From: Chelatococcus sp. HY11
GTDB taxonomy: Bacteria; Pseudomonadota; Alphaproteobacteria; Rhizobiales; Beijerinckiaceae
Assembly: GCF_018398335.1 (NCBI RefSeq)
Contig: NZ_JAHBRX010000002.1
Coordinates: 1,302,001 to 1,366,000, forward strand
Reading direction: 5' to 3'
Length of the DNA: 64,000 nucleotides
The notes beneath the pieces are model-generated. The model made no database searches. It saw only the letters and a program-made list of their open reading frames with translations, and was not told the DNA's origin. The position numbers and the translations under genes were made by a program. Shown piece after piece: positions 1-64,000 of the stretch. Every line of letters starts with the position of its first letter. Position 1 is the stretch's first letter.

Positions 1-752
1 CGTCTCTGCTGGCGCCGTCACTCGCCGTCGCATTCGGCTGGCAGAACGTGTTCGGGCTCGCAGCGCTTCCGCTGATCGCGGTGTTTGTTCTTTTCTTCGC
101 GGTCGCCAAGGACAGCCCGAACTCGCCGCCGCCCAGGCGAATGTCAGATTACGGGCGTCTTCTAAAGACTGCCGACGCCTGGTGGTTGATGCTCTTCTAC
201 TGCGTCAGCTTTGGCGGCTTTGTCGGCCTGTCGTCCTTCCTGCCGATCTATTTCCACAATGAATTCCGTCTTACGCCTGTGACGGCGGGATATCTCACCG
301 CCGCCTGCGTATTCGCCGGCTCTTTCGCCCGGCCGTTCGGTGGAGCGCTTGCCGATCGGGTCGGCGGCACAAAGGCGCTGATGGTCGTCTATGCGATCGT
401 CGCCGTGGCCCTCATGATCGTGGCAAAAAGCATGCTGCCGATGCCCGGTACGCTCGCGGTGCTGCTTGTCGGGATGGTCGCGCTCGGAATGGGCAATGGC
501 GCGGTCTTTCAACTCGTGCCTCAACGCTTCGGCCAGGATGTCGGTCTCATGACCGGACTCGTCGGCATGACCGGCGGAATTGGAGGTTTTGCGCTCGCCG
601 CTGCCCTCGGCTACGCGAAACAATTCACTGACAGCTATGCCTTGGGGCTCACGCTCTTTGCTCTCCTCGCGCTTGTCGCCTGGGGAGGGATCGCAGCCGT
701 GCGCATTCGCTGGCGCCAGGACGCGGAGCAACTCGCAGGCGTGCGTGTTTGA
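1..752 (+). CDS. MFS transporter, nitrate/nitrite type (3' part)
   Basis: The frame is already open at base 3, so the gene starts left of the window; about 249 C-terminal residues are present. They form a run of hydrophobic helices matching the second half of a 12-helix major facilitator, with the cytoplasmic loop around bases 105-165. The GMGNGAVFQLVP stretch near base 490 and the TGLVGMTGGIGGF stretch near 550 resemble the conserved nitrate-signature glycine helices of NarK/NasA transporters. It ends 30 bp before nirB on the same strand, so it most likely supplies nitrate or nitrite to the reductase encoded next. The family is clear; nitrate/nitrite as substrate rests on the motif and the neighbours. 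Confidence 0.85.
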   Translation, partial: SLLAPSLAVAFGWQNVFGLAALPLIAVFVLFFAVAKDSPNSPPPRRMSDYGRLLKTADAWWLMLFYCVSFGGFVGLSSFLPIYFHNEFRLTPVTAGYLTAACVFAGSFARPFGGALADRVGGTKALMVVYAIVAVALMIVAKSMLPMPGTLAVLLVGMVALGMGNGAVFQLVPQRFGQDVGLMTGLVGMTGGIGGFALAAALGYAKQFTDSYALGLTLFALLALVAWGGIAAVRIRWRQDAEQLAGVRV

Positions 753-782
753 TCTGCCCCGAGCCATGGAACGAGGGACAAT

Positions 783-3233
783 ATGACCGAGAAACTTGTG
801 ATCGTTGGCAACGGCATGGCGCCTGGCCGGATGCTGGAACATCTCTTCGAAGATGCGCCTGGCCGCTATGAGGTCGTGATCTTCAACGCCGAACCGCGTG
901 TCAACTACGACCGCATCATGCTTTCGCCGGTGCTTTCCGGCGAAAAGGATTTCGAACAGATCATCATCCACGGCGACGGCTGGTACATCAAGCACGGCAT
1001 CACCCTTTACAAAGGGCACAAAGTCGTCGCCATCGATTGCGCCGTCAGGACGGTGACGTCTGATCACGGCGTTGTCGAATCTTATGACAGGCTCGTCATC
1101 GCGACGGGTTCGGTGCCCTTCATTCTCCCTGTCCCAGGGGCGAACCTTCCAGGCGTCCTCACCTACCGCGATCTGGACGATGTCGACGCGATGCTGCTCG
1201 CGGCCCAGTCGCGAGCGAAAGCTGTTGTAATCGGCGGCGGTCTTCTTGGTCTGGAAGCGGCTGCCGGGTTGAAGGAGCGCGGCATGGACGTGACCGTGCT
1301 GCACCTAATGCCGACGTTGATGGAGCGTCAGCTCGACTCCGCCGCGGGTTATCTTCTGCAGCGCGCCATAGAACGCCGCGGCATCAACGTGCTGACCAAA
1401 GCGAACACCAAGGCGGTCGTCGGCTCGGGAAAAGTCGAGGGTGTGGAACTCGCCGATGGCACTGTGATTCCGGCGGACCTCGTCGTGATGGCAGCCGGTA
1501 TCAAGCCGAGCTCCGGGCTCGCCAAGGAGGCGGGGCTCGCGGTCAATCGCGGCATCCTGGTCGACGCACATTTGCGGACCTCGGATCCAGACATTCTGGC
1601 CCTCGGAGAATGTGCCGAAATCGGCGGGCATGTGTACGGCCTGGTTGCGCCGCTCTATGAAATGGCGCGCATCGCTGCCGCGGGACTGGCCGGAAAGACG
1701 GTCGCGGGCTTTGTTCACAGCGACACGCCGACGAAGCTGAAGGTGACAGGCATCGAACTCTACTCGCTCGGCGATTTCGCCGACGGCGACGATCGCGAGG
1801 AGATCGTCCTGCGGGATGCGGCGGCCGGCGTCTACAAGAGGGTGATCCTCAAGGACGATCGGATCATTGGCACCGTACTCTTTGGTGAAACGTCCGACGG
1901 AGCCTGGTTCAACGATCTCAAGAAGAAGGCAGCGAACGTCGCGGAAATGCGCGAAACGCTCATCTTCGGGCAGTCGCATCAGGGCGGCGCGTCGAGCGAT
2001 CCTCTCGCTGCCGTTGCTGCCCTTGCAGACGACGTGGAGATATGCGGCTGCAATGGCGTCTGTAAGGGAAAGATCGTTTCGGCGATCACGAGCAAGGGCC
2101 TCGCCTGCCTCGACGACGTGCGTGCGCACACCAAGGCGTCTGCATCCTGCGGCTCTTGCACGGGCCTTGTCGAGAAGCTGATGACACTGACTCTCGGTGG
2201 CGCCTACAACCCTTCTGCTGTTCAGCCGATATGTGGCTGCACCACGCTAGGCCATGACGAGGTGAGGCGGCTCATCCGCGCGAAGGGATTGAAGACCATT
2301 CCCGCCCTTATGCAGGAGCTCGAATGGAAGACGTCCTGCGGCTGCGCGAAATGCCGGCCGGCGCTGAACTACTATCTCGTCTGCGAGTGGCCTGACGAAT
2401 ATGCGGATGATTATCAGTCGCGCTTCGTCAACGAGCGCGTTCACGCCAACATTCAGAAAGACGGAACCTATTCGGTCGTGCCGCGCATGTGGGGCGGCGT
2501 GACGAGCGCCAAGGAACTGCGCACGATCGCCGACGTCGTCGACAAATTCAACATTCCGACCGTGAAGGTCACCGGCGGCCAGCGTATCGACATGCTCGGC
2601 ATCAAAAAGGACGACCTCCCGGCGGTCTGGGCCGACCTGGGACAGGCCGGCTTCGTATCGGGCCACGCCTATGCAAAGGGCCTGCGCACGGTGAAGACCT
2701 GCGTCGGCTCCGACTGGTGCCGGTTCGGTACGCAGGATTCCACCGGCCTCGGCATCCGGATCGAAAAATTTCTGTGGGGGTCCTGGTCGCCTGCCAAGGT
2801 CAAGATGGCTGTTTCAGGCTGCCCTCGGAACTGCGCGGAGGCGACCTGCAAGGATGTCGGCGTGATCTGCGTCGACTCTGGCTTCGAGATCCATTTCGCG
2901 GGCGCCGCCGGTCTCGATATCAAGGGCACGGAAGTCCTCGGCCTTGTGAAGACGGAGGACGAGGCCCTTGAGGTCATTACGGCCCTCGTCCAGATGTACC
3001 GGGAGCAGGGCCGCTATCTCGAGCGCATCTACAAATGGGCGAAGCGTGTCGGTGTCGCGGAAATCCGTCACCAGGTTCTCGATGACCTCGACAAGCGCAA
3101 AGCCTACTTCGATCGCTTCGTCTTCAGCCAGAAGTTCGCGCAAGTCGATCCGTGGTCGGAACGTGTCTCCGGCAAGGACAAGCATGAGTTTCGGCCGATG
3201 GCCACGATCGGCGTTGCGATGGCGGCGGAATGA
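783..3233 (+). CDS. nirB: Assimilatory nitrite reductase [NAD(P)H] large subunit
   Basis: Protein of 816 residues, the usual NirB length. It reduces nitrite to ammonium in the cytoplasm using NAD(P)H. The N-terminal half is an FAD/NAD oxidoreductase, with GNGMAPGR near residue 8 and a second Rossmann motif GGGLLGLE near 145. A BFD-like [2Fe-2S] domain follows (Cys421, Cys423, Cys427, Cys456, Cys459), then a second cysteine-rich stretch near 485-530. The C-terminal sulfite/nitrite reductase module carries the siroheme-[4Fe-4S] ligands C-x5-C at 640/646 and C-x3-C at 680/684. All expected cofactor residues are present. The stop overlaps the nirD start by four bases (ATGA), which indicates translational coupling. 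Confidence 0.97.
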   Translation: MTEKLVIVGNGMAPGRMLEHLFEDAPGRYEVVIFNAEPRVNYDRIMLSPVLSGEKDFEQIIIHGDGWYIKHGITLYKGHKVVAIDCAVRTVTSDHGVVESYDRLVIATGSVPFILPVPGANLPGVLTYRDLDDVDAMLLAAQSRAKAVVIGGGLLGLEAAAGLKERGMDVTVLHLMPTLMERQLDSAAGYLLQRAIERRGINVLTKANTKAVVGSGKVEGVELADGTVIPADLVVMAAGIKPSSGLAKEAGLAVNRGILVDAHLRTSDPDILALGECAEIGGHVYGLVAPLYEMARIAAAGLAGKTVAGFVHSDTPTKLKVTGIELYSLGDFADGDDREEIVLRDAAAGVYKRVILKDDRIIGTVLFGETSDGAWFNDLKKKAANVAEMRETLIFGQSHQGGASSDPLAAVAALADDVEICGCNGVCKGKIVSAITSKGLACLDDVRAHTKASASCGSCTGLVEKLMTLTLGGAYNPSAVQPICGCTTLGHDEVRRLIRAKGLKTIPALMQELEWKTSCGCAKCRPALNYYLVCEWPDEYADDYQSRFVNERVHANIQKDGTYSVVPRMWGGVTSAKELRTIADVVDKFNIPTVKVTGGQRIDMLGIKKDDLPAVWADLGQAGFVSGHAYAKGLRTVKTCVGSDWCRFGTQDSTGLGIRIEKFLWGSWSPAKVKMAVSGCPRNCAEATCKDVGVICVDSGFEIHFAGAAGLDIKGTEVLGLVKTEDEALEVITALVQMYREQGRYLERIYKWAKRVGVAEIRHQVLDDLDKRKAYFDRFVFSQKFAQVDPWSERVSGKDKHEFRPMATIGVAMAAE

Positions 3234-3568
3234 TGAACATGAACTGGATCGCCATCGGACAGATATCTGACATCCCGCTCCGCGGGGCGCGCTGCGTTGC
3301 CACGCCGCAGGGGAAAATTGCGGTATTCCGCACGTTCGAGAACCAATTCTTCGCGATTGAAGATCGCTGCCCGCACAAGGGCGGACCGCTCAGCCAGGGC
3401 ATCGTTCATGGCGCGGCCGTCACCTGCCCCCTGCACAGTTGGGTGATCTCACTCGAAACCGGCAAGGCGCTTGGCGCCGACGAAGGATCGGTTCGCACCG
3501 TCCCCCTCAAGGTTGAAGGCGAGCAGCTCTTCATCGCCAGCGATGCCCTCGAGAGAATGGCGGCCTGA
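3230..3568 (+). CDS. nirD: Nitrite reductase [NAD(P)H] small subunit, Rieske type
   Basis: Protein of 112 residues with a Rieske-like fold, partner of NirB. Unlike the enterobacterial NirD, which lacks cluster ligands, this copy keeps a full Rieske signature: Cys47-Pro-His49 and Cys66-Pro-Leu-His69. It could therefore bind a [2Fe-2S] cluster and pass electrons to the NirB siroheme centre. The start overlaps the nirB stop, and the stop is one base before the preferred cysG start. An ATG four codons in (MNW) could also be used. Confidence 0.95.
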   Translation: MMNMNWIAIGQISDIPLRGARCVATPQGKIAVFRTFENQFFAIEDRCPHKGGPLSQGIVHGAAVTCPLHSWVISLETGKALGADEGSVRTVPLKVEGEQLFIASDALERMAA

Positions 3569-3569
3569 A

Positions 3570-5081
3570 ATGTTTCAGCAAACACCCATCATGCGCACAG
3601 TTGCCCGCGAGCCCATCGAGCGCGACGCAATCCGTATCGCCCCGCTCGCCGTGCTCCCTGTGTTCTTCTGCCTTACGGGCAAGGTTGCGATCGTTGCCGG
3701 AGGTTCCGACGCCGCTGCCTGGAAGGCCGAACTCCTCGTTGCCGCAGGAGCCCGCGTCGTGCTCTATGCGCCCGCTGCGACCGTGGGCGAGCAATTTGCC
3801 CGATTGCTCGGTGACCGCGTCGACGGCAGCATCACGCATCACGACCGCGTATGGACGCCCGATATTTTATCAGGCGCCGCGATCGCGATCGCCGACGCAG
3901 ATACGGATACAGAGGCACAAGCGTTTCACGCTGCGGCGAAGGCTGCGGCCGTGCCGGCCAATATCATCGACAGGCCGGCCTATTGTGATTTTCAGTTCGG
4001 CACGATTGTGAATCGGTCTCCCGTCGTCGTTGGCGTTTCGACCAATGGTGCCGCCCCGATCCTGGCGCAGGCCGTGAGACGCAAGATCGAGACGCTGCTG
4101 CCGACGTCGCTTGCCGCCTGGGCCGAGATCGCGCGAAAGCTTCGCGCGACATTCCACGAGGCACTTGAGCCCGGGCTTCCGCGCCGGGCTTTCTGGGAGC
4201 GATTTGTCGATCGGGCTTTCGGGCCTGCTCCGGACGCAACGGGAGAGCAGGCGCTCCTTGAGGACTGCGGGCGGATCGCAGACGCCACGGCGAAGACAAC
4301 TGGTCGGGTCACCTTCGTTGGCGCCGGGCCTGGCGATGCCGAGTTGCTGACGCTAAAGGCGGTTCGCGCTCTCCAAGCCGCAGACGCCATTCTGTTCGAC
4401 GATCTGGTCTCGGATGAAGTGCTGGAACTCGCGCGCCGCGAGGCCAAGCACATCCTCGTCGGCAAGCGAGGCGGACGCCCGAGCTGCAAGCAAGACGACA
4501 TCAACGGCATGATGGTGAACCTTGCACGGGCCGGAAAGCACGTCGTGCGGCTCAAATCGGGCGATCCCATGATCTTCGGGCGCGCCGGAGAGGAGATCGA
4601 ACGGCTCGATAGCGAAGGCATCCCCGTCGAGGTTGTGCCCGGCATCACGGCCGGCATCGCGATGGCAAGCACGCTCGGGGTTTCTCTGACACACCGGGAC
4701 TGCGCGAGGTCGGTTCACTTCGTCACGGGTCACTCCCGCAATGGGAGAATCCCGGACGACATCGACTGGAATGCTGTCGCCGATCCGTCGTCAACCACAG
4801 TCTTCTACATGGCCGGAGCTACAGCGGGACCAATCGCAACCAAGTTGCGCGCGCACGGGCTGGAAGGCAGCACACCCGTCGTAGTCGCGGCGGCGCTAAC
4901 CCGTTCCGATCAAGATGTGTGGTGCGGCGAGTTGGATGACCTCTCCGCCACGCTCCAAGACAAGCCTCATTGCGGTCCCGTCGTCATCGGCATCGGCCCT
5001 GTATTCGGCCGACGACGTGCAGCTCTCGCCAAATGCGTTGACGTTGAGGACCGACAGCCACTCCGTCAGAGCGTCGCCTGA
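3570..5081 (+). CDS. cysG: Siroheme synthase (uroporphyrinogen III methyltransferase / precorrin-2 dehydrogenase / ferrochelatase)
   Basis: Protein of about 503 residues when started at the ATG at 3570, directly after the nirD stop; a longer frame from 3471 overlaps nirD and is unlikely. The N-terminal CysG-B domain has an NAD-binding glycine stretch (IVAGGSDAA, near residue 35) and the NIIDRPAYCDF region typical of precorrin-2 dehydrogenase. The C-terminal domain starts near residue 250 with VTFVGAGPGDAELLTLKA, the signature of SAM-dependent uroporphyrinogen III methyltransferase. It makes siroheme for the NirB active site, which explains its place as last gene of this operon. No nitrate reductase gene (nasA) follows, although nasA is often part of such operons. 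Confidence 0.95.
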   Translation: MFQQTPIMRTVAREPIERDAIRIAPLAVLPVFFCLTGKVAIVAGGSDAAAWKAELLVAAGARVVLYAPAATVGEQFARLLGDRVDGSITHHDRVWTPDILSGAAIAIADADTDTEAQAFHAAAKAAAVPANIIDRPAYCDFQFGTIVNRSPVVVGVSTNGAAPILAQAVRRKIETLLPTSLAAWAEIARKLRATFHEALEPGLPRRAFWERFVDRAFGPAPDATGEQALLEDCGRIADATAKTTGRVTFVGAGPGDAELLTLKAVRALQAADAILFDDLVSDEVLELARREAKHILVGKRGGRPSCKQDDINGMMVNLARAGKHVVRLKSGDPMIFGRAGEEIERLDSEGIPVEVVPGITAGIAMASTLGVSLTHRDCARSVHFVTGHSRNGRIPDDIDWNAVADPSSTTVFYMAGATAGPIATKLRAHGLEGSTPVVVAAALTRSDQDVWCGELDDLSATLQDKPHCGPVVIGIGPVFGRRRAALAKCVDVEDRQPLRQSVA

Positions 5082-5427
5082 CGACGCTCTCCCTGCAAAT
5101 CCCGCCAGCACCACCCCTTGCCCCTGCGGCACCAACCAATGTCCCAAATGATCAACGGCATGTCCCTGGCGGTCAAGCCTAGCGATCCGTTCAGGGCGAT
5201 GATGGCCTGCGTCAAAATATGCTGGTCTCGCCAACGGATCTCTCTAATGCAACGACACGCCAGCCGGCGCCAATTCAAAGGAGACAGTGGGCTTTAGGCC
5301 ACCGACCCGCGGGCATCGCTATTAGACGTCCTGGCTGAGGACGGAAGGTTAAGTTTTGCCCGTGGTTAACATGTGTCGGCATCCCTGATCTCCTATGACG
5401 CCGCAGTGTTTTTTTGGAGTAGCAGCA
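5082..5427 (+). other. Intergenic region, no gene recognised
   Basis: 346 bases between cysG and the SH3-domain gene. Short open frames exist on both strands, but none has a good ribosome site or a recognisable product. The AT-rich part from about 5345 to 5425 probably holds the promoter of the downstream gene. Confidence 0.5.
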
Positions 5428-8076
5428 TTGAAAATGCGCAGCCTCGTCACACTCGCGCTTATTCCAGTCGCGCTCACCTCTCCAGCATTGGCGGCACAAG
5501 GCACGACAACCGCCAATGTTAATGTGCGCAGTGGCCCAGGAACGAATTTCGCGGCGGTCAAAACACTTCCCGCGGGATCAACCATAGACATTCTCGATTG
5601 CGATGGATCGGGCGGTTGGTGCGCAATTTCCTCTGGCGGAGGACGGGGATTTGTCAGTGGACGGTATCTCAGAAAAAACGATGAACCTGACGGTTGGCCG
5701 CGGTCCTTCGCCACGGCGAGGGGACGAATGATCCTTTACCAGCCGCAATTTACCGAGTGGACCGACTTCAAAACGATAGACGCCTTGGTCGCCGCGGAAC
5801 TCGATAGGGGTGGGAGCACTCCGCCTGTGTTCGGCGTGATCAGCCTGAAAGGGGACACATCCACTGACGAGGACGCGGAAAAAATCGTCATCAGCAACGT
5901 AGTCGTGACCGCGTTGAACTTTTCGGGCCTTGACCGTGCGGATCTCGCGGCGCTGCAATTGGAGGTGGGTAAGCTGCTGCCGACCGAACCGCTTTCGGTT
6001 GCGACGGCGCGTGTCACGACGAGCCTTGCCGATCAGAAGCGCACGAGCGACGTCAGCGGATTGAAGGCCGACCCGCCAACAATTTTCACATCGACGACGC
6101 CTGCGCTCCTGCTTCAAACGGATGGCGAGCCGGTCTTCGGGCCTGTGAAAGGGAAGGCAGGACTGTCTTTCTTGGTCAATACGAACTGGGATCTCTTTCG
6201 TGTTGACGCGGGAGGCGCACTTTATCTGCGTCATGACACGCATTGGCTCCAGGCGGCAGCGCTCGCCGGACCATGGACGGTGGCCGCCACACTTCCCGAA
6301 CTCCTGCAAACCTTGCCCCAGGATGGAGACTGGGCCGATGCCCGCGCGGCGATCCCGCCGGAACCGTATCCGTCGGGTCAAAATCCAAAAATCATGGTAG
6401 CGTCCGCAGCGTCAGAGCTTATTATCTTTGCCGGAGAGCCGGCATTACAAGACATCCCTCGCACATCCCTGCGGTGGGTATCCAATACCGACCTGGATGT
6501 ATTCTTCGATACAGCAGGCCAACAATGGTACGTGTTGCTGTCAGGGCGCTGGTTTCGTGCATCGTCTCTTAACGGCCCCTGGACCTTTGCCACCCCCGAT
6601 CTTCCCGGTGACTTTCGGAATCTTCCCGAGGATGCCCCGTATTTTTCGGTAAGGGCATCGGTGCCTGGAACATCAGACAATGCGGAGGCGCGACTGAGGG
6701 CGAGCATACCGACAACCGCGCGCGTCGAGGACGGTTCCATTACACCCAGCGTCGCCTACACGGGCGAGCCACAGTTCGTTCCAACAGGGGCGACCGGCGT
6801 GTCTTACGCTGCCAATATCTCCGGTATCGTGCTGGCAGTTGGCGGGCATTATTATTTGCTGCAGGATGGCGTTTGGTTCGTGGCGGAGCAGCCAAATGGG
6901 CCTTGGCAGTTGGCACGCCAAATCCCCGATGAGGTCTACGCAATCCCTCCGTCATCACCCGTGTACAACGCGACATATGTCCGTGTGTATGACACTGAAC
7001 CAGGGGCGGTTTGGTACGGTTACTCAATGGGCTATCTATTTGGTTTCCTCGCTTGGGGAACCTATGTCTTCGGAACGGGCTGGTCCTATCCCCCCTATTG
7101 GTACAACTGGGCAGGATATACTGTCCCCGTCTATTTTCCTCGGCCAGCAACATGGGGCATCGGCGCGTACTATAACCCAGTTCGCGGCGCCTTCGGACGC
7201 TATGGATATTCCTATGGCCCCTATCGCGGCATCGCCGGCGTGCGAATGTGGAACCCGGCCACCGGCACCTACGCCCGCGCCGGCGTGGCCTGGGGGCCAC
7301 GCGGAACCGCCGGCTTCGTCGGAGCCTATAACCCGCAATCCGGCCGCGCCGGCTATGTCGCGGGTGGCCGCAATGTCTATGGAGCATGGAAATCGGCGGG
7401 GGTGAAGCAAGGCGCGGAATGGGCGCGATTGACGTCACGCACTGCCGGAGGCGGCTCGGCCATGAGTTGGGCCACGGGGGAAGGCCGCGGCTTTGTCCGA
7501 GAGGGGCGACGCGGTGATATCTATGCGGGGCGCGACGGGACTGTATATCGCAATTCGGGCGGCCAGTGGCAGCGCTTCGATGGCGGCTGGCAGAACGTCG
7601 CGCGTCCCGACCGCAATGAGCTTGCTGCCGCCGGCGACGGTCTCGGTGCTGTGGCGGGCGCGGGAGCCGCCGCCGCCGTCGGCGCAGCCGTGAACCAGCG
7701 GGTGAACCCTGGAACAAGGCAAACGGAGCGCAACGGACAGGCCACAACACGCCGAGAGCAGGCCGGAAGAACGCCGCGCCAGTCCCATGGCGAGGCCGCG
7801 CAACAGCGTGCGAAAGGCCAGGGGCAAGCGAGGCAGGCGCCGAGCCGGTCTGCAGGAAAGCCGCGACCGGCTGCTCGCGCTGCGCTACCGAATAGCGTTA
7901 TGAGAGACGCTCAGGCGCGTGCTCTTGGTAACCAGAGGCAACTTGCGAACCCGGCCGCCTTTCGGCAGGCGCCCCAGTTCTCCCGAGGGCCAGCCTCTTT
8001 TGCGCCGCGAGGCGGTTATAGTGGCGGCCGAGGGATGGGCGGCGGTGGAGGTCGTGGCCGCGGAGGCCGGCGCTAG
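5428..8076 (+). CDS. Large secreted SH3-domain protein with internal repeats and Arg/Gly-rich tail
   Basis: About 882 residues from a TTG at 5428 placed 8 bases after GGAG (5416-5419); the ATG at 5434 is an alternative. It begins with a signal peptide (ALIPVALTSPALA-A). Residues about 24-80 are a bacterial SH3 domain (NVNVRSGPGTNF, then GWCAISS and GFVSGRYL). Between about residues 200 and 520 there are three diverged repeats built as GEP-F, an aromatic strand, a G-x-W-F-x-A motif, GPW and an IP-rich loop. Next is a Tyr/Trp/Gly-rich segment (residues 530-660) with WNPATG and YNPQSG repeats. The end is basic and low complexity (Gln/Arg, then Gly-Gly-Arg). Similar proteins in Hyphomicrobiales are often labelled carbohydrate-binding, without proof. 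It stands alone; an envelope or matrix role is a guess. Confidence 0.8.
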   Translation: MKMRSLVTLALIPVALTSPALAAQGTTTANVNVRSGPGTNFAAVKTLPAGSTIDILDCDGSGGWCAISSGGGRGFVSGRYLRKNDEPDGWPRSFATARGRMILYQPQFTEWTDFKTIDALVAAELDRGGSTPPVFGVISLKGDTSTDEDAEKIVISNVVVTALNFSGLDRADLAALQLEVGKLLPTEPLSVATARVTTSLADQKRTSDVSGLKADPPTIFTSTTPALLLQTDGEPVFGPVKGKAGLSFLVNTNWDLFRVDAGGALYLRHDTHWLQAAALAGPWTVAATLPELLQTLPQDGDWADARAAIPPEPYPSGQNPKIMVASAASELIIFAGEPALQDIPRTSLRWVSNTDLDVFFDTAGQQWYVLLSGRWFRASSLNGPWTFATPDLPGDFRNLPEDAPYFSVRASVPGTSDNAEARLRASIPTTARVEDGSITPSVAYTGEPQFVPTGATGVSYAANISGIVLAVGGHYYLLQDGVWFVAEQPNGPWQLARQIPDEVYAIPPSSPVYNATYVRVYDTEPGAVWYGYSMGYLFGFLAWGTYVFGTGWSYPPYWYNWAGYTVPVYFPRPATWGIGAYYNPVRGAFGRYGYSYGPYRGIAGVRMWNPATGTYARAGVAWGPRGTAGFVGAYNPQSGRAGYVAGGRNVYGAWKSAGVKQGAEWARLTSRTAGGGSAMSWATGEGRGFVREGRRGDIYAGRDGTVYRNSGGQWQRFDGGWQNVARPDRNELAAAGDGLGAVAGAGAAAAVGAAVNQRVNPGTRQTERNGQATTRREQAGRTPRQSHGEAAQQRAKGQGQARQAPSRSAGKPRPAARAALPNSVMRDAQARALGNQRQLANPAAFRQAPQFSRGPASFAPRGGYSGGRGMGGGGGRGRGGRR

Positions 8077-8603
8077 GGGACATGATGTTCAATGTCAGGA
8101 ACCGCAGAATTCTGCGGCCAGGAACCATCGCTTGTCACAATGGACAAGTTGCGCATCCCTCCAGTCCGCGGACAACAAGTACTCATAAGCCCCTTTGCAA
8201 AGGTGCTGCAAGCTCTTGCTTCCAAGCGGTCAGAGTTCACTGTCTCATCGCAGGCCGGAACCAATGGGGCTCAATCGATTCGCTGCTCTTGTTTGACTGA
8301 GTGCTTGTTCCGAGCGAATCTCGCGCAACGATCGAGACGACCTTATCCGAAAGATGGTGACTTTCGGTCGGGCACGCATCGGCAGCTCGTGCCAGCGCCA
8401 TCCAGCGAAGTTTCAATATGAAAGCGATGCGGCCGTGCCGTTTGGAGCCGGTGGCAAAAAGAGAGCGTGGGTTTCCGCTTTGTGCGAAGCTTGAAGGCTC
8501 GTCGCGAAACCATCGGTATTGTATTCCCGCCAGTTGTAAAGGTTTTTAACTAATATCTGTGGTCGGGCGATTTACAATAACCGCTTTTCCGTGCCTTCAA
8601 ATT
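8077..8603 (+). other. Intergenic region, no gene recognised
   Basis: 527 bases between two converging genes. Short frames exist on the plus strand (for example 8092-8421), but composition and the lack of a ribosome site or known motif give no support for coding. The stretch around 8100-8130 contains a short self-complementary sequence (CCGCAGAATTCTGCGG) that could fold as a hairpin after the upstream gene. Confidence 0.45.
8101..8116 (+). terminator. Perfect 16-bp palindrome after the SH3-domain gene
   Basis: CCGCAGAATTCTGCGG is a perfect inverted repeat about 25 bases after the stop of the SH3-domain gene. It could act in transcription termination, but there is no following T run. Seen directly; the role is inferred. 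Confidence 0.35.
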
Positions 8604-9467
8604 CTAGAAGGCCGCGCCCGGAGGAAGCTTGTTGACGTCCAAGCCCGCCTCGTTCATCGATGCGAGGATGAGCTTGGCGGCGCGACCAGAGGTTTGCAGA
8701 TCAACGGCCCATTCCTGGAGGAATTTTGTGAAACGGCCGTCCCCATCCTTGCGGCAACCACCACCAGAGGCCGGGGCATAGAGCGGTTGCAAGGGAATGA
8801 TGCTGCCGATATTGGGGTTGCGCTTGGCGCCGTTCATGCCGAGCAGAAGCCCCATGATGGCTGCGTCCGCATTTCCCGAAATCACATCGAGGACGACCTC
8901 GCCGGCGCTCTTGAAGCCGCGGAAAGTCACCTTGGTCAATCGGTCGCGTGCAGCGGCTTCGTCGGTCGATCCCTGAATGACTGAAATGCGGATACCTTTC
9001 TTGTCATAGTCATCCCAGCTGGTGCCTGGGTTAAAACTGGTACTGTTAAAGGCAGCCACAGGCATCATGTAGATCGGCCCGAACATATCGATGGCCTTCT
9101 TGCGTTCTTCTGTAACCGTCAGCCCCATATGCACATCCACGCGGTTGGCCTGAATGTCGAGCACGATGTTCTGGAGTGAGCTTGGTACTTCCTCTACCTC
9201 GAGCTGCTTCCCGACTTTCTCACTCAGTCGGGCTGTAAAGTCCTCCGCCATGAGGCGCCTGAAGCCACGGGGCTTGCCATCCAATGTAAAATTGTAAGGC
9301 GCCTGGTTGGGATACATTCCAAAACGGACTTTTCCCGTTTCAACGGCCTGATCCCAAGCTGATGGAGCCTGAGCGAAAACACGGCCGGTTCCGCCAAGGG
9401 TTCCAGCGAATGCAGCCGATGCGGACAGAGCAAGCATGCCGCGCCTGTTCAACACTATTCCGCTCAC
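8604..9467 (-). CDS. Amino-acid-type ABC transporter substrate-binding protein
   Basis: About 287 residues from a GTG at 9467, which has GGGAG (9475-9479) 7 bases upstream; the longer ATG frame from 9536 would run through an operator-like sequence. The N-terminus NRRGMLALSAS followed by an Ala-rich stretch looks like an export signal with twin arginines. The rest fits the family 3 (His/Lys/Arg/opine/glutamine) periplasmic binding proteins, with VRFGMYPNQAPYNF as the first strand and loop and the hinge region DVHMGLTVTEERKK. It is clearly related to the protein at 11042-11896 (shared WD-x4-TG start and IDMFGPIY motif). No permease adjoins it, so it probably works with the permease and ATPase at 16582-17998. 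Confidence 0.9.
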   Translation of the reverse strand: MSGIVLNRRGMLALSASAAFAGTLGGTGRVFAQAPSAWDQAVETGKVRFGMYPNQAPYNFTLDGKPRGFRRLMAEDFTARLSEKVGKQLEVEEVPSSLQNIVLDIQANRVDVHMGLTVTEERKKAIDMFGPIYMMPVAAFNSTSFNPGTSWDDYDKKGIRISVIQGSTDEAAARDRLTKVTFRGFKSAGEVVLDVISGNADAAIMGLLLGMNGAKRNPNIGSIIPLQPLYAPASGGGCRKDGDGRFTKFLQEWAVDLQTSGRAAKLILASMNEAGLDVNKLPPGAAF

Positions 9468-9518
9468 GATCGATCTCCCGAAAAGCGCCCCACCGTTTGG
9501 TTCAATTGCCAAACTGAA

Positions 9519-9534
9519 TTTCTTATACAAAAAC
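9519..9534 (+). promoter_or_regulatory. Operator-like motif, copy 1
   Basis: TTTCTTATACAAAAAC resembles the core of the palindrome at 9613-9630. It lies about 50 bases upstream of the GTG start of the binding protein at 8604-9467, between two divergent genes. Recognition by the IclR protein encoded at 18167 is inferred. Confidence 0.45.
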
Positions 9535-9612
9535 ACTTAGCTGTCTGATGTCAATGATACGATCATGATATATAGGCATTCTCGGATCAGAAATGGATTA
9601 ATGGTAGAATAT

Positions 9613-9630
9613 TGTTTCTTATATGAAACA
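9613..9630 (+). promoter_or_regulatory. Perfect palindromic operator-like motif, copy 2
   Basis: TGTTTCTTATATGAAACA is an inverted repeat with two perfect 6-base arms (TGTTTC / GAAACA) and a TTATAT centre. It ends 19 bases before the ATG of the CoA transferase gene. The arms resemble operators of IclR-family regulators such as KdgR. Related copies precede several other genes of this cluster. Confidence 0.6.
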
Positions 9631-9649
9631 TTTGATGGAATGAGGGGCA

Positions 9650-10882
9650 ATGGCTAAGCGCGCATTCTCGGGTATCAGAATCGTCGATTTCACCCATGTG
9701 TTATCGGGGCCTTTCTGCACGTATCAGCTCGGCCTCCTCGGTGCTGACGTGATCAAGGTCGAGGAACCCGGCCTCGGCGACTATATGCGTCGTCGCGGCT
9801 CCGATCGTGACTTGAGGCGGAGGCTCATGGGCGATCATTTCCTCAGCCTCAATGCCAACAAACGTTCGATCGCTATCGATCTCAGGTCGAAGGAGGGAGC
9901 AGCGGTGGCGCGGCGCCTCGTCGATGATGCGGACGTTGTTGTCGAAAATTTTCGCGCTGGTGTCATGGAGGAGCTTGGACTTGGCTACAAGGCAGTCTCC
10001 GAAACGAACCCCGGGCTCATCTATTGTGCATTGTCCGGCTATGGCCGCAGCGGCCCTTACGCGACGCGCAAGGTCTATGACCAGGTGGTACAGGCCAGTT
10101 CGGGCTTGATGTCGGGCACCGGGGAGATCGGGGGAGGGCCGATCAAGAGCGGCTCGCCCGTGCTCGACTATTCGAGTGGTCTTATGGCCGCATTCGCCAT
10201 CTCGGCCGCCCTGTTCCAGCGCTCGGCCGACGGGCTTGGGCAGTTCATCGACGTGGCCATGCATGATACCGCGTTGATGCTGATGAGCACGTCGATCATG
10301 AACCAGACCCGTAGTGGAAAGGCACCCCGTCCCCACGCGAACGAGCACCCCCTTGCCGCCGCGAGCTGCTACGTCGCAGGCGACGGCGAACTGATCATGC
10401 TTGGTTGCTGTACGCAGGGACAATTCGAGCGCTTATGCGTCCTGATCGGGCGCCCCGACATCGCTGCCGATCCCCGTTTCAGCGACGTCAACACGCAAGA
10501 CGTTCATCGTGCTGCATTGGTCGACATACTGCAGGCGGAAATGCGGGCCCGAACCGCGGAGGATTGGGAGAGACATCTGGCCGACCATGTGCCGGCCTCG
10601 CGCGTCCGCTCGCTGTCGGAGGGGATGGATCAGGCCCGCCTGAACAATCGTGAAGTGATCAGGTCGATGGTTCCGCCGGAAGACTTTCCCGGCCCGGTCG
10701 AAGTTCCCGTCGCGGCCTATATGTTCGGTCACGGCGGACCAGAGATTACGTCTTTTCCACCAGAGCTCGGTGCCAATACGCGTGATATCCTGCGTGAGCA
10801 TGGATATGACGATGAGACGATAGAGCGGCTGATCGTTGAAAGTGCCGTGGAAGCGGACTTGGATCGGAACCTGCCCCTATAG
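9650..10882 (+). CDS. CaiB/BaiF-family (family III) CoA transferase
   Basis: Protein of 410 residues, the normal family length, with a GAGGGGC ribosome site before the ATG. Such enzymes move CoA between carboxylic acids in the cytoplasm. The N-terminus GIRIVDFTHVLSGPFCTYQLG and LGADVIKVEEP are class signatures. The probable catalytic aspartate is Asp173 in PVLDYSSG, aligned with Asp169 of formyl-CoA transferase. It is the first gene to the right of a perfect operator-like palindrome and diverges from a binding-protein gene. A second family member lies at 15281-16585, so the pathway may activate one acid and recycle CoA from another. The acid substrate is unknown. Confidence 0.93.
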   Translation: MAKRAFSGIRIVDFTHVLSGPFCTYQLGLLGADVIKVEEPGLGDYMRRRGSDRDLRRRLMGDHFLSLNANKRSIAIDLRSKEGAAVARRLVDDADVVVENFRAGVMEELGLGYKAVSETNPGLIYCALSGYGRSGPYATRKVYDQVVQASSGLMSGTGEIGGGPIKSGSPVLDYSSGLMAAFAISAALFQRSADGLGQFIDVAMHDTALMLMSTSIMNQTRSGKAPRPHANEHPLAAASCYVAGDGELIMLGCCTQGQFERLCVLIGRPDIAADPRFSDVNTQDVHRAALVDILQAEMRARTAEDWERHLADHVPASRVRSLSEGMDQARLNNREVIRSMVPPEDFPGPVEVPVAAYMFGHGGPEITSFPPELGANTRDILREHGYDDETIERLIVESAVEADLDRNLPL

Positions 10883-10903
10883 TCCTCGGCAGGCCACATC
10901 ATT

Positions 10904-10977
10904 AACCCATGAACACGTCGCTGAGAAGAAGGCGCGTCGGACTGTGCCTCCCCGGTTAAGCGTGGTGTTCATGGGTT
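10904..10977 (+). repeat. Inverted repeat, 13-bp arms
   Basis: AACCCATGAACAC (10904-10916) and its exact reverse complement (10965-10977) are separated by 48 bases. Together with the adjoining hairpin this looks like one copy of a dispersed palindromic intergenic element of the kind common in Hyphomicrobiales genomes; other copies would lie outside the window. Confidence 0.6.
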
Positions 10978-11008
10978 CCGGGCTCGGGCCTTTCGGCCCG
11001 CCCCGGAA
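10976..11008 (+). terminator. Strong GC-rich hairpin between converging genes
   Basis: TTCCGGG pairs with CCCGGAA as outer stem, and CGGGCC-TTTC-GGCCCG forms the inner stem. It lies between the convergent ends of the CoA transferase and the binding protein, a fitting place for a bidirectional terminator, but there is no T run on the plus strand. Confidence 0.5.
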
Positions 11009-11041
11009 TGACACGGTGGTTCCGTATAAAATCAGCTGGCT

Positions 11042-11896
11042 CTAGAATTTAACCTCGGCAGGTATCGCTTCGATTCCGAAACCCGCCTGCTTCAGGGATT
11101 CGAGGATGACATCCTGGACCCGGCCGCTGGCGCGATATTCCTCGGACCACTTCTGCACGAATGTGGTGAAGCGACCGTCCCCATCCTTGCGGGCGCCGCC
11201 ACCTGATGGCAGCGCGTGTGGCGGCTGCAGCAGGGTCATCTCCTTGAAGTTCGGGTTCTTGTCCATGGCGTTGATGCCGAGAAGGACGGAGGTCACCAAG
11301 GCATCGGAATTGCCGGACTGCACGTCGAGAATCGCTTCAGCCATGCCCTTCATCGCGCGGATCGTGGCCTTCGGCATGTACTTACGCACGGCATCTTCAT
11401 CCGTGGTGCCCATCACAACCGCGACGCGGGTCTCAGGCGTATTCAACGCTTCCCAGGTATTACCCTTCAAGGCACCACCGGCCGTTATCGCGACAACCGG
11501 TACGGAATAGAGCGGGCCAAACATGTCGAGTGCCGCCTTGCGCTCCGGCGTTTCCGACATGCCGAAGAAGGTATCGATACGGCCCGACTGGATATCGAGG
11601 ACGAGAGTGGACCAGGTCGAATTCTCGTATTCGATCGCGATCGGTTTGCCGAGTTCTTTAGACAAGGCCGTCGCGAGATCCTCCCCCATCTGGATCGCCA
11701 AGCCTTCCTGCTTGCCCTTGACCTCGAACTGGTAGGGAGGACGGTTCGGGATCAGGCCGACCTTGAGAATACCCGTTTTGGCGATATTGTCCCAAGTCGA
11801 GCCGGATTGGGCGAAAGATGGCGAATTGGCGCCGAAGCTCGCAAACGCAACGGTTGCCACCAGTAGGCCAGTCGCCGTGCGGCGGGTCAGTTTCAT
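11042..11896 (-). CDS. Amino-acid-type ABC transporter substrate-binding protein
   Basis: Protein of 284 residues with GAGGAG 6 bases before the ATG. A Sec-type signal (MKLTRRTATGLLVATVAF, cleaved near AQS) leads into a family 3 periplasmic binding protein: LKVGLIPNRPPYQF, then FFGMSETPERKAALDMFGP. It resembles the protein at 8604-9467 over its whole length. It is encoded downstream of the aminotransferase gene (57 bp gap, same strand), so the two are probably one operon. The ABC permease and ATPase at 16582-17998 have no binding-protein gene of their own, so the two binding proteins may share them. Confidence 0.92.
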   Translation of the reverse strand: MKLTRRTATGLLVATVAFASFGANSPSFAQSGSTWDNIAKTGILKVGLIPNRPPYQFEVKGKQEGLAIQMGEDLATALSKELGKPIAIEYENSTWSTLVLDIQSGRIDTFFGMSETPERKAALDMFGPLYSVPVVAITAGGALKGNTWEALNTPETRVAVVMGTTDEDAVRKYMPKATIRAMKGMAEAILDVQSGNSDALVTSVLLGINAMDKNPNFKEMTLLQPPHALPSGGGARKDGDGRFTTFVQKWSEEYRASGRVQDVILESLKQAGFGIEAIPAEVKF

Positions 11897-11953
11897 GGTT
11901 CACTCCTCTTTTGGTTTATGGTTGACCGCGTATCCGGGCTCTGCCCGTCGGCG

Positions 11954-13282
11954 TTACGCGAGCACCTCGGCCAGCGTCTGCTCCATCTTTTCGATAATCT
12001 CATCGATCTGGGCTTCCGTGACGATGTAGGGAGGCGCCAGAAGGACGTGATCACCAAGCACGCCGTCGGCACATCCCGCGGACGGATAGCAGATCAGGCC
12101 GTTGCTCATGGCCCGCTCGCGGAATCGCTCGGCGATGCGGCGCGAACGCGGGAACGGGATCTTGCCGTCACGGTCGGCGACAAGTTCTATCGTCTGGAAA
12201 AGGCCGCGCCCGCGAATGTCGCCAACAGCCGGATGCTGACTGAAGCTGCGCTCCAGGCGCCGCCGCAGCAGGCTGCCCATCCTCTCGACCCGCTCGACGA
12301 GGCCGTCCTCTTCAATCGCCTCCAGCACCGCTAGCGCTGCTGCGCAAGCGACGGCATGGCTCATGTAGGTGTGGCCGTTGGCGAGCGTGCCCGAACCCGC
12401 CTCGATGCCGGCGACCACCTTCCTGGATGCGAGCATTCCACCAATGGGCTGATAGCCTGCGCCAAGACCTTTCGCCACGGTGATAATGTCGGGGCAAACG
12501 CCTTCCTGCTCGATGGCAAAAAGAGTTCCGGTGCGCCCCATGCCGCACATGACCTCGTCGGCGATGAACAATACGCCATAGTGGTCGCAGATCTCGCGGA
12601 TGCGCCTGAAGTAGCCGGGCACGGGTGGTACCGATCCAAGGGTCGCGCCCGATACCGGCTCGGCGACGAAAGCCGCGACCTTGTCCGCGCCGACAGCGAG
12701 AATAGTGCGTTCCAGCTCGTCCGCCCGCCGCAAGCCATAGGCTTCCAGCGTCTCACCGGGCTCGATGTCGCGGTAGGGATGGCAGGCGGGGATGTGCTCG
12801 ACATTCATCAGCATCGGCGCGTATGTGGCACGACGCTGCATATGCCCGCCCACCGACAACGCGCCGAGTGTGTTGCCGTGATAGCTCATGCGGCGGGCGA
12901 TGAACACGCTGCGCGCGGTCTCGTCGCGTTCGACATGGTACTGGCGGGCCAATTTGAGTGCGACTTCCATCGCTTCCGAACCGCTTCCCACGAAGACGGC
13001 GCGGCCTCTGCCGAAGCCTTCGGGAGCGCGGGCGATCAGCTTTTCGGCCAAGGCTTCGGCGGGCTGATTCGTGAAGAACGAGGTGTGCGCGAAAGGCAGC
13101 GTGCCGATCTGCTCACGGACGGCCGCTATCACGCGCTCATCACTGTGTCCCAGACATGAAACAGCGGCCCCGCCGGAAGCGTCGAGATAGGAGCGACCTT
13201 CGGAGTCGAACAAATAACACCCCTCCCCACGAACGACCTTGGGAAGGCCGATCTTAAGGTCGCGGTGGAGCACACTAGTCAT
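11954..13282 (-). CDS. Class III aminotransferase (PLP-dependent)
   Basis: About 442 residues when started at the ATG at 13282, which has GGGAGAA 8-10 bases upstream; the longer frame to 13360 would cover the operator-like motif. The protein has fold-type I class III signatures: the glycine-rich FVGSGSEAMEVALKLARQY, FIADEVMCGMGRTG, and ITVAKGLGAGYQPIGG with Lys271 as the PLP-binding lysine. Relatives include omega-amino acid:pyruvate and diaminopelargonate-type transaminases. It would move an amino group from the imported compound or an intermediate to a keto acid. The exact substrate cannot be read from the sequence. Confidence 0.93.
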   Translation of the reverse strand: MTSVLHRDLKIGLPKVVRGEGCYLFDSEGRSYLDASGGAAVSCLGHSDERVIAAVREQIGTLPFAHTSFFTNQPAEALAEKLIARAPEGFGRGRAVFVGSGSEAMEVALKLARQYHVERDETARSVFIARRMSYHGNTLGALSVGGHMQRRATYAPMLMNVEHIPACHPYRDIEPGETLEAYGLRRADELERTILAVGADKVAAFVAEPVSGATLGSVPPVPGYFRRIREICDHYGVLFIADEVMCGMGRTGTLFAIEQEGVCPDIITVAKGLGAGYQPIGGMLASRKVVAGIEAGSGTLANGHTYMSHAVACAAALAVLEAIEEDGLVERVERMGSLLRRRLERSFSQHPAVGDIRGRGLFQTIELVADRDGKIPFPRSRRIAERFRERAMSNGLICYPSAGCADGVLGDHVLLAPPYIVTEAQIDEIIEKMEQTLAEVLA

Positions 13283-13322
13283 GTCGTCACTTCTCCCTGA
13301 TGTGCGAGCCGCAAGCTGACAT

Positions 13323-13340
13323 TGTTTCCTATATAAATCA
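13323..13340 (+). promoter_or_regulatory. Operator-like motif, copy 3
   Basis: TGTTTCCTATATAAATCA matches the palindrome at 9613-9630 in 15 of 18 positions. It lies between the divergent aminotransferase (start 13282) and lactonase-like gene (start 13447), so it can serve either promoter. A weaker half-match (CATACAAAACA) follows at about 13349-13359. Confidence 0.55.
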
Positions 13341-13446
13341 ATAGTTGCCATACAAAACATAAACCGTTAGCGTCAGACTTGCAGACGGGCGCCGGCGCGG
13401 CGACGAAGCTGAACCCTCACATGTGTGAGCAAGAAGGTGTGCGCTC

Positions 13447-14358
13447 TTGGATTTTCCGGTCACGATCAACGCAGAGCCTTTCACGCAGCTACCGAAGGCG
13501 CTGCATGCGCGTGGGGCTCCGAGCGAGTGGGAGCGGGTTACGCGACCGGGAATGAAGCTGCATTCTTTTCTGGAGGGGCCGGAATTCGACGACGCCGGCA
13601 ATCTCTGGCTGGTTGATGTACCAAACGGCCGACTGTTCAGCGTTTCGCCCGATGGTGAATGGCGCGTGGCATTCTCTTACGCGGGAGAGCCGCACGGCCT
13701 CGCTTGGCTTGGCGATGGCGTGTTCGCGTTGACCGACTACAGGCAGGGTGTGCTGCGGTTCGACAGCAAAACATCGAGTCTCGAAACATTGTGCCGCGGG
13801 GTTAACAGTGAATCCTTCCGCGGCCTGGGGGACATCGCGCGCGCGCCGGACGGCGCGCTCTGGTTTGGCGACCCCGGCCGCTCGAGCCTGAGCGACCCCA
13901 CAGGCCGACTGTTCCGGCTGCGACCGGGGCATGACACGCCGGATCTCGTCCTGAACAACGTGCCTTATCCCAACGGCATCGCGCTCGGTGGCGGCGGAGC
14001 CTATGTCTATGTGGCGGCGACCCGCGCCAATGCGATCTGGCGGCTGATGGGGAAATGGCCCGATCCGGTGCATCCCATGGTCGGCCTGCATATCCAGTTG
14101 TCAGGCGGCCTGGGCCCAGACGGCCTTGCCGTAACATCCGGTGGTCTGCTGGCCGTTGCTCAGGCGCAGGCGGGGCGTGTCCACGTCTTCGACGCGTTGG
14201 GCGATCCCGTGGCGAAGATCCACACCCGGGGCGGCCTCTGGACGACGGCGGTCCGGTTCGATGCCGCGGGCCGATGGCTCTATATCACCGAGGCTGAGCA
14301 CGGCACGATCTACCGGGCCGATATGGCCGGCATTTCCGCAGGCGCGGACGCGAAATAG
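13447..14358 (+). CDS. SMP-30/gluconolactonase-family protein
   Basis: Protein of 303 residues from a TTG at 13447 with AGAAGG 9 bases upstream. It fits the six-bladed propeller of SMP-30/LRE lactonases: EGPEFDDAGNLWLVD contains the conserved first-blade glutamate, PYPNGIALG carries the metal-binding asparagine, and GPDGLAV the metal-binding aspartate. Such enzymes open lactones with a bound divalent cation. It starts a run of same-strand genes (lactonase, DapA type, CoA transferase, permease, ATPase) with gaps of 20 bp or overlaps, so a single operon to 17998 is likely. Confidence 0.88.
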   Translation: MDFPVTINAEPFTQLPKALHARGAPSEWERVTRPGMKLHSFLEGPEFDDAGNLWLVDVPNGRLFSVSPDGEWRVAFSYAGEPHGLAWLGDGVFALTDYRQGVLRFDSKTSSLETLCRGVNSESFRGLGDIARAPDGALWFGDPGRSSLSDPTGRLFRLRPGHDTPDLVLNNVPYPNGIALGGGGAYVYVAATRANAIWRLMGKWPDPVHPMVGLHIQLSGGLGPDGLAVTSGGLLAVAQAQAGRVHVFDALGDPVAKIHTRGGLWTTAVRFDAAGRWLYITEAEHGTIYRADMAGISAGADAK

Positions 14359-14378
14359 GAAGAAGAGGGAGTTCCTCC

Positions 14379-15284
14379 ATGAAAGTGACACGCGAAACCC
14401 TGCACGGTGCGATCCCCGCCGTGGTCACACCGTTCGCGGAGAATGGCGAGATCATGAAGGACGCCTTCGTGCAGTTGGTCGATTGGTTGATCGCGCAGGG
14501 TGCCAACGGGATTTGCGTCGCCGGCGACAACGGCGAGAGCTGGACTTTGTCCGCCGAGGAGCGTGCACTGTTGACGCGGCTGGCGGTCGAAACCTCGCGC
14601 GGTCGCGTGCCGGTCATGTGCGGGGCGACGGCGGCAAGCGCGGGTGGGTCTGTCGCCTATGCACAAGCGGCTCGCGACGCGGGCGCCGACGGGCTGCTCC
14701 TGATGCCGCAGACCTACGTGCTGAAGGCCTCGCGCGACGAGTTGCTTCGCCGCTTCGAGGCTGTTGCCAAGGCAGTCGACCTGCCGATCGTCGCCTACAA
14801 CTCGCCGCGCCGGACCTCGATAGACCTGTCTCTCGACGATCTCGATGCCCTGCTGGGTGTGGCGCCGATCGTCGGGTTGAAAGAGAGCAACCGCGATTTC
14901 TTCCACCATACCCATCTGATCGAACGTTTCCGCGAACGCATCGCCGTCCTGATCGGCCCATGCCACTATATTCTGCCGGGTGTCGCGCTCGGCGCGCAGG
15001 GCTTCATAGCCACCGGGCCTGAGCTGCTCGGTGAACGCAATCGCATGATCATGGACGTCGCGCGCCGCGCTCCCGACGAAAATTACCGCAAGCTGCATGT
15101 GCACCTGACCACGATCTACCAGGCGCTGATGGGCACGGGCACCTGGCCTGCCGCGTTCAAGGCCGCGCTCAACCTTCTGGGTCAGCCGGCCGGCGTTCCG
15201 CGCGATCCGGTGATGCCGCTCGGGGGAGCCGAACTCGAAAGGCTCCGGCAGACGATGATCGCCTGTGAGATGATCTCCGCATGA
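14379..15284 (+). CDS. Dihydrodipicolinate synthase (DapA)-family aldolase/lyase
   Basis: Protein of 301 residues, the usual DapA/NAL superfamily length, with an AGGAAGAAGAGGGAG-type ribosome site. The Schiff-base lysine is Lys168 (VGLKESN) and the conserved tyrosine Tyr140 (VAYNSP). The substrate-carboxylate loop, GTTGE in DapA, reads GDNGE at 49-53, so it is not a true DapA. Relatives cleave or dehydrate 2-oxo acids and include the pyrroline-4-hydroxy-2-carboxylate deaminase of hydroxyproline breakdown. The end overlaps the next CoA transferase start by four bases. Confidence 0.9.
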   Translation: MKVTRETLHGAIPAVVTPFAENGEIMKDAFVQLVDWLIAQGANGICVAGDNGESWTLSAEERALLTRLAVETSRGRVPVMCGATAASAGGSVAYAQAARDAGADGLLLMPQTYVLKASRDELLRRFEAVAKAVDLPIVAYNSPRRTSIDLSLDDLDALLGVAPIVGLKESNRDFFHHTHLIERFRERIAVLIGPCHYILPGVALGAQGFIATGPELLGERNRMIMDVARRAPDENYRKLHVHLTTIYQALMGTGTWPAAFKAALNLLGQPAGVPRDPVMPLGGAELERLRQTMIACEMISA

Positions 15285-16585
15285 CACGTGCCTTCGCCGG
15301 GATACGGGTCATCGACCTCACACATGTTTTGGCAGGGCCGTTTGCCGCCTATCAGCTCGCGGTTCTCGGCGCGGATGTGATCAAGATCGAGCATCCGGAG
15401 CGGCCGGACCAGGTGCGGGAAACCGGAACCGATCCCTCCCTCGGCCAACGGCTGATGGGCACCAACTATCTCAGTCAAGGCTCCAATAAGCGCTCCCTGA
15501 CGCTGGATTTGACGCAGCCAGCCGGACGGGAAGTCCTGGCCCGCTTGCTCGCCACGGCGGATGTCCTTGTCGAAAACTATCGGGCCGGCGCGCTGGAGGC
15601 GCTCGGCTTCGGCTACGAGGCGGCGATCGCGCTGAAACCCGACCTCGTCTACTGCTCGATCACCGGATTCGGGCAGACAGGGCCGAAGCGCGCATACACC
15701 GCCTATGACGGGATCGTACAGGCATCGTCCGGCCTGATGTCCGTCACCGGTACACCGGAAGTAACTCCGCTGAAGGTCGGGGCGCCCGTCATCGACTACG
15801 CCGCCGGCACCACAGCTGCACTCGCCATCTCTGCGGCACTTCATGCGCGAGCGCGCACCGGCGAGCCGCAGTTCGTCGATGTGTCGATGCAGGACGTGGC
15901 GCTCATGCTGATGAGCTCCAATATCACAGGCTTGTCGGCGTCCGGTCAGATGCTGTCGACGCCGCGCGGCAACGATTTCGTGACGGCCGAGGGCAGCTGC
16001 TATCGGACGCGCGATGGCATGATCATGATCGCTGCGCTCAATCGGCGCCAGCAGGAACGGCTGTGGGGCGCGGTCGGTAGGCCCGATCTTGGCCCGACAC
16101 CGGAAGATGCGACGCAGACGGCTTCGCCCGCACGCGATGCGGAGCGCAGGAAGGTGCTGGCCGAAACCTTCGCCGGCGCAGGTGCACAGGAATGGGAGCA
16201 GCGTCTCAACGCGGCTGGCGTCCCGGCCGCGCGGGTTGGCACGGTGGCCGAAGCGCTGGCGAGTGAACAGGTCGCGACCCGGCCGAGCCTCACCCACGTA
16301 CACCCAAACCTCTTCGGCGATGACCGCGATATCACCGTGCCGGTCGCCGGCTTTGGCTTCGCTCGCGGAGGTCCGAGCATCGACAACGCGCCGCCCGCCA
16401 TGGGAGCCGACAGCCTTTCGATACTTGAGGAACTCGGCTACGGCGCCGGCGCAATCGACGGGCTGCTGCAGGCCCGCGTTACCTCGACAACAACGAACAA
16501 TCAGCAGCACAGCGCGGGGGACGATCCGTCGATCGGCCCTCGCGCCCATGAGGGGGCTGCCTCGAAGAACGGAACGGTTGTATGA
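15281..16585 (+). CDS. CaiB/BaiF-family (family III) CoA transferase
   Basis: Protein of 434 residues, second family III CoA transferase of the cluster. It has GIRVIDLTHVLAGPFAAYQLA at the N-terminus, GADVIKIEHPE near residue 35, and Asp172 (PVIDYAAG) in the place of the catalytic aspartate. It shares its opening with the enzyme at 9650 but is diverged, so the two probably serve different steps or acids. It is coupled by 4-base overlaps to the DapA-type gene before it and the permease after it, so transport and CoA activation are made together. Confidence 0.92.
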   Translation: MTRAFAGIRVIDLTHVLAGPFAAYQLAVLGADVIKIEHPERPDQVRETGTDPSLGQRLMGTNYLSQGSNKRSLTLDLTQPAGREVLARLLATADVLVENYRAGALEALGFGYEAAIALKPDLVYCSITGFGQTGPKRAYTAYDGIVQASSGLMSVTGTPEVTPLKVGAPVIDYAAGTTAALAISAALHARARTGEPQFVDVSMQDVALMLMSSNITGLSASGQMLSTPRGNDFVTAEGSCYRTRDGMIMIAALNRRQQERLWGAVGRPDLGPTPEDATQTASPARDAERRKVLAETFAGAGAQEWEQRLNAAGVPAARVGTVAEALASEQVATRPSLTHVHPNLFGDDRDITVPVAGFGFARGGPSIDNAPPAMGADSLSILEELGYGAGAIDGLLQARVTSTTTNNQQHSAGDDPSIGPRAHEGAASKNGTVV

Positions 16586-17238
16586 GATATCAGTTCGACT
16601 GGGGCGCCGTGATCGACCCCTCGCTGTGGCTGAGCGCCATCGGCGTCACCCTTTCCTACGCGATCGGCACGATCATCGTCGGCATGCTGCTCGGAATCGT
16701 CTGCGGCATAGCCCTGCTGTCGCCGCGTGCCATACTGCGCTGGCCGGTCAATGCTTATGTGCAGTTCTTCCGCTGCACACCGCTGATGGTGCAGATCGTC
16801 TGGTTCTACTATGCCCTGCCGATCCTGAGCGGTGTACGCATCCCGGCATGGATTGCCGCTGGTCTGGGCCTTGCTCTCTACATGGGAGCATTCTGCGCGG
16901 AGATCTTCCGTGGTGGCGTCATCTCGATCGAGAAGGGCCAGTGGAATGCGGCCCGTGCTCTTGGTATGTCGCAAACCCGGATGATGCTCCATATTATTCT
17001 GCCGCAGGCACTTCGCCGCATGGTGCCGCCCTTTGTGAACCAGTGCGTTCTTCAGCTGAAGAACACATCTCTCCTCTATGTCGTCGCCGTTCCCGACATC
17101 ATGTATTCGAGCTACCAGATCACCGCCCAGACCTATCGCCCTCTTGAGGTCTATACACTGGCTGCGTTGATCTATTTCCTGCTCCTCTACCCTCTGACCC
17201 ATTTCTCGAAGAAGCTGGAGGCGCGCGTTGACCGCTGA
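16582..17238 (+). CDS. Amino-acid ABC transporter permease
   Basis: Protein of 218 residues, typical for HisM/GlnP-type permeases. About five membrane helices are visible. The cytoplasmic EAA-like loop reads [19 protein letters not shown], and the family segment [21 protein letters not shown] is present. It is the only permease in this cluster, so it would act as a homodimer. Its start overlaps the CoA transferase by four bases and its end overlaps the ATPase gene by 11. Confidence 0.95.
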
Positions 17239-17998
17239 TCATGTAATCGAAGTCTCCGGGCTGGAGAAATCCTACGGCGACTACAAGGCGCTCAGGGGCG
17301 TCTCCATGCAGGTCCGCCGCGGCGAAGTGCGGGTGCTGATCGGTCCGTCGGGCTGCGGCAAGTCAACGCTGTTGCGCTGCCTCAATCTGCTCGAAGAGCC
17401 GGAAGCCGGCACGCTGCTCTTCGGGACCAGCAGGTTCTCGTTCGGCGATAGTGCGGCCATGCCGATAGCCAAGGTTCAGGACAAGCATCGCCAGCGGCTG
17501 GGCATGGTGTTTCAACAGTTTGACCTTTTCCCGCACATGACCGCGTTGCAGAACGTCATGAGCGGCCCGCGGTTGGTCAAGAACATGCCGCGATCGAAGG
17601 CAGAGGAGCTCGCCAGGCGCTTGCTCGCCAAGGTCGGGCTTGCCGACAAGGCCGAGAATCTCCCGCGCAACCTCTCCGGCGGTCAGCAACAGCGCGTTGC
17701 CATAGCGCGCGCGCTGGCGATGGAACCGGAGGTCATCCTGTTTGACGAGCCGACCTCGGCGCTCGATCCCGAGCTTGTGCAGGAAGTGCTGACGGTAATG
17801 ACAGACCTTGCGCGGGAGGGAACGACCATGGTCATCGTCACCCACGAGATGCGCTTCGCACGCGACGTCGCACATAGGGTCAGCTTCATGGACAGTGGCC
17901 GCATCATCGAGGAAGGCTCCGCGGGGGAGGTGCTGGGCAACCCGCAGCACGATCGCACGATGGCATTCCTCGGTCGCTTTCAAAATGACACGCATTGA
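17228..17998 (+). CDS. Amino-acid ABC transporter ATP-binding protein
   Basis: Protein of 256 residues from a TTG at 17228, preceded by GGAG 7 bases upstream and overlapping the permease end. Walker A is [11 protein letters not shown], the ABC signature [15 protein letters not shown], Walker [15 protein letters not shown], and the switch histidine lies in IVTHEM. This is the GlnQ/HisP class. With the permease at 16582 and the binding proteins at 8604 and 11042 it makes a complete polar amino-acid or opine importer. Confidence 0.96.
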
Positions 17999-18104
17999 AA
18001 TCGCTAAGGCTTATCCATGCTCCTGGCCGCATTCCAACTGCTTCGGTAAAGCGCTCTTTCCCTGGATATCGGTGCGAAATTACCACCGACAACACTGTCT
18101 ATCG

Positions 18105-18122
18105 CGTTTTTAATATGGTACA
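18105..18122 (+). promoter_or_regulatory. Operator-like motif, copy 4 (weaker)
   Basis: CGTTTTTAATATGGTACA matches the 9613 palindrome in 13 of 18 positions. With the copy at 18133 it forms a pair, spaced 28 bases apart (start to start), upstream of the IclR gene. Confidence 0.4.
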
Positions 18123-18132
18123 CACCGCCAAT

Positions 18133-18150
18133 TGCTTCGTATATAAAACG
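18133..18150 (+). promoter_or_regulatory. Operator-like motif, copy 5
   Basis: TGCTTCGTATATAAAACG matches the 9613 palindrome in 14 of 18 positions and lies 17 bases before the ATG of the IclR-family gene. This placement suggests autoregulation. Confidence 0.5.
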
Positions 18151-18166
18151 TGCGCTCTAACGTTTG

Positions 18167-19039
18167 ATGTCTGACGAGGGGGTACAGTTGGTCAGGGAAG
18201 GCCGGGAATTCGACTCTAGCGAAACCAACGAGGCCGACAATAAGAATCACGGCGTCTATTTCGTGCCGGGTCTCCATCGCGGGCTGCTGGTGCTTGAGGC
18301 TCTGGCGGAAGCGCAGAAGCCGATGTCGATCTCCGACATCGCGCGTGCGCTGGGAATAACGCGCTCGGCAGCCTTCCGGCTGGTCTACACGCTGCGATAT
18401 ACCGGTTTTGTCGAGTCAGAGCCGGACTCCAAGAAGGTTCGGCTCGGCGGGCGAGTGCTCAGCCTCGGCTTTTCCTATCTCGCTGGCATGAGCATCATCG
18501 AAGCCGCACAGCCCGACCTCGACCTGCTACGCGACGCGACCGGAATTACATCCCATATTGGAATCCGCGACGGGCGGGATCTTCTCTATCTGGCCTGTGC
18601 CCACTCTCGCTCCGGCTTTGTCAGCACGATCAATGTCGGTTCGCGCTTTCCAGTCCACCTCACGCCGATGGGCTGGCTGCTGCTGTCCGACCTCGCACCG
18701 CGCAAAATCGGTGAATTGTTTCCGGACCAGCAGCCCTATAAAGCATTGACCGAGTATTCACCGACCACGCTGGAGGCGCTGCTCGACCGCGTCATGCGCG
18801 CGGGCGCGCAGGGCTATATCATAAGCCGGGGAATACTGGAGCCGGGTGGCAGCTCGATTTGCGCGCCGGTGCTCAATGCGCAGAACAAGGTGGTCGCGGC
18901 CATTGACATATCCGGGCCCGACATCGGGTTCGATGAGGCCCGGATGGATCAGTACCTGTCGGAAGTTCGCGCCGCCGCGCAGCGAATTTCGATCCGTCTC
19001 GGCTATACGCCGGCGCGACGCTCCGACGATCTGGGCTGA
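18167..19039 (+). CDS. IclR-family transcriptional regulator
   Basis: About 290 residues. The N-terminal winged helix (MSISDIARALGITRSAAFRLVYTL, residues about 50-75) is followed by the IclR effector domain (for example ITSHIGIRDGRDLLYLA and VHLTPMGWLLL). The ATG at 18167 has no clear ribosome site; a TTG at 18188 lies 5 bases after GAGGGGG and may be the true start. It is the only regulator inside the 8.6-23.9 kb cluster, and its promoter carries two copies of the motif shared by the cluster promoters. It probably represses or activates the pathway genes in response to the substrate. Confidence 0.93.
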   Translation: MSDEGVQLVREGREFDSSETNEADNKNHGVYFVPGLHRGLLVLEALAEAQKPMSISDIARALGITRSAAFRLVYTLRYTGFVESEPDSKKVRLGGRVLSLGFSYLAGMSIIEAAQPDLDLLRDATGITSHIGIRDGRDLLYLACAHSRSGFVSTINVGSRFPVHLTPMGWLLLSDLAPRKIGELFPDQQPYKALTEYSPTTLEALLDRVMRAGAQGYIISRGILEPGGSSICAPVLNAQNKVVAAIDISGPDIGFDEARMDQYLSEVRAAAQRISIRLGYTPARRSDDLG

Positions 19040-19077
19040 CCCGCCCGGAGCGTCGCTGCGGAAGCGCCGGCATAGCA

Positions 19078-19959
19078 TCAGCCCCGGGGGCGCAGACCGA
19101 GAATCTGGCGAGCAACAGCAGGCGTTGCCAAAGTACCGCCAAGATCACGCACGATGCGCACAGCTTTCTCGCACAGTTCGGCATTGTCGCGCGCCAGCCG
19201 GCCATGCTCGATATACACACCGTCCTCGAGCCCGATGCGGACGTGGCCGCCCAGTAGAAATGCCTGCGCCAGCATCGGATAGCACATGCGCCCGATGCCG
19301 AAACCCGCCCAGGTCGCACCCTGTGGCAGAAGCGAACGCATGTAGCTCATGGTCTCCGGGGTCGAGGCGGCTCCATAGTGTACGCCCGTGACTATCTGGA
19401 ACACGCCTGGCCCCTCAAGCACGCCTTCTTTCATCAGGGCCTTGCCGAGATGGATGTCACCGGAATCAAACACTTCCAGCTCGGGCAATGCGCCGGACGC
19501 CCTGATCATTTCGGCCATGATTCGGACGTTACGTGGCGTGTTGATCACAACGGCCGCGCCCGAATTCATCGTATTGAGGTCGAGCGTGCTGATCTCGGGC
19601 TTCAGCTCCACAATATGCGCGACGCGCCTTTCAGGCGGCAGGATCGTCGACGATGGTGCCGCGATCTTCGGGTCCTCGTCAGACGGCACGAAGCGTCCCC
19701 CGGGACCCGTCGTGAGGTTGATGATGATGTCGGAACCCGCAGTGGCGATCCGTTCCATAACCTCGCGATAGTAGGCGATGTTCATGCTCGGCGCGCCAGT
19801 GGCTGGTTCGCGGACATGAATATGGGCGATGGCCGCACCGGCCTGACCCGCACCGATGCAGGCGTCAGCGATCTGTTCCGGCGTCACCGGTAGTCCTGGA
19901 TGCTGCTGCAGCGTGGTCATATTGCCGGTCACAGCGCATGTCAGGATTGTCGGGCGCAT
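19078..19959 (-). CDS. Beta-keto acid cleavage family enzyme (BKACE, DUF849)
   Basis: 293 residues from the ATG at 19959, which has GAGGAGG 5 bases upstream; a longer frame to 20010 is unlikely. BKACE enzymes use zinc to condense a beta-keto acid with acetyl-CoA, giving acetoacetate and a new acyl-CoA; the founding member is 3-keto-5-aminohexanoate cleavage enzyme. Two zinc-ligand histidines are in IAHIHVREP (His46 and His48), and the C-terminal GLEDG holds the expected acidic ligand. The gene diverges from the flavin oxidase at 20172. With the nearby SDR it suggests a 3-hydroxy acid to 3-keto acid to acyl-CoA sequence. Confidence 0.92.
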   Translation of the reverse strand: MRPTILTCAVTGNMTTLQQHPGLPVTPEQIADACIGAGQAGAAIAHIHVREPATGAPSMNIAYYREVMERIATAGSDIIINLTTGPGGRFVPSDEDPKIAAPSSTILPPERRVAHIVELKPEISTLDLNTMNSGAAVVINTPRNVRIMAEMIRASGALPELEVFDSGDIHLGKALMKEGVLEGPGVFQIVTGVHYGAASTPETMSYMRSLLPQGATWAGFGIGRMCYPMLAQAFLLGGHVRIGLEDGVYIEHGRLARDNAELCEKAVRIVRDLGGTLATPAVARQILGLRPRG

Positions 19960-20000
19960 GAAGGCCTCCTCTCGCGTTCTGCGTTTTGGATACCAGTCAG

Positions 20001-20018
20001 TGTTTTGCATATCAATAT
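20001..20018 (+). promoter_or_regulatory. Weak operator-like motif, copy 6
   Basis: TGTTTTGCATATCAATAT keeps the TGTTT arm and ATAT centre of the 9613 palindrome (11 of 18 positions). It lies in the divergent promoter region between the BKACE and flavin oxidase genes. On its own it would not be convincing. Confidence 0.25.
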
Positions 20019-20171
20019 TTTATGCGCATTAACGGCCGAAATTTGCTTAAGCCCGCCGCAATGCGATTTATTGACAATCTATTTGATCTGCATCTAAAAC
20101 TGATGACAGGCTTGACGAGGCGCCGTGCCGCGCGATCCCAGCACTGTTCCGGCCGGATGGAGTTTGCCTGG

Positions 20172-21287
20172 ATGGGCCAGGATGTCATTGTTGTCGGAGG
20201 TGGCGTTATGGGCTGCGCGGCGGCGCTGCGGCTTGCGGAAGCCGGGCAGCGCGTTCGCGTCCTGGAAGCGCGGGCGCTCGGATCGGGCGCCACCGGCGTC
20301 AATGCCGGCACGCTTTCGCTGCAGATCAAACGCGTCAGCTTGATGGCTTATGCCGTGCGGGGTGCCGAATTGTGGGCCGGCATGGGAGAGAGGCTGGGTC
20401 TCGACCTGCATTTCCGCCAGCCTGGTGGATTGAACCTCGCCTTCACTGAACCCGAAGCGGAACTGCTGAAGCGAAACATGCGGGAGCGGCAGGACGTTGG
20501 TTTACCAATCCGCTTTCTGTCGCAAACAGAGGTCGGGAAACTCGAACCCGCGCTGAGTGACAAGGTGTTGCTCGCCAGCCATTGCCCCCTCGACGGCTAT
20601 GCCAGCTCCAGCGTGGTTGGACGAGCCTTCGCGCGCAAGTTCAAAGCACTGGGCGTTGCGGTCAACGAGTGGGACGAGGTGACAGGCCTTGATCGCCAGA
20701 AGGGCGAATGGCGGGTCGAGGCCCGGTCGGGCCAGTACGCGGCTCCTCTCGTTCTGATAGCGGCCGGGGCGTGGAACCGAGCGCTTCTGCAGAAAGTCGA
20801 CGTTGACCTGCCCATTGGCTGGCGCGTCAACCAGATGAGCGTTTCGGAGCGCACCACACCCTTGCTCAATGGCATCGTGGGGCACGTCTCAGGGCTGATG
20901 AGCCTCAAGCAAGCGCCGAATGGCACTGTCATCATCGGCGGTGGCTGGCAGGGGATCGGCAGTCCGGGTGAACCTGGGCGACCGATGGCGGAAAATCTGG
21001 CAAATAATTTACGCTTCGCGGCGCATGCCCTGCCAGCGTTGCGCAGCCTGCGCATTGTGCGCAGCTGGTATGGCTACGACAGTGTATCGCCCGACGTGAT
21101 GCCGATGGCGGGTGCCGTGCCGGGACAGGACGGGTTGTTCACCATCTGCTGCGTCCGCGGGGGCTTCACGATCGGCCCCTGCCTGGGGGCCTTGGTCGCG
21201 GATGCGATTCTCGGACGCGAACCGGACCTGCCGCTTTTCGATCCCGGCCGGTTCGTGAAGCAACCGGCCGTGGCCCGCGCGGGCTGA
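20172..21287 (+). CDS. FAD-dependent amine/imino-acid oxidoreductase, HcnC / opine oxidase subunit B type
   Basis: 371 residues from the ATG at 20172, with GGAG 9 bases upstream; the frame is open from 19986 but those codons cover the promoter. The dinucleotide motif DVIVVGGGVMGCAAALRLAEAG is at the very start, as in D-amino-acid oxidase/sarcosine oxidase-fold enzymes. The C-terminal part with TIGPCLGALVADAI is typical. In HcnABC, opine oxidase and D-hydroxyproline dehydrogenase, this subunit (HcnC/OoxB) pairs with a [2Fe-2S] and a second FAD subunit; both are encoded at 22109 and 22401. An SDR gene lies between them. Role: oxidation of a C-N bond in the imported amino compound. Confidence 0.88.
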   Translation: MGQDVIVVGGGVMGCAAALRLAEAGQRVRVLEARALGSGATGVNAGTLSLQIKRVSLMAYAVRGAELWAGMGERLGLDLHFRQPGGLNLAFTEPEAELLKRNMRERQDVGLPIRFLSQTEVGKLEPALSDKVLLASHCPLDGYASSSVVGRAFARKFKALGVAVNEWDEVTGLDRQKGEWRVEARSGQYAAPLVLIAAGAWNRALLQKVDVDLPIGWRVNQMSVSERTTPLLNGIVGHVSGLMSLKQAPNGTVIIGGGWQGIGSPGEPGRPMAENLANNLRFAAHALPALRSLRIVRSWYGYDSVSPDVMPMAGAVPGQDGLFTICCVRGGFTIGPCLGALVADAILGREPDLPLFDPGRFVKQPAVARAG

Positions 21288-21321
21288 GATCATGCAAACA
21301 AAAACTCAGAAGGACGACATC

Positions 21322-22089
21322 ATGGCGGGCAGACTGGCGAGCAAGATCGCACTGGTCACCGGCGGCGGTTCAGGTATCGGCGAGGCCATTGCCAGGCTCT
21401 TCATCGAAGAGGGCGCCCGCGTCACGATCTCCGGCCGTCGCGAACCGGTTCTGAAGGCAGCGGCCGACAAGATCGGCGCGACGGCCCATGTCTGCGATGT
21501 GTCGGACGATGCGCAGGTCGCGCAAATGCTCGCGCGGATCGAACAGGATTTCGGCGGCCTCGATGTTCTCGTCAATTGCGCGGGCATTCCGGGGCCTGTG
21601 ATGAACGCGGAGGATATGGACATGGCCGCCTTCGACGACACATTACGCATCAATATCCGTGGCACGATGTTGCCGACGAAGTATGCCATCCCGCAGATGA
21701 AAAAGCGTGGCGGAGGATCCATCGTCAACATGTCGTCGTTGATGGGCCTCAAGGGTTATCCGATGCGGGCCGCCTATTCTTCCACGAAGTTTGCCATCAT
21801 CGGCATGACCGAAGCCATCGCGCATGAGGTTGGCCGGCACAACATCCGCGTCAACGCGTTGTGCCCGGGCGCGGTGAACGGCGAACTGATGGAACGCGTG
21901 ATCGCGCGCCGGGCTGAAGCCGAGGGCCGGCCGGCCGAAGAGATCGTCCGCGTCAACTATACGGACGTCGCCGCGCTACGCCGCTGGGTTGAACCGGAAG
22001 AAGTCGCGGAGGCCGCGTTGTTCTACGCGTCGAACGCTTCGTCCTCGATCACGGCTGACCGCATGCGCGTCTGCGCCGGTCGCATGTAG
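21322..22089 (+). CDS. SDR-family NAD(P)-dependent oxidoreductase
   Basis: 255 residues from the ATG at 21322, with GAAGG 8 bases upstream; an ATG at 21292 is weaker. It is a classical short-chain dehydrogenase: TGGGSGIGEA for the cofactor, NCAG in the middle, and the catalytic set Ser139, Tyr152 and Lys156 (YSSTK). It likely oxidises a hydroxy acid or alcohol. Placement inside the flavin-dehydrogenase operon and near BKACE fits a 3-hydroxy to 3-keto acid step, but this is inferred. Confidence 0.93.
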   Translation: MAGRLASKIALVTGGGSGIGEAIARLFIEEGARVTISGRREPVLKAAADKIGATAHVCDVSDDAQVAQMLARIEQDFGGLDVLVNCAGIPGPVMNAEDMDMAAFDDTLRINIRGTMLPTKYAIPQMKKRGGGSIVNMSSLMGLKGYPMRAAYSSTKFAIIGMTEAIAHEVGRHNIRVNALCPGAVNGELMERVIARRAEAEGRPAEEIVRVNYTDVAALRRWVEPEEVAEAALFYASNASSSITADRMRVCAGRM

Positions 22090-22108
22090 CCAACGGCATC
22101 GGCTACCC

Positions 22109-22411
22109 ATGCTCCGCATAGACACCCATATCAGCCGTGGGCCGAAGGTCACCTTCCGCATCGACGGGCAGGCCATAACGGCCTACGCCGGCGAGAGCGT
22201 TGCCGCCGCGTTGCTTGCATCAGGATTGCGACGATTGCGCACGAGCCCCGGCGGTGGCGGCAGGGGCCTGTTCTGCGCGATGGGCGTCTGCCAGGAATGC
22301 GTCGTCGAGATGATCGACGCCGCGGGCGCCTCCCACGTCGTGGCGAGCTGCCAGTTGGAAGTGTCGGAGGGGCTCGAGTTGCGGTCAAGGACCTTCGTCG
22401 ATGGCCATTGA
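22109..22411 (+). CDS. (2Fe-2S)-binding subunit, HcnA type
   Basis: 100 residues from the ATG at 22109, 20 bp after the SDR stop; the frame is open further upstream but overlaps the SDR. It is a small ferredoxin-like protein with the plant-type cluster spacing: FCAMGVCQEC gives C-x5-C-x2-C, and a fourth cysteine lies in ASCQ. Such subunits link the two flavin subunits of HCN synthase, opine oxidase and D-hydroxyproline dehydrogenase. It overlaps the next gene by 11 bases. Confidence 0.88.
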   Translation: MLRIDTHISRGPKVTFRIDGQAITAYAGESVAAALLASGLRRLRTSPGGGGRGLFCAMGVCQECVVEMIDAAGASHVVASCQLEVSEGLELRSRTFVDGH

Positions 22412-23864
22412 CCCAGCCGACCTCCAGGTCTCGGATGTGCTGGTCGTCGGTGCCGGGCCGGCCGGTGCCGCCGCCGCGCTGGCCGCGTCATCAGCCGGCC
22501 TGTCGGTCACCCTTCTCGACGAGGCCCGTCAGGCCGGCGGGCAGGTTTATCGTGCCCTGCCGGCCGCCTTCGTGGTGGATGATCCCAAAGCGCTCGGTCC
22601 CGAGTTCCTGGCTGGAGAGGCTTTGCGTTCGTCGCTGCGTGCCAGTGCAGTCGACTGCCGGTTCGGGCGTAGGGTCTGGCTGTTGCGCCGCGACAACGAT
22701 CTAGGCTTTGTCGCCGACGCCGTTGCAGACGGCCGATCGGAACGCTACGCCGCGCGTGCGCTGATCCTGTGCACGGGCACGACCGAGCGCAGCCTGCCCT
22801 TTGCCGGCAGCGCCCAGCCTGGCATCATAGGACTGGCAGCAGCGACCATCCTGCTGAAAAGCCAGCGCATTCTACCTGGGCGGCGCACAGTCGTTGCCGG
22901 CGCCGGACCGCTCCTGGCCGCAGTCGCCGCCGGTATCGTCAAGGGCGGCGGCGAGGTCGCGGCAGTCGTCGATCTCAACAGCCGGCTGGATTGGGCGAAG
23001 GCCGGTCTTGGCATGCTGGGACGGCCGGATCTCTTGCTGCGGGGTGCAGGCTGGATGCGCCGGATTCAGGCCGCCGGAGTGCCCTGGCTCTGGCGGCATA
23101 CGATCACGGCGGCCGAGGGCGACGAAACTGGCGTCACCGCCGTCACGGTCGCGCCAATCGACGCCGCCGGCCATTGCACAGCGGGTGGCGGGGAACGTCG
23201 CTTCGAGGTCGATGCCGTCACCGTCGGCCACGGGCTGGTGCCGGCCACGGAATTCCTGCGCGCGCTGGGCGCGCGGCTGGAATGGAACCACGGCAACGAT
23301 TGCTGGCAGCCGGTGAAAGATACGTTTGGGCGCACCAGCATTGCCGGTCTCTATGTCGCGGGCGATGGAGCCGGTGTGGCAGGAGCGGCAGCAGCAGAAG
23401 TGGGAGGCGAGATCGCCGCGCTTGCTGCGGTCGACGACCTCAAGCCAGGCGCCGGCAGGCAGATCACACCGGCGTTGCGTCGCAGGCAGAATGCCGCCGC
23501 ACGCTTTGGGCGCGCCTCGATTGGCCTTACCCGGGTTCGATCGGGGTTGGTGGCAGTCATGCCGGCGCGGACGATCGTCTGCCGCTGCGAAGACGTCAGC
23601 CGGGGCACACTCGACGAGGCCTTCGGTGAAGGAGCTCGAAACATCGGCCAGATCAAGGCCTGGACGCGCTGCGGCATGGGGCCCTGTCAGGGACGCATGT
23701 GCGGCGAGACGCTCTCTGCCCTCGCTTCGCTCCATGGAATCGCGCGTGAGACCTTCGAGCCGATGGTCGGCCGTGCTCCGGCACGGCCTGTTGAAATCGG
23801 ATGCCTGACGGGCGTTCCCGATTACGAGAGCATTCCGCTCCCACCGTCGCTGCCGTCAAGTTGA
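22401..23864 (+). CDS. FAD/NAD(P)-binding oxidoreductase with BFD-like [2Fe-2S] domain, HcnB / opine oxidase subunit A type
   Basis: 487 residues with AAGGA 9 bases before the ATG. The first Rossmann motif is VLVVGAGPAGAAAALAASSAG, the second VVAGAGPLLAAVAAGIV near residue 165. The C-terminal BFD-like domain has cysteines in IVCRCEDVSRG and RCGMGPCQGRMC, as in HcnB/OoxA. Together with the products at 20172 and 22109 it makes a complete three-subunit dehydrogenase. Known relatives act on glycine, opines, D-hydroxyproline or L-proline; the sequence does not tell which. Confidence 0.9.
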   Translation: MAIDPADLQVSDVLVVGAGPAGAAAALAASSAGLSVTLLDEARQAGGQVYRALPAAFVVDDPKALGPEFLAGEALRSSLRASAVDCRFGRRVWLLRRDNDLGFVADAVADGRSERYAARALILCTGTTERSLPFAGSAQPGIIGLAAATILLKSQRILPGRRTVVAGAGPLLAAVAAGIVKGGGEVAAVVDLNSRLDWAKAGLGMLGRPDLLLRGAGWMRRIQAAGVPWLWRHTITAAEGDETGVTAVTVAPIDAAGHCTAGGGERRFEVDAVTVGHGLVPATEFLRALGARLEWNHGNDCWQPVKDTFGRTSIAGLYVAGDGAGVAGAAAAEVGGEIAALAAVDDLKPGAGRQITPALRRRQNAAARFGRASIGLTRVRSGLVAVMPARTIVCRCEDVSRGTLDEAFGEGARNIGQIKAWTRCGMGPCQGRMCGETLSALASLHGIARETFEPMVGRAPARPVEIGCLTGVPDYESIPLPPSLPSS

Positions 23865-24178
23865 CGAGGTGTGCGAGCCGCTAGGTTCCACCGCGAACGT
23901 GAAACTGCGGCGCGGGAAGCTTGGCGGTTGTGTTCTCAAATGGCGAAGATGCCAACTGTCCGGCGATCGACGGCGGGGAATAGTGGGATACCTCGCCCGT
24001 CGTCCTCACTGTTGATCTGTTGGTTGAGAACTGTCGTCCGACGAAGCCTATGAGGCGGATCGTCGAGACGACTGGCTCACCGCCCGAAGTATCTAGGCTG
24101 TCATCCCAGCGCGAGCGACCCGTGCATCCGTCTATCCCCTTGATCAGGTTGCTCACAGCCGTCGCAACGTGATCCAGC
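23865..24178 (-). other. Intergenic region, no gene recognised
   Basis: 314 bases between the convergent ends of the HcnB-type gene and the AraC gene. A minus-strand frame of about 102 codons (23881-24189, GTG start) overlaps the AraC end by 11 bases, but it has no recognisable motif and no clear ribosome site, so I do not call it as a gene. Confidence 0.4.
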
Positions 24179-25264
24179 TCATGTCTCACCGGTGGGCTCC
24201 AATGCGCGGGCAGCTCTCGGGGTGATCCCGAAATGAGCGCGGAAGGCCACGGTAAGGCTGGCTTGGTGGCGGAAGCCCACGGCTTCGGCTACGGCTGCAA
24301 CGGAAGCCTTATCTCGCGCCAGCATGCGCATCGCGCATTCCATCCGTTGTCTTGTTCGAAATCCGCCCAGGCTCATGCCGTAGAGCAGCCGGAACCCATT
24401 CTTCAACTTGGTCGCATTGGTCCCCAGCTGCCGTGCAAGTTCGGCGATAGGGATCTCGGCAGCCAGATCGTTCTCCAACGCCTTGCGGGCTGCCGCCAAG
24501 AGCGCCAAGTCGCGAGAATGGAATGCATGTGAGGTCTGTCCATCATCCTGCATGGAGTCAAGGATGCTTAGAACCTGGCAGGTAAAATCCAGTAGAATCG
24601 CGCCGGTCCTCAACAAATCAGGCGCCCGTTCGACACGCATGGCGAACAGTTGCTGCAACCGGTCCACGAAGGCCACCGACATTCGATGATCGAAAACATT
24701 CATCGTACCGGGTGGAGCTGAAAGCAGCCGGTGCAGGACCGTTCCATTACGTGTGCCTAGCCCACAGACTCCTGAGATGTAACCGGGATCGACATAAAGA
24801 CCGAGAGATCGCACACTTCCCGGCGCACACCAGATATCGTAGGAAAACCCCTCGGTCGGAAAACAGGCCAGCAGCGATACGTCGCGGGCTTGGCGCTCAG
24901 TGGCTCCATCGACCGACAGGCCGACAGGCCCCTCCAGGGTTAGATGCAATTCCACCAGATTGTCGGCGACCACAAGCCCCCGCCGCTCGGAATTGAAGGT
25001 GCAATCCGTCACCGTCGCCAGGAGCTCCTCTCCCATCGCGATCAACCGCCAGGAGCCGGTGCCTTCCGTGGCGGGCAGCGGAACTTCAACGCTGGTCAGT
25101 CCAGGATCGCTTCCGCCGGGTAGCTGTACCCGGCAGGCTCCGGGCATTGTCGCTATCTGCCGGAAAACCGACCGGATACGGCCGTCTCCGGCACCCACAG
25201 CGGCGCGGAGCATTCCTTTCGGCGCCGTTGGAGGAGGGGGATTTGCCGGAGCCAGGTCGCTCAT
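24179..25264 (-). CDS. AraC-family transcriptional regulator
   Basis: 361 residues. The C-terminal 100 residues contain the two helix-turn-helix units of AraC/XylS proteins (AELARQLGTNATKLKNGFR and AEAVGFRHQASLTVAFRAHFG). The N-terminal 240 residues look like an effector or AraC-binding-like domain without a clear ligand signature. It is transcribed divergently from the ABC operon that starts at 25499, so it is its likely regulator. Confidence 0.92.
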   Translation of the reverse strand: MSDLAPANPPPPTAPKGMLRAAVGAGDGRIRSVFRQIATMPGACRVQLPGGSDPGLTSVEVPLPATEGTGSWRLIAMGEELLATVTDCTFNSERRGLVVADNLVELHLTLEGPVGLSVDGATERQARDVSLLACFPTEGFSYDIWCAPGSVRSLGLYVDPGYISGVCGLGTRNGTVLHRLLSAPPGTMNVFDHRMSVAFVDRLQQLFAMRVERAPDLLRTGAILLDFTCQVLSILDSMQDDGQTSHAFHSRDLALLAAARKALENDLAAEIPIAELARQLGTNATKLKNGFRLLYGMSLGGFRTRQRMECAMRMLARDKASVAAVAEAVGFRHQASLTVAFRAHFGITPRAARALEPTGET

Positions 25265-25498
25265 CTTACCGCCTTGTCGGGAGTTTCAACGCGGCCTGCC
25301 ACCGGAAAACGCACCCTTCGCGCGCGTTTACAGGCAGCGTCTTTTGCGGGGAGAATTAGTTTTTTTGGGTTTGGGCGAACCTGGCTCTGAACACTCGCGG
25401 GCTATCTCGCACTTCGACTAAGTTGAGTTTAATCCAGAGCGAAATGCCCGGACAAGAGGCCATGGGCCATCGACGGGCATAATAAGGAGTGTAAGTGA

Positions 25499-26359
25499 TT
25501 GTCTGCAGTCGGAGCGGCCAGCCGTCGCGCGCCTTCGGCCGGACTGGCGAGGATACAAGCTCGTGTGGGACGCTTGGCGTTTAGCGCAGCTGTGCTGCTG
25601 TGCTACCTTTTGATTTTCCTCCCAGTGCTATTTGTCGTTCTGATCAGCTTTTTCCGCGCGGAAATGGTCTCGTTTCCGCCGGACGGCTTTTCGTTGCGCT
25701 GGTATGCCAATGCCTGGTCGCATGGTGACTTCCTGAAATCATTGTTGACCTCGCTGCAGGTCGCCACCCTGTCCACCATAGTCGGGGTGATCGCCGGCAC
25801 GCTGGCGGCCTTTGGGCTTCGGCGATCGAACATCCGGTTCAAGCCTCTGTTCAATATGCTGTTTCTGGGGCCGCTGCTATTGCCAGGTGTCGTCGGGGGC
25901 GCTGCCATCTATATGGGGTATTTCCGCGCCGAGGCAGCGCTGGACCGCGACATAACCGGATCGCTTTGGGGGCTTGTCGCCGCTCATATCATGCTGACCA
26001 TTCCCTGGTCGGTCCGCTTGGTGATGGCCTCTCTGGCCCAGTTTAACCCCGCAACCGAGGAAGCGGCGGCAGATCTTGGCGCTTCAGGCTGGACTATCTT
26101 TCGCCGGATCACCCTGCCGGCGCTGCGTCCCGGGATCGTGGCGGCGTGCATGTTCTCGTTCATCGCCAGCTTCGAGAACCTGGAGATCAGCATGTTCCTG
26201 GTCGGCCCCGGCCGCAGCACATTGCCTGTCGCAATGCTGTCCTATCTGGAATACCGGATGGATCCGACCCTCGCGGCGGTGGCGACGGCGCAGATCCTGC
26301 TGGTCGGTGTGCTGATGTTGATAACCGACCGATACGTCAAACTTTCCAGGGTTGTGTGA
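25499..26359 (+). CDS. ABC transporter permease, spermidine/putrescine (PotC) type
   Basis: 286 residues from a TTG with AAGGAG 9 bases upstream. About six membrane helices are present, with the EAA loop near EEAAADLGASGWTIFRRITLP. This is the inner-membrane channel half of a polyamine-class (MOI/POPT) importer. Unusually the order is permease, ATPase, binding protein, second permease. The stop overlaps the GTG start proposed for the ATPase gene. Confidence 0.93.
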   Translation: MSAVGAASRRAPSAGLARIQARVGRLAFSAAVLLCYLLIFLPVLFVVLISFFRAEMVSFPPDGFSLRWYANAWSHGDFLKSLLTSLQVATLSTIVGVIAGTLAAFGLRRSNIRFKPLFNMLFLGPLLLPGVVGGAAIYMGYFRAEAALDRDITGSLWGLVAAHIMLTIPWSVRLVMASLAQFNPATEEAAADLGASGWTIFRRITLPALRPGIVAACMFSFIASFENLEISMFLVGPGRSTLPVAMLSYLEYRMDPTLAAVATAQILLVGVLMLITDRYVKLSRVV

Positions 26360-27438
26360 GCAAGAACGCCGCCATGAATTCTTTGCTGATCGAAAATATC
26401 TCCAAGTACTATGGCACGATCCTCGGCGTCGAACGGGTGGACCTGGCCGTCGAGGAAGGCGAACTGATCGCGCTGCTCGGCCCCTCGGGTTGTGGCAAGA
26501 CCACCACGTTACGGATGGTTGCAGGGTTCGTTCCGCCCAGCAGCGGCCGCATTGTCATCGGTGGGCGGGACGTAACGGATCTGCCGCCGCAAGCACGCGA
26601 CACCTCCATGGTATTTCAGTCCTATGCGCTGTTTCCGCATATGACGGTGGCGCAGAATGTTGCTTTCGGCCTGGAAATGCGCCGCGTTCCCCGCCCCGAG
26701 ATTGCCAGCCGTGTCGCGAAAGCGCTCGACATGGTGCAGATGTCGCGCTTCGCTGACCGGCCTTCACCACAACTCTCCGGCGGCCAGCAGCAGCGGGTCG
26801 CGCTGGCGCGGGCCCTGGTGGTCAATCCGGCGATCCTGCTGCTGGACGAGCCGTTGTCTAACCTCGACGCCCGATTGCGCGCCGAGGTGCGCGAGGAGAT
26901 CCGTGATCTGCAACAACGCTTGGGGCTGACCACGATCATGGTGACACATGATCAAGAGGAAGCCCTGGCAATGGCGGACCGTCTGGTCGTGATGGATGTC
27001 GGCCGGGTTCGGCAGATCGGCACTGCGCAGCAAGTTTACGAAACACCGGCCGATCTGTTTGTCGCGGACTTCGTCGGGCGCTGCAACATCCTGCAAGGCG
27101 AGGCGACGGCGGACGGCTTCCGTCTCGGCGCGGGCCAGCCGCCGCTGCCCTGCGAAAACCAACAAGGCCTGATCGGGCCCGCGGCGCTGGCGTTGCGGCC
27201 GGAGAAGATCGCACTTGCCGACGGCGGTGACGGCGTGACGGTCCGACTTCGCAAGATCACCTATCTGGGCGCGACGCTCGAATGCCATCTGGACGCCGGG
27301 GGCCAGTCCCTGGTGGTGACACGCGCCAACGACCGGGGGGCGGATTTCTTGCGAGCTGCGCTGCCCGGTCAGAGCTTTCTGGCAACTTGGGCGCAAATGG
27401 ATGCTCAGGTGCTGCCCAATCAACAGGGGGATCGATGA
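26356..27438 (+). CDS. ABC transporter ATP-binding protein, PotA type
   Basis: About 360 residues from a GTG that overlaps the permease stop (GTGA); an ATG at 26374 is the alternative start. Walker A GPSGCGKTTTLRM, ABC signature [15 protein letters not shown], Walker B ILLLDEPLSNLD and VTHDQEEALAM are all intact. The C-terminal 110 residues form a TOBE-type regulatory domain (ALRPEKIAL), as in PotA/FbpC. Its gene end overlaps a possible start of the binding-protein gene. Confidence 0.95.
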   Translation: MSKNAAMNSLLIENISKYYGTILGVERVDLAVEEGELIALLGPSGCGKTTTLRMVAGFVPPSSGRIVIGGRDVTDLPPQARDTSMVFQSYALFPHMTVAQNVAFGLEMRRVPRPEIASRVAKALDMVQMSRFADRPSPQLSGGQQQRVALARALVVNPAILLLDEPLSNLDARLRAEVREEIRDLQQRLGLTTIMVTHDQEEALAMADRLVVMDVGRVRQIGTAQQVYETPADLFVADFVGRCNILQGEATADGFRLGAGQPPLPCENQQGLIGPAALALRPEKIALADGGDGVTVRLRKITYLGATLECHLDAGGQSLVVTRANDRGADFLRAALPGQSFLATWAQMDAQVLPNQQGDR

Positions 27439-27476
27439 CCACCATGAATGGCCGATCAGCAACAGGGAGCAACGGA

Positions 27477-28511
27477 ATGAAACGGAGAACCTTTCTCGCC
27501 TCCGCAGCCACGCTGGCCGGGACCGCGGCACTTGCCCCGCCCCGGCTTGCGCTGGCTGATCCAAGTCGCATCGTTGTCGGGACCTGGGGCGGCGCCGGAG
27601 CGGAGACCCTGCGCAAGGTCGTAGACGGGCCGTTATCGGCCGCACGCGGGGTCGAGATCATCCAGGACATTGGCAATGGTGAGGCACGCCTGACGAAGCT
27701 GCTGGTCGGACGGCAAAGCAGCCGCGGCACCTTCGATGTAGCGCATCTGAGCGATGCGGACCACCATGTCGCCAGCCTCCAGAACGTGCTTCAACAGATC
27801 GACACCGCCTCCGTGCCGCGCAGCGCTCTGGTGCTGCAAAAGTTACGTAGCCCGGATTCCATACCCTTCGTCTATACCGTTCAGGCAATCATCTATAACC
27901 GCGACCGTGTAACCGAGCCTCCGAAATCCTATGCCGATCTGTGGTCCCCGCGCTGGAAGGACAAGATCGGCTTCGCCGATCAGTTCCATAATCAGGTGAT
28001 CACCGCCGCCGCACTCGCAGCGGGTGGCAGCGTCAGCGACTTTTCGGCTGCGCCTGACAAGCTGCGCGAGCTCAAGAAGCTTGGCGCCCGTGTCTATCCC
28101 TCGCACGAAGCCATCGCCGCCGCTCTGAACTCGGGCGAGATCGATGTAACGATCAGCCTCGCATCGCGGGCGGTATTCTGGGCCCGGTCGGGGGTGCCGG
28201 TCGGCTTCGCGCTGCCGAGCGAGGGCAGTACGCTTCTGGTCTATCGCGCGATGGTGCCCCTCAACGCGCGCAATGCGGCGGGCGCCTGGCTCTATTTGGA
28301 CGCCATGTTGACACCCGAAGCGCAACTGGGCCTGGCTCAAACGATGGCCTGCATGCCGGTGGTGTCAGATGTCGAGCTCCCTCCGGAACTGGCGCAGTTC
28401 CTTCCGATCAGCGCTAAGGATTTCGATCGCTTCCTGCTGCCCGACTTCGCGTATCTGACCAGCGTGCGGGACCGGAACCTGACCTTCTGGCAACGGGAAT
28501 TCCGGGCATGA
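27477..28511 (+). CDS. ABC transporter substrate-binding protein, polyamine type
   Basis: 344 residues from the ATG at 27477, 7 bases after GGGAG; an in-frame ATG at 27435 overlapping the ATPase stop would add 14 residues. The start MKRRTFLASAATLAGTAAL is a twin-arginine export signal. The rest fits the PotD/PotF class: IVVGTWGGAGAETLRK, FVYTVQAIIYNRD, SYADLWSPRWKDKIGF. It delivers an unknown, probably cationic or amide-type compound to the permeases at 25499 and 28508. Confidence 0.92.
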   Translation: MKRRTFLASAATLAGTAALAPPRLALADPSRIVVGTWGGAGAETLRKVVDGPLSAARGVEIIQDIGNGEARLTKLLVGRQSSRGTFDVAHLSDADHHVASLQNVLQQIDTASVPRSALVLQKLRSPDSIPFVYTVQAIIYNRDRVTEPPKSYADLWSPRWKDKIGFADQFHNQVITAAALAAGGSVSDFSAAPDKLRELKKLGARVYPSHEAIAAALNSGEIDVTISLASRAVFWARSGVPVGFALPSEGSTLLVYRAMVPLNARNAAGAWLYLDAMLTPEAQLGLAQTMACMPVVSDVELPPELAQFLPISAKDFDRFLLPDFAYLTSVRDRNLTFWQREFRA

Positions 28512-29389
28512 CGCCCGGTTCCGAACCAGCCTTGCGGCCCCTGTACGGGGAGCGGCCCTTGCGGCTGCTTCTCGTTCCGGCGACGCTTCTGGTCATGGTC
28601 GTGCTGGGCGCACCTCTGGCGCTGCTGTTCCGTATCTCGCTGAACGACTTCAGCCCGACCACGCTGATGACCGAGGCAATGACGATTGACAACTATCGCA
28701 AGGTGTTGACCGATCCGTGGTATCAGGAAATTCTGATAACCACCGTGCTGGTCGCGCTCTGCGCCACCTTGGCGGCACTGGTGCTGGCGATGCCCTCGGC
28801 CTATGCGCTGGCGCGGATGCAAAGCCGCTGGAAAAGCCTTTGCGTCATCCTAACCCTATTCCCGCTGATGATCGGCGGGGTGGTGCGGACTTCCGGCTGG
28901 ATGGCGCTGGCGGGTACCGACGGGGCGTTGAACGTCACGCTGCTGAGGCTGGGACTGATCGGCGCGCCGATCCAGATTATGTACACCAGGGGTATGGTGA
29001 TGGTTGGCCTGCTGGCCCTTGCCATGCCCTATATGATCCTGACGATCTCCGCCACCATCGAGGCGATCCCTCGCCATCTCGAGGAGGCGGCGCTCAATCT
29101 GGGCGCCTCGCCGCTCATTATGTTCCGTCGGGTGATCATGCCACTGGCGTGGCCAGGCATCGCAACAGCCTGCGTGCTGGTGTTCATCATGGCGATGAAC
29201 GCTTATTCCACACCGCGTCTGCTGGGCGGGCCGCAGTTCCGCATGATGTCGCCGACCATCTACGAGGAATTCACGCGCAGCCACAACTGGCCGGGCGGTG
29301 CGGCACTCGCCTTCATACTGCTGATCACCACCATCCTGCTGATCGCCGGAACCTCATTGCTGGCAGCCAGCCGATCTGCGCGCCGTTGA
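28508..29389 (+). CDS. ABC transporter permease, spermidine/putrescine (PotB) type
   Basis: 293 residues, about six membrane helices and an EAA loop at LEEAALNLGASPLIMFRRVIMP. It forms the heterodimeric channel with the permease at 25499. The ATG overlaps the binding-protein stop by four bases. The hydrolase gene follows 41 bp later on the same strand. Confidence 0.93.
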   Translation: MTPGSEPALRPLYGERPLRLLLVPATLLVMVVLGAPLALLFRISLNDFSPTTLMTEAMTIDNYRKVLTDPWYQEILITTVLVALCATLAALVLAMPSAYALARMQSRWKSLCVILTLFPLMIGGVVRTSGWMALAGTDGALNVTLLRLGLIGAPIQIMYTRGMVMVGLLALAMPYMILTISATIEAIPRHLEEAALNLGASPLIMFRRVIMPLAWPGIATACVLVFIMAMNAYSTPRLLGGPQFRMMSPTIYEEFTRSHNWPGGAALAFILLITTILLIAGTSLLAASRSARR

Positions 29390-29430
29390 GGCGCAGCCCC
29401 ACAGACGACATCAACATCGACGAGACCACC

Positions 29431-31296
29431 ATGAGAGATGCTCCTGTCAATCCTGATGGCGAGGCTGAGGCTTGGGTTGTGACGCCGGGCGACTATCTGG
29501 CTACGCGTCCGGGCCATTTCCGGCTGCCTGCCCGGCCCGTATCGCTTTATGTCACGGCTCGCGACGGCTGCCGGCTGGCAGTGGATGTCTGGCTACCGAC
29601 CCCCCTTCCGGCCGGGGCGCGAATCCCGACGATCCTGGTCTCGACGCCTTACTACCGTCGCTTTGCCATGGGGGAGGGCGCCACCGTCGACTCCAGCCCA
29701 AATGTTGCCTATATGCGAGACCTCTTCGTTCCTCGTGGCTACGCCCTGGTGGTGGCTGACGTTCGGGGCACCGGCGCCAGTTTCGGCCGGCGCGACAGCT
29801 TCCGCTCCCCACGCGAACGGTTGGATAGCAGCGATATCGCCGACTGGATCGTCGCCCAGGGCTGGAGTGATGGCAGGCTGGGTGCCACAGGTATCTCTTA
29901 TCTCGGGGCAGCGGCGGATTTTCTCGCCTCGACCGGACACGCCGCAGTCAAGGCCATCGCGCCGCTGTTTTCGGTATGGGATACCTATGCCGACAACTAT
30001 TTTCCCGGTGGCGTCGCGCTCAATCGGCTGACACAGAAATACGACCTGGGGATGATCGGGCTGGACCAGGACAATCGCACGGTGCTGGCGCAGTTCGCCG
30101 CTTTCAACCATCCCGACTATCGGGGCCCGGCGCCGGTAGACGACGATCCCGACGGCGTTCTGCTGGCGGCCGCGATCAGCGAACACTTGTCGAACTTCCG
30201 CCAGACCGATTTCATGCCGGAGTTCCGCTTCCGTGAGGAAGGTTTGCCTTATGATCCGGATTTCTCCTCCGCGTCCTTCAGCCCATATTCCGTCGCCGGT
30301 CAAGTCAGATCGGATGTGGCAATCCTGTCGGTGTCGGGCTGGATGGACGGCGCCGGCTATTGCAACGGCGCCATTTCCCGCTGGCTCACGCTGAACCGCA
30401 ATCCACGCCATCTGCTGCTGGGGCCATGGGACCATGGTGCACGTATTGACATCTCGCCCTGGCGCCGGCGGCAACCGCCAAGTTTCGCGCTCTGGGGCAA
30501 AGTGCTGCGGTTCTTCGACGAATATCTGATGGAGCGCGATACCGGCCTTCGGGCCGAGGCTCCGGTGCATTATTATGTGCTGCACGAGGAGCGCTGGCAT
30601 AGCGCGCACAACTGGCCGCCGGCCGAGACGAGCGTCGTTCTCTATCCCGACGGGGACGGGTTGCTAGGCGAAGGCGCCTCCGGGGCGCCAGGCGAGGATA
30701 GTCATCAAGTCGATTTCAGCATTGGGACCGGCCATCACACCCGATACGAGCGCATCGCCGGTGAGGACGTCCGGACATACTACCCCGACTGGGCCAGCCG
30801 GACCGCGACCCATCTGGCCTATACTACACCGGTGTTGCATCGTGATCTTGCGATTGCCGGCCATGCGATCGCGGATCTGTGGATCGCAAGCGACCAGCCT
30901 GACGCCGCGCTATTTGTCTACTTGACCGAGGTCGGTGCCGATGGCGAGGAATGGCATGTCACGGAAGGGCTGCTGCGCTGCTTGCACCGCAGGGAATCGC
31001 CCGCTCCCGCTTCCTGCCGTGTCGCGTGGCCGTTCCGTAGTTTCCGGCGTGAGGACGCAGCGCCGATGCAACCTGGAAAGCCTGAACGAATCCGCGTTCC
31101 GCTGCTGCCGGTGGGGTGGCGTTTCCTGGCCGGAAGCCGCATCCGCCTCTCGCTGTCCGGCAGCGATGCCGACCATTGCGTTCAGATTCCCCACGGGCGG
31201 CCCCCACGCCTGAGTTTGCTGCGGGGCGGCGACAGGGCTTCGGCGTTATATCTTCCCGTCATATCCGGAAACGCCACGGACCGGAGCCTGACCTGA
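29431..31296 (+). CDS. CocE/NonD-family (peptidase S15 type) hydrolase
   Basis: 621 residues from the ATG at 29431; the open frame begins much further upstream inside the permease gene. It is an alpha/beta hydrolase of the cocaine esterase / X-Pro dipeptidyl-peptidase / glutaryl-7-ACA acylase class. The probable triad is Ser156 (GISYLG), Asp306 (SGWMDGAG) and His335 (GPWDHG). The C-terminal 230 residues fit the jelly-roll CocE domain. There is no signal peptide, so it acts in the cytoplasm. As last gene of the importer operon it probably cleaves an ester or amide bond of the imported compound. Confidence 0.9.
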   Translation: MRDAPVNPDGEAEAWVVTPGDYLATRPGHFRLPARPVSLYVTARDGCRLAVDVWLPTPLPAGARIPTILVSTPYYRRFAMGEGATVDSSPNVAYMRDLFVPRGYALVVADVRGTGASFGRRDSFRSPRERLDSSDIADWIVAQGWSDGRLGATGISYLGAAADFLASTGHAAVKAIAPLFSVWDTYADNYFPGGVALNRLTQKYDLGMIGLDQDNRTVLAQFAAFNHPDYRGPAPVDDDPDGVLLAAAISEHLSNFRQTDFMPEFRFREEGLPYDPDFSSASFSPYSVAGQVRSDVAILSVSGWMDGAGYCNGAISRWLTLNRNPRHLLLGPWDHGARIDISPWRRRQPPSFALWGKVLRFFDEYLMERDTGLRAEAPVHYYVLHEERWHSAHNWPPAETSVVLYPDGDGLLGEGASGAPGEDSHQVDFSIGTGHHTRYERIAGEDVRTYYPDWASRTATHLAYTTPVLHRDLAIAGHAIADLWIASDQPDAALFVYLTEVGADGEEWHVTEGLLRCLHRRESPAPASCRVAWPFRSFRREDAAPMQPGKPERIRVPLLPVGWRFLAGSRIRLSLSGSDADHCVQIPHGRPPRLSLLRGGDRASALYLPVISGNATDRSLT

Positions 31297-31644
31297 AACT
31301 TTGAATGGCATCGCGTGACGTCCACATAATTCGAGGCGTCAGCCCGGATCGTGATCGCGCGTCGCGAAACGGAAGATCGCATGTGGCCCACAGAATTGTC
31401 CGGAGCTTGCCTGGCGACGGCCGGAACGCTCGCAAGGTTCCCGTCCTCTTTTGATCCTGAAGTGCTCGCGTGGCCGTCGTCGTAAACGGGCTCGCATGGG
31501 CCTCGCGGCAAGGCCGAAGGTAAGCTGTGCCTTTTCTCCCAAATCACGTCTCGATTCCCATCTCCATTTAATCTATATTTTTTATAGACATTGTATTTTT
31601 GCCGGCTTAGGCTGGGTTCGACATCAAACGCGCAGGATCCTGTG
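31297..31644 (+). other. Intergenic promoter region
   Basis: 348 bases without a supported gene. The last 80 bases are AT-rich and contain a perfect inverted repeat, listed separately; they likely carry the promoter of the organosulfur operon. Confidence 0.5.
31572..31588 (+). promoter_or_regulatory. Palindromic operator-like site before the monooxygenase operon
   Basis: TCTATA-TTTTT-TATAGA is a perfect inverted repeat 56 bases before the monooxygenase ATG. It is followed by ACATTGTATTTTTG, which resembles half of the 13-bp motif found at 50-64 kb. A regulator is not encoded beside it. Confidence 0.45.
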
Positions 31645-33036
31645 ATGACGAGCCCAAAGCGCCAGCTTCATCTCGGTTTAACCGTTTGGCCCTCGGGCTT
31701 TCACCCTGCCGGATGGCGGCTGCCAGAGGCTCGTACAAACGGCAATTCGAGCCGCGATTTCTTTCGGCGCGTCGCCCAGCTGGCGGAGCGCGGCAAGTTC
31801 GATTTCTTCTTCATTGGTGATCAGGTTGTCGGCTTGCCGGAATGGCAGCACGAGCGCCCGAACCACGTGCTGCGACCTGAGGCGTTGTCGCTGGCCGGCT
31901 TTGTCGCCGGCGTTACCGAGAAGGTCGGCATCGTGACCACAGTCAACGTCACGTATTCCGAGCCCTATTCGGTCGCGCGCGCCACCGCCACGCTGGATCA
32001 CATCAGCGGCGGGCGTATCGGCTGGAACATCGTGACCGGCGAGGCTGAGGCCGCGGCCCGCAACTATGGCCGTAAGGAACACTGGGACAATTCCCGCCGC
32101 TATGAATGGGCGACCGAGTTCGTGCAGGTGGTGAAGGGTTTGTGGGACAGCTGGGAGGACGGCGCCCGCGTCGCGGACAAGCCGAGCGGTGTGTTCATCG
32201 ATGAGAGCAAGGTCCACCGCATCGATTACAACGGCAACTTCTTCTCCGTCGACGGCCCGCTCAATGCCGAAAGGCCGATCCAGGGCCAGATCCCCATCGT
32301 CAATGCCGGACGCTCCGAACGTTCCATCGAGCTCGGCGCCGAATATTCCGATATCAAGTTCACCAACTCCTCCACCCTCGGCTTGGAGGGCGCCAAGGCC
32401 TATTACGCCGACCTCAAGGCGCGGGTGGCGGCGCACGGGCGCAATCCGGACGAGCAGTTCATCATTCCCGGCATCGTCATCTACACGGCGCCGACCGACG
32501 CTGAGGCGCATGATCTCTATCGCCGCATACAGGGGCTGTGGACGATTCCCGTCAAGCTCGAGGAGATTGCCAGCGGCTTCGGCGTCGACCTCTCCGGCCA
32601 TGGGCCGGACACACGGCTGTCTGCGATCCCCGCCTTCGCCAATATCTCCGGCAAGCCGCTCGAATTTCTCGAAGTTGCCCGTGAGCAGTATGGCACCGAT
32701 GACATCACGCTCGCAGAACTCTATCGCTCCTATCACCGCCGTTTCGGCTTCAAGGAGATCGTCGGTGGTCCTTCCACCATCGCCGACGTGCTGCAGCGCT
32801 GGTTCGAGGAACGCGCAGCGGACGGCTTCATGATCTTCCCGCCCTATGTGGAAGGCGCACATGAAGCCTTCGTCGATCTCGTCATTCCCGAACTGCAGAG
32901 GCGCGGCATCTTCCGCACCGAGTACACCGGCTCGACGCTCAGGGACCATTTCGGCCTTGCACGCCCGCCCGACCGCTATAGCCCCGTCCCATCCATCTCG
33001 GAAGAACGCGCCGACGCTGCGCTCGCCGATGCTTGA
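31645..33036 (+). CDS. LLM-class flavin-dependent monooxygenase (NtaA/SnaA/DszA type)
   Basis: 463 residues from the ATG at 31645, with AGGA about 8 bases upstream; a longer frame from 31591 lacks support. It has the bacterial-luciferase fold marks of the NtaA/DszA branch: LGLTVWPSGFHPAGWRLP at the start, DFFFIGDQV, and GGRIGWNIVTG. These enzymes use reduced FMN and oxygen to split C-N or C-S bonds. No flavin reductase gene is nearby, so FMNH2 must come from elsewhere. It heads a tight operon with SsuABC-like transport genes and a rhodanese, which points to sulfur release from an organosulfur compound. Confidence 0.92.
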   Translation: MTSPKRQLHLGLTVWPSGFHPAGWRLPEARTNGNSSRDFFRRVAQLAERGKFDFFFIGDQVVGLPEWQHERPNHVLRPEALSLAGFVAGVTEKVGIVTTVNVTYSEPYSVARATATLDHISGGRIGWNIVTGEAEAAARNYGRKEHWDNSRRYEWATEFVQVVKGLWDSWEDGARVADKPSGVFIDESKVHRIDYNGNFFSVDGPLNAERPIQGQIPIVNAGRSERSIELGAEYSDIKFTNSSTLGLEGAKAYYADLKARVAAHGRNPDEQFIIPGIVIYTAPTDAEAHDLYRRIQGLWTIPVKLEEIASGFGVDLSGHGPDTRLSAIPAFANISGKPLEFLEVAREQYGTDDITLAELYRSYHRRFGFKEIVGGPSTIADVLQRWFEERAADGFMIFPPYVEGAHEAFVDLVIPELQRRGIFRTEYTGSTLRDHFGLARPPDRYSPVPSISEERADAALADA

Positions 33037-33055
33037 TCCCAGAGGCCCGCACGCC

Positions 33056-34021
33056 ATGAAGCTTCTTGCCCGCCTTCACCGTCTCTCACTCCTTGCGCTT
33101 GCGGGCACCGCCTTGCTTGCGGTGGCCACGCCCGTCGAGGCACAGCAGAAGCTTCGCTTCGGCACCTCTGGAGCGTTGAGCAACGAGTCCATCGCCGTCG
33201 CTGTCGCGCTCGACAAGGGCTTCTACAGGGATGCCGGCATCGAGGCCGAGATCGTGAACTTCAAGGGAGGCGCGCCGGCGATTCAAGCACTGGTTGGCAA
33301 GGCTATCGAACTGTGCGTCTGCGCGCCGGAGCATATCATCCGCCTGCGCAATCGCCGGGTGGATGCCAGCGTCATCGTGCCGCTCGACAACGTCACCGGC
33401 TACGCTCTGTTCGGACCGAAGGACGGCCCCGCGAAATCCGTCGTGGACCTGAAAGGTAAGAAGATCGGCATCACCAGCCCGGGCAGCAAGACTGACAATC
33501 TGGTGCGCCTCGCGCTCAGCCGATCGGGCGCCAATCCTGACACCGATGCCCAGATCATCGGTATCGGAGGCACTGCGAACATCCGCACGGCGCTGCAGAC
33601 TGGCAACGTCGAGGCCGGCACCATCAGCGGCTTCGATGCACTGGTTGCGGAGAAGGAATTCGCCGTCGTGCACGACTGGCGCACACAGAAAATCCCCAAT
33701 CTCGCCCTGCTCGGCCTGGAAAGCTGGGCACGCGAGAACCCTCAGCGCACGCGCGCGCTCATCGAGGCGACCCTGAAGGCGGCCAGGCTCTCCGTCGAGG
33801 ACCGCGCGCTGCGCGTTGCCACCCTCACGAAGCTGTTTCCGAATGCGACGACCGACGAGATCCAGCTCGGCGCCGATCGTCTGGTGCGCTCAACCGTGGT
33901 GCAGCCGCGCTTCGAGGAGGTCGAGTTCGAACGGATCCAGGCTGACGTGCTGGAGCTCGAACCCGGCTCCAAGCCGATTAGCTACGACACGTTCAATCCC
34001 GACTTTCTGCGCGGCGAGTGA
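33056..34021 (+). CDS. ABC transporter substrate-binding protein, NMT1/SsuA type
   Basis: 321 residues from the ATG at 33056 (AGAGG 11 bases upstream), which gives a good Sec signal peptide ending VEAQQ; an ATG at 33029 overlapping the previous stop is possible. The mature protein fits the NMT1/THI5-like, sulfonate/nitrate/taurine class: LRFGTSGALSNESIAVAVA and GISPGSKTD-like ITSPGSKTDNLVRLALS. It feeds the permease at 34916. Confidence 0.9.
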   Translation: MKLLARLHRLSLLALAGTALLAVATPVEAQQKLRFGTSGALSNESIAVAVALDKGFYRDAGIEAEIVNFKGGAPAIQALVGKAIELCVCAPEHIIRLRNRRVDASVIVPLDNVTGYALFGPKDGPAKSVVDLKGKKIGITSPGSKTDNLVRLALSRSGANPDTDAQIIGIGGTANIRTALQTGNVEAGTISGFDALVAEKEFAVVHDWRTQKIPNLALLGLESWARENPQRTRALIEATLKAARLSVEDRALRVATLTKLFPNATTDEIQLGADRLVRSTVVQPRFEEVEFERIQADVLELEPGSKPISYDTFNPDFLRGE

Positions 34022-34046
34022 GCGCAAGCGACAAGGACGCGGTGAC

Positions 34047-34919
34047 ATGAGCACGACTGACGCGGCGCTCCGCGCGCGCAACCTGATCACGGTCGAAGAA
34101 CTCGGCGACCGTATCGATCGCGACGAGCGGATCGTCCTTCTCGACATCCGCTTCCGCCTCGGCCAGGGCGACGGACGGCAGGACTATCTCGACGGCCACA
34201 TTCCCGGCGCCGTCTTCGTCGACCTGCCGCACGAGCTCGCGGGCGACGAATATCGCTTCAGCGGGCGCCGGCCGCTGCCGGATGTCCGGACGCTCGAGCG
34301 CGACGCCCGCCGCTGGGGAATCCGTAAGGGCGACGCTGTCGTCGTGTACGACAACAATTCCGGCCAGCAGGCGGCCCGCGCCTGGTGGGTTCTGCGCTGG
34401 GCCGGTATCGCGACTGTGCGCCTGCTCGACGGCGGCCTTGCCGCCTGGATTGCGGCTGGTCGTCCGGTGACGCGGGAGGTGCCGCTGCCGGCGCGGGGCG
34501 ACGTGGAACTGGAGGGAGGGCATCTCCCCGTGTTGACGGCCGAGCTTGCCGCCCAGCGTGCACAGGCCGGCGTCCTTCTCGATGCGCGCGACGCGCAATC
34601 CTATCGGGGCACGCCGGTCCAGCCGGGCAAGCCGCCGGAGGGCCATATCCCCGGCGCCCTCAGCGCGCCGACCACCGCCAATCTGGGGGCTGACGGCCTC
34701 TTCAAGCCAGCGTCCGCGCTCCGCGAGCGCTTCGAGGGGCTCGGCATCGCTGGTGGGCGGGGTCGGGTCGGTGTGTATTGCGGCGGTGGCGTCACCGCCA
34801 CACATCAGGTCCTTGCATTGAGCACGATCGGCATTGAGGCCGAGCTATTCGTTGGCTCCTGGTCAGCCTGGAGTTCCGATCCCAGCCGCTCGGTGGCGAC
34901 AGGGGACGATCCACAATGA
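34047..34919 (+). CDS. Sulfurtransferase, thiosulfate/3-mercaptopyruvate type (two rhodanese domains)
   Basis: 290 residues from the ATG at 34047 with AAGGA 9 bases upstream. Two tandem rhodanese domains, residues about 10-135 and 160-285. The catalytic Cys245 sits in YCGGGVTATH, close to the CGSGVTA loop of SseA. Such enzymes carry a persulfide sulfur to an acceptor such as cyanide or thiol. Its place between binding protein and permease genes, overlapping the latter by four bases, suggests that it handles sulfur freed from the imported compound. Confidence 0.93.
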   Translation: MSTTDAALRARNLITVEELGDRIDRDERIVLLDIRFRLGQGDGRQDYLDGHIPGAVFVDLPHELAGDEYRFSGRRPLPDVRTLERDARRWGIRKGDAVVVYDNNSGQQAARAWWVLRWAGIATVRLLDGGLAAWIAAGRPVTREVPLPARGDVELEGGHLPVLTAELAAQRAQAGVLLDARDAQSYRGTPVQPGKPPEGHIPGALSAPTTANLGADGLFKPASALRERFEGLGIAGGRGRVGVYCGGGVTATHQVLALSTIGIEAELFVGSWSAWSSDPSRSVATGDDPQ

Positions 34920-35731
34920 CCGTGATCGACGACAGCCCGACGGCGCGGGCGGGCGCAAAGCGCCGTGGCGCATCATTTGTGCCCGCCTCACTCCGCCTCG
35001 CCATCGACAGGATGCTGCTTCTCGTCATCCTTCTGGCGACATGGGAGATCTCTGCGCGCTTTCTGGTTGATCCCTTGTGGATCAGCCAGCCGAGTTTGAT
35101 CGTCGAGCGCTTGTGGCGGCTCGGCGCCTCGGGGATGTTATGGGTCCATAGCTGGACAACGATCAAGGAAGCCGGTCTCGGCCTGCTGCTCGCCTTCGTG
35201 GTCGGCGTGCCGCTCGGGATCTTCATGGCGCGGGCAAAATACACGGGCGAAGTGGTCGAGCCCTTCGTGATGGCGCTCTACAGCACGCCGCGCGTAGCGC
35301 TGGCGCCGCTGTTCATCATGTGGTTCGGCATCGACCTGCTCTCCAAGGTGATGATGGCCTTCTCCATCGTTGTCTTCATCTTCATCCTCAACATCAACGA
35401 GGGTCTGAAGACCATAGACAAGGATCTCATCGATCTGTTCCGTACCATGCGCGCGCCGCGCCACTATGTGGTGCGCAAGGTGCTGATCCCTTGGATTGAA
35501 CCGTGGATCATCGCCTCGCTGCGGCTCGCCATCGGTTCGGCGTTGATCGGCGCCATCGTGGCGGAGCTGATCGGTTCGAGCTCCGGCCTTGGCTGGTACA
35601 TCGAGCATAGTGCCGGCCGCCTCGACACCACCGGCGTTTTCGCGGGCATCGCCGTGCTGGTGGTGATCGCGGTGCTGGCGAATGCGGCGGTCGGCTGGGT
35701 CGAACGTCGGCGGCTGGGATGGCGACGCTGA
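34916..35731 (+). CDS. ABC transporter permease, SsuC/TauC type
   Basis: 271 residues, six or so helices, with the EAA-like loop LFRTMRAPRHYVVRKVLIP near residue 175. It belongs to the nitrate/sulfonate/taurine class of single-permease importers. It is overlapped at both ends by its neighbours (rhodanese and ATPase), so it is part of one transcript. Confidence 0.94.
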   Translation: MTVIDDSPTARAGAKRRGASFVPASLRLAIDRMLLLVILLATWEISARFLVDPLWISQPSLIVERLWRLGASGMLWVHSWTTIKEAGLGLLLAFVVGVPLGIFMARAKYTGEVVEPFVMALYSTPRVALAPLFIMWFGIDLLSKVMMAFSIVVFIFILNINEGLKTIDKDLIDLFRTMRAPRHYVVRKVLIPWIEPWIIASLRLAIGSALIGAIVAELIGSSSGLGWYIEHSAGRLDTTGVFAGIAVLVVIAVLANAAVGWVERRRLGWRR

Positions 35732-36543
35732 TGGCACAAACGCCCACCCTTTCATCCGAGAGCGCCGCGCCGCCCGGTAGTGGCGCCATCCGCTTCAACG
35801 GCGTGCGGGTCGGATTTACCAGGCAGACCGGACAGCATGTGCGCGCGCTCGAGGACTTCTCGCTCGACATCCCGGCTGGGCAGTTCGTCTCGATCGTCGG
35901 TCCGAGCGGCTGCGGCAAGTCCACCCTGCTCAAGGTCCTGTCCGGCCTCGTCGAGGCGGAGGCCGGCACGGCGCTGGTCGATGGCCTCACCGCACAGGAT
36001 AGCCGGGAGCGCATTGGCTTCATGTTCCAGCGCGACACACTGCTGCCCTGGGCCAGCGTCGAGGACAACATCAGGATCGGCGCCGACCTGTCCGGCCAGG
36101 CGCCTGCCAACATGCAGCGGCGCATCGCCGAACTCATCGCTTTCCTGCGGCTCACGGGCTTCGAAAAGAGCAAGCCGCATGAGCTGTCCGGCGGCATGCG
36201 CCAGCGCGTCTCACTCGGGCGGCTGCTGGCCTACGATCCCGACATCCTCCTTATGGACGAACCGTTCGGGGCGCTCGACAGCCAGACCAAGGCGGCTATG
36301 GGACAGGAATTGCTGCGCATCTGGGCGCATCATAGGCGAACGGTGATCTTTGTTACGCATGATATCGAGGAGGCCGTGACGCTCTCCGACCGCGTTGTGG
36401 TGCTGTCGCCGCGGCCGGGCCGGATCAGGCTCGATCTGTCCATTGACCTGCCGCGCCCGCGCAGCGCCGCGCAGTTGCGAAAGGATGCGCGCTATATCGA
36501 TTATATCGACCGGATCTGGAGCCAGATAGAGACTGTTTCCTGA
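35719..36543 (+). CDS. ABC transporter ATP-binding protein, SsuB/TauB type
   Basis: 274 residues from 35719; an ATG at 35731 sharing a base with the permease stop is equally possible. Walker [13 protein letters not shown], signature LSGGMRQRVSLGRLL, Walker B ILLMDEPFGALD and FVTHDIEEAV are intact. It is the last gene of the monooxygenase, SsuA-like, rhodanese, SsuC, SsuB operon. Confidence 0.95.
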   Translation: MATLMAQTPTLSSESAAPPGSGAIRFNGVRVGFTRQTGQHVRALEDFSLDIPAGQFVSIVGPSGCGKSTLLKVLSGLVEAEAGTALVDGLTAQDSRERIGFMFQRDTLLPWASVEDNIRIGADLSGQAPANMQRRIAELIAFLRLTGFEKSKPHELSGGMRQRVSLGRLLAYDPDILLMDEPFGALDSQTKAAMGQELLRIWAHHRRTVIFVTHDIEEAVTLSDRVVVLSPRPGRIRLDLSIDLPRPRSAAQLRKDARYIDYIDRIWSQIETVS

Positions 36544-36963
36544 AGGGAGCTTTCTCGCGCGGCACTGCGCGCCACTCCACAGTTGCCAAAGTTGCGAGAG
36601 CGACAAGCTAACCGGAATTGACGGCTCCTTCACTCGGACAATCGCCGCGCGCCCAAATTAATGTTGGTTTTCGTGTGCAGCCCAAGATCGTCGAATGGTG
36701 GGTCGACGCCGGGTGGCAGGTTCAAGGCGGGCCAACCGTTCATGCGGGTAAGTGACACGGGTCCGCGTCCGGCGCTGACCGTAAGTGCGAAGCAGTCGCC
36801 GCGACACGCGCAGTTCTCATCCAGGAGATTGCGGATGAGAAAGGCTATGCAACGCGGTTAAAACGGAAGGGCTGCGCTTCATACCGATATGAACAGGCCA
36901 TCCGCCACTTGGCCGAAGAGTTCGATTTCACCATCCTGTTTGTGACCCATCAAATGGGCTCGT
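36544..36963 (+). other. Intergenic region with an unidentified open segment
   Basis: 420 bases between the converging ssuB-like and proC genes. From about 36756 the plus strand is open for about 69 codons before it enters the proC end antisense. The segment reads like a real helical protein (for example AVLIQEIADEKGYATRL, then SYRYEQAIRHLAEEFDF) but has no start with a ribosome site. It may be the remnant of a lost gene; I do not recognise the family. Confidence 0.3.
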
Positions 36964-37785
36964 TCAGCCTGAAAGTTCGCCAGCGCGGCGTATGGCAGCA
37001 GCCACCGCCTTGCGCATCAATGGTCTCATGCCGTCTTCCGCCATCAGAACCTCGAGCGCGGCCGCGGTCGTTCCGCCGGGCGAAGTCACGTTCTGGCGTA
37101 GCGTGACGGGCGGAAGCGGCGAGTGGAACAGCAACTCGCCTGCGCCCTCCACGGTTGCTCGCGCCAGCCGCTCGGCGACATCGGCTGGGAGCCCCGCATC
37201 CTTGCCCGCTGCGGCCAGGCATTCGACGAGATGGAAAACATAAGCCGGGCCGGAGCCCGACACCGCCGTCACCGCATCGATCAGCCCCTCGTCGTCGAGC
37301 CATTCGACCTTGCCGATGCTGCCGAGCAGGGCATCGGCGGTGGCGCGCTGGACTGCGCTGACGCCCTTGCCTGGCGCCGCCGCTGTGGCGCCGCGTTGCA
37401 CGGCCGCCGGCAGGTTCGGCATGGCGCGTATGATCGCGTTCGCATTGGGCAAGCGCGCCGCGAGATCGGCCAATGTCTTGCCGGCGAGGATCGAGATCAG
37501 CAGCGTCTTCTGGTGGATGAAGGCCTGCACGGCCAGCGCGGCCGTATCGAGCATCTGCGGCTTGGTCGCGAGCACGACGACATCGGCGGGAGGAGTGTCA
37601 GCGGCCGAGGGGTTCAAGCACATTCCCGTTCTCTCGGCGAGTGCGACGATCTCGTCAGAGGGTATGGGGTCGATCAAGCTGATATGCGCGGGATCGATGC
37701 CGATGCGCAGCCAGCCCTCCAGCATCGCGCTGCCCATCCTGCCTGCACCGATCAGGACGAGCGATTGCGGAAGGGAGTTCGACAT
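36964..37785 (-). CDS. proC: Pyrroline-5-carboxylate reductase
   Basis: 273 residues, normal ProC length. It reduces 1-pyrroline-5-carboxylate to proline with NAD(P)H. The N-terminal cofactor motif is LVLIGAGRMGSAMLEGWL; the middle VVVLATKPQ and AIIRAMPNLPAAV, and the C-terminal signature starting VTAVSGSGPAYVFHL, are all family typical. It stands upstream of no other same-strand gene within 400 bp, and follows the two FGE-fold genes on the same strand (99 bp gap). It may be a housekeeping copy or an accessory one linked to imino-acid use. Confidence 0.95.
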   Translation of the reverse strand: MSNSLPQSLVLIGAGRMGSAMLEGWLRIGIDPAHISLIDPIPSDEIVALAERTGMCLNPSAADTPPADVVVLATKPQMLDTAALAVQAFIHQKTLLISILAGKTLADLAARLPNANAIIRAMPNLPAAVQRGATAAAPGKGVSAVQRATADALLGSIGKVEWLDDEGLIDAVTAVSGSGPAYVFHLVECLAAAGKDAGLPADVAERLARATVEGAGELLFHSPLPPVTLRQNVTSPGGTTAAALEVLMAEDGMRPLMRKAVAAAIRRAGELSG

Positions 37786-37884
37786 AAGGGCCTCTTTGCA
37801 GCGCGTGGGATTGCTTGGGGTTTGGAATTCGATCGGATTGGGAACAGCGCGGCGGTGTGGCCAACTCGGCGGAGAATGCCGCCG

Positions 37885-38973
37885 TCAGATTCCGGCCGTG
37901 AACGCGGCCCGGAAACCGATCGCGGGGCTGCGCCTGTTTCCGTCCCCGGCGCCACTGAAAAAGAAGACTCCACCCGCCTTGCGTGAATGCTGGGCGCCGC
38001 CGCGATTGACGATCTTGTCCGCCGCGCCGTTGTTGATGAAGACCTCGTCGCTACCATGTTCCCCGGCATCGCAGGGATAGAGAGCCAGCGCCTTGAGCAA
38101 GTCGGGGATAGCTGTCCCCTCCGTCGTCATTTCATGGAAGGCGCCGAATCGGGTCTGCTCCGACCGGTTCGCGATCTCCGTCGCGACGACGAAATAGCCG
38201 TCTCCGGGCATCTCCGGCGACCATTGCAGGCCGGCACGCGCCTTGCTGTGCCGGTAGTCGTATTTGAGAGTTCCCTGAGAACCCGGCCCGACAAGGCTGC
38301 CGTCCTCCAGGACAGCGCGCCAAGCGGCAGACCCGGGTCCCACGTCGATATCGCCGGCGGCGTCATTGTCCGGGATAACCTGGATCTCGCCATGGGCCGT
38401 TCGGAACCCCGCCACCATCTCCACGACATTGCCGTTGAGATCGTAGATGCCGCTCGCTTCGCGGTTATGGCTCCAGCCGAGCGGGCCGGTTCCCGTCAGC
38501 ACATGGGCACGCCGCTGCTGGTCGTCATGGCTCGACGGGATTGCTTGATAGACGCAATCGCTTTCAGCCTTGCCGAGCCAGTTGTTACCCTCGGGAAAAA
38601 AACCGTTCCTGCGGCACCACAAGGCGATGGCGGCCCACTCGGCATTGGTCATCAGATGCCAACCGCGCCCCTTGGCCCGACAGGTTGAAACCGCCTCGTC
38701 GAAGGTGAGATTCCCCGCCGGATCGCTGGCCGGCAGCGACTGCGCCACGCCGTCCACCAGCACGTTCTGGTATTTCGATATCCAGATCTCGCGCATCGTC
38801 GTGCCGTTCACCACGAAAGCAGGGTGCGGAATGGCCGGCGCGCCCACCATCACCTCGTCCAGGGTGAAGAAGGGAATGCGGACCATGATCGACGGCTGGC
38901 CATGATCGTCCAGCATCGCCTCGTTGTTCGCGGCAAGGGATTTCAGCAGCAGGTTGAAGGCGTCGATCTGCAT
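37885..38973 (-). CDS. FGE/SUMF1-fold (C-type lectin-like) protein, copy B
   Basis: 362 residues from the ATG at 38973; the frame is open much further, inside the neighbouring paralogue. It has the formylglycine-generating-enzyme/SUMF1 fold seen also in diversity-generating-retroelement target proteins: GWHLMTNAEWAAIALWC, GIYDLNGNVVEMVAGF, and a C-terminal IGFRAAF. In the last 40 residues (NRGGAQHSRKAGGVFF) both copper-binding cysteines of true FGE are missing, so formylglycine formation is unlikely. No signal peptide is seen. It is a tandem paralogue of the gene at 39006. Function unknown; ligand or surface recognition is a guess. Confidence 0.8.
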   Translation of the reverse strand: MQIDAFNLLLKSLAANNEAMLDDHGQPSIMVRIPFFTLDEVMVGAPAIPHPAFVVNGTTMREIWISKYQNVLVDGVAQSLPASDPAGNLTFDEAVSTCRAKGRGWHLMTNAEWAAIALWCRRNGFFPEGNNWLGKAESDCVYQAIPSSHDDQQRRAHVLTGTGPLGWSHNREASGIYDLNGNVVEMVAGFRTAHGEIQVIPDNDAAGDIDVGPGSAAWRAVLEDGSLVGPGSQGTLKYDYRHSKARAGLQWSPEMPGDGYFVVATEIANRSEQTRFGAFHEMTTEGTAIPDLLKALALYPCDAGEHGSDEVFINNGAADKIVNRGGAQHSRKAGGVFFFSGAGDGNRRSPAIGFRAAFTAGI

Positions 38974-39005
38974 TGTCGCTTCTTCGGCTCTGGAGAAACC
39001 AAGGC

Positions 39006-40079
39006 TCAGTCGGCACAAGCCGGCGGGATATAGGCACTGCGGAAGCCCATCATGAAGGTTCTCTGGTCCCGCGTCGGCGCCAGATAGAGCGCGAAGACCC
39101 CGCAGCGGGACTGGCGGTTCCAATGGCTGCCACGCATGCAGATGCGTTCCCCGACCGTTTTCACATAGGCGTAGTTGAGGCCGTGATCCCCGGCGTCGGC
39201 AGGAAACAGCGCCAGCGCCTTGAGGCGTTCGGGCAGGGAAACACCCTCCGCCGCGCGCGCGCTCTCGAAGGTAGCGCCGCGCAACTGGTCGGTCGGCTCG
39301 ATGATCGTCCGCGCGAGCGTGATCCGCTCCTCCACGAAATCCAGCTTCAGGCTGCCGGCCGTGCCAGGCACGGCCAGGCTGCCGTCCTCCAGCACGGCGC
39401 GCCATGCGGCCGAACCGGGACTCTGGTCCGCCGCCTCGGCCGCGTCGTTGTCGCGGATCACGTTGATCTCGCCATCGAGGAGGCGGCAGCCGCCGAGCCA
39501 TTCCGCGACATTGCCGTTGAGGTCCCAGATGCCGTCCGCCTGGCCATTATGGCTCCAGCTTGCCGGGCCGGTGCCGGTGCGCACCGCAGCGATGCGCCCT
39601 TCTCCGAACGGCATCTCGCGATGACCCTCGAGATTCTCGAAGGTTGCCGGCATGGCCTGGCGCACCGGATCGCGAAAATCTTTACCGAAATCATTATTGC
39701 CGCGCGGCATCGTGCCGTTGCGTCGGCACCATAGGGCGATGGCAGCCCATTCCGCCGCCGTCATCAGGTGCCAGCCCGGCCCCTTGGCCTCGCAGGCTCG
39801 GCGCGCTTCGTCGAAGGAAACATGGACGCCGGGGTTTTCATCGGGAAGGGAATAGGCGCGCCCGTTCCGCACCACGTTCTGGAACTTGGATATCCAGATC
39901 TCCGGGACAGCGCGCCCGTTGACGATGAAGGCGGGGTGGATATCGGTGCTGCCGCCCTCGATGACGTCGCAGATCCGGAATTGCGGGATGCGTACGAGGA
40001 TGGACGGCTGGTCGCAATCGTCCGAGACGATGGCGTTGTTCGCGGCAAGGGCCTTTAGCGCGAGTTCCGGAGAGATCAT
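39006..40079 (-). CDS. FGE/SUMF1-fold (C-type lectin-like) protein, copy A
   Basis: 357 residues from the ATG at 40079 (ribosome site weak; the frame is open to 40205). It shares with copy B the start (LLLKSLAANN versus ALKALAANN), GWHLMTAAEWAAIALWC, GIWDLNGNVAEWL and SAAWRAVLEDGSL. The C-terminal block RGSHWNRQSRCGVFALYLA ends in MGFRSAY, as in FGE-fold variable domains; the second copper cysteine is kept, while the first is Asn. It lies 32 bp upstream of copy B on the same strand, so they form an operon, and it diverges from the LysR gene at 40295. No reverse transcriptase is present in the window. Confidence 0.8.
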   Translation of the reverse strand: MISPELALKALAANNAIVSDDCDQPSILVRIPQFRICDVIEGGSTDIHPAFIVNGRAVPEIWISKFQNVVRNGRAYSLPDENPGVHVSFDEARRACEAKGPGWHLMTAAEWAAIALWCRRNGTMPRGNNDFGKDFRDPVRQAMPATFENLEGHREMPFGEGRIAAVRTGTGPASWSHNGQADGIWDLNGNVAEWLGGCRLLDGEINVIRDNDAAEAADQSPGSAAWRAVLEDGSLAVPGTAGSLKLDFVEERITLARTIIEPTDQLRGATFESARAAEGVSLPERLKALALFPADAGDHGLNYAYVKTVGERICMRGSHWNRQSRCGVFALYLAPTRDQRTFMMGFRSAYIPPACAD

Positions 40080-40294
40080 GCCTTGTCTCGGGAGCGAGGA
40101 ATGTGCAGCCAGAGAAGTCGGCAGACACCGCCGTGTCCAATACTCATTTGGGATGGGAATTGAGAGGCGGAGCCTATCAATCCTCGCGCGCAGCCTTCTG
40201 CTCAATTGCGAAGCGTCCTTTTTTCCGGCATGTGTCGATCATCCCGGCAGACGGCTGCGGCCGCCGAGGCGCTTCCCGGATAGGATCGACACCG

Positions 40295-41191
40295 ATGGAT
40301 ATCCGCCATCTGAAGTATGTGGTGGCCGTTGCCGATACGCTGCATTTTGGCCGAGCTGCATTGGCGCTCGGCATCTCGCAGCCTCCCCTTTCGGCACGCA
40401 TCAAGGAGGTGGAAGATCATTGCGGCTTCCAGTTGTTCGAACGCACCACCCGGAAAGTCGAGCTGACCGAGAAGGGCCGGGTCTTCATCGCCGAGGCCCG
40501 CAAGGTCACCGAGAGCTTCGATGCCCTGATGTCTCGCTTCGCCCTCGGCCCGGACGTCCCGCTTCCAGCGATATCCCTGGGCGTGCCGTCCGACACCAGC
40601 GCGGTCGCGCTCCTGGAGATCGGCGAGTTGTTCCGGCGGGTGGGCGAACGCGTCGACCTGCGCGAGCGGACCACCGCCGACCAGCTGGTGACGATCCGCG
40701 CCGGGGGACAGACGCTGGGTGCCGTGCGCCTGCCCGCCCCGGTGGACGACCTGCTGGTGGGGCGGACCTTACGCCGCGAGCTCGGCGCGGTGCTTCCCGC
40801 CAGCCATCCGCTGGCCGGCGAGGTGGCGATCGATCTCGCCCAGCTCGAGGGCGAGGATCTCGTCATTTTCCCACGCAGCATGGCGCCACAGGTCTACGAG
40901 GGCATGCTTTCGACCTTCGCCGAAGAAGGCTGGCACCCCCGACGCCTCACGCATGCGACGCGACTGGCCCGACCAATGGTTGCCAATGGTGAGGGCATCC
41001 TCTTCCGCGAGAAGGCCTATACTGAGGGAGTGCCCGAGCTGGTCTGGAAGCCCTTGAGGGGAAAGCCGCTGGCTTGGCGCATGGCGATCGTCGCCGGACG
41101 GGCACAGGAGGCGCTGTTCGCCCGCTTTCACGAGCCCCTGGAAGCCGCATTCATCGCTCATGACAACTGGACGCAGGACGAGGCGTCCTGA
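40295..41191 (+). CDS. LysR-family transcriptional regulator
   Basis: 298 residues from the ATG at 40295, with AGGA 9 bases upstream; the longer frame from 40103 is not supported. The N-terminal winged helix (HFGRAALALGISQPPLSARIKEVE) is followed by the LysR substrate-binding domain. It lies next to the ABC/cupin/DapA operon that starts at 41296 on the same strand and opposite the two FGE-fold genes; either may be its target. Confidence 0.94.
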   Translation: MDIRHLKYVVAVADTLHFGRAALALGISQPPLSARIKEVEDHCGFQLFERTTRKVELTEKGRVFIAEARKVTESFDALMSRFALGPDVPLPAISLGVPSDTSAVALLEIGELFRRVGERVDLRERTTADQLVTIRAGGQTLGAVRLPAPVDDLLVGRTLRRELGAVLPASHPLAGEVAIDLAQLEGEDLVIFPRSMAPQVYEGMLSTFAEEGWHPRRLTHATRLARPMVANGEGILFREKAYTEGVPELVWKPLRGKPLAWRMAIVAGRAQEALFARFHEPLEAAFIAHDNWTQDEAS

Positions 41192-41215
41192 CCCGTCATT
41201 CATATGACACGGGTC
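41190..41215 (+). terminator. Hairpin after the LysR gene
   Basis: GACCCGTCAT and ATGACACGGGTC form a stem of about ten base pairs with a two-base bulge and a TCAT loop, starting at the LysR stop. It may end the lysR transcript before the transporter operon; a T-rich but interrupted stretch follows. Confidence 0.45.
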
Positions 41216-41295
41216 TGAATTCTCTTCCTCAATCAGTATTGGACACTTGACGACGCATCTCTCAGCTTTCGTGCAACTCAACACGGGGAGCGACG

Positions 41296-42174
41296 ATGAA
41301 CGTCACTGACAAGAACGATCCAGCCATCCCGCGCCGCCGCGCCCTCACGATGCTCGCCGCCGCCGGCCTCGGCCTCGCCGTGGGGACGCTGTCCCCCGCC
41401 TTTGCCCAGACGGCGGCTGACCTCCTGCCCGCGGAACTGCGCCAGCGCGGCACGCTGAACGTCGCCACGTCCATGGTGCAGCCGCCCTATTCCTTCGAGA
41501 CCGCCGAAGGCGCCCCGGCCGGGATCGATATCGAGCTGATGCAGGCCATCGGCAAGGAGCTCGGGCTGCAGGTCAAGTTCACGAAGATTGCCTTCGCCTC
41601 GATCATTCCGGGCATCGAAAACGGCCGCTTCGACGTAGGCGCCAACGAGATCGCCGATACCGAAGAACGCCGCAAGGTCGTGCAGTTCGTCGACTACTAC
41701 AGGGTGACCTACGGCGTGCTCGCTACCGCCGGCACCAAGGGGCTGTCTTCCGCCAATCTCTGCGGTGGCCATTTCGCCGTGACGCATGGCAGCGCCCAGG
41801 TCGTGCTGCTGGAGACCATGTCGGCGGAGTGCGAGAAGGCCGGCAAGCCGGCGATCCGTCGCAGCGTCTTCCCCGACAGCGCCACCGCCAAGCTCGCGGT
41901 CTCGAACGCCCGCGCCCAGGCCTTCGTTTCCGACAAGGGCACGGCGACTTATCTCGCCAAGATCCCGGAGAACAATTTCTCCCTGCTCGAGGGCGACATC
42001 CCCAACATGGAGCAGATCGCCGGCTTCGCCATCGCCCGGAACCGCGGCGATCTTGCCAATGCGGTGAAGAAGGCGCTTCAGAATCTCGCCGCCAATGGCG
42101 AATACAAGCGCATCCTGGAAAAATACCAAGTCTACCCGGCCAGGCTCGAAGCCTTCACAATCGACGGAAAATGA
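41296..42174 (+). CDS. Amino-acid-type ABC transporter substrate-binding protein
   Basis: 292 residues. The start contains a twin-arginine-like signal (PRRRALTMLAAAGLGLAVG, cleaved near AFAQT). The mature part is a family 3 binding protein: LNVATSMVQPPYSFETAEG and FDVGANEIADTEERRKVVQFVDYY. It is coupled to the permease (ATGA overlap). It differs clearly from the two binding proteins of the first cluster. Confidence 0.93.
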   Translation: MNVTDKNDPAIPRRRALTMLAAAGLGLAVGTLSPAFAQTAADLLPAELRQRGTLNVATSMVQPPYSFETAEGAPAGIDIELMQAIGKELGLQVKFTKIAFASIIPGIENGRFDVGANEIADTEERRKVVQFVDYYRVTYGVLATAGTKGLSSANLCGGHFAVTHGSAQVVLLETMSAECEKAGKPAIRRSVFPDSATAKLAVSNARAQAFVSDKGTATYLAKIPENNFSLLEGDIPNMEQIAGFAIARNRGDLANAVKKALQNLAANGEYKRILEKYQVYPARLEAFTIDGK

Positions 42175-43058
42175 CCATGGCCACAGCCTCCCACTCCGCC
42201 GCGGCATGGCCCGTGGCGGCCGCTTCGCTCGACGCCGCGAACGCCGTCTACCGCGGCAGACCTCAGCAGATCGCCGGAGCGGTCGGCGTTGGGCTGTTCC
42301 TCTGCTGGATCGCCTATCAGCTGGTCACCAACGCAGCCTTCCGCTGGCACGTGGTCGGCGAGTACATCTTCAGCGCGCCCGTTCTGGCGGGCGTGCAGAT
42401 GACGCTGTTCCTGACCTTTCTGACCTTGCTGCTCGGCAGCCTTCTTGGCATCGCGCTCGCGGTCATGCGCCTGTCGCACAACCCGATCCTGAACATGAGC
42501 GCCTCAGCCTATGTCTGGTTCTTCCGCGGCGTACCGAGCCTGGTGCAGTTGATATTCTGGTTTAATTTCGCCTCGCTCTTTCCGACGATCGAGCTCGGCA
42601 TTCCCTTCGGCGGACCAAAGCTCCTCTCGATCGCCACCAATGACGCCGTTACGCCGTTGGTTGCGGCGCTGCTTGGTCTCGGGCTGGTCGAGGCCGCCTA
42701 TATGGGCGAGATCATCCGGGGCGGCATCCTGTCGGTCGATGCCGGGCAGGTCGATGCCAGCCGGGCGCTCGGGATGAAGCCGTTCTATCGCCTGCGCCGG
42801 ATCATCCTGCCGCAGGCCATGCGCTCGATCATTCCCTCCGCCAGCAACCAGTTCATCAGCCTGCTGAAATGGACGGCGCTCGCCAGCGTCGTCTCGCTGG
42901 GAGAACTGCTCCTGGCGACCCAGACCATCTATAACCGCAACTTCCAGGTCATCCCGCTGCTCACCGTGGCGGCCCTCTGGTACCTCCTGCTGACCTCCAT
43001 CTTCACGCTGGTTCAGATGCGGATCGAGGCTTATTTCTCGCGGGGACACCGCCGATGA
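42171..43058 (+). CDS. Amino-acid ABC transporter permease
   Basis: 295 residues from an ATG overlapping the previous stop (an ATG two codons later is an alternative). It has a longer N-terminal region of about 50 residues before the first family helix. The channel part shows VWFFRGVPSLVQLIFWFNF and the EAA-like loop GGILSVDAGQVDASRALGMK, as in HisM/GlnP proteins. Confidence 0.94.
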   Translation: MTMATASHSAAAWPVAAASLDAANAVYRGRPQQIAGAVGVGLFLCWIAYQLVTNAAFRWHVVGEYIFSAPVLAGVQMTLFLTFLTLLLGSLLGIALAVMRLSHNPILNMSASAYVWFFRGVPSLVQLIFWFNFASLFPTIELGIPFGGPKLLSIATNDAVTPLVAALLGLGLVEAAYMGEIIRGGILSVDAGQVDASRALGMKPFYRLRRIILPQAMRSIIPSASNQFISLLKWTALASVVSLGELLLATQTIYNRNFQVIPLLTVAALWYLLLTSIFTLVQMRIEAYFSRGHRR

Positions 43059-43852
43059 GCGTCTCGCAGGCTGCGGCAGCCGACATGGCTGCCACGGGCG
43101 TCGTTCACGCCCGCAATGTCAAGAAATCATTCGGCCCGGTCGAGGTGCTCAAGGACATCAATCTCACCGTGGCCGCCGGCGAAGTGGTGACGCTGCTCGG
43201 CCCCTCGGGCTCGGGCAAGAGCACGCTCCTGCGCTGCATCAACCATCTGGAGAAGATCGACGCCGGCCTCCTGCTCGTCCATGGCGAGCCTATCGGCTAC
43301 CGCATCCGAGACGGGCGGCTGGTGGAACTCGACGAAAGCCAGGTCTGTGAGCAGCGCGTCGAAGTCGGCATGGTCTTCCAGAACTTCAACTTGTTTCCGC
43401 ACATGACGGTGCTGCAGAACATCATCGATGCGCCGGTCCGGGTGCGTGGCGAGCGCAAGGCCGATGCCGTTGCCCATGCGATGGACTTGCTCCAGCGCGT
43501 CGGCCTGCTGGAAAAGGCGGATGCCTATCCGCGCACGCTTTCCGGCGGGCAGCAGCAGCGCGTCGCCATCGCACGGGCCTTGGCGATGAAGCCGAAGCTC
43601 CTGCTGTTCGACGAGCCGACATCGGCGCTCGATCCCGAACTCGTGGGCGAGGTGCTGAACGTCATCGAGCAGGTGGCCGCCACCGGCATCACCATCATGA
43701 TCGTGACCCACGAGATCGGCTTCGCCCGCAAGATCTCGCATCGCGTGATCTTCATGGCCGACGGGCAGATCGTCGAAAGCGGCCCGCCGGCTCAGGTCAT
43801 CGAAAACCCGCGCGAGGCGCGCACCAGGGCCTTCCTAGCCGAAGTGCTCTGA
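43055..43852 (+). CDS. Amino-acid ABC transporter ATP-binding protein
   Basis: 265 residues; overlaps the permease by four bases. Walker [14 protein letters not shown], signature [15 protein letters not shown], Walker [25 protein letters not shown]. It completes the importer with the products at 41296 and 42171. Confidence 0.96.
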   Translation: MSVSQAAAADMAATGVVHARNVKKSFGPVEVLKDINLTVAAGEVVTLLGPSGSGKSTLLRCINHLEKIDAGLLLVHGEPIGYRIRDGRLVELDESQVCEQRVEVGMVFQNFNLFPHMTVLQNIIDAPVRVRGERKADAVAHAMDLLQRVGLLEKADAYPRTLSGGQQQRVAIARALAMKPKLLLFDEPTSALDPELVGEVLNVIEQVAATGITIMIVTHEIGFARKISHRVIFMADGQIVESGPPAQVIENPREARTRAFLAEVL

Positions 43853-43860
43853 AAGGCAGC

Positions 43861-43880
43861 GCCGGAGTCAGTGCTCCGGC
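43861..43880 (+). terminator. Small hairpin between ATPase and cupin genes
   Basis: GCCGGAG-TCAGTG-CTCCGGC forms a seven-base-pair GC-rich stem just after the ATPase stop, with no T run. It may protect or attenuate the transcript rather than end it, since the cupin gene follows at 43904. Confidence 0.4.
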
Positions 43881-43903
43881 CCACGCTCCACAAGGCTCGA
43901 TAG

Positions 43904-44260
43904 ATGCCCCAATTTGGCCGCGACGACCCGTCCTACGATATTGCCGATCTCCGGGATTACGACCTGCCCCCGGAGGCGCCCGCGCTGGCGCAAGGGCTCT
44001 TCCGCTTCAACGGCATCAACCTGCGCCATTGCGTGATAGAGAACGGCGCAACCGATTGGCTCCGTCACGTCGACAGCGACGCTCTCTTCCAGGTGCTCGA
44101 CGGGGAGCTCCTCGTCGACCTGCGTCTGCCCGACGATGCAGGCATCCGCAACATCGTCGTGAAGGCCGGTCAGGTGATCTCCATCCATGCCGGCGTGGAG
44201 CATCGCACCTATTCCCATGGGCGTGCCGTGCTCCTCGTCATGGATGCTCTCGCAGCCTGA
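43904..44260 (+). CDS. Small cupin-domain protein
   Basis: 118 residues, one cupin barrel. Motif 1 is around WLRHVDSDALFQVLDGELLV and motif 2 around VISIHAGVEHRTYS, with histidines placed to bind a metal. It is similar in size to small cupins that act as mutarotases, isomerases or ligand sensors. It lies between the importer and the DapA-type gene and so may process the imported compound. A specific activity cannot be assigned. Confidence 0.82.
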   Translation: MPQFGRDDPSYDIADLRDYDLPPEAPALAQGLFRFNGINLRHCVIENGATDWLRHVDSDALFQVLDGELLVDLRLPDDAGIRNIVVKAGQVISIHAGVEHRTYSHGRAVLLVMDALAA

Positions 44261-44349
44261 AGCACGTGGCGCTGCAACGGCCGGTGCTCCCTCGTCTTCC
44301 TCACCGCGCCTTCCGGCCGCATTCTCATCGCCAACGAGAAAGCCCTTCC

Positions 44350-45255
44350 ATGCTCACGTCCCGCCAGCTGTGCGGCATCTTCCCCGCCATTCCCACCTTG
44401 GTCGATACGGATGACCGCATCGATGCGACAGCCGTTTACACCCTGTTTTCCTGGCTGAAGCGAGGCGGCATCGACGGCGTCCTGCCCGTCGGCGGCACCG
44501 GTGAATATGGCGCCCTTGCCCGCGCCGAGCGCATCCGTATGGCACGATTGTCGGTCGAGGCGATGGCCGGCACGGGCCCGGTCATCGCGGGCGTTCTGGA
44601 TACCGGATATCACGATGCCCTGCAGGCCGTAGGGGAGTTTGCGGCCGAAGGCGTCGACGCTGCCCTCGTCCTCACGCCCTATTACACCAACCCCACTCAG
44701 GCCGGTATCCGCGACTATTTCCTGCGGCTCGCGGATGCTTCCCCGATCCCGGTCCTGATCTACGAGATCCCATACCGGACCCGCATCGCCGTCGAGCCGC
44801 GGATCGTGCATGAACTGTCGCGTCATCCCAACATCATCGGCATGAAGGCGTGCAATCTCGACATGTACCACTTTCTGCAGGTGGTGGCTGGCGTGAGCGA
44901 CGATTTCACCGTGCTCAGCGGCGAGGACAGCCTGTTCCCGCTCCACATGGCCGCTGGTGCAAAGGGGGGCATCCTGGTGACGGCGAGCTTGCTGCCGCGC
45001 GCCTGGCGCGGCATCTTCGACGCGGCTGCGGCGGGCCGCACGGCCGAAGCCCTGTCGCTGCATCGCGAGCTGATCCCGATGATGAATCTGGCTTTCGCGG
45101 AAACCAACCCTGGCCCCATGAAGTCCGTGATCGACCTGATCGGCGTATCTGCGCCGCGTATGCTCGCACCTTTGGTCGATGCCGCGCCCGCGCTTTCGAA
45201 AGCTTTCCGCGCGGAGGTCTCGCGGTTTCTCATACGAACGGAAGCATCCCCGTAA
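44350..45255 (+). CDS. Dihydrodipicolinate synthase (DapA)-family aldolase/lyase
   Basis: 301 residues from the ATG at 44350; the longer frame overlaps the cupin gene. The Schiff-base lysine is Lys166 (IGMKACN), the conserved tyrosine Tyr138 (IYEIPYRT), and the carboxylate loop is GGTGE at 48-52, closer to the classical GTTGE than in the paralogue at 14379. It probably cleaves or forms a 2-oxo acid derived from the imported substrate. It is the last intact gene of the operon; a truncated oxidase follows. Confidence 0.92.
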   Translation: MLTSRQLCGIFPAIPTLVDTDDRIDATAVYTLFSWLKRGGIDGVLPVGGTGEYGALARAERIRMARLSVEAMAGTGPVIAGVLDTGYHDALQAVGEFAAEGVDAALVLTPYYTNPTQAGIRDYFLRLADASPIPVLIYEIPYRTRIAVEPRIVHELSRHPNIIGMKACNLDMYHFLQVVAGVSDDFTVLSGEDSLFPLHMAAGAKGGILVTASLLPRAWRGIFDAAAAGRTAEALSLHRELIPMMNLAFAETNPGPMKSVIDLIGVSAPRMLAPLVDAAPALSKAFRAEVSRFLIRTEASP

Positions 45256-45268
45256 ACCGAAGCGTCTC

Positions 45269-45490
45269 GTGAGGATCAGCCCCGAGGCATCGCGCGGCAT
45301 CGTCGGTGACAATGGTTTGATCACCGATCCGGCGGGTATGGAGCCCTGGCTGACGGACTGGCGCCAGCGTCGAGATGACAATGACTTATCGCATGTGAGA
45401 AGCCTTCCGAAAGGCGCGTGCTCTCAGATGTGCATTGATGAGCGGCGCAAGCTTGCGCGATGGCGAATGGCCGGGCTCGCTCAGCCATGA
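45269..45490 (+). pseudogene. Truncated FAD-linked oxidase (GlcD type) start fused in frame to IS30 relic
   Basis: An open frame of 73 codons from a GTG at 45269. Its first 35 residues (IVGDNGLITDPAGMEPWLTDWR) match the N-terminus of GlcD-type FAD-binding oxidases (D-2-hydroxyacid dehydrogenases) in alphaproteobacteria. The match stops near 45370 and the rest reads into an IS30-type transposase start (DERRKLARWRMAG). The FAD domain and all later parts are missing. The upstream operon therefore probably once ended with an oxidase gene that was lost by an IS-linked deletion. Family assignment rests on a short segment. Confidence 0.55.
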
Positions 45491-45512
45491 GACGATCTAC
45501 CAGTTTGCTTAA
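45431..45512 (+). mobile_element. IS30-family transposase remnant
   Basis: One frame gives DERRKLARWRMAG, like the N-terminal helix-turn-helix of IS30 transposases. Directly after, in the next frame, LSHETIYQFA matches the SHETIY motif that lies well downstream in an intact transposase. The two motifs are thus joined by a large internal deletion and frameshift. No terminal inverted repeats were identified. Confidence 0.5.
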
Positions 45513-45649
45513 TCGCACAGGGTCTTGAGGCCATCGTCAACGGCCCCTTTTCACTGATCGTCGATGGCGCCAGAGCATTCTTCCCCAAATAGCATTCGGC
45601 GCTCCGGCTGCTAAGATGCGAAAATGGGGTAGCGGGGAATGGGCGCTGG
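45513..45649 (+). other. Intergenic region before the diguanylate cyclase gene
   Basis: 137 bases, no coding support. Probably contains decayed sequence from the IS-linked deletion and the cyclase promoter. Confidence 0.4.
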
Positions 45650-47326
45650 ATGACGTTGTTTTCGGGCGATGGCGCTACAGGTGTTGACAGCGTTAGCGGC
45701 GCACAAAACCAGGAGAGCCCAAGAGGGCAGAAAACGCCACCAATTGTGCGCCGGGTGACGCTGGGAGTTGTCGTAGCCTGGTTGGCGCTGGTGGGCTGCC
45801 TGGGTTGGTGGCTGTCGCAGCGCATCATGGCAGACGAGCTGAACAGCTTGGCGGCTAGCGCCGAACACGAGGCCACCACCACCGCACGCGTCATGGACCG
45901 GTTATTCACGGAAATGGTCAGCGTGGCGAACATGGTGGCAAGCCAAAACCAGGTGATCGAGCTCGCCACCCGCTACCGTCTCGACCCCCCCGGCTTCGCA
46001 GAGTTAACACGTCAGGAGCGCGCGGCGATATTCACGCGCGATCCGTTGGTCCGCAGGGTCGGCGATTTCATGACCCGGCTATCCAGCGACCTGAACTATG
46101 CTCGAATCTATATGAACAATTTGTCGCATGACACGTTGACGTCCAGCCAATGGGCCGAGTCCTTTAACATCGTGGGTGAGATCTACTCAGGTCGAGGTTA
46201 CCTTGTCGACGCGCTACGCGACGGCAAGGGGCAGATGTTCGGTATCGCTCGTCTGAATCAAGTGCCGTCCTATTTCGTGGCCAGTCGGATCGATGACGCG
46301 GACGGATTGCCGTTGGGCTCAGTCACGGTCAGGTTCGACGCACCCGATATGGCGCATTATCTGACAGGGCGGCATATTGCATTGATCGTGAACCGCGAGG
46401 GGCGCGTGACGACCTCTTCGTCTGCGCCATTTATCCTACGCAATGTCGCGGCGCTTCTGCCGCCTGACACCTTGCGACCTTCGGACAGCGACGAAGGTTC
46501 GGGTAAGCCCATGGACATACGTGCAGTCGCCGGCTCGGGCAACCCTGACCAATGGCTCATCGACGGTCATCCCTATCTCCTACGCCGTCAGCCGCTGACC
46601 GATGCGCAATATCAGTTGCTGACGCTAGCTGCGTTTGACCATCTCGCACACATGCGCCGCCAGCACTTTTGGGCGGCCGGATTAGTGGCGGCGTTAGGCC
46701 TCGCCTTGATCTTGCTGTCCGGTCTCGCTGCAGGACAGATGATGATGCGCCGCCAAGAGGAACGGTACGCGGCAAACTATGACGCACTGACCGGCCTGCC
46801 GAACCGGCGCGCGATCTTGGCTGAGGTGGAGCGTCTCTTCGCTTTGGCGAAGCGGACGCAGCAGTCGGTCCTGGTAGCGTTCATCGATCTGGATGGGTTC
46901 AAGGCGATTAACGACAGTTACGGACATGGGATTGGAGACAAATTCTTGGTCGAGGTCAGCCGCCGGCTGTCGGCCGGGCTACGGAGCGGCGACGTCCTGG
47001 GGCGCTGGGGTGGCGACGAATTCGTCGTAATCGGGCTGGCAGCCCCGTCCAGGCCCGGCGAGCCAGATCAGACCGCCGACGTGATGCGCAGTCGGCTGGC
47101 ACCGCTGCTGATCGGCACCCATATCCTAGCCGGGCGCGTTTTCGACTATCCGGGCGCAAGCTTCGGTATTGCCTGCGTCGATCCGTCGGTTAGTTCACTG
47201 CAATCCGCGCTCATGCTGGCTGATAAGCTGATGTATGCCGACAAACGGGCACGGCGCGGGCAACAGCCGTCGTTTCGATCAGACATGGCCTTGACTTCGT
47301 CTCAAACAGGGATCGAAAGGCGGTAG
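45650..47326 (+). CDS. Membrane-anchored GGDEF diguanylate cyclase
   Basis: 558 residues. Topology: short cytoplasmic start, helix at about 33-56, a periplasmic sensor of about 285 residues of CHASE4/Cache-like character, a second helix at about 341-362, then the GGDEF domain (DALTGLPNRRA near 380). The active-site motif GGDEF is at 454-458 and is intact. An inhibitory-site RxxD (445-448) lies five residues before it, so feedback inhibition by c-di-GMP is expected. There is no EAL domain. It makes c-di-GMP in response to an unknown periplasmic signal and stands alone. Confidence 0.93.
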   Translation: MTLFSGDGATGVDSVSGAQNQESPRGQKTPPIVRRVTLGVVVAWLALVGCLGWWLSQRIMADELNSLAASAEHEATTTARVMDRLFTEMVSVANMVASQNQVIELATRYRLDPPGFAELTRQERAAIFTRDPLVRRVGDFMTRLSSDLNYARIYMNNLSHDTLTSSQWAESFNIVGEIYSGRGYLVDALRDGKGQMFGIARLNQVPSYFVASRIDDADGLPLGSVTVRFDAPDMAHYLTGRHIALIVNREGRVTTSSSAPFILRNVAALLPPDTLRPSDSDEGSGKPMDIRAVAGSGNPDQWLIDGHPYLLRRQPLTDAQYQLLTLAAFDHLAHMRRQHFWAAGLVAALGLALILLSGLAAGQMMMRRQEERYAANYDALTGLPNRRAILAEVERLFALAKRTQQSVLVAFIDLDGFKAINDSYGHGIGDKFLVEVSRRLSAGLRSGDVLGRWGGDEFVVIGLAAPSRPGEPDQTADVMRSRLAPLLIGTHILAGRVFDYPGASFGIACVDPSVSSLQSALMLADKLMYADKRARRGQQPSFRSDMALTSSQTGIERR

Positions 47327-47651
47327 CCGGCACGTTTAAGGGCAACTGCGAAGAGCAACTGCCGGGCCTTGGACGCCGCAGCGCCCGAACGGGCCTTGGT
47401 CAGTGTCGAGGACGGCCGTGGCTATGACCCCGTCCTCGTGGCTCGAGACGTCGCGCGCCTGGCGGCGCTGGACGGGCACCTCCGAAATGAGACCGGCGTC
47501 GGCGTCGAAGTGAACCCCGCAGACCTCTCCCTGGACGGCGACGTCGACGGTAAGCGGTGTTGTCCTGGCAATGCGGTGGAGCTATGCAATACTGATCGCG
47601 AAGCGTTAATCCCGACGCGGGCCTATCAGTGCCGGAGGCGGTTGTGGGAGG
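47327..47651 (+). other. Intergenic region, no gene recognised
   Basis: 325 bases. Open frames exist on both strands because of the high GC content (for example plus 47369-47707), but none has a recognisable product or good start. Confidence 0.4.
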
Positions 47652-48485
47652 ATGAGCGAGCGCATTGTCCGTGGACTCACATTGGTCGAAGTCGAGCAAC
47701 TCGTTGACTGGGCTGCAGCCGAGGGCTGGAATCCCGGGCTTCATGATGCCGCTGTGTTCCATGCCACGGACGCCGAAGGATTCATCGGTGCGTTTGTCGA
47801 TGGGGAGATGGTCGCCGGCATCGCGGCGGTTGCCTACGGGACATCCTACGGCTTCGTCGGGCTCTATATAAGCCGGGAGGACATGCGAGGCCGAGGTCAC
47901 GGGAAAGCCGTCTGGGACGCAGGCATGGCCTATCTCGCCGGGCGAACAATCGGCCTCGACGGCGTCGACGAGCAGTTCGAAAACTACAGAAGAAAGGGCT
48001 TTGCTCCAGCTTACCGAACCATCCGCTTCGGTGGCCGCTTTGCTGGTCATCCGGTTGATGGTGCGAACCTGACTACCGTTACGCTCGATCTCCTGCCCGA
48101 AGTTATGGCCTTTGATCGAAGGATTTTTCCGGAGCCACGGGACAGGTTTCTTGCGTGCTGGCTTTTGCCTCCGCATCTTGCATGTGTCGCCGTCTCGCAT
48201 GATGTCGTCACAGGGTACGGCGTCGCGCGCCAATGCCGCTCGGGTTGGAAGATCGGTGGGCTGTCGGCGATTGACGACAGGGCGGCCGCCGCCCTCGTTC
48301 GGCATCTTGCGGCCGCTGTCGATGGCGACATCTTCATCGACGTTCCGGCCTCGCGAAAGCCGTTTATCGGTTTCCTGTTGGACTCAGGCCTTCGGCCCGG
48401 ATTTGAGACAACCCGCATGTATCTGGGCAATCCAATTCCTCTCGCACCCGAGGTATTCGGCGTGACGACCCTGGAACTGGGCTAG
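47652..48485 (+). CDS. GNAT-family N-acetyltransferase
   Basis: 277 residues. The first half is a GNAT fold: IAAVAYGTSYGFVGLYISRE, then MRGRGHGKAVWDAGMAYL, whose R-G-x-G-x-G/K forms the acetyl-CoA pyrophosphate loop. The second half has a further, diverged acyltransferase-like region (YGVARQCRSGWKIGGLSA), as in two-part YitI-like proteins. The ATG directly abuts GGGAGG, which is too close for normal initiation, so the true start could be slightly downstream. Substrate unknown; no clear operon partner. Confidence 0.85.
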   Translation: MSERIVRGLTLVEVEQLVDWAAAEGWNPGLHDAAVFHATDAEGFIGAFVDGEMVAGIAAVAYGTSYGFVGLYISREDMRGRGHGKAVWDAGMAYLAGRTIGLDGVDEQFENYRRKGFAPAYRTIRFGGRFAGHPVDGANLTTVTLDLLPEVMAFDRRIFPEPRDRFLACWLLPPHLACVAVSHDVVTGYGVARQCRSGWKIGGLSAIDDRAAAALVRHLAAAVDGDIFIDVPASRKPFIGFLLDSGLRPGFETTRMYLGNPIPLAPEVFGVTTLELG

Positions 48486-48499
48486 GCGCTCTCAGGATT

Positions 48500-48720
48500 C
48501 AGATATCGGGCGAGGTCAACGGTCCGGCGATCCGGACCGCGCTGCAGGACCGCGGCCACAGGCTCGGCGAGGGGAGAGCCGGCGCCGGCAGCATTTGCTT
48601 CTGGTAGCCCTGCTCAAGGCATCATCTTCCAGACACACGACGGCAGCGGTGCGTTCGCCCCGGATGACCGCATCGTGATCACGCCGGAAAGGGAATCAGG
48701 CGGGTTCCTGGATTCCGCGT
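48500..48720 (+). pseudogene. Possible decayed fragment (gamma-glutamyltransferase-like end)
   Basis: Plus-strand translation gives QISGEVNGPAIRTALQDRGHRL and, after a frame change, SPAQGIIFQTHDGSGAFA. This resembles the C-terminal region of gamma-glutamyltransferases (an ARGHRL-type helix followed by a glycine-rich AQ-I motif). Both parts are short and out of frame, so this is only a suggestion. Confidence 0.2.
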
Positions 48721-50316
48721 CTATTTGTGCACGCCGACGATCTTCGCGTTCTCATAGGTCGCCCAGCTGCCGTTTCCGCCCTCTTCGTAGACATCGGTCA
48801 CGTAGTTCGAGCGGGTGATGCTGAAGAACACCACTTGGTAGAGCGTCAGGATCGGCAGCTCGTCCCAGATGATCTCCTGTATCTTGTCATAGACTACCTT
48901 GCGCTCTTCCGGATCCAGGATCGAGCGCTGCTTTGTAAACAGCGCGTCGACTTCCTCACTCCGATAATCCGAATTGTTGGTGTAGGGAACCGGCCGGATG
49001 TTGTTGGAATTGTAGAAGCGCTCGATACCGCCAACGCCCGGTCCGATTGCTACGGCCTCGATGGTCATCGCGAAATTGCCGGTGGCATAGGCGCGCTGGT
49101 CGAATGCAGCTCGGTCGGCGGAAAAGAGATTGAGCTTGATGCCGATCGCCGCCAGGTTCTGTTTGATGATGTCGGCGATATTCGCGGCCGAACCCAGGGA
49201 TGAGGCCCAGCCGAGCTCGAGCTCGAAGCGCGTGCCATCGGCGCCGCGCGTGAAGCCGGCCTCATCCAACATCGTGTTGGCCTGTGCGGTGTCGAGCTTA
49301 TAGTCGACGAGTTTTTTATTGTAGAGCGGATCTGCCGGGGAGACGGGGCCGAGCTGCTCGGACGCTGTCATGCCGCTATCGATGTTTTCGCGAATAAAAT
49401 TTCGGTCGATGGCATGCGCTATAGCCTTCCGCACCTGTTTGTTGGCGAGGTGCCGGTTCTTCAGGTTAAGCACGATATGGTAGGCCGCACCTCGATTGAC
49501 CGAGCGTGTCAGTTTGTTGCCGGGCAACTTGGACAGTCGGATCGCCTCCGACTGCGGCAGCGCATTGTAGTACATCATGTCGAGCTCGCCCTGCTGGAAG
49601 GCGGCAACGCGCGACGCCGGATCGGGCATGATACGCAGGACGACCTCGTCCACCATCGGCCTATCTTTGATGAAATAGTTTGCGTTCTTCTCGTATCGCA
49701 CCTCACGGCCGCGCTGATAGCTGACGAGCTTGTAAGGTCCTGTGCCGACCGGCTTCTGGTTGAGTGGGTCGGTCGCGAGGTTTTTTCCCTCCCAGAGATG
49801 CTTCGGGATGATCGGTGCGCAGACTGCGTCCGTTGCCATCATCAGCTCGGCGGAGGGGGCGGATAACCGGTAGATGACAGTGTTGGCGTTTGGCGTCTCC
49901 ACCGCCGTCACCGGCGTATAGGCTGCCTTGCCGCGCGGCTGGATTGTCTTGATAGCGTTCTCGATCGTGAACTTGACGTCGGCCGACGTGAACGGCCGTC
50001 CATCCTGCCATAGCACGTCGTCGCGCAACGCGAAGGTGTATGTCTTCCCGTCCGGGCTGATCTCCCAGCTCTTGGCAAGCAGCGGCTCGATGGACCCATC
50101 CGGCTTGATCCGCGTCAGGCCCTGGTGGATCGGCGAACTGGTGACGTAGGTGGTGATAGCGGAGCTGACAGCGGCGTTGAATACCGTCGGATCACCTTCG
50201 AGCGCACCGACCAGCGTGGTTTTCTGCTGCGCAAAGGCCGGCTTCCAGAGCATCGCCGCCGACAAGCCTAGCGATGACCTCAGGATACCACGTCGCGTGA
50301 GGTTCCAATCCTGCAT
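48721..50316 (-). CDS. Peptide/opine-type ABC transporter substrate-binding protein (family 5), copy 1
   Basis: 531 residues from the ATG at 50316, just after GGGGGA; a longer frame to 50394 would cover the operator-like site. The signal has twin arginines (NLTRRGILRSSLGLSAAML) and ends near AFAQQ. The mature protein is a DppA/OppA-type receptor: IEPLLAKSWEISPDGKTYTF and FTSADVKFTIENA. It is closely similar to the product at 54998-56620. It has its own upstream motif and is separated by about 610 bp from the transporter operon, so it may be expressed separately. Confidence 0.93.
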   Translation of the reverse strand: MQDWNLTRRGILRSSLGLSAAMLWKPAFAQQKTTLVGALEGDPTVFNAAVSSAITTYVTSSPIHQGLTRIKPDGSIEPLLAKSWEISPDGKTYTFALRDDVLWQDGRPFTSADVKFTIENAIKTIQPRGKAAYTPVTAVETPNANTVIYRLSAPSAELMMATDAVCAPIIPKHLWEGKNLATDPLNQKPVGTGPYKLVSYQRGREVRYEKNANYFIKDRPMVDEVVLRIMPDPASRVAAFQQGELDMMYYNALPQSEAIRLSKLPGNKLTRSVNRGAAYHIVLNLKNRHLANKQVRKAIAHAIDRNFIRENIDSGMTASEQLGPVSPADPLYNKKLVDYKLDTAQANTMLDEAGFTRGADGTRFELELGWASSLGSAANIADIIKQNLAAIGIKLNLFSADRAAFDQRAYATGNFAMTIEAVAIGPGVGGIERFYNSNNIRPVPYTNNSDYRSEEVDALFTKQRSILDPEERKVVYDKIQEIIWDELPILTLYQVVFFSITRSNYVTDVYEEGGNGSWATYENAKIVGVHK

Positions 50317-50374
50317 CCGATCCCCCAACCATGCGCGGCTGAGCCGCGCTAAGACATCTCGGGAAAATTTACAT

Positions 50375-50387
50375 ATTGTATGATTAT
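50375..50387 (+). promoter_or_regulatory. 13-bp motif, site 1
   Basis: ATTGTATGATTAT fits the shared consensus AWTGTATGAYNRT. It lies about 60 bases before the binding-protein start at 50316, within a larger imperfect palindrome (ATATTG at 50373, CAATAT at 50392). Confidence 0.45.
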
Positions 50388-50927
50388 CTGTCAATATTCT
50401 AGCTGGCTGGGCGGCTGGCTGATCGCCGAGGCGATCGGCGAGCCTTGGGGATCAATCCGTGAGCTCCAGCTTTTGGGCAAACTTCCACGAAGTGTTTGTC
50501 CACCGCGACGTTGGCCTCTTCGATCCGTTAAAGACCGTTACTTACCCCGCTGTTGAGCGCAATTAATCCCCAGCGTGTAGCCGCCCCGGCGGTGGCATGC
50601 CTGCCCACGCTCGCTCGACAGCAGAGGACGAGGCGAAATTCCGCGACATGATCGCGGCAATGACGTCGGTCGATTCCTTGGTGACGAGTATGCGGCAGCC
50701 GGCCCATGAGGGCGCGACCTCGCCAGGATGGGGCACGCCTCTTCCGCATATCAGGGCACGCAAGCAGCGGAGATCCGATCCAGCCCCCGCCGGGTTGGTC
50801 ACGTGGATCGTCTCGCTGGTGTCAGCCTGCCTCCCACTTTCCGCCGACCGGGCCGGCTTCCGTCGGGAAGTGCCGGCTTCCATCCTGTACAGCACCAATT
50901 CTGCACCGCGCCGGGCGCTGGAAGCGT
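50388..50927 (-). other. Intergenic region, no gene recognised
   Basis: About 540 bases between the end of the dppF-like gene and the promoter of the binding-protein gene. Frames of up to about 130 codons exist on both strands (plus 50597-51001, minus 50563-50898), without motifs or convincing starts. Possibly a decayed gene. Confidence 0.35.
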
Positions 50928-51944
50928 TCAGGTGGGCGGCAACACCTGGGCGCGCTCCTGAAGATGGCAGGCCGCCTGGTGGTCGGGCGTCGAACCGGTG
51001 AGCGGCGGAACGGATGCGGTACAGATGGCCAGGTCGGCGATGGCGCAGCGTGGATTGAAATGGCAGCCGGGTGGCGGGGCGAGCGGCGAAGGGATCTCGC
51101 CCTTCAGCTCCTTCGCCTGGCGCTTGGCTTCGAGCGCCGGATCGGGGATCGGCACCGAGCTCAGCAAGGCCTGAGTGTAGGGGTGCCGCGGATCGGCATA
51201 AATCCGCGAGGAGGGCGCGGTCTCGACGATACGGCCGAGATACATCACAGAAACGCGGTGCGAGATGTGCCGCACCACGGCCATGTCGTGGCCGATGAAC
51301 AGATAGGACAGCTTGAACTCACGCTGCAGATCGCGCAGGAAATTGACGATCTGCGCCTGGATCGATACGTCGAGCGCGGAAACCGGCTCATCGGCCACGA
51401 TGAAGCGCGGCTTGAGCACGAGGGCCCGCGCGATGCCAATGCGCTGGCGCTGGCCGCCGGAGAATTCACGCGGATACTTGATCATGGCGCTCGCGGGGAT
51501 GCCGCAGAGGTCGAGCACCTCGCGGATCTTGCGGTCGGCGTCCGGCCCCTTCGCCACGTCGAAGTTGCGTAGCGGTTCGGCGATGATGTCGCGGACCGTC
51601 ATGATCGGATTCAGCGAGCTGTAGGGGTCCTGGAAGATCGTCTGGATCTGCTGCCTTACCCGCCGGCGCTCAGGCCTAGGCAACTGGCTGATATCCTGCC
51701 CATCGAAGCGGATGGTGCCGCTGGTCGGGTCCATCAACTGCGAGATCATGCGACCCAGCGTGGACTTGCCGCAGCCGGATTCGCCGATCAGGCCGAGCGT
51801 CTCGCCGGCGTTGATGTGCAGGGTGACGTTGTCGACGGCACGCAGGATTGTCTTGCGGCCGAAGCCGCGCGCGAGCGGGAACTGCTTGGAGAGGCCAGTG
51901 GCCTCAAGCAGTGGCGTGGCTGGCTTGATTGGTTGCATCATCAT
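50928..51944 (-). CDS. Peptide-type ABC transporter ATP-binding protein, DppF/OppF type
   Basis: 338 residues. Walker [14 protein letters not shown], signature FSGGQRQRIGIARAL, Walker B FIVADEPVSALDVS. The C-terminal oligopeptide/dipeptide domain has the Cys-containing HFNPRCAIADLAIC stretch. The start overlaps the end of the DppD-type gene by 41 bases. Last gene of the operon that begins with the binding protein at 56620. Confidence 0.95.
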   Translation of the reverse strand: MMMQPIKPATPLLEATGLSKQFPLARGFGRKTILRAVDNVTLHINAGETLGLIGESGCGKSTLGRMISQLMDPTSGTIRFDGQDISQLPRPERRRVRQQIQTIFQDPYSSLNPIMTVRDIIAEPLRNFDVAKGPDADRKIREVLDLCGIPASAMIKYPREFSGGQRQRIGIARALVLKPRFIVADEPVSALDVSIQAQIVNFLRDLQREFKLSYLFIGHDMAVVRHISHRVSVMYLGRIVETAPSSRIYADPRHPYTQALLSSVPIPDPALEAKRQAKELKGEIPSPLAPPPGCHFNPRCAIADLAICTASVPPLTGSTPDHQAACHLQERAQVLPPT

Positions 51945-52950
51945 TGTTTTGGAACGCCGTGTTCTTCATCATCACCCAGCAGCGGGCGACCTGACCGTCT
52001 CCAACCGGGATCAGCCCCGGCTCCTCCACCATGCAGCGGTCGATCTTGAACCGGCAACGCGGATTGAACTTGCAGCCGGCGATCTTCTGACTGTTGTCGA
52101 GGGGTGAGCCCGGAATGCCGATGAGATCCTGCTCGGAATCCTGGTCGATGCGCGGCACTGACTGCAGCAGGCCCCAGGTGTAGGGATGCTGTGGCGCACG
52201 GAAAATCTGCTCGGCCGTGCCTCTTTCCATGACGCGGCCGGCATACATGACCACGACGCGCTCTGCGAGACTTGCGACCAGGGCCAGATTATGCGTGATC
52301 AGGATAAGGGCGGTGCCGTATTGCTCGTTGACGTCGCGCAATAGGCGGATCACCTGATCCTGCACGGTAACGTCGAGCGCGGTGGTCGGCTCATCGGCGA
52401 TCAGAAGCTTGGGATTGTTGGAAAGGCCCATGCCGATCATGCCGCGCTGGCGCATGCCGCCGGAGAATTCGTGCGGATAGGCCCGCGCGCGCTCCCTGGG
52501 CGAGGGAATGCCGACCTTGCGCAGGAGATCGACGACGCGCTCGCGGATGCTCTTGCGTTCGATCTTGCGGTGCAGTTCCATCGCCTCGGCGATCTGCCTG
52601 CCTATGCGTTTAACCGGGTTCCATGACGACATCGGGTCCTGGAAGATCAGCGCGATCTCGCTTCCGCGCAAATCTGCCATGTCGCGGGCGCTGATGGCGG
52701 CGATGTCGCGGCCGTCGAAGCAGACCTCGCCAGCGACGATCTTGCCGGGCTCCGGCACCAGCCGCAGAATCGACAGCATTAGCATTGACTTGCCCGAGCC
52801 GGACTCGCCCACCACGGCGACACGTTCATGCGCACGCACTTCAAGAGTGACGTTGTCGACCGCTTTGAACTCGCCATAGGGGGTCTGAAAGGCGGTGGTC
52901 AGTCCTTTGATGGAAAGCACCGCCTCTGATGGTTGCGTGCGATCTGACAC
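51904..52950 (-). CDS. Peptide-type ABC transporter ATP-binding protein, DppD/OppD type
   Basis: 348 residues. Walker [14 protein letters not shown] (Met where Thr is usual after Lys-Ser), signature [15 protein letters not shown], Walker [15 protein letters not shown]. The C-terminal domain contains [13 protein letters not shown]. It forms the ATPase heterodimer with the DppF-type protein. Confidence 0.95.
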
Positions 52951-52960
52951 GATCGTCTCC

Positions 52961-53833
52961 TTATCGCCGGGTGCCGCTGTGACGCGCGGTGCTGAAACTG
53001 TCGCCCAAGAGATTGAGGCTGAAGATGGTGATCGCGAGAAGCAGGCCAGGAAAAGTCGTCATCCACCAGGCCGACTGCAAATAGAGCTGGTATTGCTGGA
53101 GGAGGAGCCCCCAGCTCGGCGAGGACGGATCGCCGAGTCCGATGAAGCTCAGGAAGGATTCCACCAAAATCGCCGCGCCCATTTGCAGGAAGACTGAGAC
53201 GATCAGGTAGGGCGCGACATTGGGCAGGATGTGGCGCAGTACGACGCGGCTTCGGCTCGCCCCGCTCATGCGAGCGGCCAGCACGAATTCCTCGCCGCGA
53301 AGGATCATGAACTGGGCGCGCACCACGCGCGCTGTGCCGGGCCAGGCCAGGAAGCCGATCACCAGCACGATGCTGGTCTGGCTGGCGCCGTAGAGCGCCA
53401 TGACGACGATGGCGAGCAGAAAGCGCGGCACCACCTGAAAGACCTCTGTCATGCGCATCAGGAGCTCGTCGACCATTCCGCCGGCATAGCCGGCGACGGC
53501 ACCGACCAGTGTTCCCGTCAGCGCGGCGACGCAGGCGCCCATCATCCCAATCACGAGCGAAATGCGTGCGCCCTGGATGGCACGGGCGAGGATGTCGCGG
53601 CCAAGATCGTCGGTCCCCATCGGGTGGGCGAGACTCGGCGGCATGAAGCTGTCGCGGCTGATCGCCAGCGGATCGATCGGCCACAGAAAGGGGCCGAGGA
53701 CTGCTAGTCCAAGGATGAAGGTGAGGCCGGTCATCCCTATCACGGCAGAGGGCGTCACCTTGAACCAGGTCAAGCGCGGCAGGCGCAGACGCCCCCTGGG
53801 ACCTGTCTGAACGGGAATGAGAGCGTCGGCCAT
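52961..53833 (-). CDS. Peptide-type ABC transporter permease, DppC type
   Basis: 290 residues with a first helix near residue 35 and five more after a periplasmic loop with MGTDDLGRDILARAIQGARIS, which is a DppC signature. The EAA loop reads EFVLAARMSGASRSRVVLRHILP. It lies 3 bp after the DppB-type gene and 10 bp before the DppD-type gene. Confidence 0.95.
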   Translation of the reverse strand: MADALIPVQTGPRGRLRLPRLTWFKVTPSAVIGMTGLTFILGLAVLGPFLWPIDPLAISRDSFMPPSLAHPMGTDDLGRDILARAIQGARISLVIGMMGACVAALTGTLVGAVAGYAGGMVDELLMRMTEVFQVVPRFLLAIVVMALYGASQTSIVLVIGFLAWPGTARVVRAQFMILRGEEFVLAARMSGASRSRVVLRHILPNVAPYLIVSVFLQMGAAILVESFLSFIGLGDPSSPSWGLLLQQYQLYLQSAWWMTTFPGLLLAITIFSLNLLGDSFSTARHSGTRR

Positions 53834-53836
53834 CGT

Positions 53837-54808
53837 CTACCTCCGGGTTCGCGGGTCGAGGATGGCGCAGAGCAGATCGGTGATCAGGTTGATCACGATG
53901 ACGGCGATCGACGACAAAATGAAGCAGCCGGTCAAGAGGGGGAAGTCGCGGCGCAGGATGGCGTCGTAGAATAGGCGGCCGATGCCCGGCCAGCTGAACA
54001 CCGTTTCCGTCACCACGGCGCCGCCAAGCAGCACGCCGAACTCCAGCCCGACGATGGTGATCGTGGTAACGATGGCGTTGGGGAAAGCGTGTTTCCAGAC
54101 CACGTAGTTCATGCGCCCGCCCTTGGCGCGCGCGACCAGCACATAGTCACGCCCCAGAGCTTCAACCATTGCGGTGCGCGTGAACCGCGCGATCAGGCCG
54201 AGCTCGAAGGTGGCGAGCGTTAGCACCGGAAGCACCATGTGCTTTGCGACGTCCAGGTAGTAGGCGGCGCCCGACAGTTGGATGCGCGCGGTGGTCATGC
54301 CGCCGGCGGGAAGAACGTTGAGTTGCACTGCAAACAGCAAGATCAGGAGTTGGCCGAGCCAGAAGGCTGGGAGCGAGTAGCCGAGCAGCGAGGCAAGGCC
54401 GACCCCGGCATCGATATTGGTGCCCTTGTGGCGCGCCGCCCAGACGCCGAAGATGACGCCCGCGAGGGCTGCCACCAGGATCGCCGAAGCGGTAAGGATG
54501 ATGGTTGCCGGCGCGCGCTGCAGCACGACGTCGACCACGGGTTGCTGATAGTAGATTGAGGTGCCTAGATCGAACCGGATCGCTTGGCCGAGGAAGATCA
54601 GGAGTTGCTCCAGGATCGGCCGATCAAGCCCGTAGCGCTCGTTAATCGCGGCCAGAAATTCCGGGGTGGGGGCATCACCCGCCAGGATCAGTGCCGGATC
54701 CCCCGGCGCTAGCCGGATCAATACAAAGGTGGCGGTGACGATGATGAGCAGGGTCGGGATGCCCAGCAGGACCCTGTTCAGCACCAATCCCGGTAAGCTC
54801 ATCGTCAT
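53837..54808 (-). CDS. Peptide-type ABC transporter permease, DppB type
   Basis: 323 residues from the ATG at 54808 with GGAG 8 bases upstream (longer frame to 54853 rejected). It has the DppB N-terminal helix and APGDPALILAG, and the C-terminal ELGVLLGGAVVTETVFSWPGIG-like region EFGVLLGGAVVTETVF, WPGIGRLFYDAI. Heterodimer partner of the DppC-type permease. Confidence 0.95.
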   Translation of the reverse strand: MTMSLPGLVLNRVLLGIPTLLIIVTATFVLIRLAPGDPALILAGDAPTPEFLAAINERYGLDRPILEQLLIFLGQAIRFDLGTSIYYQQPVVDVVLQRAPATIILTASAILVAALAGVIFGVWAARHKGTNIDAGVGLASLLGYSLPAFWLGQLLILLFAVQLNVLPAGGMTTARIQLSGAAYYLDVAKHMVLPVLTLATFELGLIARFTRTAMVEALGRDYVLVARAKGGRMNYVVWKHAFPNAIVTTITIVGLEFGVLLGGAVVTETVFSWPGIGRLFYDAILRRDFPLLTGCFILSSIAVIVINLITDLLCAILDPRTRR

Positions 54809-54997
54809 CAGCAAACTCCGTGGGGCGGTGTCGGCGCGCGCCAGCGGGCACATGCACCGGCCGCTACCGACGATTGGACCGCGAAGACCATAATTATTGC
54901 GAGCGCGCCGCGGCTTGCGGCGGCGACGCCTTCGTGTCCATTATTGCCGTCGGTGCTGGCCTACACATGTTCGCAGGCCAGCCCGCGCCATGTCTGG

Positions 54998-56620
54998 TCA
55001 AGCTTTGGTGTGGACGCCGACAATCTTGGCGCGATCGAAGGATTCCCAGGTGCCGTTGCCATAATCCTCGAAGATGTCGACGGCATACTGCTTACGCGAC
55101 ACGTTATTGAAGACGACCTGGTAAAGCGCCATTATCGGCAGATCGTCCCAGATAATCTCCTGAATCTTGTCGTAGACGACCTTGCGTTTGTCGAGATCGA
55201 TGAGCGAGCGCTGCTCGTCGAACAGTTTATCGACCTCGGCATTGACGTAGCTCGAATTGTTGACGTAGGGCAGCGGCTGGATGTTGCGCGAATTGTAAAA
55301 GCGCTCCGTGCCGATGTCCGGGTCCGGCCCGATGGCATGGGCCTCGATCGCTATGTCGAACTGGCCGCCGACGTAGCACCGCTGGATCATCGCGGCGCGG
55401 TCGGCGGAGAATAGCTTTACGCCGACACCGACGGCGGCGAGATTCTGCTTGATGATGTCCGCGATCTTGCCGGCTGCGACGTTGAAGGACGGCCATGCGA
55501 TCTCGATGGTGAAGCGGTTGCCGTCTGCGCCTCTGGGGAAGCCGGCCTGATCGAGGAGCTTATTGGCGAGCGCTGGATCGAACGCATAGTCCTTCAGCGC
55601 CTTGTTGTAGAGCGGCGAGGCTGGCGAGACGGGGCCGAGCTGCTCCGACGAGGTCAGGCCGCCATCAACACTCTCGCGGATGAACTTGCGGTCGATCGCA
55701 TGGGCGAAAGCCTTGCGGACGTCCTTGTTGCTCAGATACTGGTTCTTCAGGTTGTACACTGCCTGATAGGCGGCGCCGCGGTTCGGCGACTTAGTGATCT
55801 GCAGGTTTGGCAGCCTGGATAGACGCGCGACTTCTGACTGCGGCAGCGCGTTCCAGTAGATCATGTCGACCTCGCCTTGCTGGAGCGCGGAAATGCGTGT
55901 CGCGGGATCGGGCATAATGCGGAATATCAGCTGATCGACCAGCGGCGCGCCCTTGATGAAATAGTCCGGATTTCGCTCATAGCGCACTTCCTTCCCGCGC
56001 TCATAGGAGACCAGCTTATAGGGGCCGGTACCGACCGGCTTCTGGTTGAGAGGGTCGGTGGCAATATTCTTGCCCTCCCACAGATGCTTCGGGATGATTG
56101 CGCCGACGGCGCGGTCGGTCGCCGACATCAGCGAGGCCGAGGGCGCATTCAGACGGTAGATGACCGTATGGTCGTCCGGTGTCTCGATCGCCTTCAACGG
56201 TTTATAGGCGACCTTGCCCCACGGATGCAGTTTTCCATTGGCGTTCTCGATCGAGAACTTCACGTCGGCCGATGTGAAAGGGTGTCCGTCATGCCACTTC
56301 ACGTCGTCGCGCAGATGAAACGTGTAAGTGAGGCCATCGGGCGAGATCTCCCAGCTTTTCGCGAGCAGCGGCTCGATCGTGCCGTCCGCCATGATCTGCG
56401 TCAGACCCTGATGTACTGGTGAACTCGTGGCGAAAGTTGAGATCGTGCTGGTGATGGCGGAGTTGAACCCGGGCGGATCCTCCTCGAGCACGCCGACCAA
56501 TGTGGTCGGCTGTTGCGCGCCGGCGAGGCTCGGCGCCATCAGCGTGGCCGATGCCGTGAGCGTTCCGGTTACGAAGCGGCGACGGTCCATCGCCAGAGCA
56601 CACCAGTTGTGTTCGGCCAT
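54998..56620 (-). CDS. Peptide/opine-type ABC transporter substrate-binding protein (family 5), copy 2
   Basis: 540 residues from the ATG at 56620, 8 bases after GGGAG. The signal contains MDRRRFVTGTLTASATL and ends near AGAQQ, a twin-arginine type. It is very similar to copy 1 at 48721 (for example TTLVGVLEEDPPGFNSA versus TTLVGALEGDPTVFNAA, and KPVGTGPYKLVSY in both). It is encoded 189 bp before the DppB-type gene and is the first gene of the importer operon. Confidence 0.93.
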   Translation of the reverse strand: MAEHNWCALAMDRRRFVTGTLTASATLMAPSLAGAQQPTTLVGVLEEDPPGFNSAITSTISTFATSSPVHQGLTQIMADGTIEPLLAKSWEISPDGLTYTFHLRDDVKWHDGHPFTSADVKFSIENANGKLHPWGKVAYKPLKAIETPDDHTVIYRLNAPSASLMSATDRAVGAIIPKHLWEGKNIATDPLNQKPVGTGPYKLVSYERGKEVRYERNPDYFIKGAPLVDQLIFRIMPDPATRISALQQGEVDMIYWNALPQSEVARLSRLPNLQITKSPNRGAAYQAVYNLKNQYLSNKDVRKAFAHAIDRKFIRESVDGGLTSSEQLGPVSPASPLYNKALKDYAFDPALANKLLDQAGFPRGADGNRFTIEIAWPSFNVAAGKIADIIKQNLAAVGVGVKLFSADRAAMIQRCYVGGQFDIAIEAHAIGPDPDIGTERFYNSRNIQPLPYVNNSSYVNAEVDKLFDEQRSLIDLDKRKVVYDKIQEIIWDDLPIMALYQVVFNNVSRKQYAVDIFEDYGNGTWESFDRAKIVGVHTKA

Positions 56621-56813
56621 TTGAATACTCCCGTGCGGAGGGTTTGCTGATCCGCGTGAGATCACCCTCCATCTGTCCCCTCATCGCGCGGTAGGAGATG
56701 GTGGCATGAGGCGAATGTGTCCCGCTGCCCCACAACGCGCTACTCCAACCATGCTCCCCTTGTGGCCAGCTCTTCTTGGTCGGCCATCAAGCCCATGGTT
56801 GCAGAATTGGATT

Positions 56814-56826
56814 ATTGTCATACATT
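56814..56826 (-). promoter_or_regulatory. 13-bp motif, site 2
   Basis: On the minus strand AATGTATGACAAT, fitting AWTGTATGAYNRT. It lies 194 bases before the binding-protein start at 56620, in the AT-rich stretch between that gene and the SRPBCC gene. Confidence 0.45.
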
Positions 56827-56874
56827 CTATAAGTGAGCAATGATAAAAACCGTGCCTTGCCACGATTAACGTCG

Positions 56875-57345
56875 CTAGACAGATTGTTGCGACTCGGTGC
56901 TGGCCGCGTCGGCCACTTCTGCAAACCTGGTGAAAAAGTCGCTCGCCATGCGAACGGCGGCGGAGTTGATCATGCGCGCCCCGAGCTGGGCTAGTTTGCC
57001 GCCGATCTGGGACTCCACCTCGTAGTCGATCACCGTGCCTTCCGCTGCATCTCTGAGCTTGACCAGCGCGGAGCCCTTGGCGAAGCCTGCGATGCCGCCG
57101 GAGCCTTCGCCGACGAGCCGGCACTGCTCGCCGACAATCGCGTCGGCGATGCTGACCTTGCCTTGGAAACGCGCCTTGACCGGGCCGATTTTGATGGTGA
57201 CGGTGGCGGTATATTCGCTGTCAGACACCTGCTCCAGCGCTTCGCAGCCCTGGATGCATTCCTTCAGCACCTGCGGGTCGAACAGCGCCGTCCACACGGC
57301 TTCGCGGGGCGCGCTGATCTGGTTGCTGCCGGACATGTTCATCAT
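56875..57345 (-). CDS. SRPBCC-fold protein, CoxG (carbon monoxide dehydrogenase subunit G) type
   Basis: 156 residues with GGAG a few bases before three nearby ATG codons. It matches the CoxG/START-like domain: SAPREAVWTALFDPQVLKECIQG at the start, and GTVIDYEVESQIGGKLAQLG near residue 110. CoxG recruits CO dehydrogenase to the membrane, and similar proteins accompany other molybdenum hydroxylases, but no such hydroxylase genes are here. It follows the livF-type gene by 48 bp on the same strand, so it is probably the last gene of that operon. Confidence 0.85.
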   Translation of the reverse strand: MMNMSGSNQISAPREAVWTALFDPQVLKECIQGCEALEQVSDSEYTATVTIKIGPVKARFQGKVSIADAIVGEQCRLVGEGSGGIAGFAKGSALVKLRDAAEGTVIDYEVESQIGGKLAQLGARMINSAAVRMASDFFTRFAEVADAASTESQQSV

Positions 57346-57393
57346 GGATCTCCACTTTCAGGTGGCCGCAGCATCGCGCTGGTCCGACGACTG

Positions 57394-58119
57394 TCAGGAC
57401 TTGCCGGCGGCCGACGTAAAGGCATAGACCTCGAGCAGCTCCGCAAGGTCGTTGCCCGGGAAGACAGCGTGGTCATGGGCGATGACGCCGCGGCTCATCA
57501 CAAGTACGCGGTCGCCAATCGAGACTGCGTTGCGGACATTCTGCTCCACCACCAGCACGGTGGAGCCGGACGATTTCGCTGCAGACCTGACTTCGCCAAG
57601 GATGCGCTCGGTCATGAGCGGCGACAGGCCCGTCGAAGGCTCATCGAGCAAGAGAAGGCTCGGCCGCGCCGTCATTCCCATCGATAGCGCCAGCATCTGC
57701 CGCTCGCCGCCGCTGAGCGAACCGGCTGCCTGGCCACGCCGCTCTGCTAGACGTGGGAAGAGCGTGTAAAGCTCTTCGATCCGCCCCGACGCTTCGGCCC
57801 CTGGTAGCATCATAGCGGCGAGCGCCAAATTCTCCGCCACGCTCAAACTGCGGAAGACCTTGCCGCCTTGCTGCACATAGGCGATTCCCGCCTTGATCTG
57901 ATCGGCTGGGCCGCGCTTCAGTGTACCCTTGCCTTGGTATTCGACGTGCCCCGAAATAGCGGGATGGCGACCGAAGATCACGCGCATAAGCGTGCTCTTG
58001 CCACAGCCGGGACTGCCGATCAGCGCGGCCACTTCGCCCGGCGCGATGCGGAGCGACAGGCCCTGCAGGATCGGCTTGCCTGCGATATCGGCGTGCAGAT
58101 CGGTAACAACCAGGCTCAT
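57394..58119 (-). CDS. Branched-chain-type ABC transporter ATP-binding protein, LivF type
   Basis: 241 residues. Walker A GSPGCGKSTLMRV, signature LSGGERQMLALSMGM, Walker B LLLLDEPSTGLSP. Short LivF form. It overlaps the LivG-type gene by four bases. Confidence 0.94.
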   Translation of the reverse strand: MSLVVTDLHADIAGKPILQGLSLRIAPGEVAALIGSPGCGKSTLMRVIFGRHPAISGHVEYQGKGTLKRGPADQIKAGIAYVQQGGKVFRSLSVAENLALAAMMLPGAEASGRIEELYTLFPRLAERRGQAAGSLSGGERQMLALSMGMTARPSLLLLDEPSTGLSPLMTERILGEVRSAAKSSGSTVLVVEQNVRNAVSIGDRVLVMSRGVIAHDHAVFPGNDLAELLEVYAFTSAAGKS

Positions 58120-58892
58120 GCCACGTGCCCCTTGCCGAGATAGATCTCACGCACCTCGTTGTTCGTCCGGATTTCAGCCGGCGTGCCCTGGCACAGCACC
58201 TGGCCCTGGTCGAGCACCACGACATGGTCGGATAGGGCAAACAGCACGTCCATGTCATGTTCGACTAGAAGGACTGTTTTGCCTTCGTTCCGGAAGTGGG
58301 CGACCGCGCTTGCCACGCGCTCCACCGCCTCGCCGGAAAGGCCGGAGGTTGGCTCGTCGATCAATACGATCTCGGCCCGCGCCGCTGCCAAACGCGCGAG
58401 AGACAGGAGTTTCTGCAGGCCGTAGGAAAGCCCGGCGGCGCTGGCGTCAGCACGATCGCCGAGGCCGAAGGCTTCAAGGATGGTGCGTGCGGCGGCACGA
58501 TCCTCAGCCTCCTGGCGAGCCACTCGGCCAGGCGTGAACAGGCAGGCCGCCAAGCTCTCACCACGACCTTTTGGTAAGCCAAGCAGCACATTTTCCAGGC
58601 AAGTCATATTGGCAAAGAGCCGCAATTGCTGGAAGGTCCGTGCCAGACCCGCACCCGCCACCTGATGGGCTGCAAGCCGCGTGATGCGTCGGGGGCCGGC
58701 AAAGACCTCGCCGGCGTCAGGCGCCAGCTGCCTCGTGATCACGTTGATCAGCGTCGTCTTGCCGGCGCCGTTCTGGCCAACAAGGCCGGTGATCTTGCCG
58801 GCAGGCGCCACGAAGGACACGTCCTTCAACGCCTGGAGACCACCGAAGCGCTTGCAAATGCCCTCGACCCGGAGCGGAACGGCCGCGCTCAT
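58116..58892 (-). CDS. Branched-chain-type ABC transporter ATP-binding protein, LivG type
   Basis: 258 residues from the ATG at 58892 (a longer frame runs into the LivM-type gene). Walker A GQNGAGKTTLINV, AGLARTFQQLRLFANMT with the Q-loop, Walker B IVLIDEPTSGLS, LVEHDMDVLF. The ABC signature region reads LSYGLQKLLSLARLAA, with Tyr-Gly as usual for LivG. It pairs with the LivF-type ATPase. Confidence 0.94.
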   Translation of the reverse strand: MSAAVPLRVEGICKRFGGLQALKDVSFVAPAGKITGLVGQNGAGKTTLINVITRQLAPDAGEVFAGPRRITRLAAHQVAGAGLARTFQQLRLFANMTCLENVLLGLPKGRGESLAACLFTPGRVARQEAEDRAAARTILEAFGLGDRADASAAGLSYGLQKLLSLARLAAARAEIVLIDEPTSGLSGEAVERVASAVAHFRNEGKTVLLVEHDMDVLFALSDHVVVLDQGQVLCQGTPAEIRTNNEVREIYLGKGHVA

Positions 58893-59755
58893 GCGAGCCT
58901 CTTTCCGCCGATGCCTTGCGGCCGGAAATAGGCGAAGGCTATCAACAGCACGGCATAAAGGAGCTGCCGGATGTAGGCGTCCGAGCCGGTCGAGGCGCCG
59001 ACAAAGCGCATGATCTCGGGCGCGGCCAGGAGCAATGCCGCACCCAGGAGCGGCCCGCGGGCCGTGCCCATGCCGCCGATCACCACCATCGACAGTATGT
59101 AGATCGACTCGGAAAAACCGAAGCTGGTGGGGTCGATGAAGGAGACGAAATGCGCGTACATGGAACCTGCCAGCCCGGCCAGCGCCGCCGAGAGAATGAA
59201 GGCCCGTACCCGCGTCCACACAACATTCCTGCCGAGAGCGGAGGCCGCCTCCTCGTCGTCGCGCGTTGCCTCGAGCACGCGCCCATAGGGGCTGCGCATC
59301 AAATAGCGCGCCAGCAGGCAGGCAGTGACTGCCACCAGGCCATACACGATGGCAAAGGACAGATTGCTCTCGACCGCCAGTCCACCGAGCGAGGGCCGGG
59401 GGATGCTGGCCAGCCCGCGGGGACCCTCGGTGAGGGCATCGAGATTGCGGATGATGTCGACCACAATGATCTGGATGCCGAGCGACCCGAGGATGAAATA
59501 ATCGCCACTGAGCCTGAGCAGCGGCACCGTGACCAGCCCGCCGACGATCGCCGTGACAACCACCGCCAGCACGGCGGCCAGCGGCACTGCGAGGCCGAGG
59601 CGCAGGCTTACCAGCGCCGACACGTAAGCCCCGACGCAAAACAGCGCCGCATGGCCGATTGAGAGAAGACCGGCGTGGCCGACCACGATGTTGAGCGACG
59701 TGGCAAGCACCGCGTAAATGGTGAAGAAGGTGAGGACGGCGAAGAGATAGTCCAT
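58889..59755 (-). CDS. Branched-chain-type ABC transporter permease, LivM type
   Basis: 288 residues, about eight membrane helices. Family marks are VGHAGLLSIGHAALFCVGAY and the EAA-like region RDDEEAASALGRNVVWTRV. It overlaps both neighbours by 1-4 bases. Confidence 0.94.
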   Translation of the reverse strand: MDYLFAVLTFFTIYAVLATSLNIVVGHAGLLSIGHAALFCVGAYVSALVSLRLGLAVPLAAVLAVVVTAIVGGLVTVPLLRLSGDYFILGSLGIQIIVVDIIRNLDALTEGPRGLASIPRPSLGGLAVESNLSFAIVYGLVAVTACLLARYLMRSPYGRVLEATRDDEEAASALGRNVVWTRVRAFILSAALAGLAGSMYAHFVSFIDPTSFGFSESIYILSMVVIGGMGTARGPLLGAALLLAAPEIMRFVGASTGSDAYIRQLLYAVLLIAFAYFRPQGIGGKRLA

Positions 59756-60627
59756 CAGCGTCTCCCCAGCTTCAGAAGGCCGGACGGCTGGATGAGGAGG
59801 ATGAGGATCAGCGCTGAGAAGATCATAACGTTCAGCCAGCGGGCATCGAGCGTGTAGAGGCCCACGCTTTCGAGCAAGCCAACAGCGAGGCCGCCGACTA
59901 GTCCCCCATACAGCGAGTGACTGCCGCCAATGATACTGGCGGTGGCGGCGATCAGGAGCACTCTAAGGCTCGAGCCCGGCACCACGCCGACATCAAGCGA
60001 CACCAGCACCGCGCCGAGCGCCAGAAGGGCTGAGCCGGCGGCGAAAACGATGGCGCGCAGGCGCCGAACGTCGATGCCAAGGTTTTCGGCAAGGTCGGGA
60101 TCGTCGGCCATGCCCCGCACCGCGCGCCCGAGGCTCGATAGCCGCACTGTCAACAGCGCCAGGACGATTGCCACAGCGCAAAGACCGAACATCCAGAGCT
60201 GCAGGCCGGTGAGATAGATACCGCCGAAATCCAAGCCGCGCGAGACCGAGCCGGTGGAGACAACGCGCGAGCTGGTACCGAACAGAAGGCCGGCAATGCT
60301 CTCCACCGCGATGAAGAGGCCGAGCGAGGCGATCATCAGCGCGCCTTGCGAGGCGCCTTTGGTCAGGAATGCCTGGTAGAAGCCCGACATCATTGCCCAG
60401 CCCGCGAATGCGGCCAAGGCTATTGTCACAGCCGCCCCCGCCAGCAGCGGCAGGCCTGCCTGCGCGGTCAGGCAGTAAAAGGCGAACATGGCCAGCGTGT
60501 AGGTTGCACCATGCGCGAAATGCATGATCTTGGTGGAGGAATAGATGAAGCTGAAGCTGAGGCCGAACAGGCCATAAAGCGCTGCCGTGACCACGCCGCC
60601 CGCGAAAATCTGAAGAACCAGCTCCAA
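59755..60627 (-). CDS. Branched-chain-type ABC transporter permease, LivH type
   Basis: 290 residues, about eight helices, with the LivH start GGVVTAALYGLFGLSFSFIYSST-like opening and the loop RAVRGMADDPDLAENLGIDVRRL. First gene of the minus-strand operon livH, livM, livG, livF, coxG-like. It diverges from the binding-protein gene at 60733. Confidence 0.94.
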   Translation of the reverse strand: MELVLQIFAGGVVTAALYGLFGLSFSFIYSSTKIMHFAHGATYTLAMFAFYCLTAQAGLPLLAGAAVTIALAAFAGWAMMSGFYQAFLTKGASQGALMIASLGLFIAVESIAGLLFGTSSRVVSTGSVSRGLDFGGIYLTGLQLWMFGLCAVAIVLALLTVRLSSLGRAVRGMADDPDLAENLGIDVRRLRAIVFAAGSALLALGAVLVSLDVGVVPGSSLRVLLIAATASIIGGSHSLYGGLVGGLAVGLLESVGLYTLDARWLNVMIFSALILILLIQPSGLLKLGRR

Positions 60628-60682
60628 CCGCGGCGTCTCCTGCCTTCATTGCCCGACATTGCATCATGTCGAATATTATATT

Positions 60683-60695
60683 AATGTATGACAGT
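60683..60695 (+). promoter_or_regulatory. 13-bp motif, site 3
   Basis: AATGTATGACAGT fits AWTGTATGAYNRT. It lies in the 105-bp divergent promoter between the livH-type gene (56 bases away) and the livK-type gene (37 bases away), so it could control both. Confidence 0.5.
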
Positions 60696-60732
60696 CAACC
60701 GCACCGATCGCCGGTGCCGATAGGTGAGCACC

Positions 60733-61842
60733 ATGACTGGATTACGACTTGCGAGGCTTGCCTGGGGCGCGGCACTCGCGCTCGGGCTAACGACGGGTGG
60801 CCTTTCGGCCGCCGAGGAGATCAAGATCGGCACGGTTCTGCCAATGACCGGGGACGCCGCGTCCTACGGCACCTGGATGCGAAACGGCATGAACATCGCC
60901 GTGGACCAGATTAACGCGAAGTGGGGTCCGGAGCGCAAGCTCACCGTCATCTACGAGGACAGCAAGAGCAATCCGCGCGATGGCGTGGCGGCGATGAACA
61001 AGCTGATCGCCGCCGATCGCGTCGGCGCGGTTATGACCACGCTGACGGGCATCACGAAGGCGCTGATCCCGATCGCGGAAGAGAAGAAGGTCATCCTCAC
61101 CACCTCGGCCACGCTGCCTGGGATCACCGAGGGCAAGTCCCACGTCTTCCGCAACGCCACTAATCTCGGCAGTGAAATCCGCGCTCTCAACGAATTCGCT
61201 AAAACCCGCTACAAGAAGGCGGCGATCCTATGGGTCAATCTCGAATGGGCCGACTGGGGCGCCAAGGCTTTCGAGAAGCAGTTTAAGGCCGATGGCGGAG
61301 AGGTCGTCGGGAGTCTGTCTTTCGCGCCCGACGCCACCGATGTGCGCGCGCAGCTCACCCGCATCCGCGTCGCTAAGCCCGATGTCATCTTGGTCCTCGC
61401 CTACAAGACCACCGGCCAGGTGTTGAAACAGGCGCGCGAGCTTGGCATCGAGGCACCGTTCATCGGCACGCTTGACTTCGAACTGCCGGAAGTGGTGCAG
61501 ATCGCCAAGGAAGCGGCCGAAGGGAGCGTCTATACCAAGGCCGTCTTCGACACCGACAATCCGGTGGCTGGCACTATGACGGACTACACCGCCGAATACC
61601 AGAAGCGTTACGGCCAGAAGCCGGAAGTCTACGGCGCCACCATGTATGATATGTTGTTGATATTGGCCGAAGCTATGGCGAAGTCGAACGGTGACACGGA
61701 AGCCACCCGCAAGGCGATCCTCGCTGTCAAGGATTTCCCAGGCGCTTCCGGTACCACGACCTTCCTGCCCAATGGCGACGTCGACAAGGCGGTCGAGCTG
61801 AAGACAATCAAGGGCGGCCAGTACGTCGATTACAAGAACTAA
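60733..61842 (+). CDS. Branched-chain-type ABC transporter substrate-binding protein, LivK type
   Basis: 369 residues from the ATG at 60733 with TAGGTGAG just upstream; a GTG at 60724 is an alternative. Signal peptide ends near LSAAEE. The mature protein is a family 4 receptor (EIKIGTVLPMTGDAASYG, IYEDSKSNPRDGVAAMNKLI). It is transcribed divergently from the permease/ATPase operon, which it must serve. Substrates of this class also include amides, urea and aromatic acids. Confidence 0.94.
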   Translation: MTGLRLARLAWGAALALGLTTGGLSAAEEIKIGTVLPMTGDAASYGTWMRNGMNIAVDQINAKWGPERKLTVIYEDSKSNPRDGVAAMNKLIAADRVGAVMTTLTGITKALIPIAEEKKVILTTSATLPGITEGKSHVFRNATNLGSEIRALNEFAKTRYKKAAILWVNLEWADWGAKAFEKQFKADGGEVVGSLSFAPDATDVRAQLTRIRVAKPDVILVLAYKTTGQVLKQARELGIEAPFIGTLDFELPEVVQIAKEAAEGSVYTKAVFDTDNPVAGTMTDYTAEYQKRYGQKPEVYGATMYDMLLILAEAMAKSNGDTEATRKAILAVKDFPGASGTTTFLPNGDVDKAVELKTIKGGQYVDYKN

Positions 61843-62470
61843 CCTTCCCCGCGCCGCGCGGCATCCTTCTCCCAAGTCTGGCGGGCCCCGCAAGCGGCTC
61901 GCTTTCTCGATGTTCGGCGTGTCTGGCACGTATATGTCGATCCGCCGCATCTTCGCCCCACCTTGCTTAATCTTAGTGTGTCGTTGGTGGACGATCGGTT
62001 TGACACTTGGAACTGTTGCCAAGCTGCGGCATCAGCAAAAACTTTGATTCCGTATCTGTCAACATGCTCGCCGCTAGTGTGCGGGCAGGCGCAATCACTT
62101 ACGCTGCCGTTTTCAAACTTGTTGGGCGCGGGACAGTCCGCCAAGGTTAGACGCGCATAGGCGAACCAAGTCCATCAGCCCAGTCAAGTACAACGCTCTG
62201 ACAGCGAAGATCATCGACGCGGCAACCTCGGACAGCGTCCGCGCTCCTGCTACATGACGAGTACCGTGTTGATCGTCCGGGTGAGGGGGCAGCAAGATAG
62301 CAATGGGCTGTAGACAGGGGCGGGTAGCCACGGTCGGGCGCTGGGCCCGCGCCAAGGGGCGGCAGATAGCGCGCTCGGCCGAGAGACCACTTTGGTAGCA
62401 CCCGCGCAGCGCATCCCTTTGAAACGGCGCCGTTATGGCGGCTCTTTTCGAATATTGACAGTGGCCCCCA
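61843..62470 (+). other. Intergenic region, no gene recognised
   Basis: 628 bases between the convergent livK-type and EamA genes. Several frames of 80-126 codons occur on both strands (for example minus 62113-62493), but none has a recognisable family or a convincing start, and the minus one would overlap the EamA end. It probably holds decayed sequence. Confidence 0.4.
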
Positions 62471-63349
62471 TCACCGTCGTTCGCTCCAGACAAGAAAGAT
62501 CCCTGCCGAGGCTACCATCGTTCCACCCACAAGCATATGCAGCGTCGGCAGTTCGGCGAACAGGAAGTAACCAAGGACCGGACCGATCAGCACCGAAGTA
62601 TAGTCGAGCGGCGCCAGCGTCGACATGTCGGCATGGCGAAGGCTCTCGGTGACGAGCACATGCGCCATCCCGCCGGCGAATCCGCCGAGCGCCAGAAGCA
62701 ATATCTGTTCGCCGGAAAGATAGGCCCAGCCGAACGGCAGGGTGGCCAGCGCAAAACCTGTCGAGGTGAGCGAGAACCAAAGCACGATGGTGGAGGAGCG
62801 CTCCGTTTCGACCAAAGCCTTCAGCATCAGCACCGAACACGCCGTGGCAAAGGCGCCGGCGATTGCCGCCCCCGCGCCGATCGCTTGGCGACCGCCGAAG
62901 CCCTCAGCGCTAAAGATGGTGAGGCCGGGCCATGCCACTACGCCGACACCGGTCAGCCCTGCCAGCACCGCCAGCCAGCGTGAGGGCCGTACGATTTCGC
63001 CGAGCACGATGGCGCCGAGGGCCACGGCAAACAACGGCTGCGCATAGCCGAACATGATCGCGTCGGAGAGCGGCAGGTAGGCCAGCGCCAGGAACGTGAG
63101 GCCGAGGCTCGCAGAGCCGCATAGGCCACGTGCGACATGGCCGAGCGGCCGTTTGGTTTTGAGTGCCGTGGCCAATTCGCCACGCGAAGCGAGGAAGACG
63201 AGGATTGGCAGCATGGCGAAGAACGAGCGATAGAACACGACCTGCCCGGTCGGCAAGCTGCCAGCCAGCTTGATCAGCGCGAACATGGAGACGAAGAAGG
63301 AGACCGAGCCGAGCTTCAGCCCGATCCCGGCCAGAGATTTTCTTGGCAT
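62471..63349 (-). CDS. EamA/DMT-family membrane transporter
   Basis: 292 residues in ten predicted helices, made of two EamA repeats (residues about 8-138 and 150-285). Marks are FYRSFFAMLPILVFLASRG in the first repeat and SAPL-like PLDYTSVLIGPVLGYFLFAELPT in the second. Such proteins usually export metabolites. Close upstream in the same direction is the dioxygenase gene at 63629. Confidence 0.92.
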   Translation of the reverse strand: MPRKSLAGIGLKLGSVSFFVSMFALIKLAGSLPTGQVVFYRSFFAMLPILVFLASRGELATALKTKRPLGHVARGLCGSASLGLTFLALAYLPLSDAIMFGYAQPLFAVALGAIVLGEIVRPSRWLAVLAGLTGVGVVAWPGLTIFSAEGFGGRQAIGAGAAIAGAFATACSVLMLKALVETERSSTIVLWFSLTSTGFALATLPFGWAYLSGEQILLLALGGFAGGMAHVLVTESLRHADMSTLAPLDYTSVLIGPVLGYFLFAELPTLHMLVGGTMVASAGIFLVWSERR

Positions 63350-63550
63350 GGGGACCTGCCGTGGCGTCAGCCGGGACTAAGCCGATCTATCAGCGCATAG
63401 CACTCAGGTTGGATAGCATTGTCGGGCAAAGAAGCCGGAGGCCGCCTGGCACTCGGATAAATCGAGGCTGGTGCGGTATCAAGGCCAGCAAAGAATTGCC
63501 TTCTTCCACAGCGCACCAGCGCAGCTCCTCGCTCGCCACTTATGAAAAAT

Positions 63551-63563
63551 ATTGTATGACGAT
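63551..63563 (+). promoter_or_regulatory. 13-bp motif, site 4
   Basis: ATTGTATGACGAT fits AWTGTATGAYNRT. It lies between the dioxygenase gene and the EamA gene, about 200 bases before the EamA start. Confidence 0.4.
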
Positions 63564-63628
63564 ATTCGCCAAATGTCGAGGCGAATCCGGCAGCCGCGCT
63601 TACTTCCGGCGGCGGCTGCCGGCACGGA

Positions 63629-64000
63629 TCAGGCCGCGGCTTGGGCACCTATAGTCTGCGCGTCATCGTCAAACGCGGCTAGCGGGCGACGTGGCCAGAC
63701 CTGCGGGAACATCGCGGAAGCTAGCGGCTGTCCGACCGACAGGCCGGGATCGCGTAGCGGCTGGGGCCCCATCGGGCGCTTGGCATAGGTGACGTCGTCG
63801 CCGGCGTAACGGAAGGCAAGCGCACGGCGGCGGCGATCGTGCGAGGTGTTGCCTGGCGCATGGTGCAGCGTCAGCAGATGGTGGGCTAGCACGTCGCCCG
63901 GATCCATGTCGAAATGCACGATGTTCCAATCGCTGCGGTTTGCCTCGATATCCGGCAGCGCCTCGAACAGGTCATCCGGATAGTCCTTGTACTTCTTGGC
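63629..64000 (-). CDS. Phytanoyl-CoA dioxygenase (PhyH)-family protein (3' part)
   Basis: The last 123 residues; the frame is open to the window edge, so the start lies beyond 64000. DMDPGDVLAHHLLTLHHAPGN matches the C-terminal iron-binding region of PhyH oxygenases, with the distal His in LTLHHAPGN, and RRRALAFRYAGDD supplies the arginine expected to bind 2-oxoglutarate. These are cytoplasmic Fe(II)/2-oxoglutarate hydroxylases that act on small acids, CoA esters or betaines. Confidence 0.88.
   Translation of the reverse strand, partial: AKKYKDYPDDLFEALPDIEANRSDWNIVHFDMDPGDVLAHHLLTLHHAPGNTSHDRRRRALAFRYAGDDVTYAKRPMGPQPLRDPGLSVGQPLASAMFPQVWPRRPLAAFDDDAQTIGAQAAA

Follow-up and report, generated by a model that had tools for sequence, protein, structure and literature searches.

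Two tandem genes of Chelatococcus sp. HY11, here called VP1 and VP2, encode proteins that almost certainly belong to the TaqVP type of variable proteins, the targets of diversity-generating retroelements (DGRs), and our searches of the surrounding DNA and of the genome found no DGR. We favour, with a probability of roughly 0.55, the reading that they are domesticated ("retired") DGR variable proteins of fixed specificity that are kept by the host, and we give about even odds to a domesticated function of the pair. The window referred to below is the whole 64,000-nucleotide stretch of DNA that was analysed.

VP1 (39006..40079, minus strand, 357 aa) and VP2 (37885..38973, minus strand, 362 aa) are separated by 32 nt and share 47% protein identity; both open reading frames are intact, and the first-pass annotation had placed the tandem exactly, at 37885-40079. 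In sequence searches, both proteins gave near end-to-end matches to phrog_2889 (E 1.2e-111 for VP1 and 5.5e-96 for VP2), a phage family without assigned function in PHROGs, and full-length matches to PDB 5vf4 (E 1.2e-56 and 4.9e-50, respectively), the sole strong PDB sequence match of each. This structure is TaqVP, the variable protein of a DGR in a Thermus aquaticus prophage (PMC6328139). Structure prediction, which had been proposed as a check, took the window proteins and retrieved relatives as input and yielded models with a pLDDT of 94.7 (VP1) and 92.7 (VP2). By both Foldseek and VIA-align, TaqVP was the top match of either model by a wide margin (VIA-align Z 51.2, 1.7 Å over 342 residues for VP1; Z 52.3, 2.3 Å over 352 residues for VP2), followed by TvpA, PvdO, CalU17, CarF, FGE, Mtd and EgtB at Z ~10-14, and the best match in the viral library was a phage protein, 43% identical. 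The models, the VIA-align comparisons and the alignment of the variable region (VR) place both proteins in the FGE subtype of the C-type-lectin fold, with a C-terminal VR. Alignment with DGR-linked relatives locates the former VR at residues 312-350 of VP1 (39030..39146, minus strand) and its equivalent at residues 320-358 of VP2 (37900..38016, minus strand). The resemblance to lectin-fold DGR targets that the first-pass annotation had noticed is therefore one of real homology, within the TaqVP family.

Relatives of the pair are widely found as DGR targets. A tblastn search with VP1 gave 54 matches among 50,697 phage records, and relatives gathered by two short peptide patterns per scan comprised 80 genome-contig and 80 viral loci, each the best 80 of 94. 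Among these loci, many show the order VP-Avd-TR-RT (TR, template repeat; RT, reverse transcriptase), a cassette carried by phages such as Faecalibacterium phage Lagaffe and Pseudomonas phage Bise. A second VR copy was present within the same locus for 84 VR rows, again from the best 80 of 94 loci per scan; with symmetric, unfiltered scoring, 1041 of 1164 VR/TR mismatches fell at a template A and 28 at an A in the VR copy, with 11 of the 84 rows having at least seven mismatches and less than 80% of them at A, and two rows fewer than seven. We prefer this count to that of a scoring that favours A and retains only rows in which A accounts for 80% or more of the mismatches (989/1025). The DGR target of Lagaffe is reported to belong to the FGE superfamily (PMC5883640), and some phage DGRs have two lectin-fold targets that differ from each other (PMC10743442). 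The targets of Lagaffe and Bise share 42% identity with VP1 over >90% of its length and the same architecture, but they are tail-module genes adjoined by Avd and RT. Similarly, TaqVP is like VP1 and VP2 in full-length sequence and fold, in its C-terminal VR position and in lacking the FGE triad, whereas it lies beside a TR, Avd and RT in a prophage, and VP1 and VP2 form a tandem among non-phage neighbours where none of these was found. Two other arrangements were seen in passing: a cassette on an Ideonella plasmid (L192:7911-13127) carries, by its annotation, a single VP-type gene together with two genes each for Avd and reverse transcriptase, and a Ruminococcus MAG contig (L055) carries two TaqVP-family genes ~7 kb apart, the repeats between their ends being without A bias.

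The tandem probably arose by duplication, as had been supposed from the sequence: a tree of 143 relatives joins VP1 and VP2 as a sister pair with an SH-aLRT support of 98 (96 in a smaller set), in a clade that consists mostly of Bacillota and viral rows and stands apart from the alphaproteobacterial members. Their end branches measure 0.80 (VP1) and 1.22 (VP2), against a median of 0.21. When placed singly, both fell into one and the same group of 28 rows, with supports of 67 and 93; this argues against a pure long-branch artefact.

The alternative that survives best is that the pair is prophage debris, the last remnant of a lost phage, without host function and not yet decayed; we consider it rather unlikely. 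Almost all relatives that have been described are proteins of phages or DGRs, as it would require, and an independent TaqVP-family tandem pair in a Candidatus Hydrogenedentes MAG (L077:7932-10115), which like VP1/VP2 has neither RT nor TR, sits directly behind phage tail genes, unlike the pair described here. Against debris speaks the state of the two genes. Both frames are open after long divergence, and of 54 core columns with a conservation of 90% or more among 46 relatives, VP1 and VP2 each keep 52, within the 85.5-100% kept by these relatives in a leave-one-out comparison; in the 244 other columns the majority residue is matched in 120 (VP1) and 94 (VP2). Between the two genes, the differences at the three codon positions are 0.33/0.29/0.54 in the core, as would be expected under purifying selection, and 0.61/0.54/0.63 in the VR. 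A simulation of neutral drift gave a mean of 6.2 expected stops, with some runs at zero. The third-position GC content (0.81 for VP1 and 0.79 for VP2; 0.71-0.86 for seven neighbours) shows that their codon usage is host-like.

The VRs bear more ambiguously on debris. In the window pair the VR is less conserved than the core: VP1 and VP2 share a VR identity of 0.31, a value that is this low in only 3 of the 791 DGR pairs with similar core identity, and they agree at 12 of 43 positions in the VR alignment. An active DGR with one template would give a common VR scaffold, and the two faces have therefore long evolved apart. Drift has reached even scaffold positions, as debris would predict, and VP2 has lost a scaffold Trp, which leans towards either relaxation or a new use. 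Divergent VRs and the lost Trp thus also fit relaxation; with one genome at hand, the VRs may be read as specialised or as relaxed, and the core constraint may date from phage life.

The surroundings of the pair also speak against debris. No phage gene was seen among ten neighbouring proteins, all of which are metabolic, transport or regulatory. Seventeen tail queries had no match in the window, which is a weak test, as 37 of 105 loci with 5 kb of upstream DNA also lack a tail homologue. On one side, 99 bp downstream of VP1-VP2, lies a proC-type pyrroline-5-carboxylate reductase gene (36964..37785, minus strand; TIGR00112 above cut-off), probably part of one operon with the pair, and that side of the window also holds an NMT1-type ABC system, a rhodanese and a luciferase-like monooxygenase. 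On the other side, divergent from VP1, the LysR-type regulator that the first-pass annotation had named is borne out by PF00126 and PF03466 (40295..41191, plus strand), and it is followed by an amino-acid-type ABC transporter of binding protein, permease and ATPase (41296..43852, plus strand). Beyond the transporter, at 43904-45255, lie a 118-aa open reading frame without an NCBIfam match and then a DHDPS-family gene. By eye the 118-aa product is cupin-like. Together with proC, these two genes are reminiscent of proline or hydroxyproline breakdown.

The LysR gene is flanked on both sides by inverted arms of 49 nt. One arm (40133..40181, minus strand; dyad ATTGA-N13-TCAAT) lies 54-102 bp upstream of the VP1 ATG, and the other (41198..41246, plus strand; dyad ATTCA-N13-TGAAT) lies 50-98 bp upstream of the binding-protein ATG, just ahead of the transporter. 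These operator-like elements stand at nearly equal distances from their start codons and share 36 of 49 bases (score 23), and the one arm position of the dyad that differs between them is changed in a way that preserves the symmetry. The highest score among 5000 Markov pairs was 16, and a score of 23 was reached by 1 of 4938 real window pairs and, with the locus left out, by 10 of 20000, with scores up to 53. The dyad ATTSA-N13-TSAAT, a pattern built post hoc, occurs in the window only at these two elements, with 0.05 occurrences expected from 60 shuffles. The element common to VP1 and the transporter, which would hardly be expected of debris, is a candidate LysR operator that may serve both operons. 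A scan for consensus promoters gave no promoter-like match, and a tRNA scan found nothing. A transposon with LysR as cargo was rejected; inspection by eye showed no target-site duplication, and the arms would suit two promoters that face outwards.

Debris gains some support from the distribution of the pair, which was surveyed with one genome per species and with the best five to six candidates at most scored per genome. In the family survey (397 genomes, the best five candidates at most for each), a full-length match was found in the Chelatococcus sp. HY11 genome only, and three further genomes gave weak partial matches; the order survey (397 genomes) and the class survey (385 genomes) each added one further carrier. 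Of these carriers, G646 has Avd, TR and RT, and G1068 has no RT within 15 kb. As for the neighbourhood, in three congeners the LysR gene had no counterpart beyond a 37-base match, and the LysR protein had no match at E 1e-60 or better among the best six candidates at most in each family genome. Matches to proC in the congeners reach 69-71% over part of the gene, and a Bosea plasmid has a proC with 89.5% protein identity, but its neighbours differ, and neither a VP gene nor a dyad of the ATTSA-N13-TSAAT type was found at that locus.

A second alternative, which we consider distinctly improbable, is that VP1 and VP2 are enzymes in which an FGE-type pocket has been reused catalytically in the neighbouring amino-acid pathway, as in CalU17, PvdO and ToxD, which are FGE-fold members of biosynthetic pathways. 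The fold matches to CalU17, PvdO, CarF and FGE (Z 12-14) and the metabolic neighbours agree with it, as does an RT-less relative in Serratia marcescens 106R (L088:3926-10074), whose TaqVP-family gene has a TIM-barrel gene on one side and an amino-acid-dehydrogenase-like gene on the other, the latter following a polyketide-synthase-like gene. The likeness to FGE is limited. The SUMF1/FGE core claimed for the pair rests on a common fold (Z ~12 over ~180 residues) and on weak, partial matches to Pfam PF03781 (FGE/SUMF1) of 25.0 bits for VP1 and 27.2 for VP2, with a cut-off of 23.3, but TaqVP is far closer, at Z 51-52, and the proteins are homologues of TaqVP rather than degenerate FGEs. Residues D348 and N351 of TaqVP superpose on Ser333 and Cys336 of human FGE, and a close equivalent of Cys341 is absent from TaqVP (PMC6328139). 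Counting the register from the invariant Trp after TaqVP D348, supported by the alignment, we found the places of Ser333 and Cys336 taken by His319 and Arg322 in VP1 and by Ala327 and Ser330 in VP2, so that neither protein has an equivalent of Cys336. The first-pass annotation had described the catalytic copper cysteines as lacking, with one cysteine left at the site in one protein and none in the other. Their absence stands, as does the count, with C326 at the site in VP1 and no Cys among the last 61 residues of VP2, but C326 falls one residue short of where Cys341 would lie without a gap, and VP1 has further cysteines nearby at C314 and C355. FGE was moreover the wrong baseline: because TaqVP is without the triad too, the missing cysteines are a trait of the TaqVP family. 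A degenerate FGE is thus ruled out, the pair having no copper site and lying far closer to TaqVP, and the site residues that differ between VP1 and VP2, within VRs of 12/43 identity, are unlike a common active site. EgtB-type sulfoxide synthases have an N-terminal DinB-type domain with iron-binding histidines. Pfam reports no second domain in VP1 or VP2, and their match to EgtB is limited to the lectin-fold part. The name "SUMF1/EgtB/PvdO family nonheme iron enzyme", which public records give to relatives, is misleading here, as this pair lacks the two FGE copper-site cysteines. The Chelatococcus genome holds a separate, strong PF03781 protein (283 bits), with two site cysteines by eye.

Our searches found no machinery for diversification. 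The genome (6.95 Mb) gave a single match to PF00078 (RT), a partial group II intron reverse transcriptase at C3:133804-134211 whose match to the group II intron RT model falls below cut-off, and the DGR RT of phage Bise matched the same place only. No DGR RT was found in the window, and two Avd queries had no match there; the statement that no reverse transcriptase is present holds for the window and, apart from the intron fragment, for the genome in both searches. The template repeat that the first-pass annotation had proposed to look for did not appear: the VP1 VR had no second copy in the whole genome, and neither VR had one in the 64-kb window. Nor was there an AAY footprint. Of the codons in the ten template-Asn columns, 6 in VP1 and 5 in VP2 have C or T in the third position; the gene-wide fractions are 0.61 and 0.58. 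A live DGR was rejected, as the genome searches gave no DGR RT, no TR was found in the genome for VP1 or in the window for VP2, and there is no AAY footprint; the ongoing diversification entertained earlier is not borne out. Diversification in trans, by a DGR that an infecting phage brings or that lies on a replicon absent from the assembly, is most improbable. In its favour, remote DGR targets are known (PMC7517822, PMC8144416, the latter a global survey whose own method misses them) and the genome is 99.4% complete and not closed in one piece, but the VP1 VR matched only itself and chance-level sequences in it, the footprint is absent, and scaffold columns differ too, with 16/24 (VP1) and 11/24 (VP2) matching the template consensus. 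Elsewhere, C1 carries a prophage region (139000-158000) with terminase, portal, baseplate, tail-fibre-like and sheath genes and the only baseplate-J match of the genome; nothing ties it to VP1/VP2.

The pair is not alone in lacking a retroelement. We call a locus an orphan when it matches neither of two DGR RT queries and has no TR in the available DNA, a definition under which viral contigs may carry an RT elsewhere. Among the best 80 of 94 loci per scan, 42 of 101 with at least 3 kb of downstream DNA (43 VP entries) had neither RT nor TR. Of these 42, 27 have 5 kb or more of upstream DNA, and a tail-gene homologue was present in 10 of them and absent in 17, which is a weak test on the baseline given above. 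Pfam searches on 17 proteins of eight RT-less loci, and on three of L188, revealed chromosomal-looking neighbours at several: an M29 peptidase and an aldehyde dehydrogenase (L062), DUF1846 and a transglutaminase (L063), an aldo-keto reductase and a radical SAM protein (L065), MatE and FtsX (L043), ABC/FtsX (L044) and the dehydrogenase and polyketide-synthase-like proteins of L088 given above. The neighbours are DNA methylases at L051 and L083 and are without Pfam matches at L188, and these three loci may be of phage origin.

In some orphans conservation is higher in the VR than in the core. This was so in 29 of 32 pairs from six RT-less clades that were picked after the tree and the VR alignment had been seen, and some of whose members have too little downstream DNA to be called RT-less; clades A-D contributed 28 of 28 pairs, clade E 1 of 3 and clade F 0 of 1. 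Groups with this pattern, likewise picked after inspection, are L045/L051/L065, L062/L070, L063/L066/L076 and a Clostridia group (L043/L044/L050/L057/L059/L061/L064) in which it holds for 21 of 21 pairs, with means of 0.84 against 0.67, two of its seven members having too little downstream DNA for an RT-less call. Without selection, the VR was the more conserved part in 17 of 42 orphan rows and in 68 of 386 DGR-linked rows.

A parallel is known from cyanobacteria, in which remote variable proteins and their paralogues, such as Nostoc all3226, are DGR-type lectin-fold proteins away from an RT, and the authors suggest that the machinery was removed after an optimal variant had been selected (PMC7517822). 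These cyanobacterial genomes, as described there, carry or carried DGRs and retain remnants of TR-VR homology, and their proteins often have several domains (PMC7517822), whereas VP1 and VP2 are single-domain proteins of the TaqVP type in a genome where no DGR was found. Judged by title and start of the abstract, our literature searches turned up no work on TaqVP-type proteins fixed outside DGRs. The family of DGR targets is already known; what is possibly new is that TaqVP-type proteins occur without an RT, in tandem and perhaps under host regulation.

For domesticated proteins of fixed specificity, the reading that we prefer, we propose the following course. The ancestor would have been a TaqVP-family phage receptor-binding protein with a C-terminal face diversified by a DGR, and the gene would have reached the host without the retroelement or lost it afterwards. 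Tandem duplication would then have produced VP1 and VP2, which would now stand behind a LysR-linked promoter, beside a cassette of amino-acid uptake and proC. LysR may sense a co-inducer, upon which VP1 and VP2 would be made together with the amino-acid uptake system, and the fixed lectin-fold scaffold would present two different C-terminal faces to ligands. Control by LysR, expression, ligand binding and upkeep by the host rather than by a lost phage are all inferred from the arrangement and conservation of the genes.

More tentatively, and with less confidence than in the domestication of this pair, bacteria may repeatedly capture hypervariable phage binders, drop the mutator and fix the specificity; VP1/VP2 would then be an example, placed under a LysR operator that also serves an amino-acid transporter. 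DGR targets have mostly been studied during their scrambling. Intact members without an RT make it possible to ask about the later fate of such a binder: whether it persists as a normal protein of the host, its face now fixed, and which ligand it would then bind.
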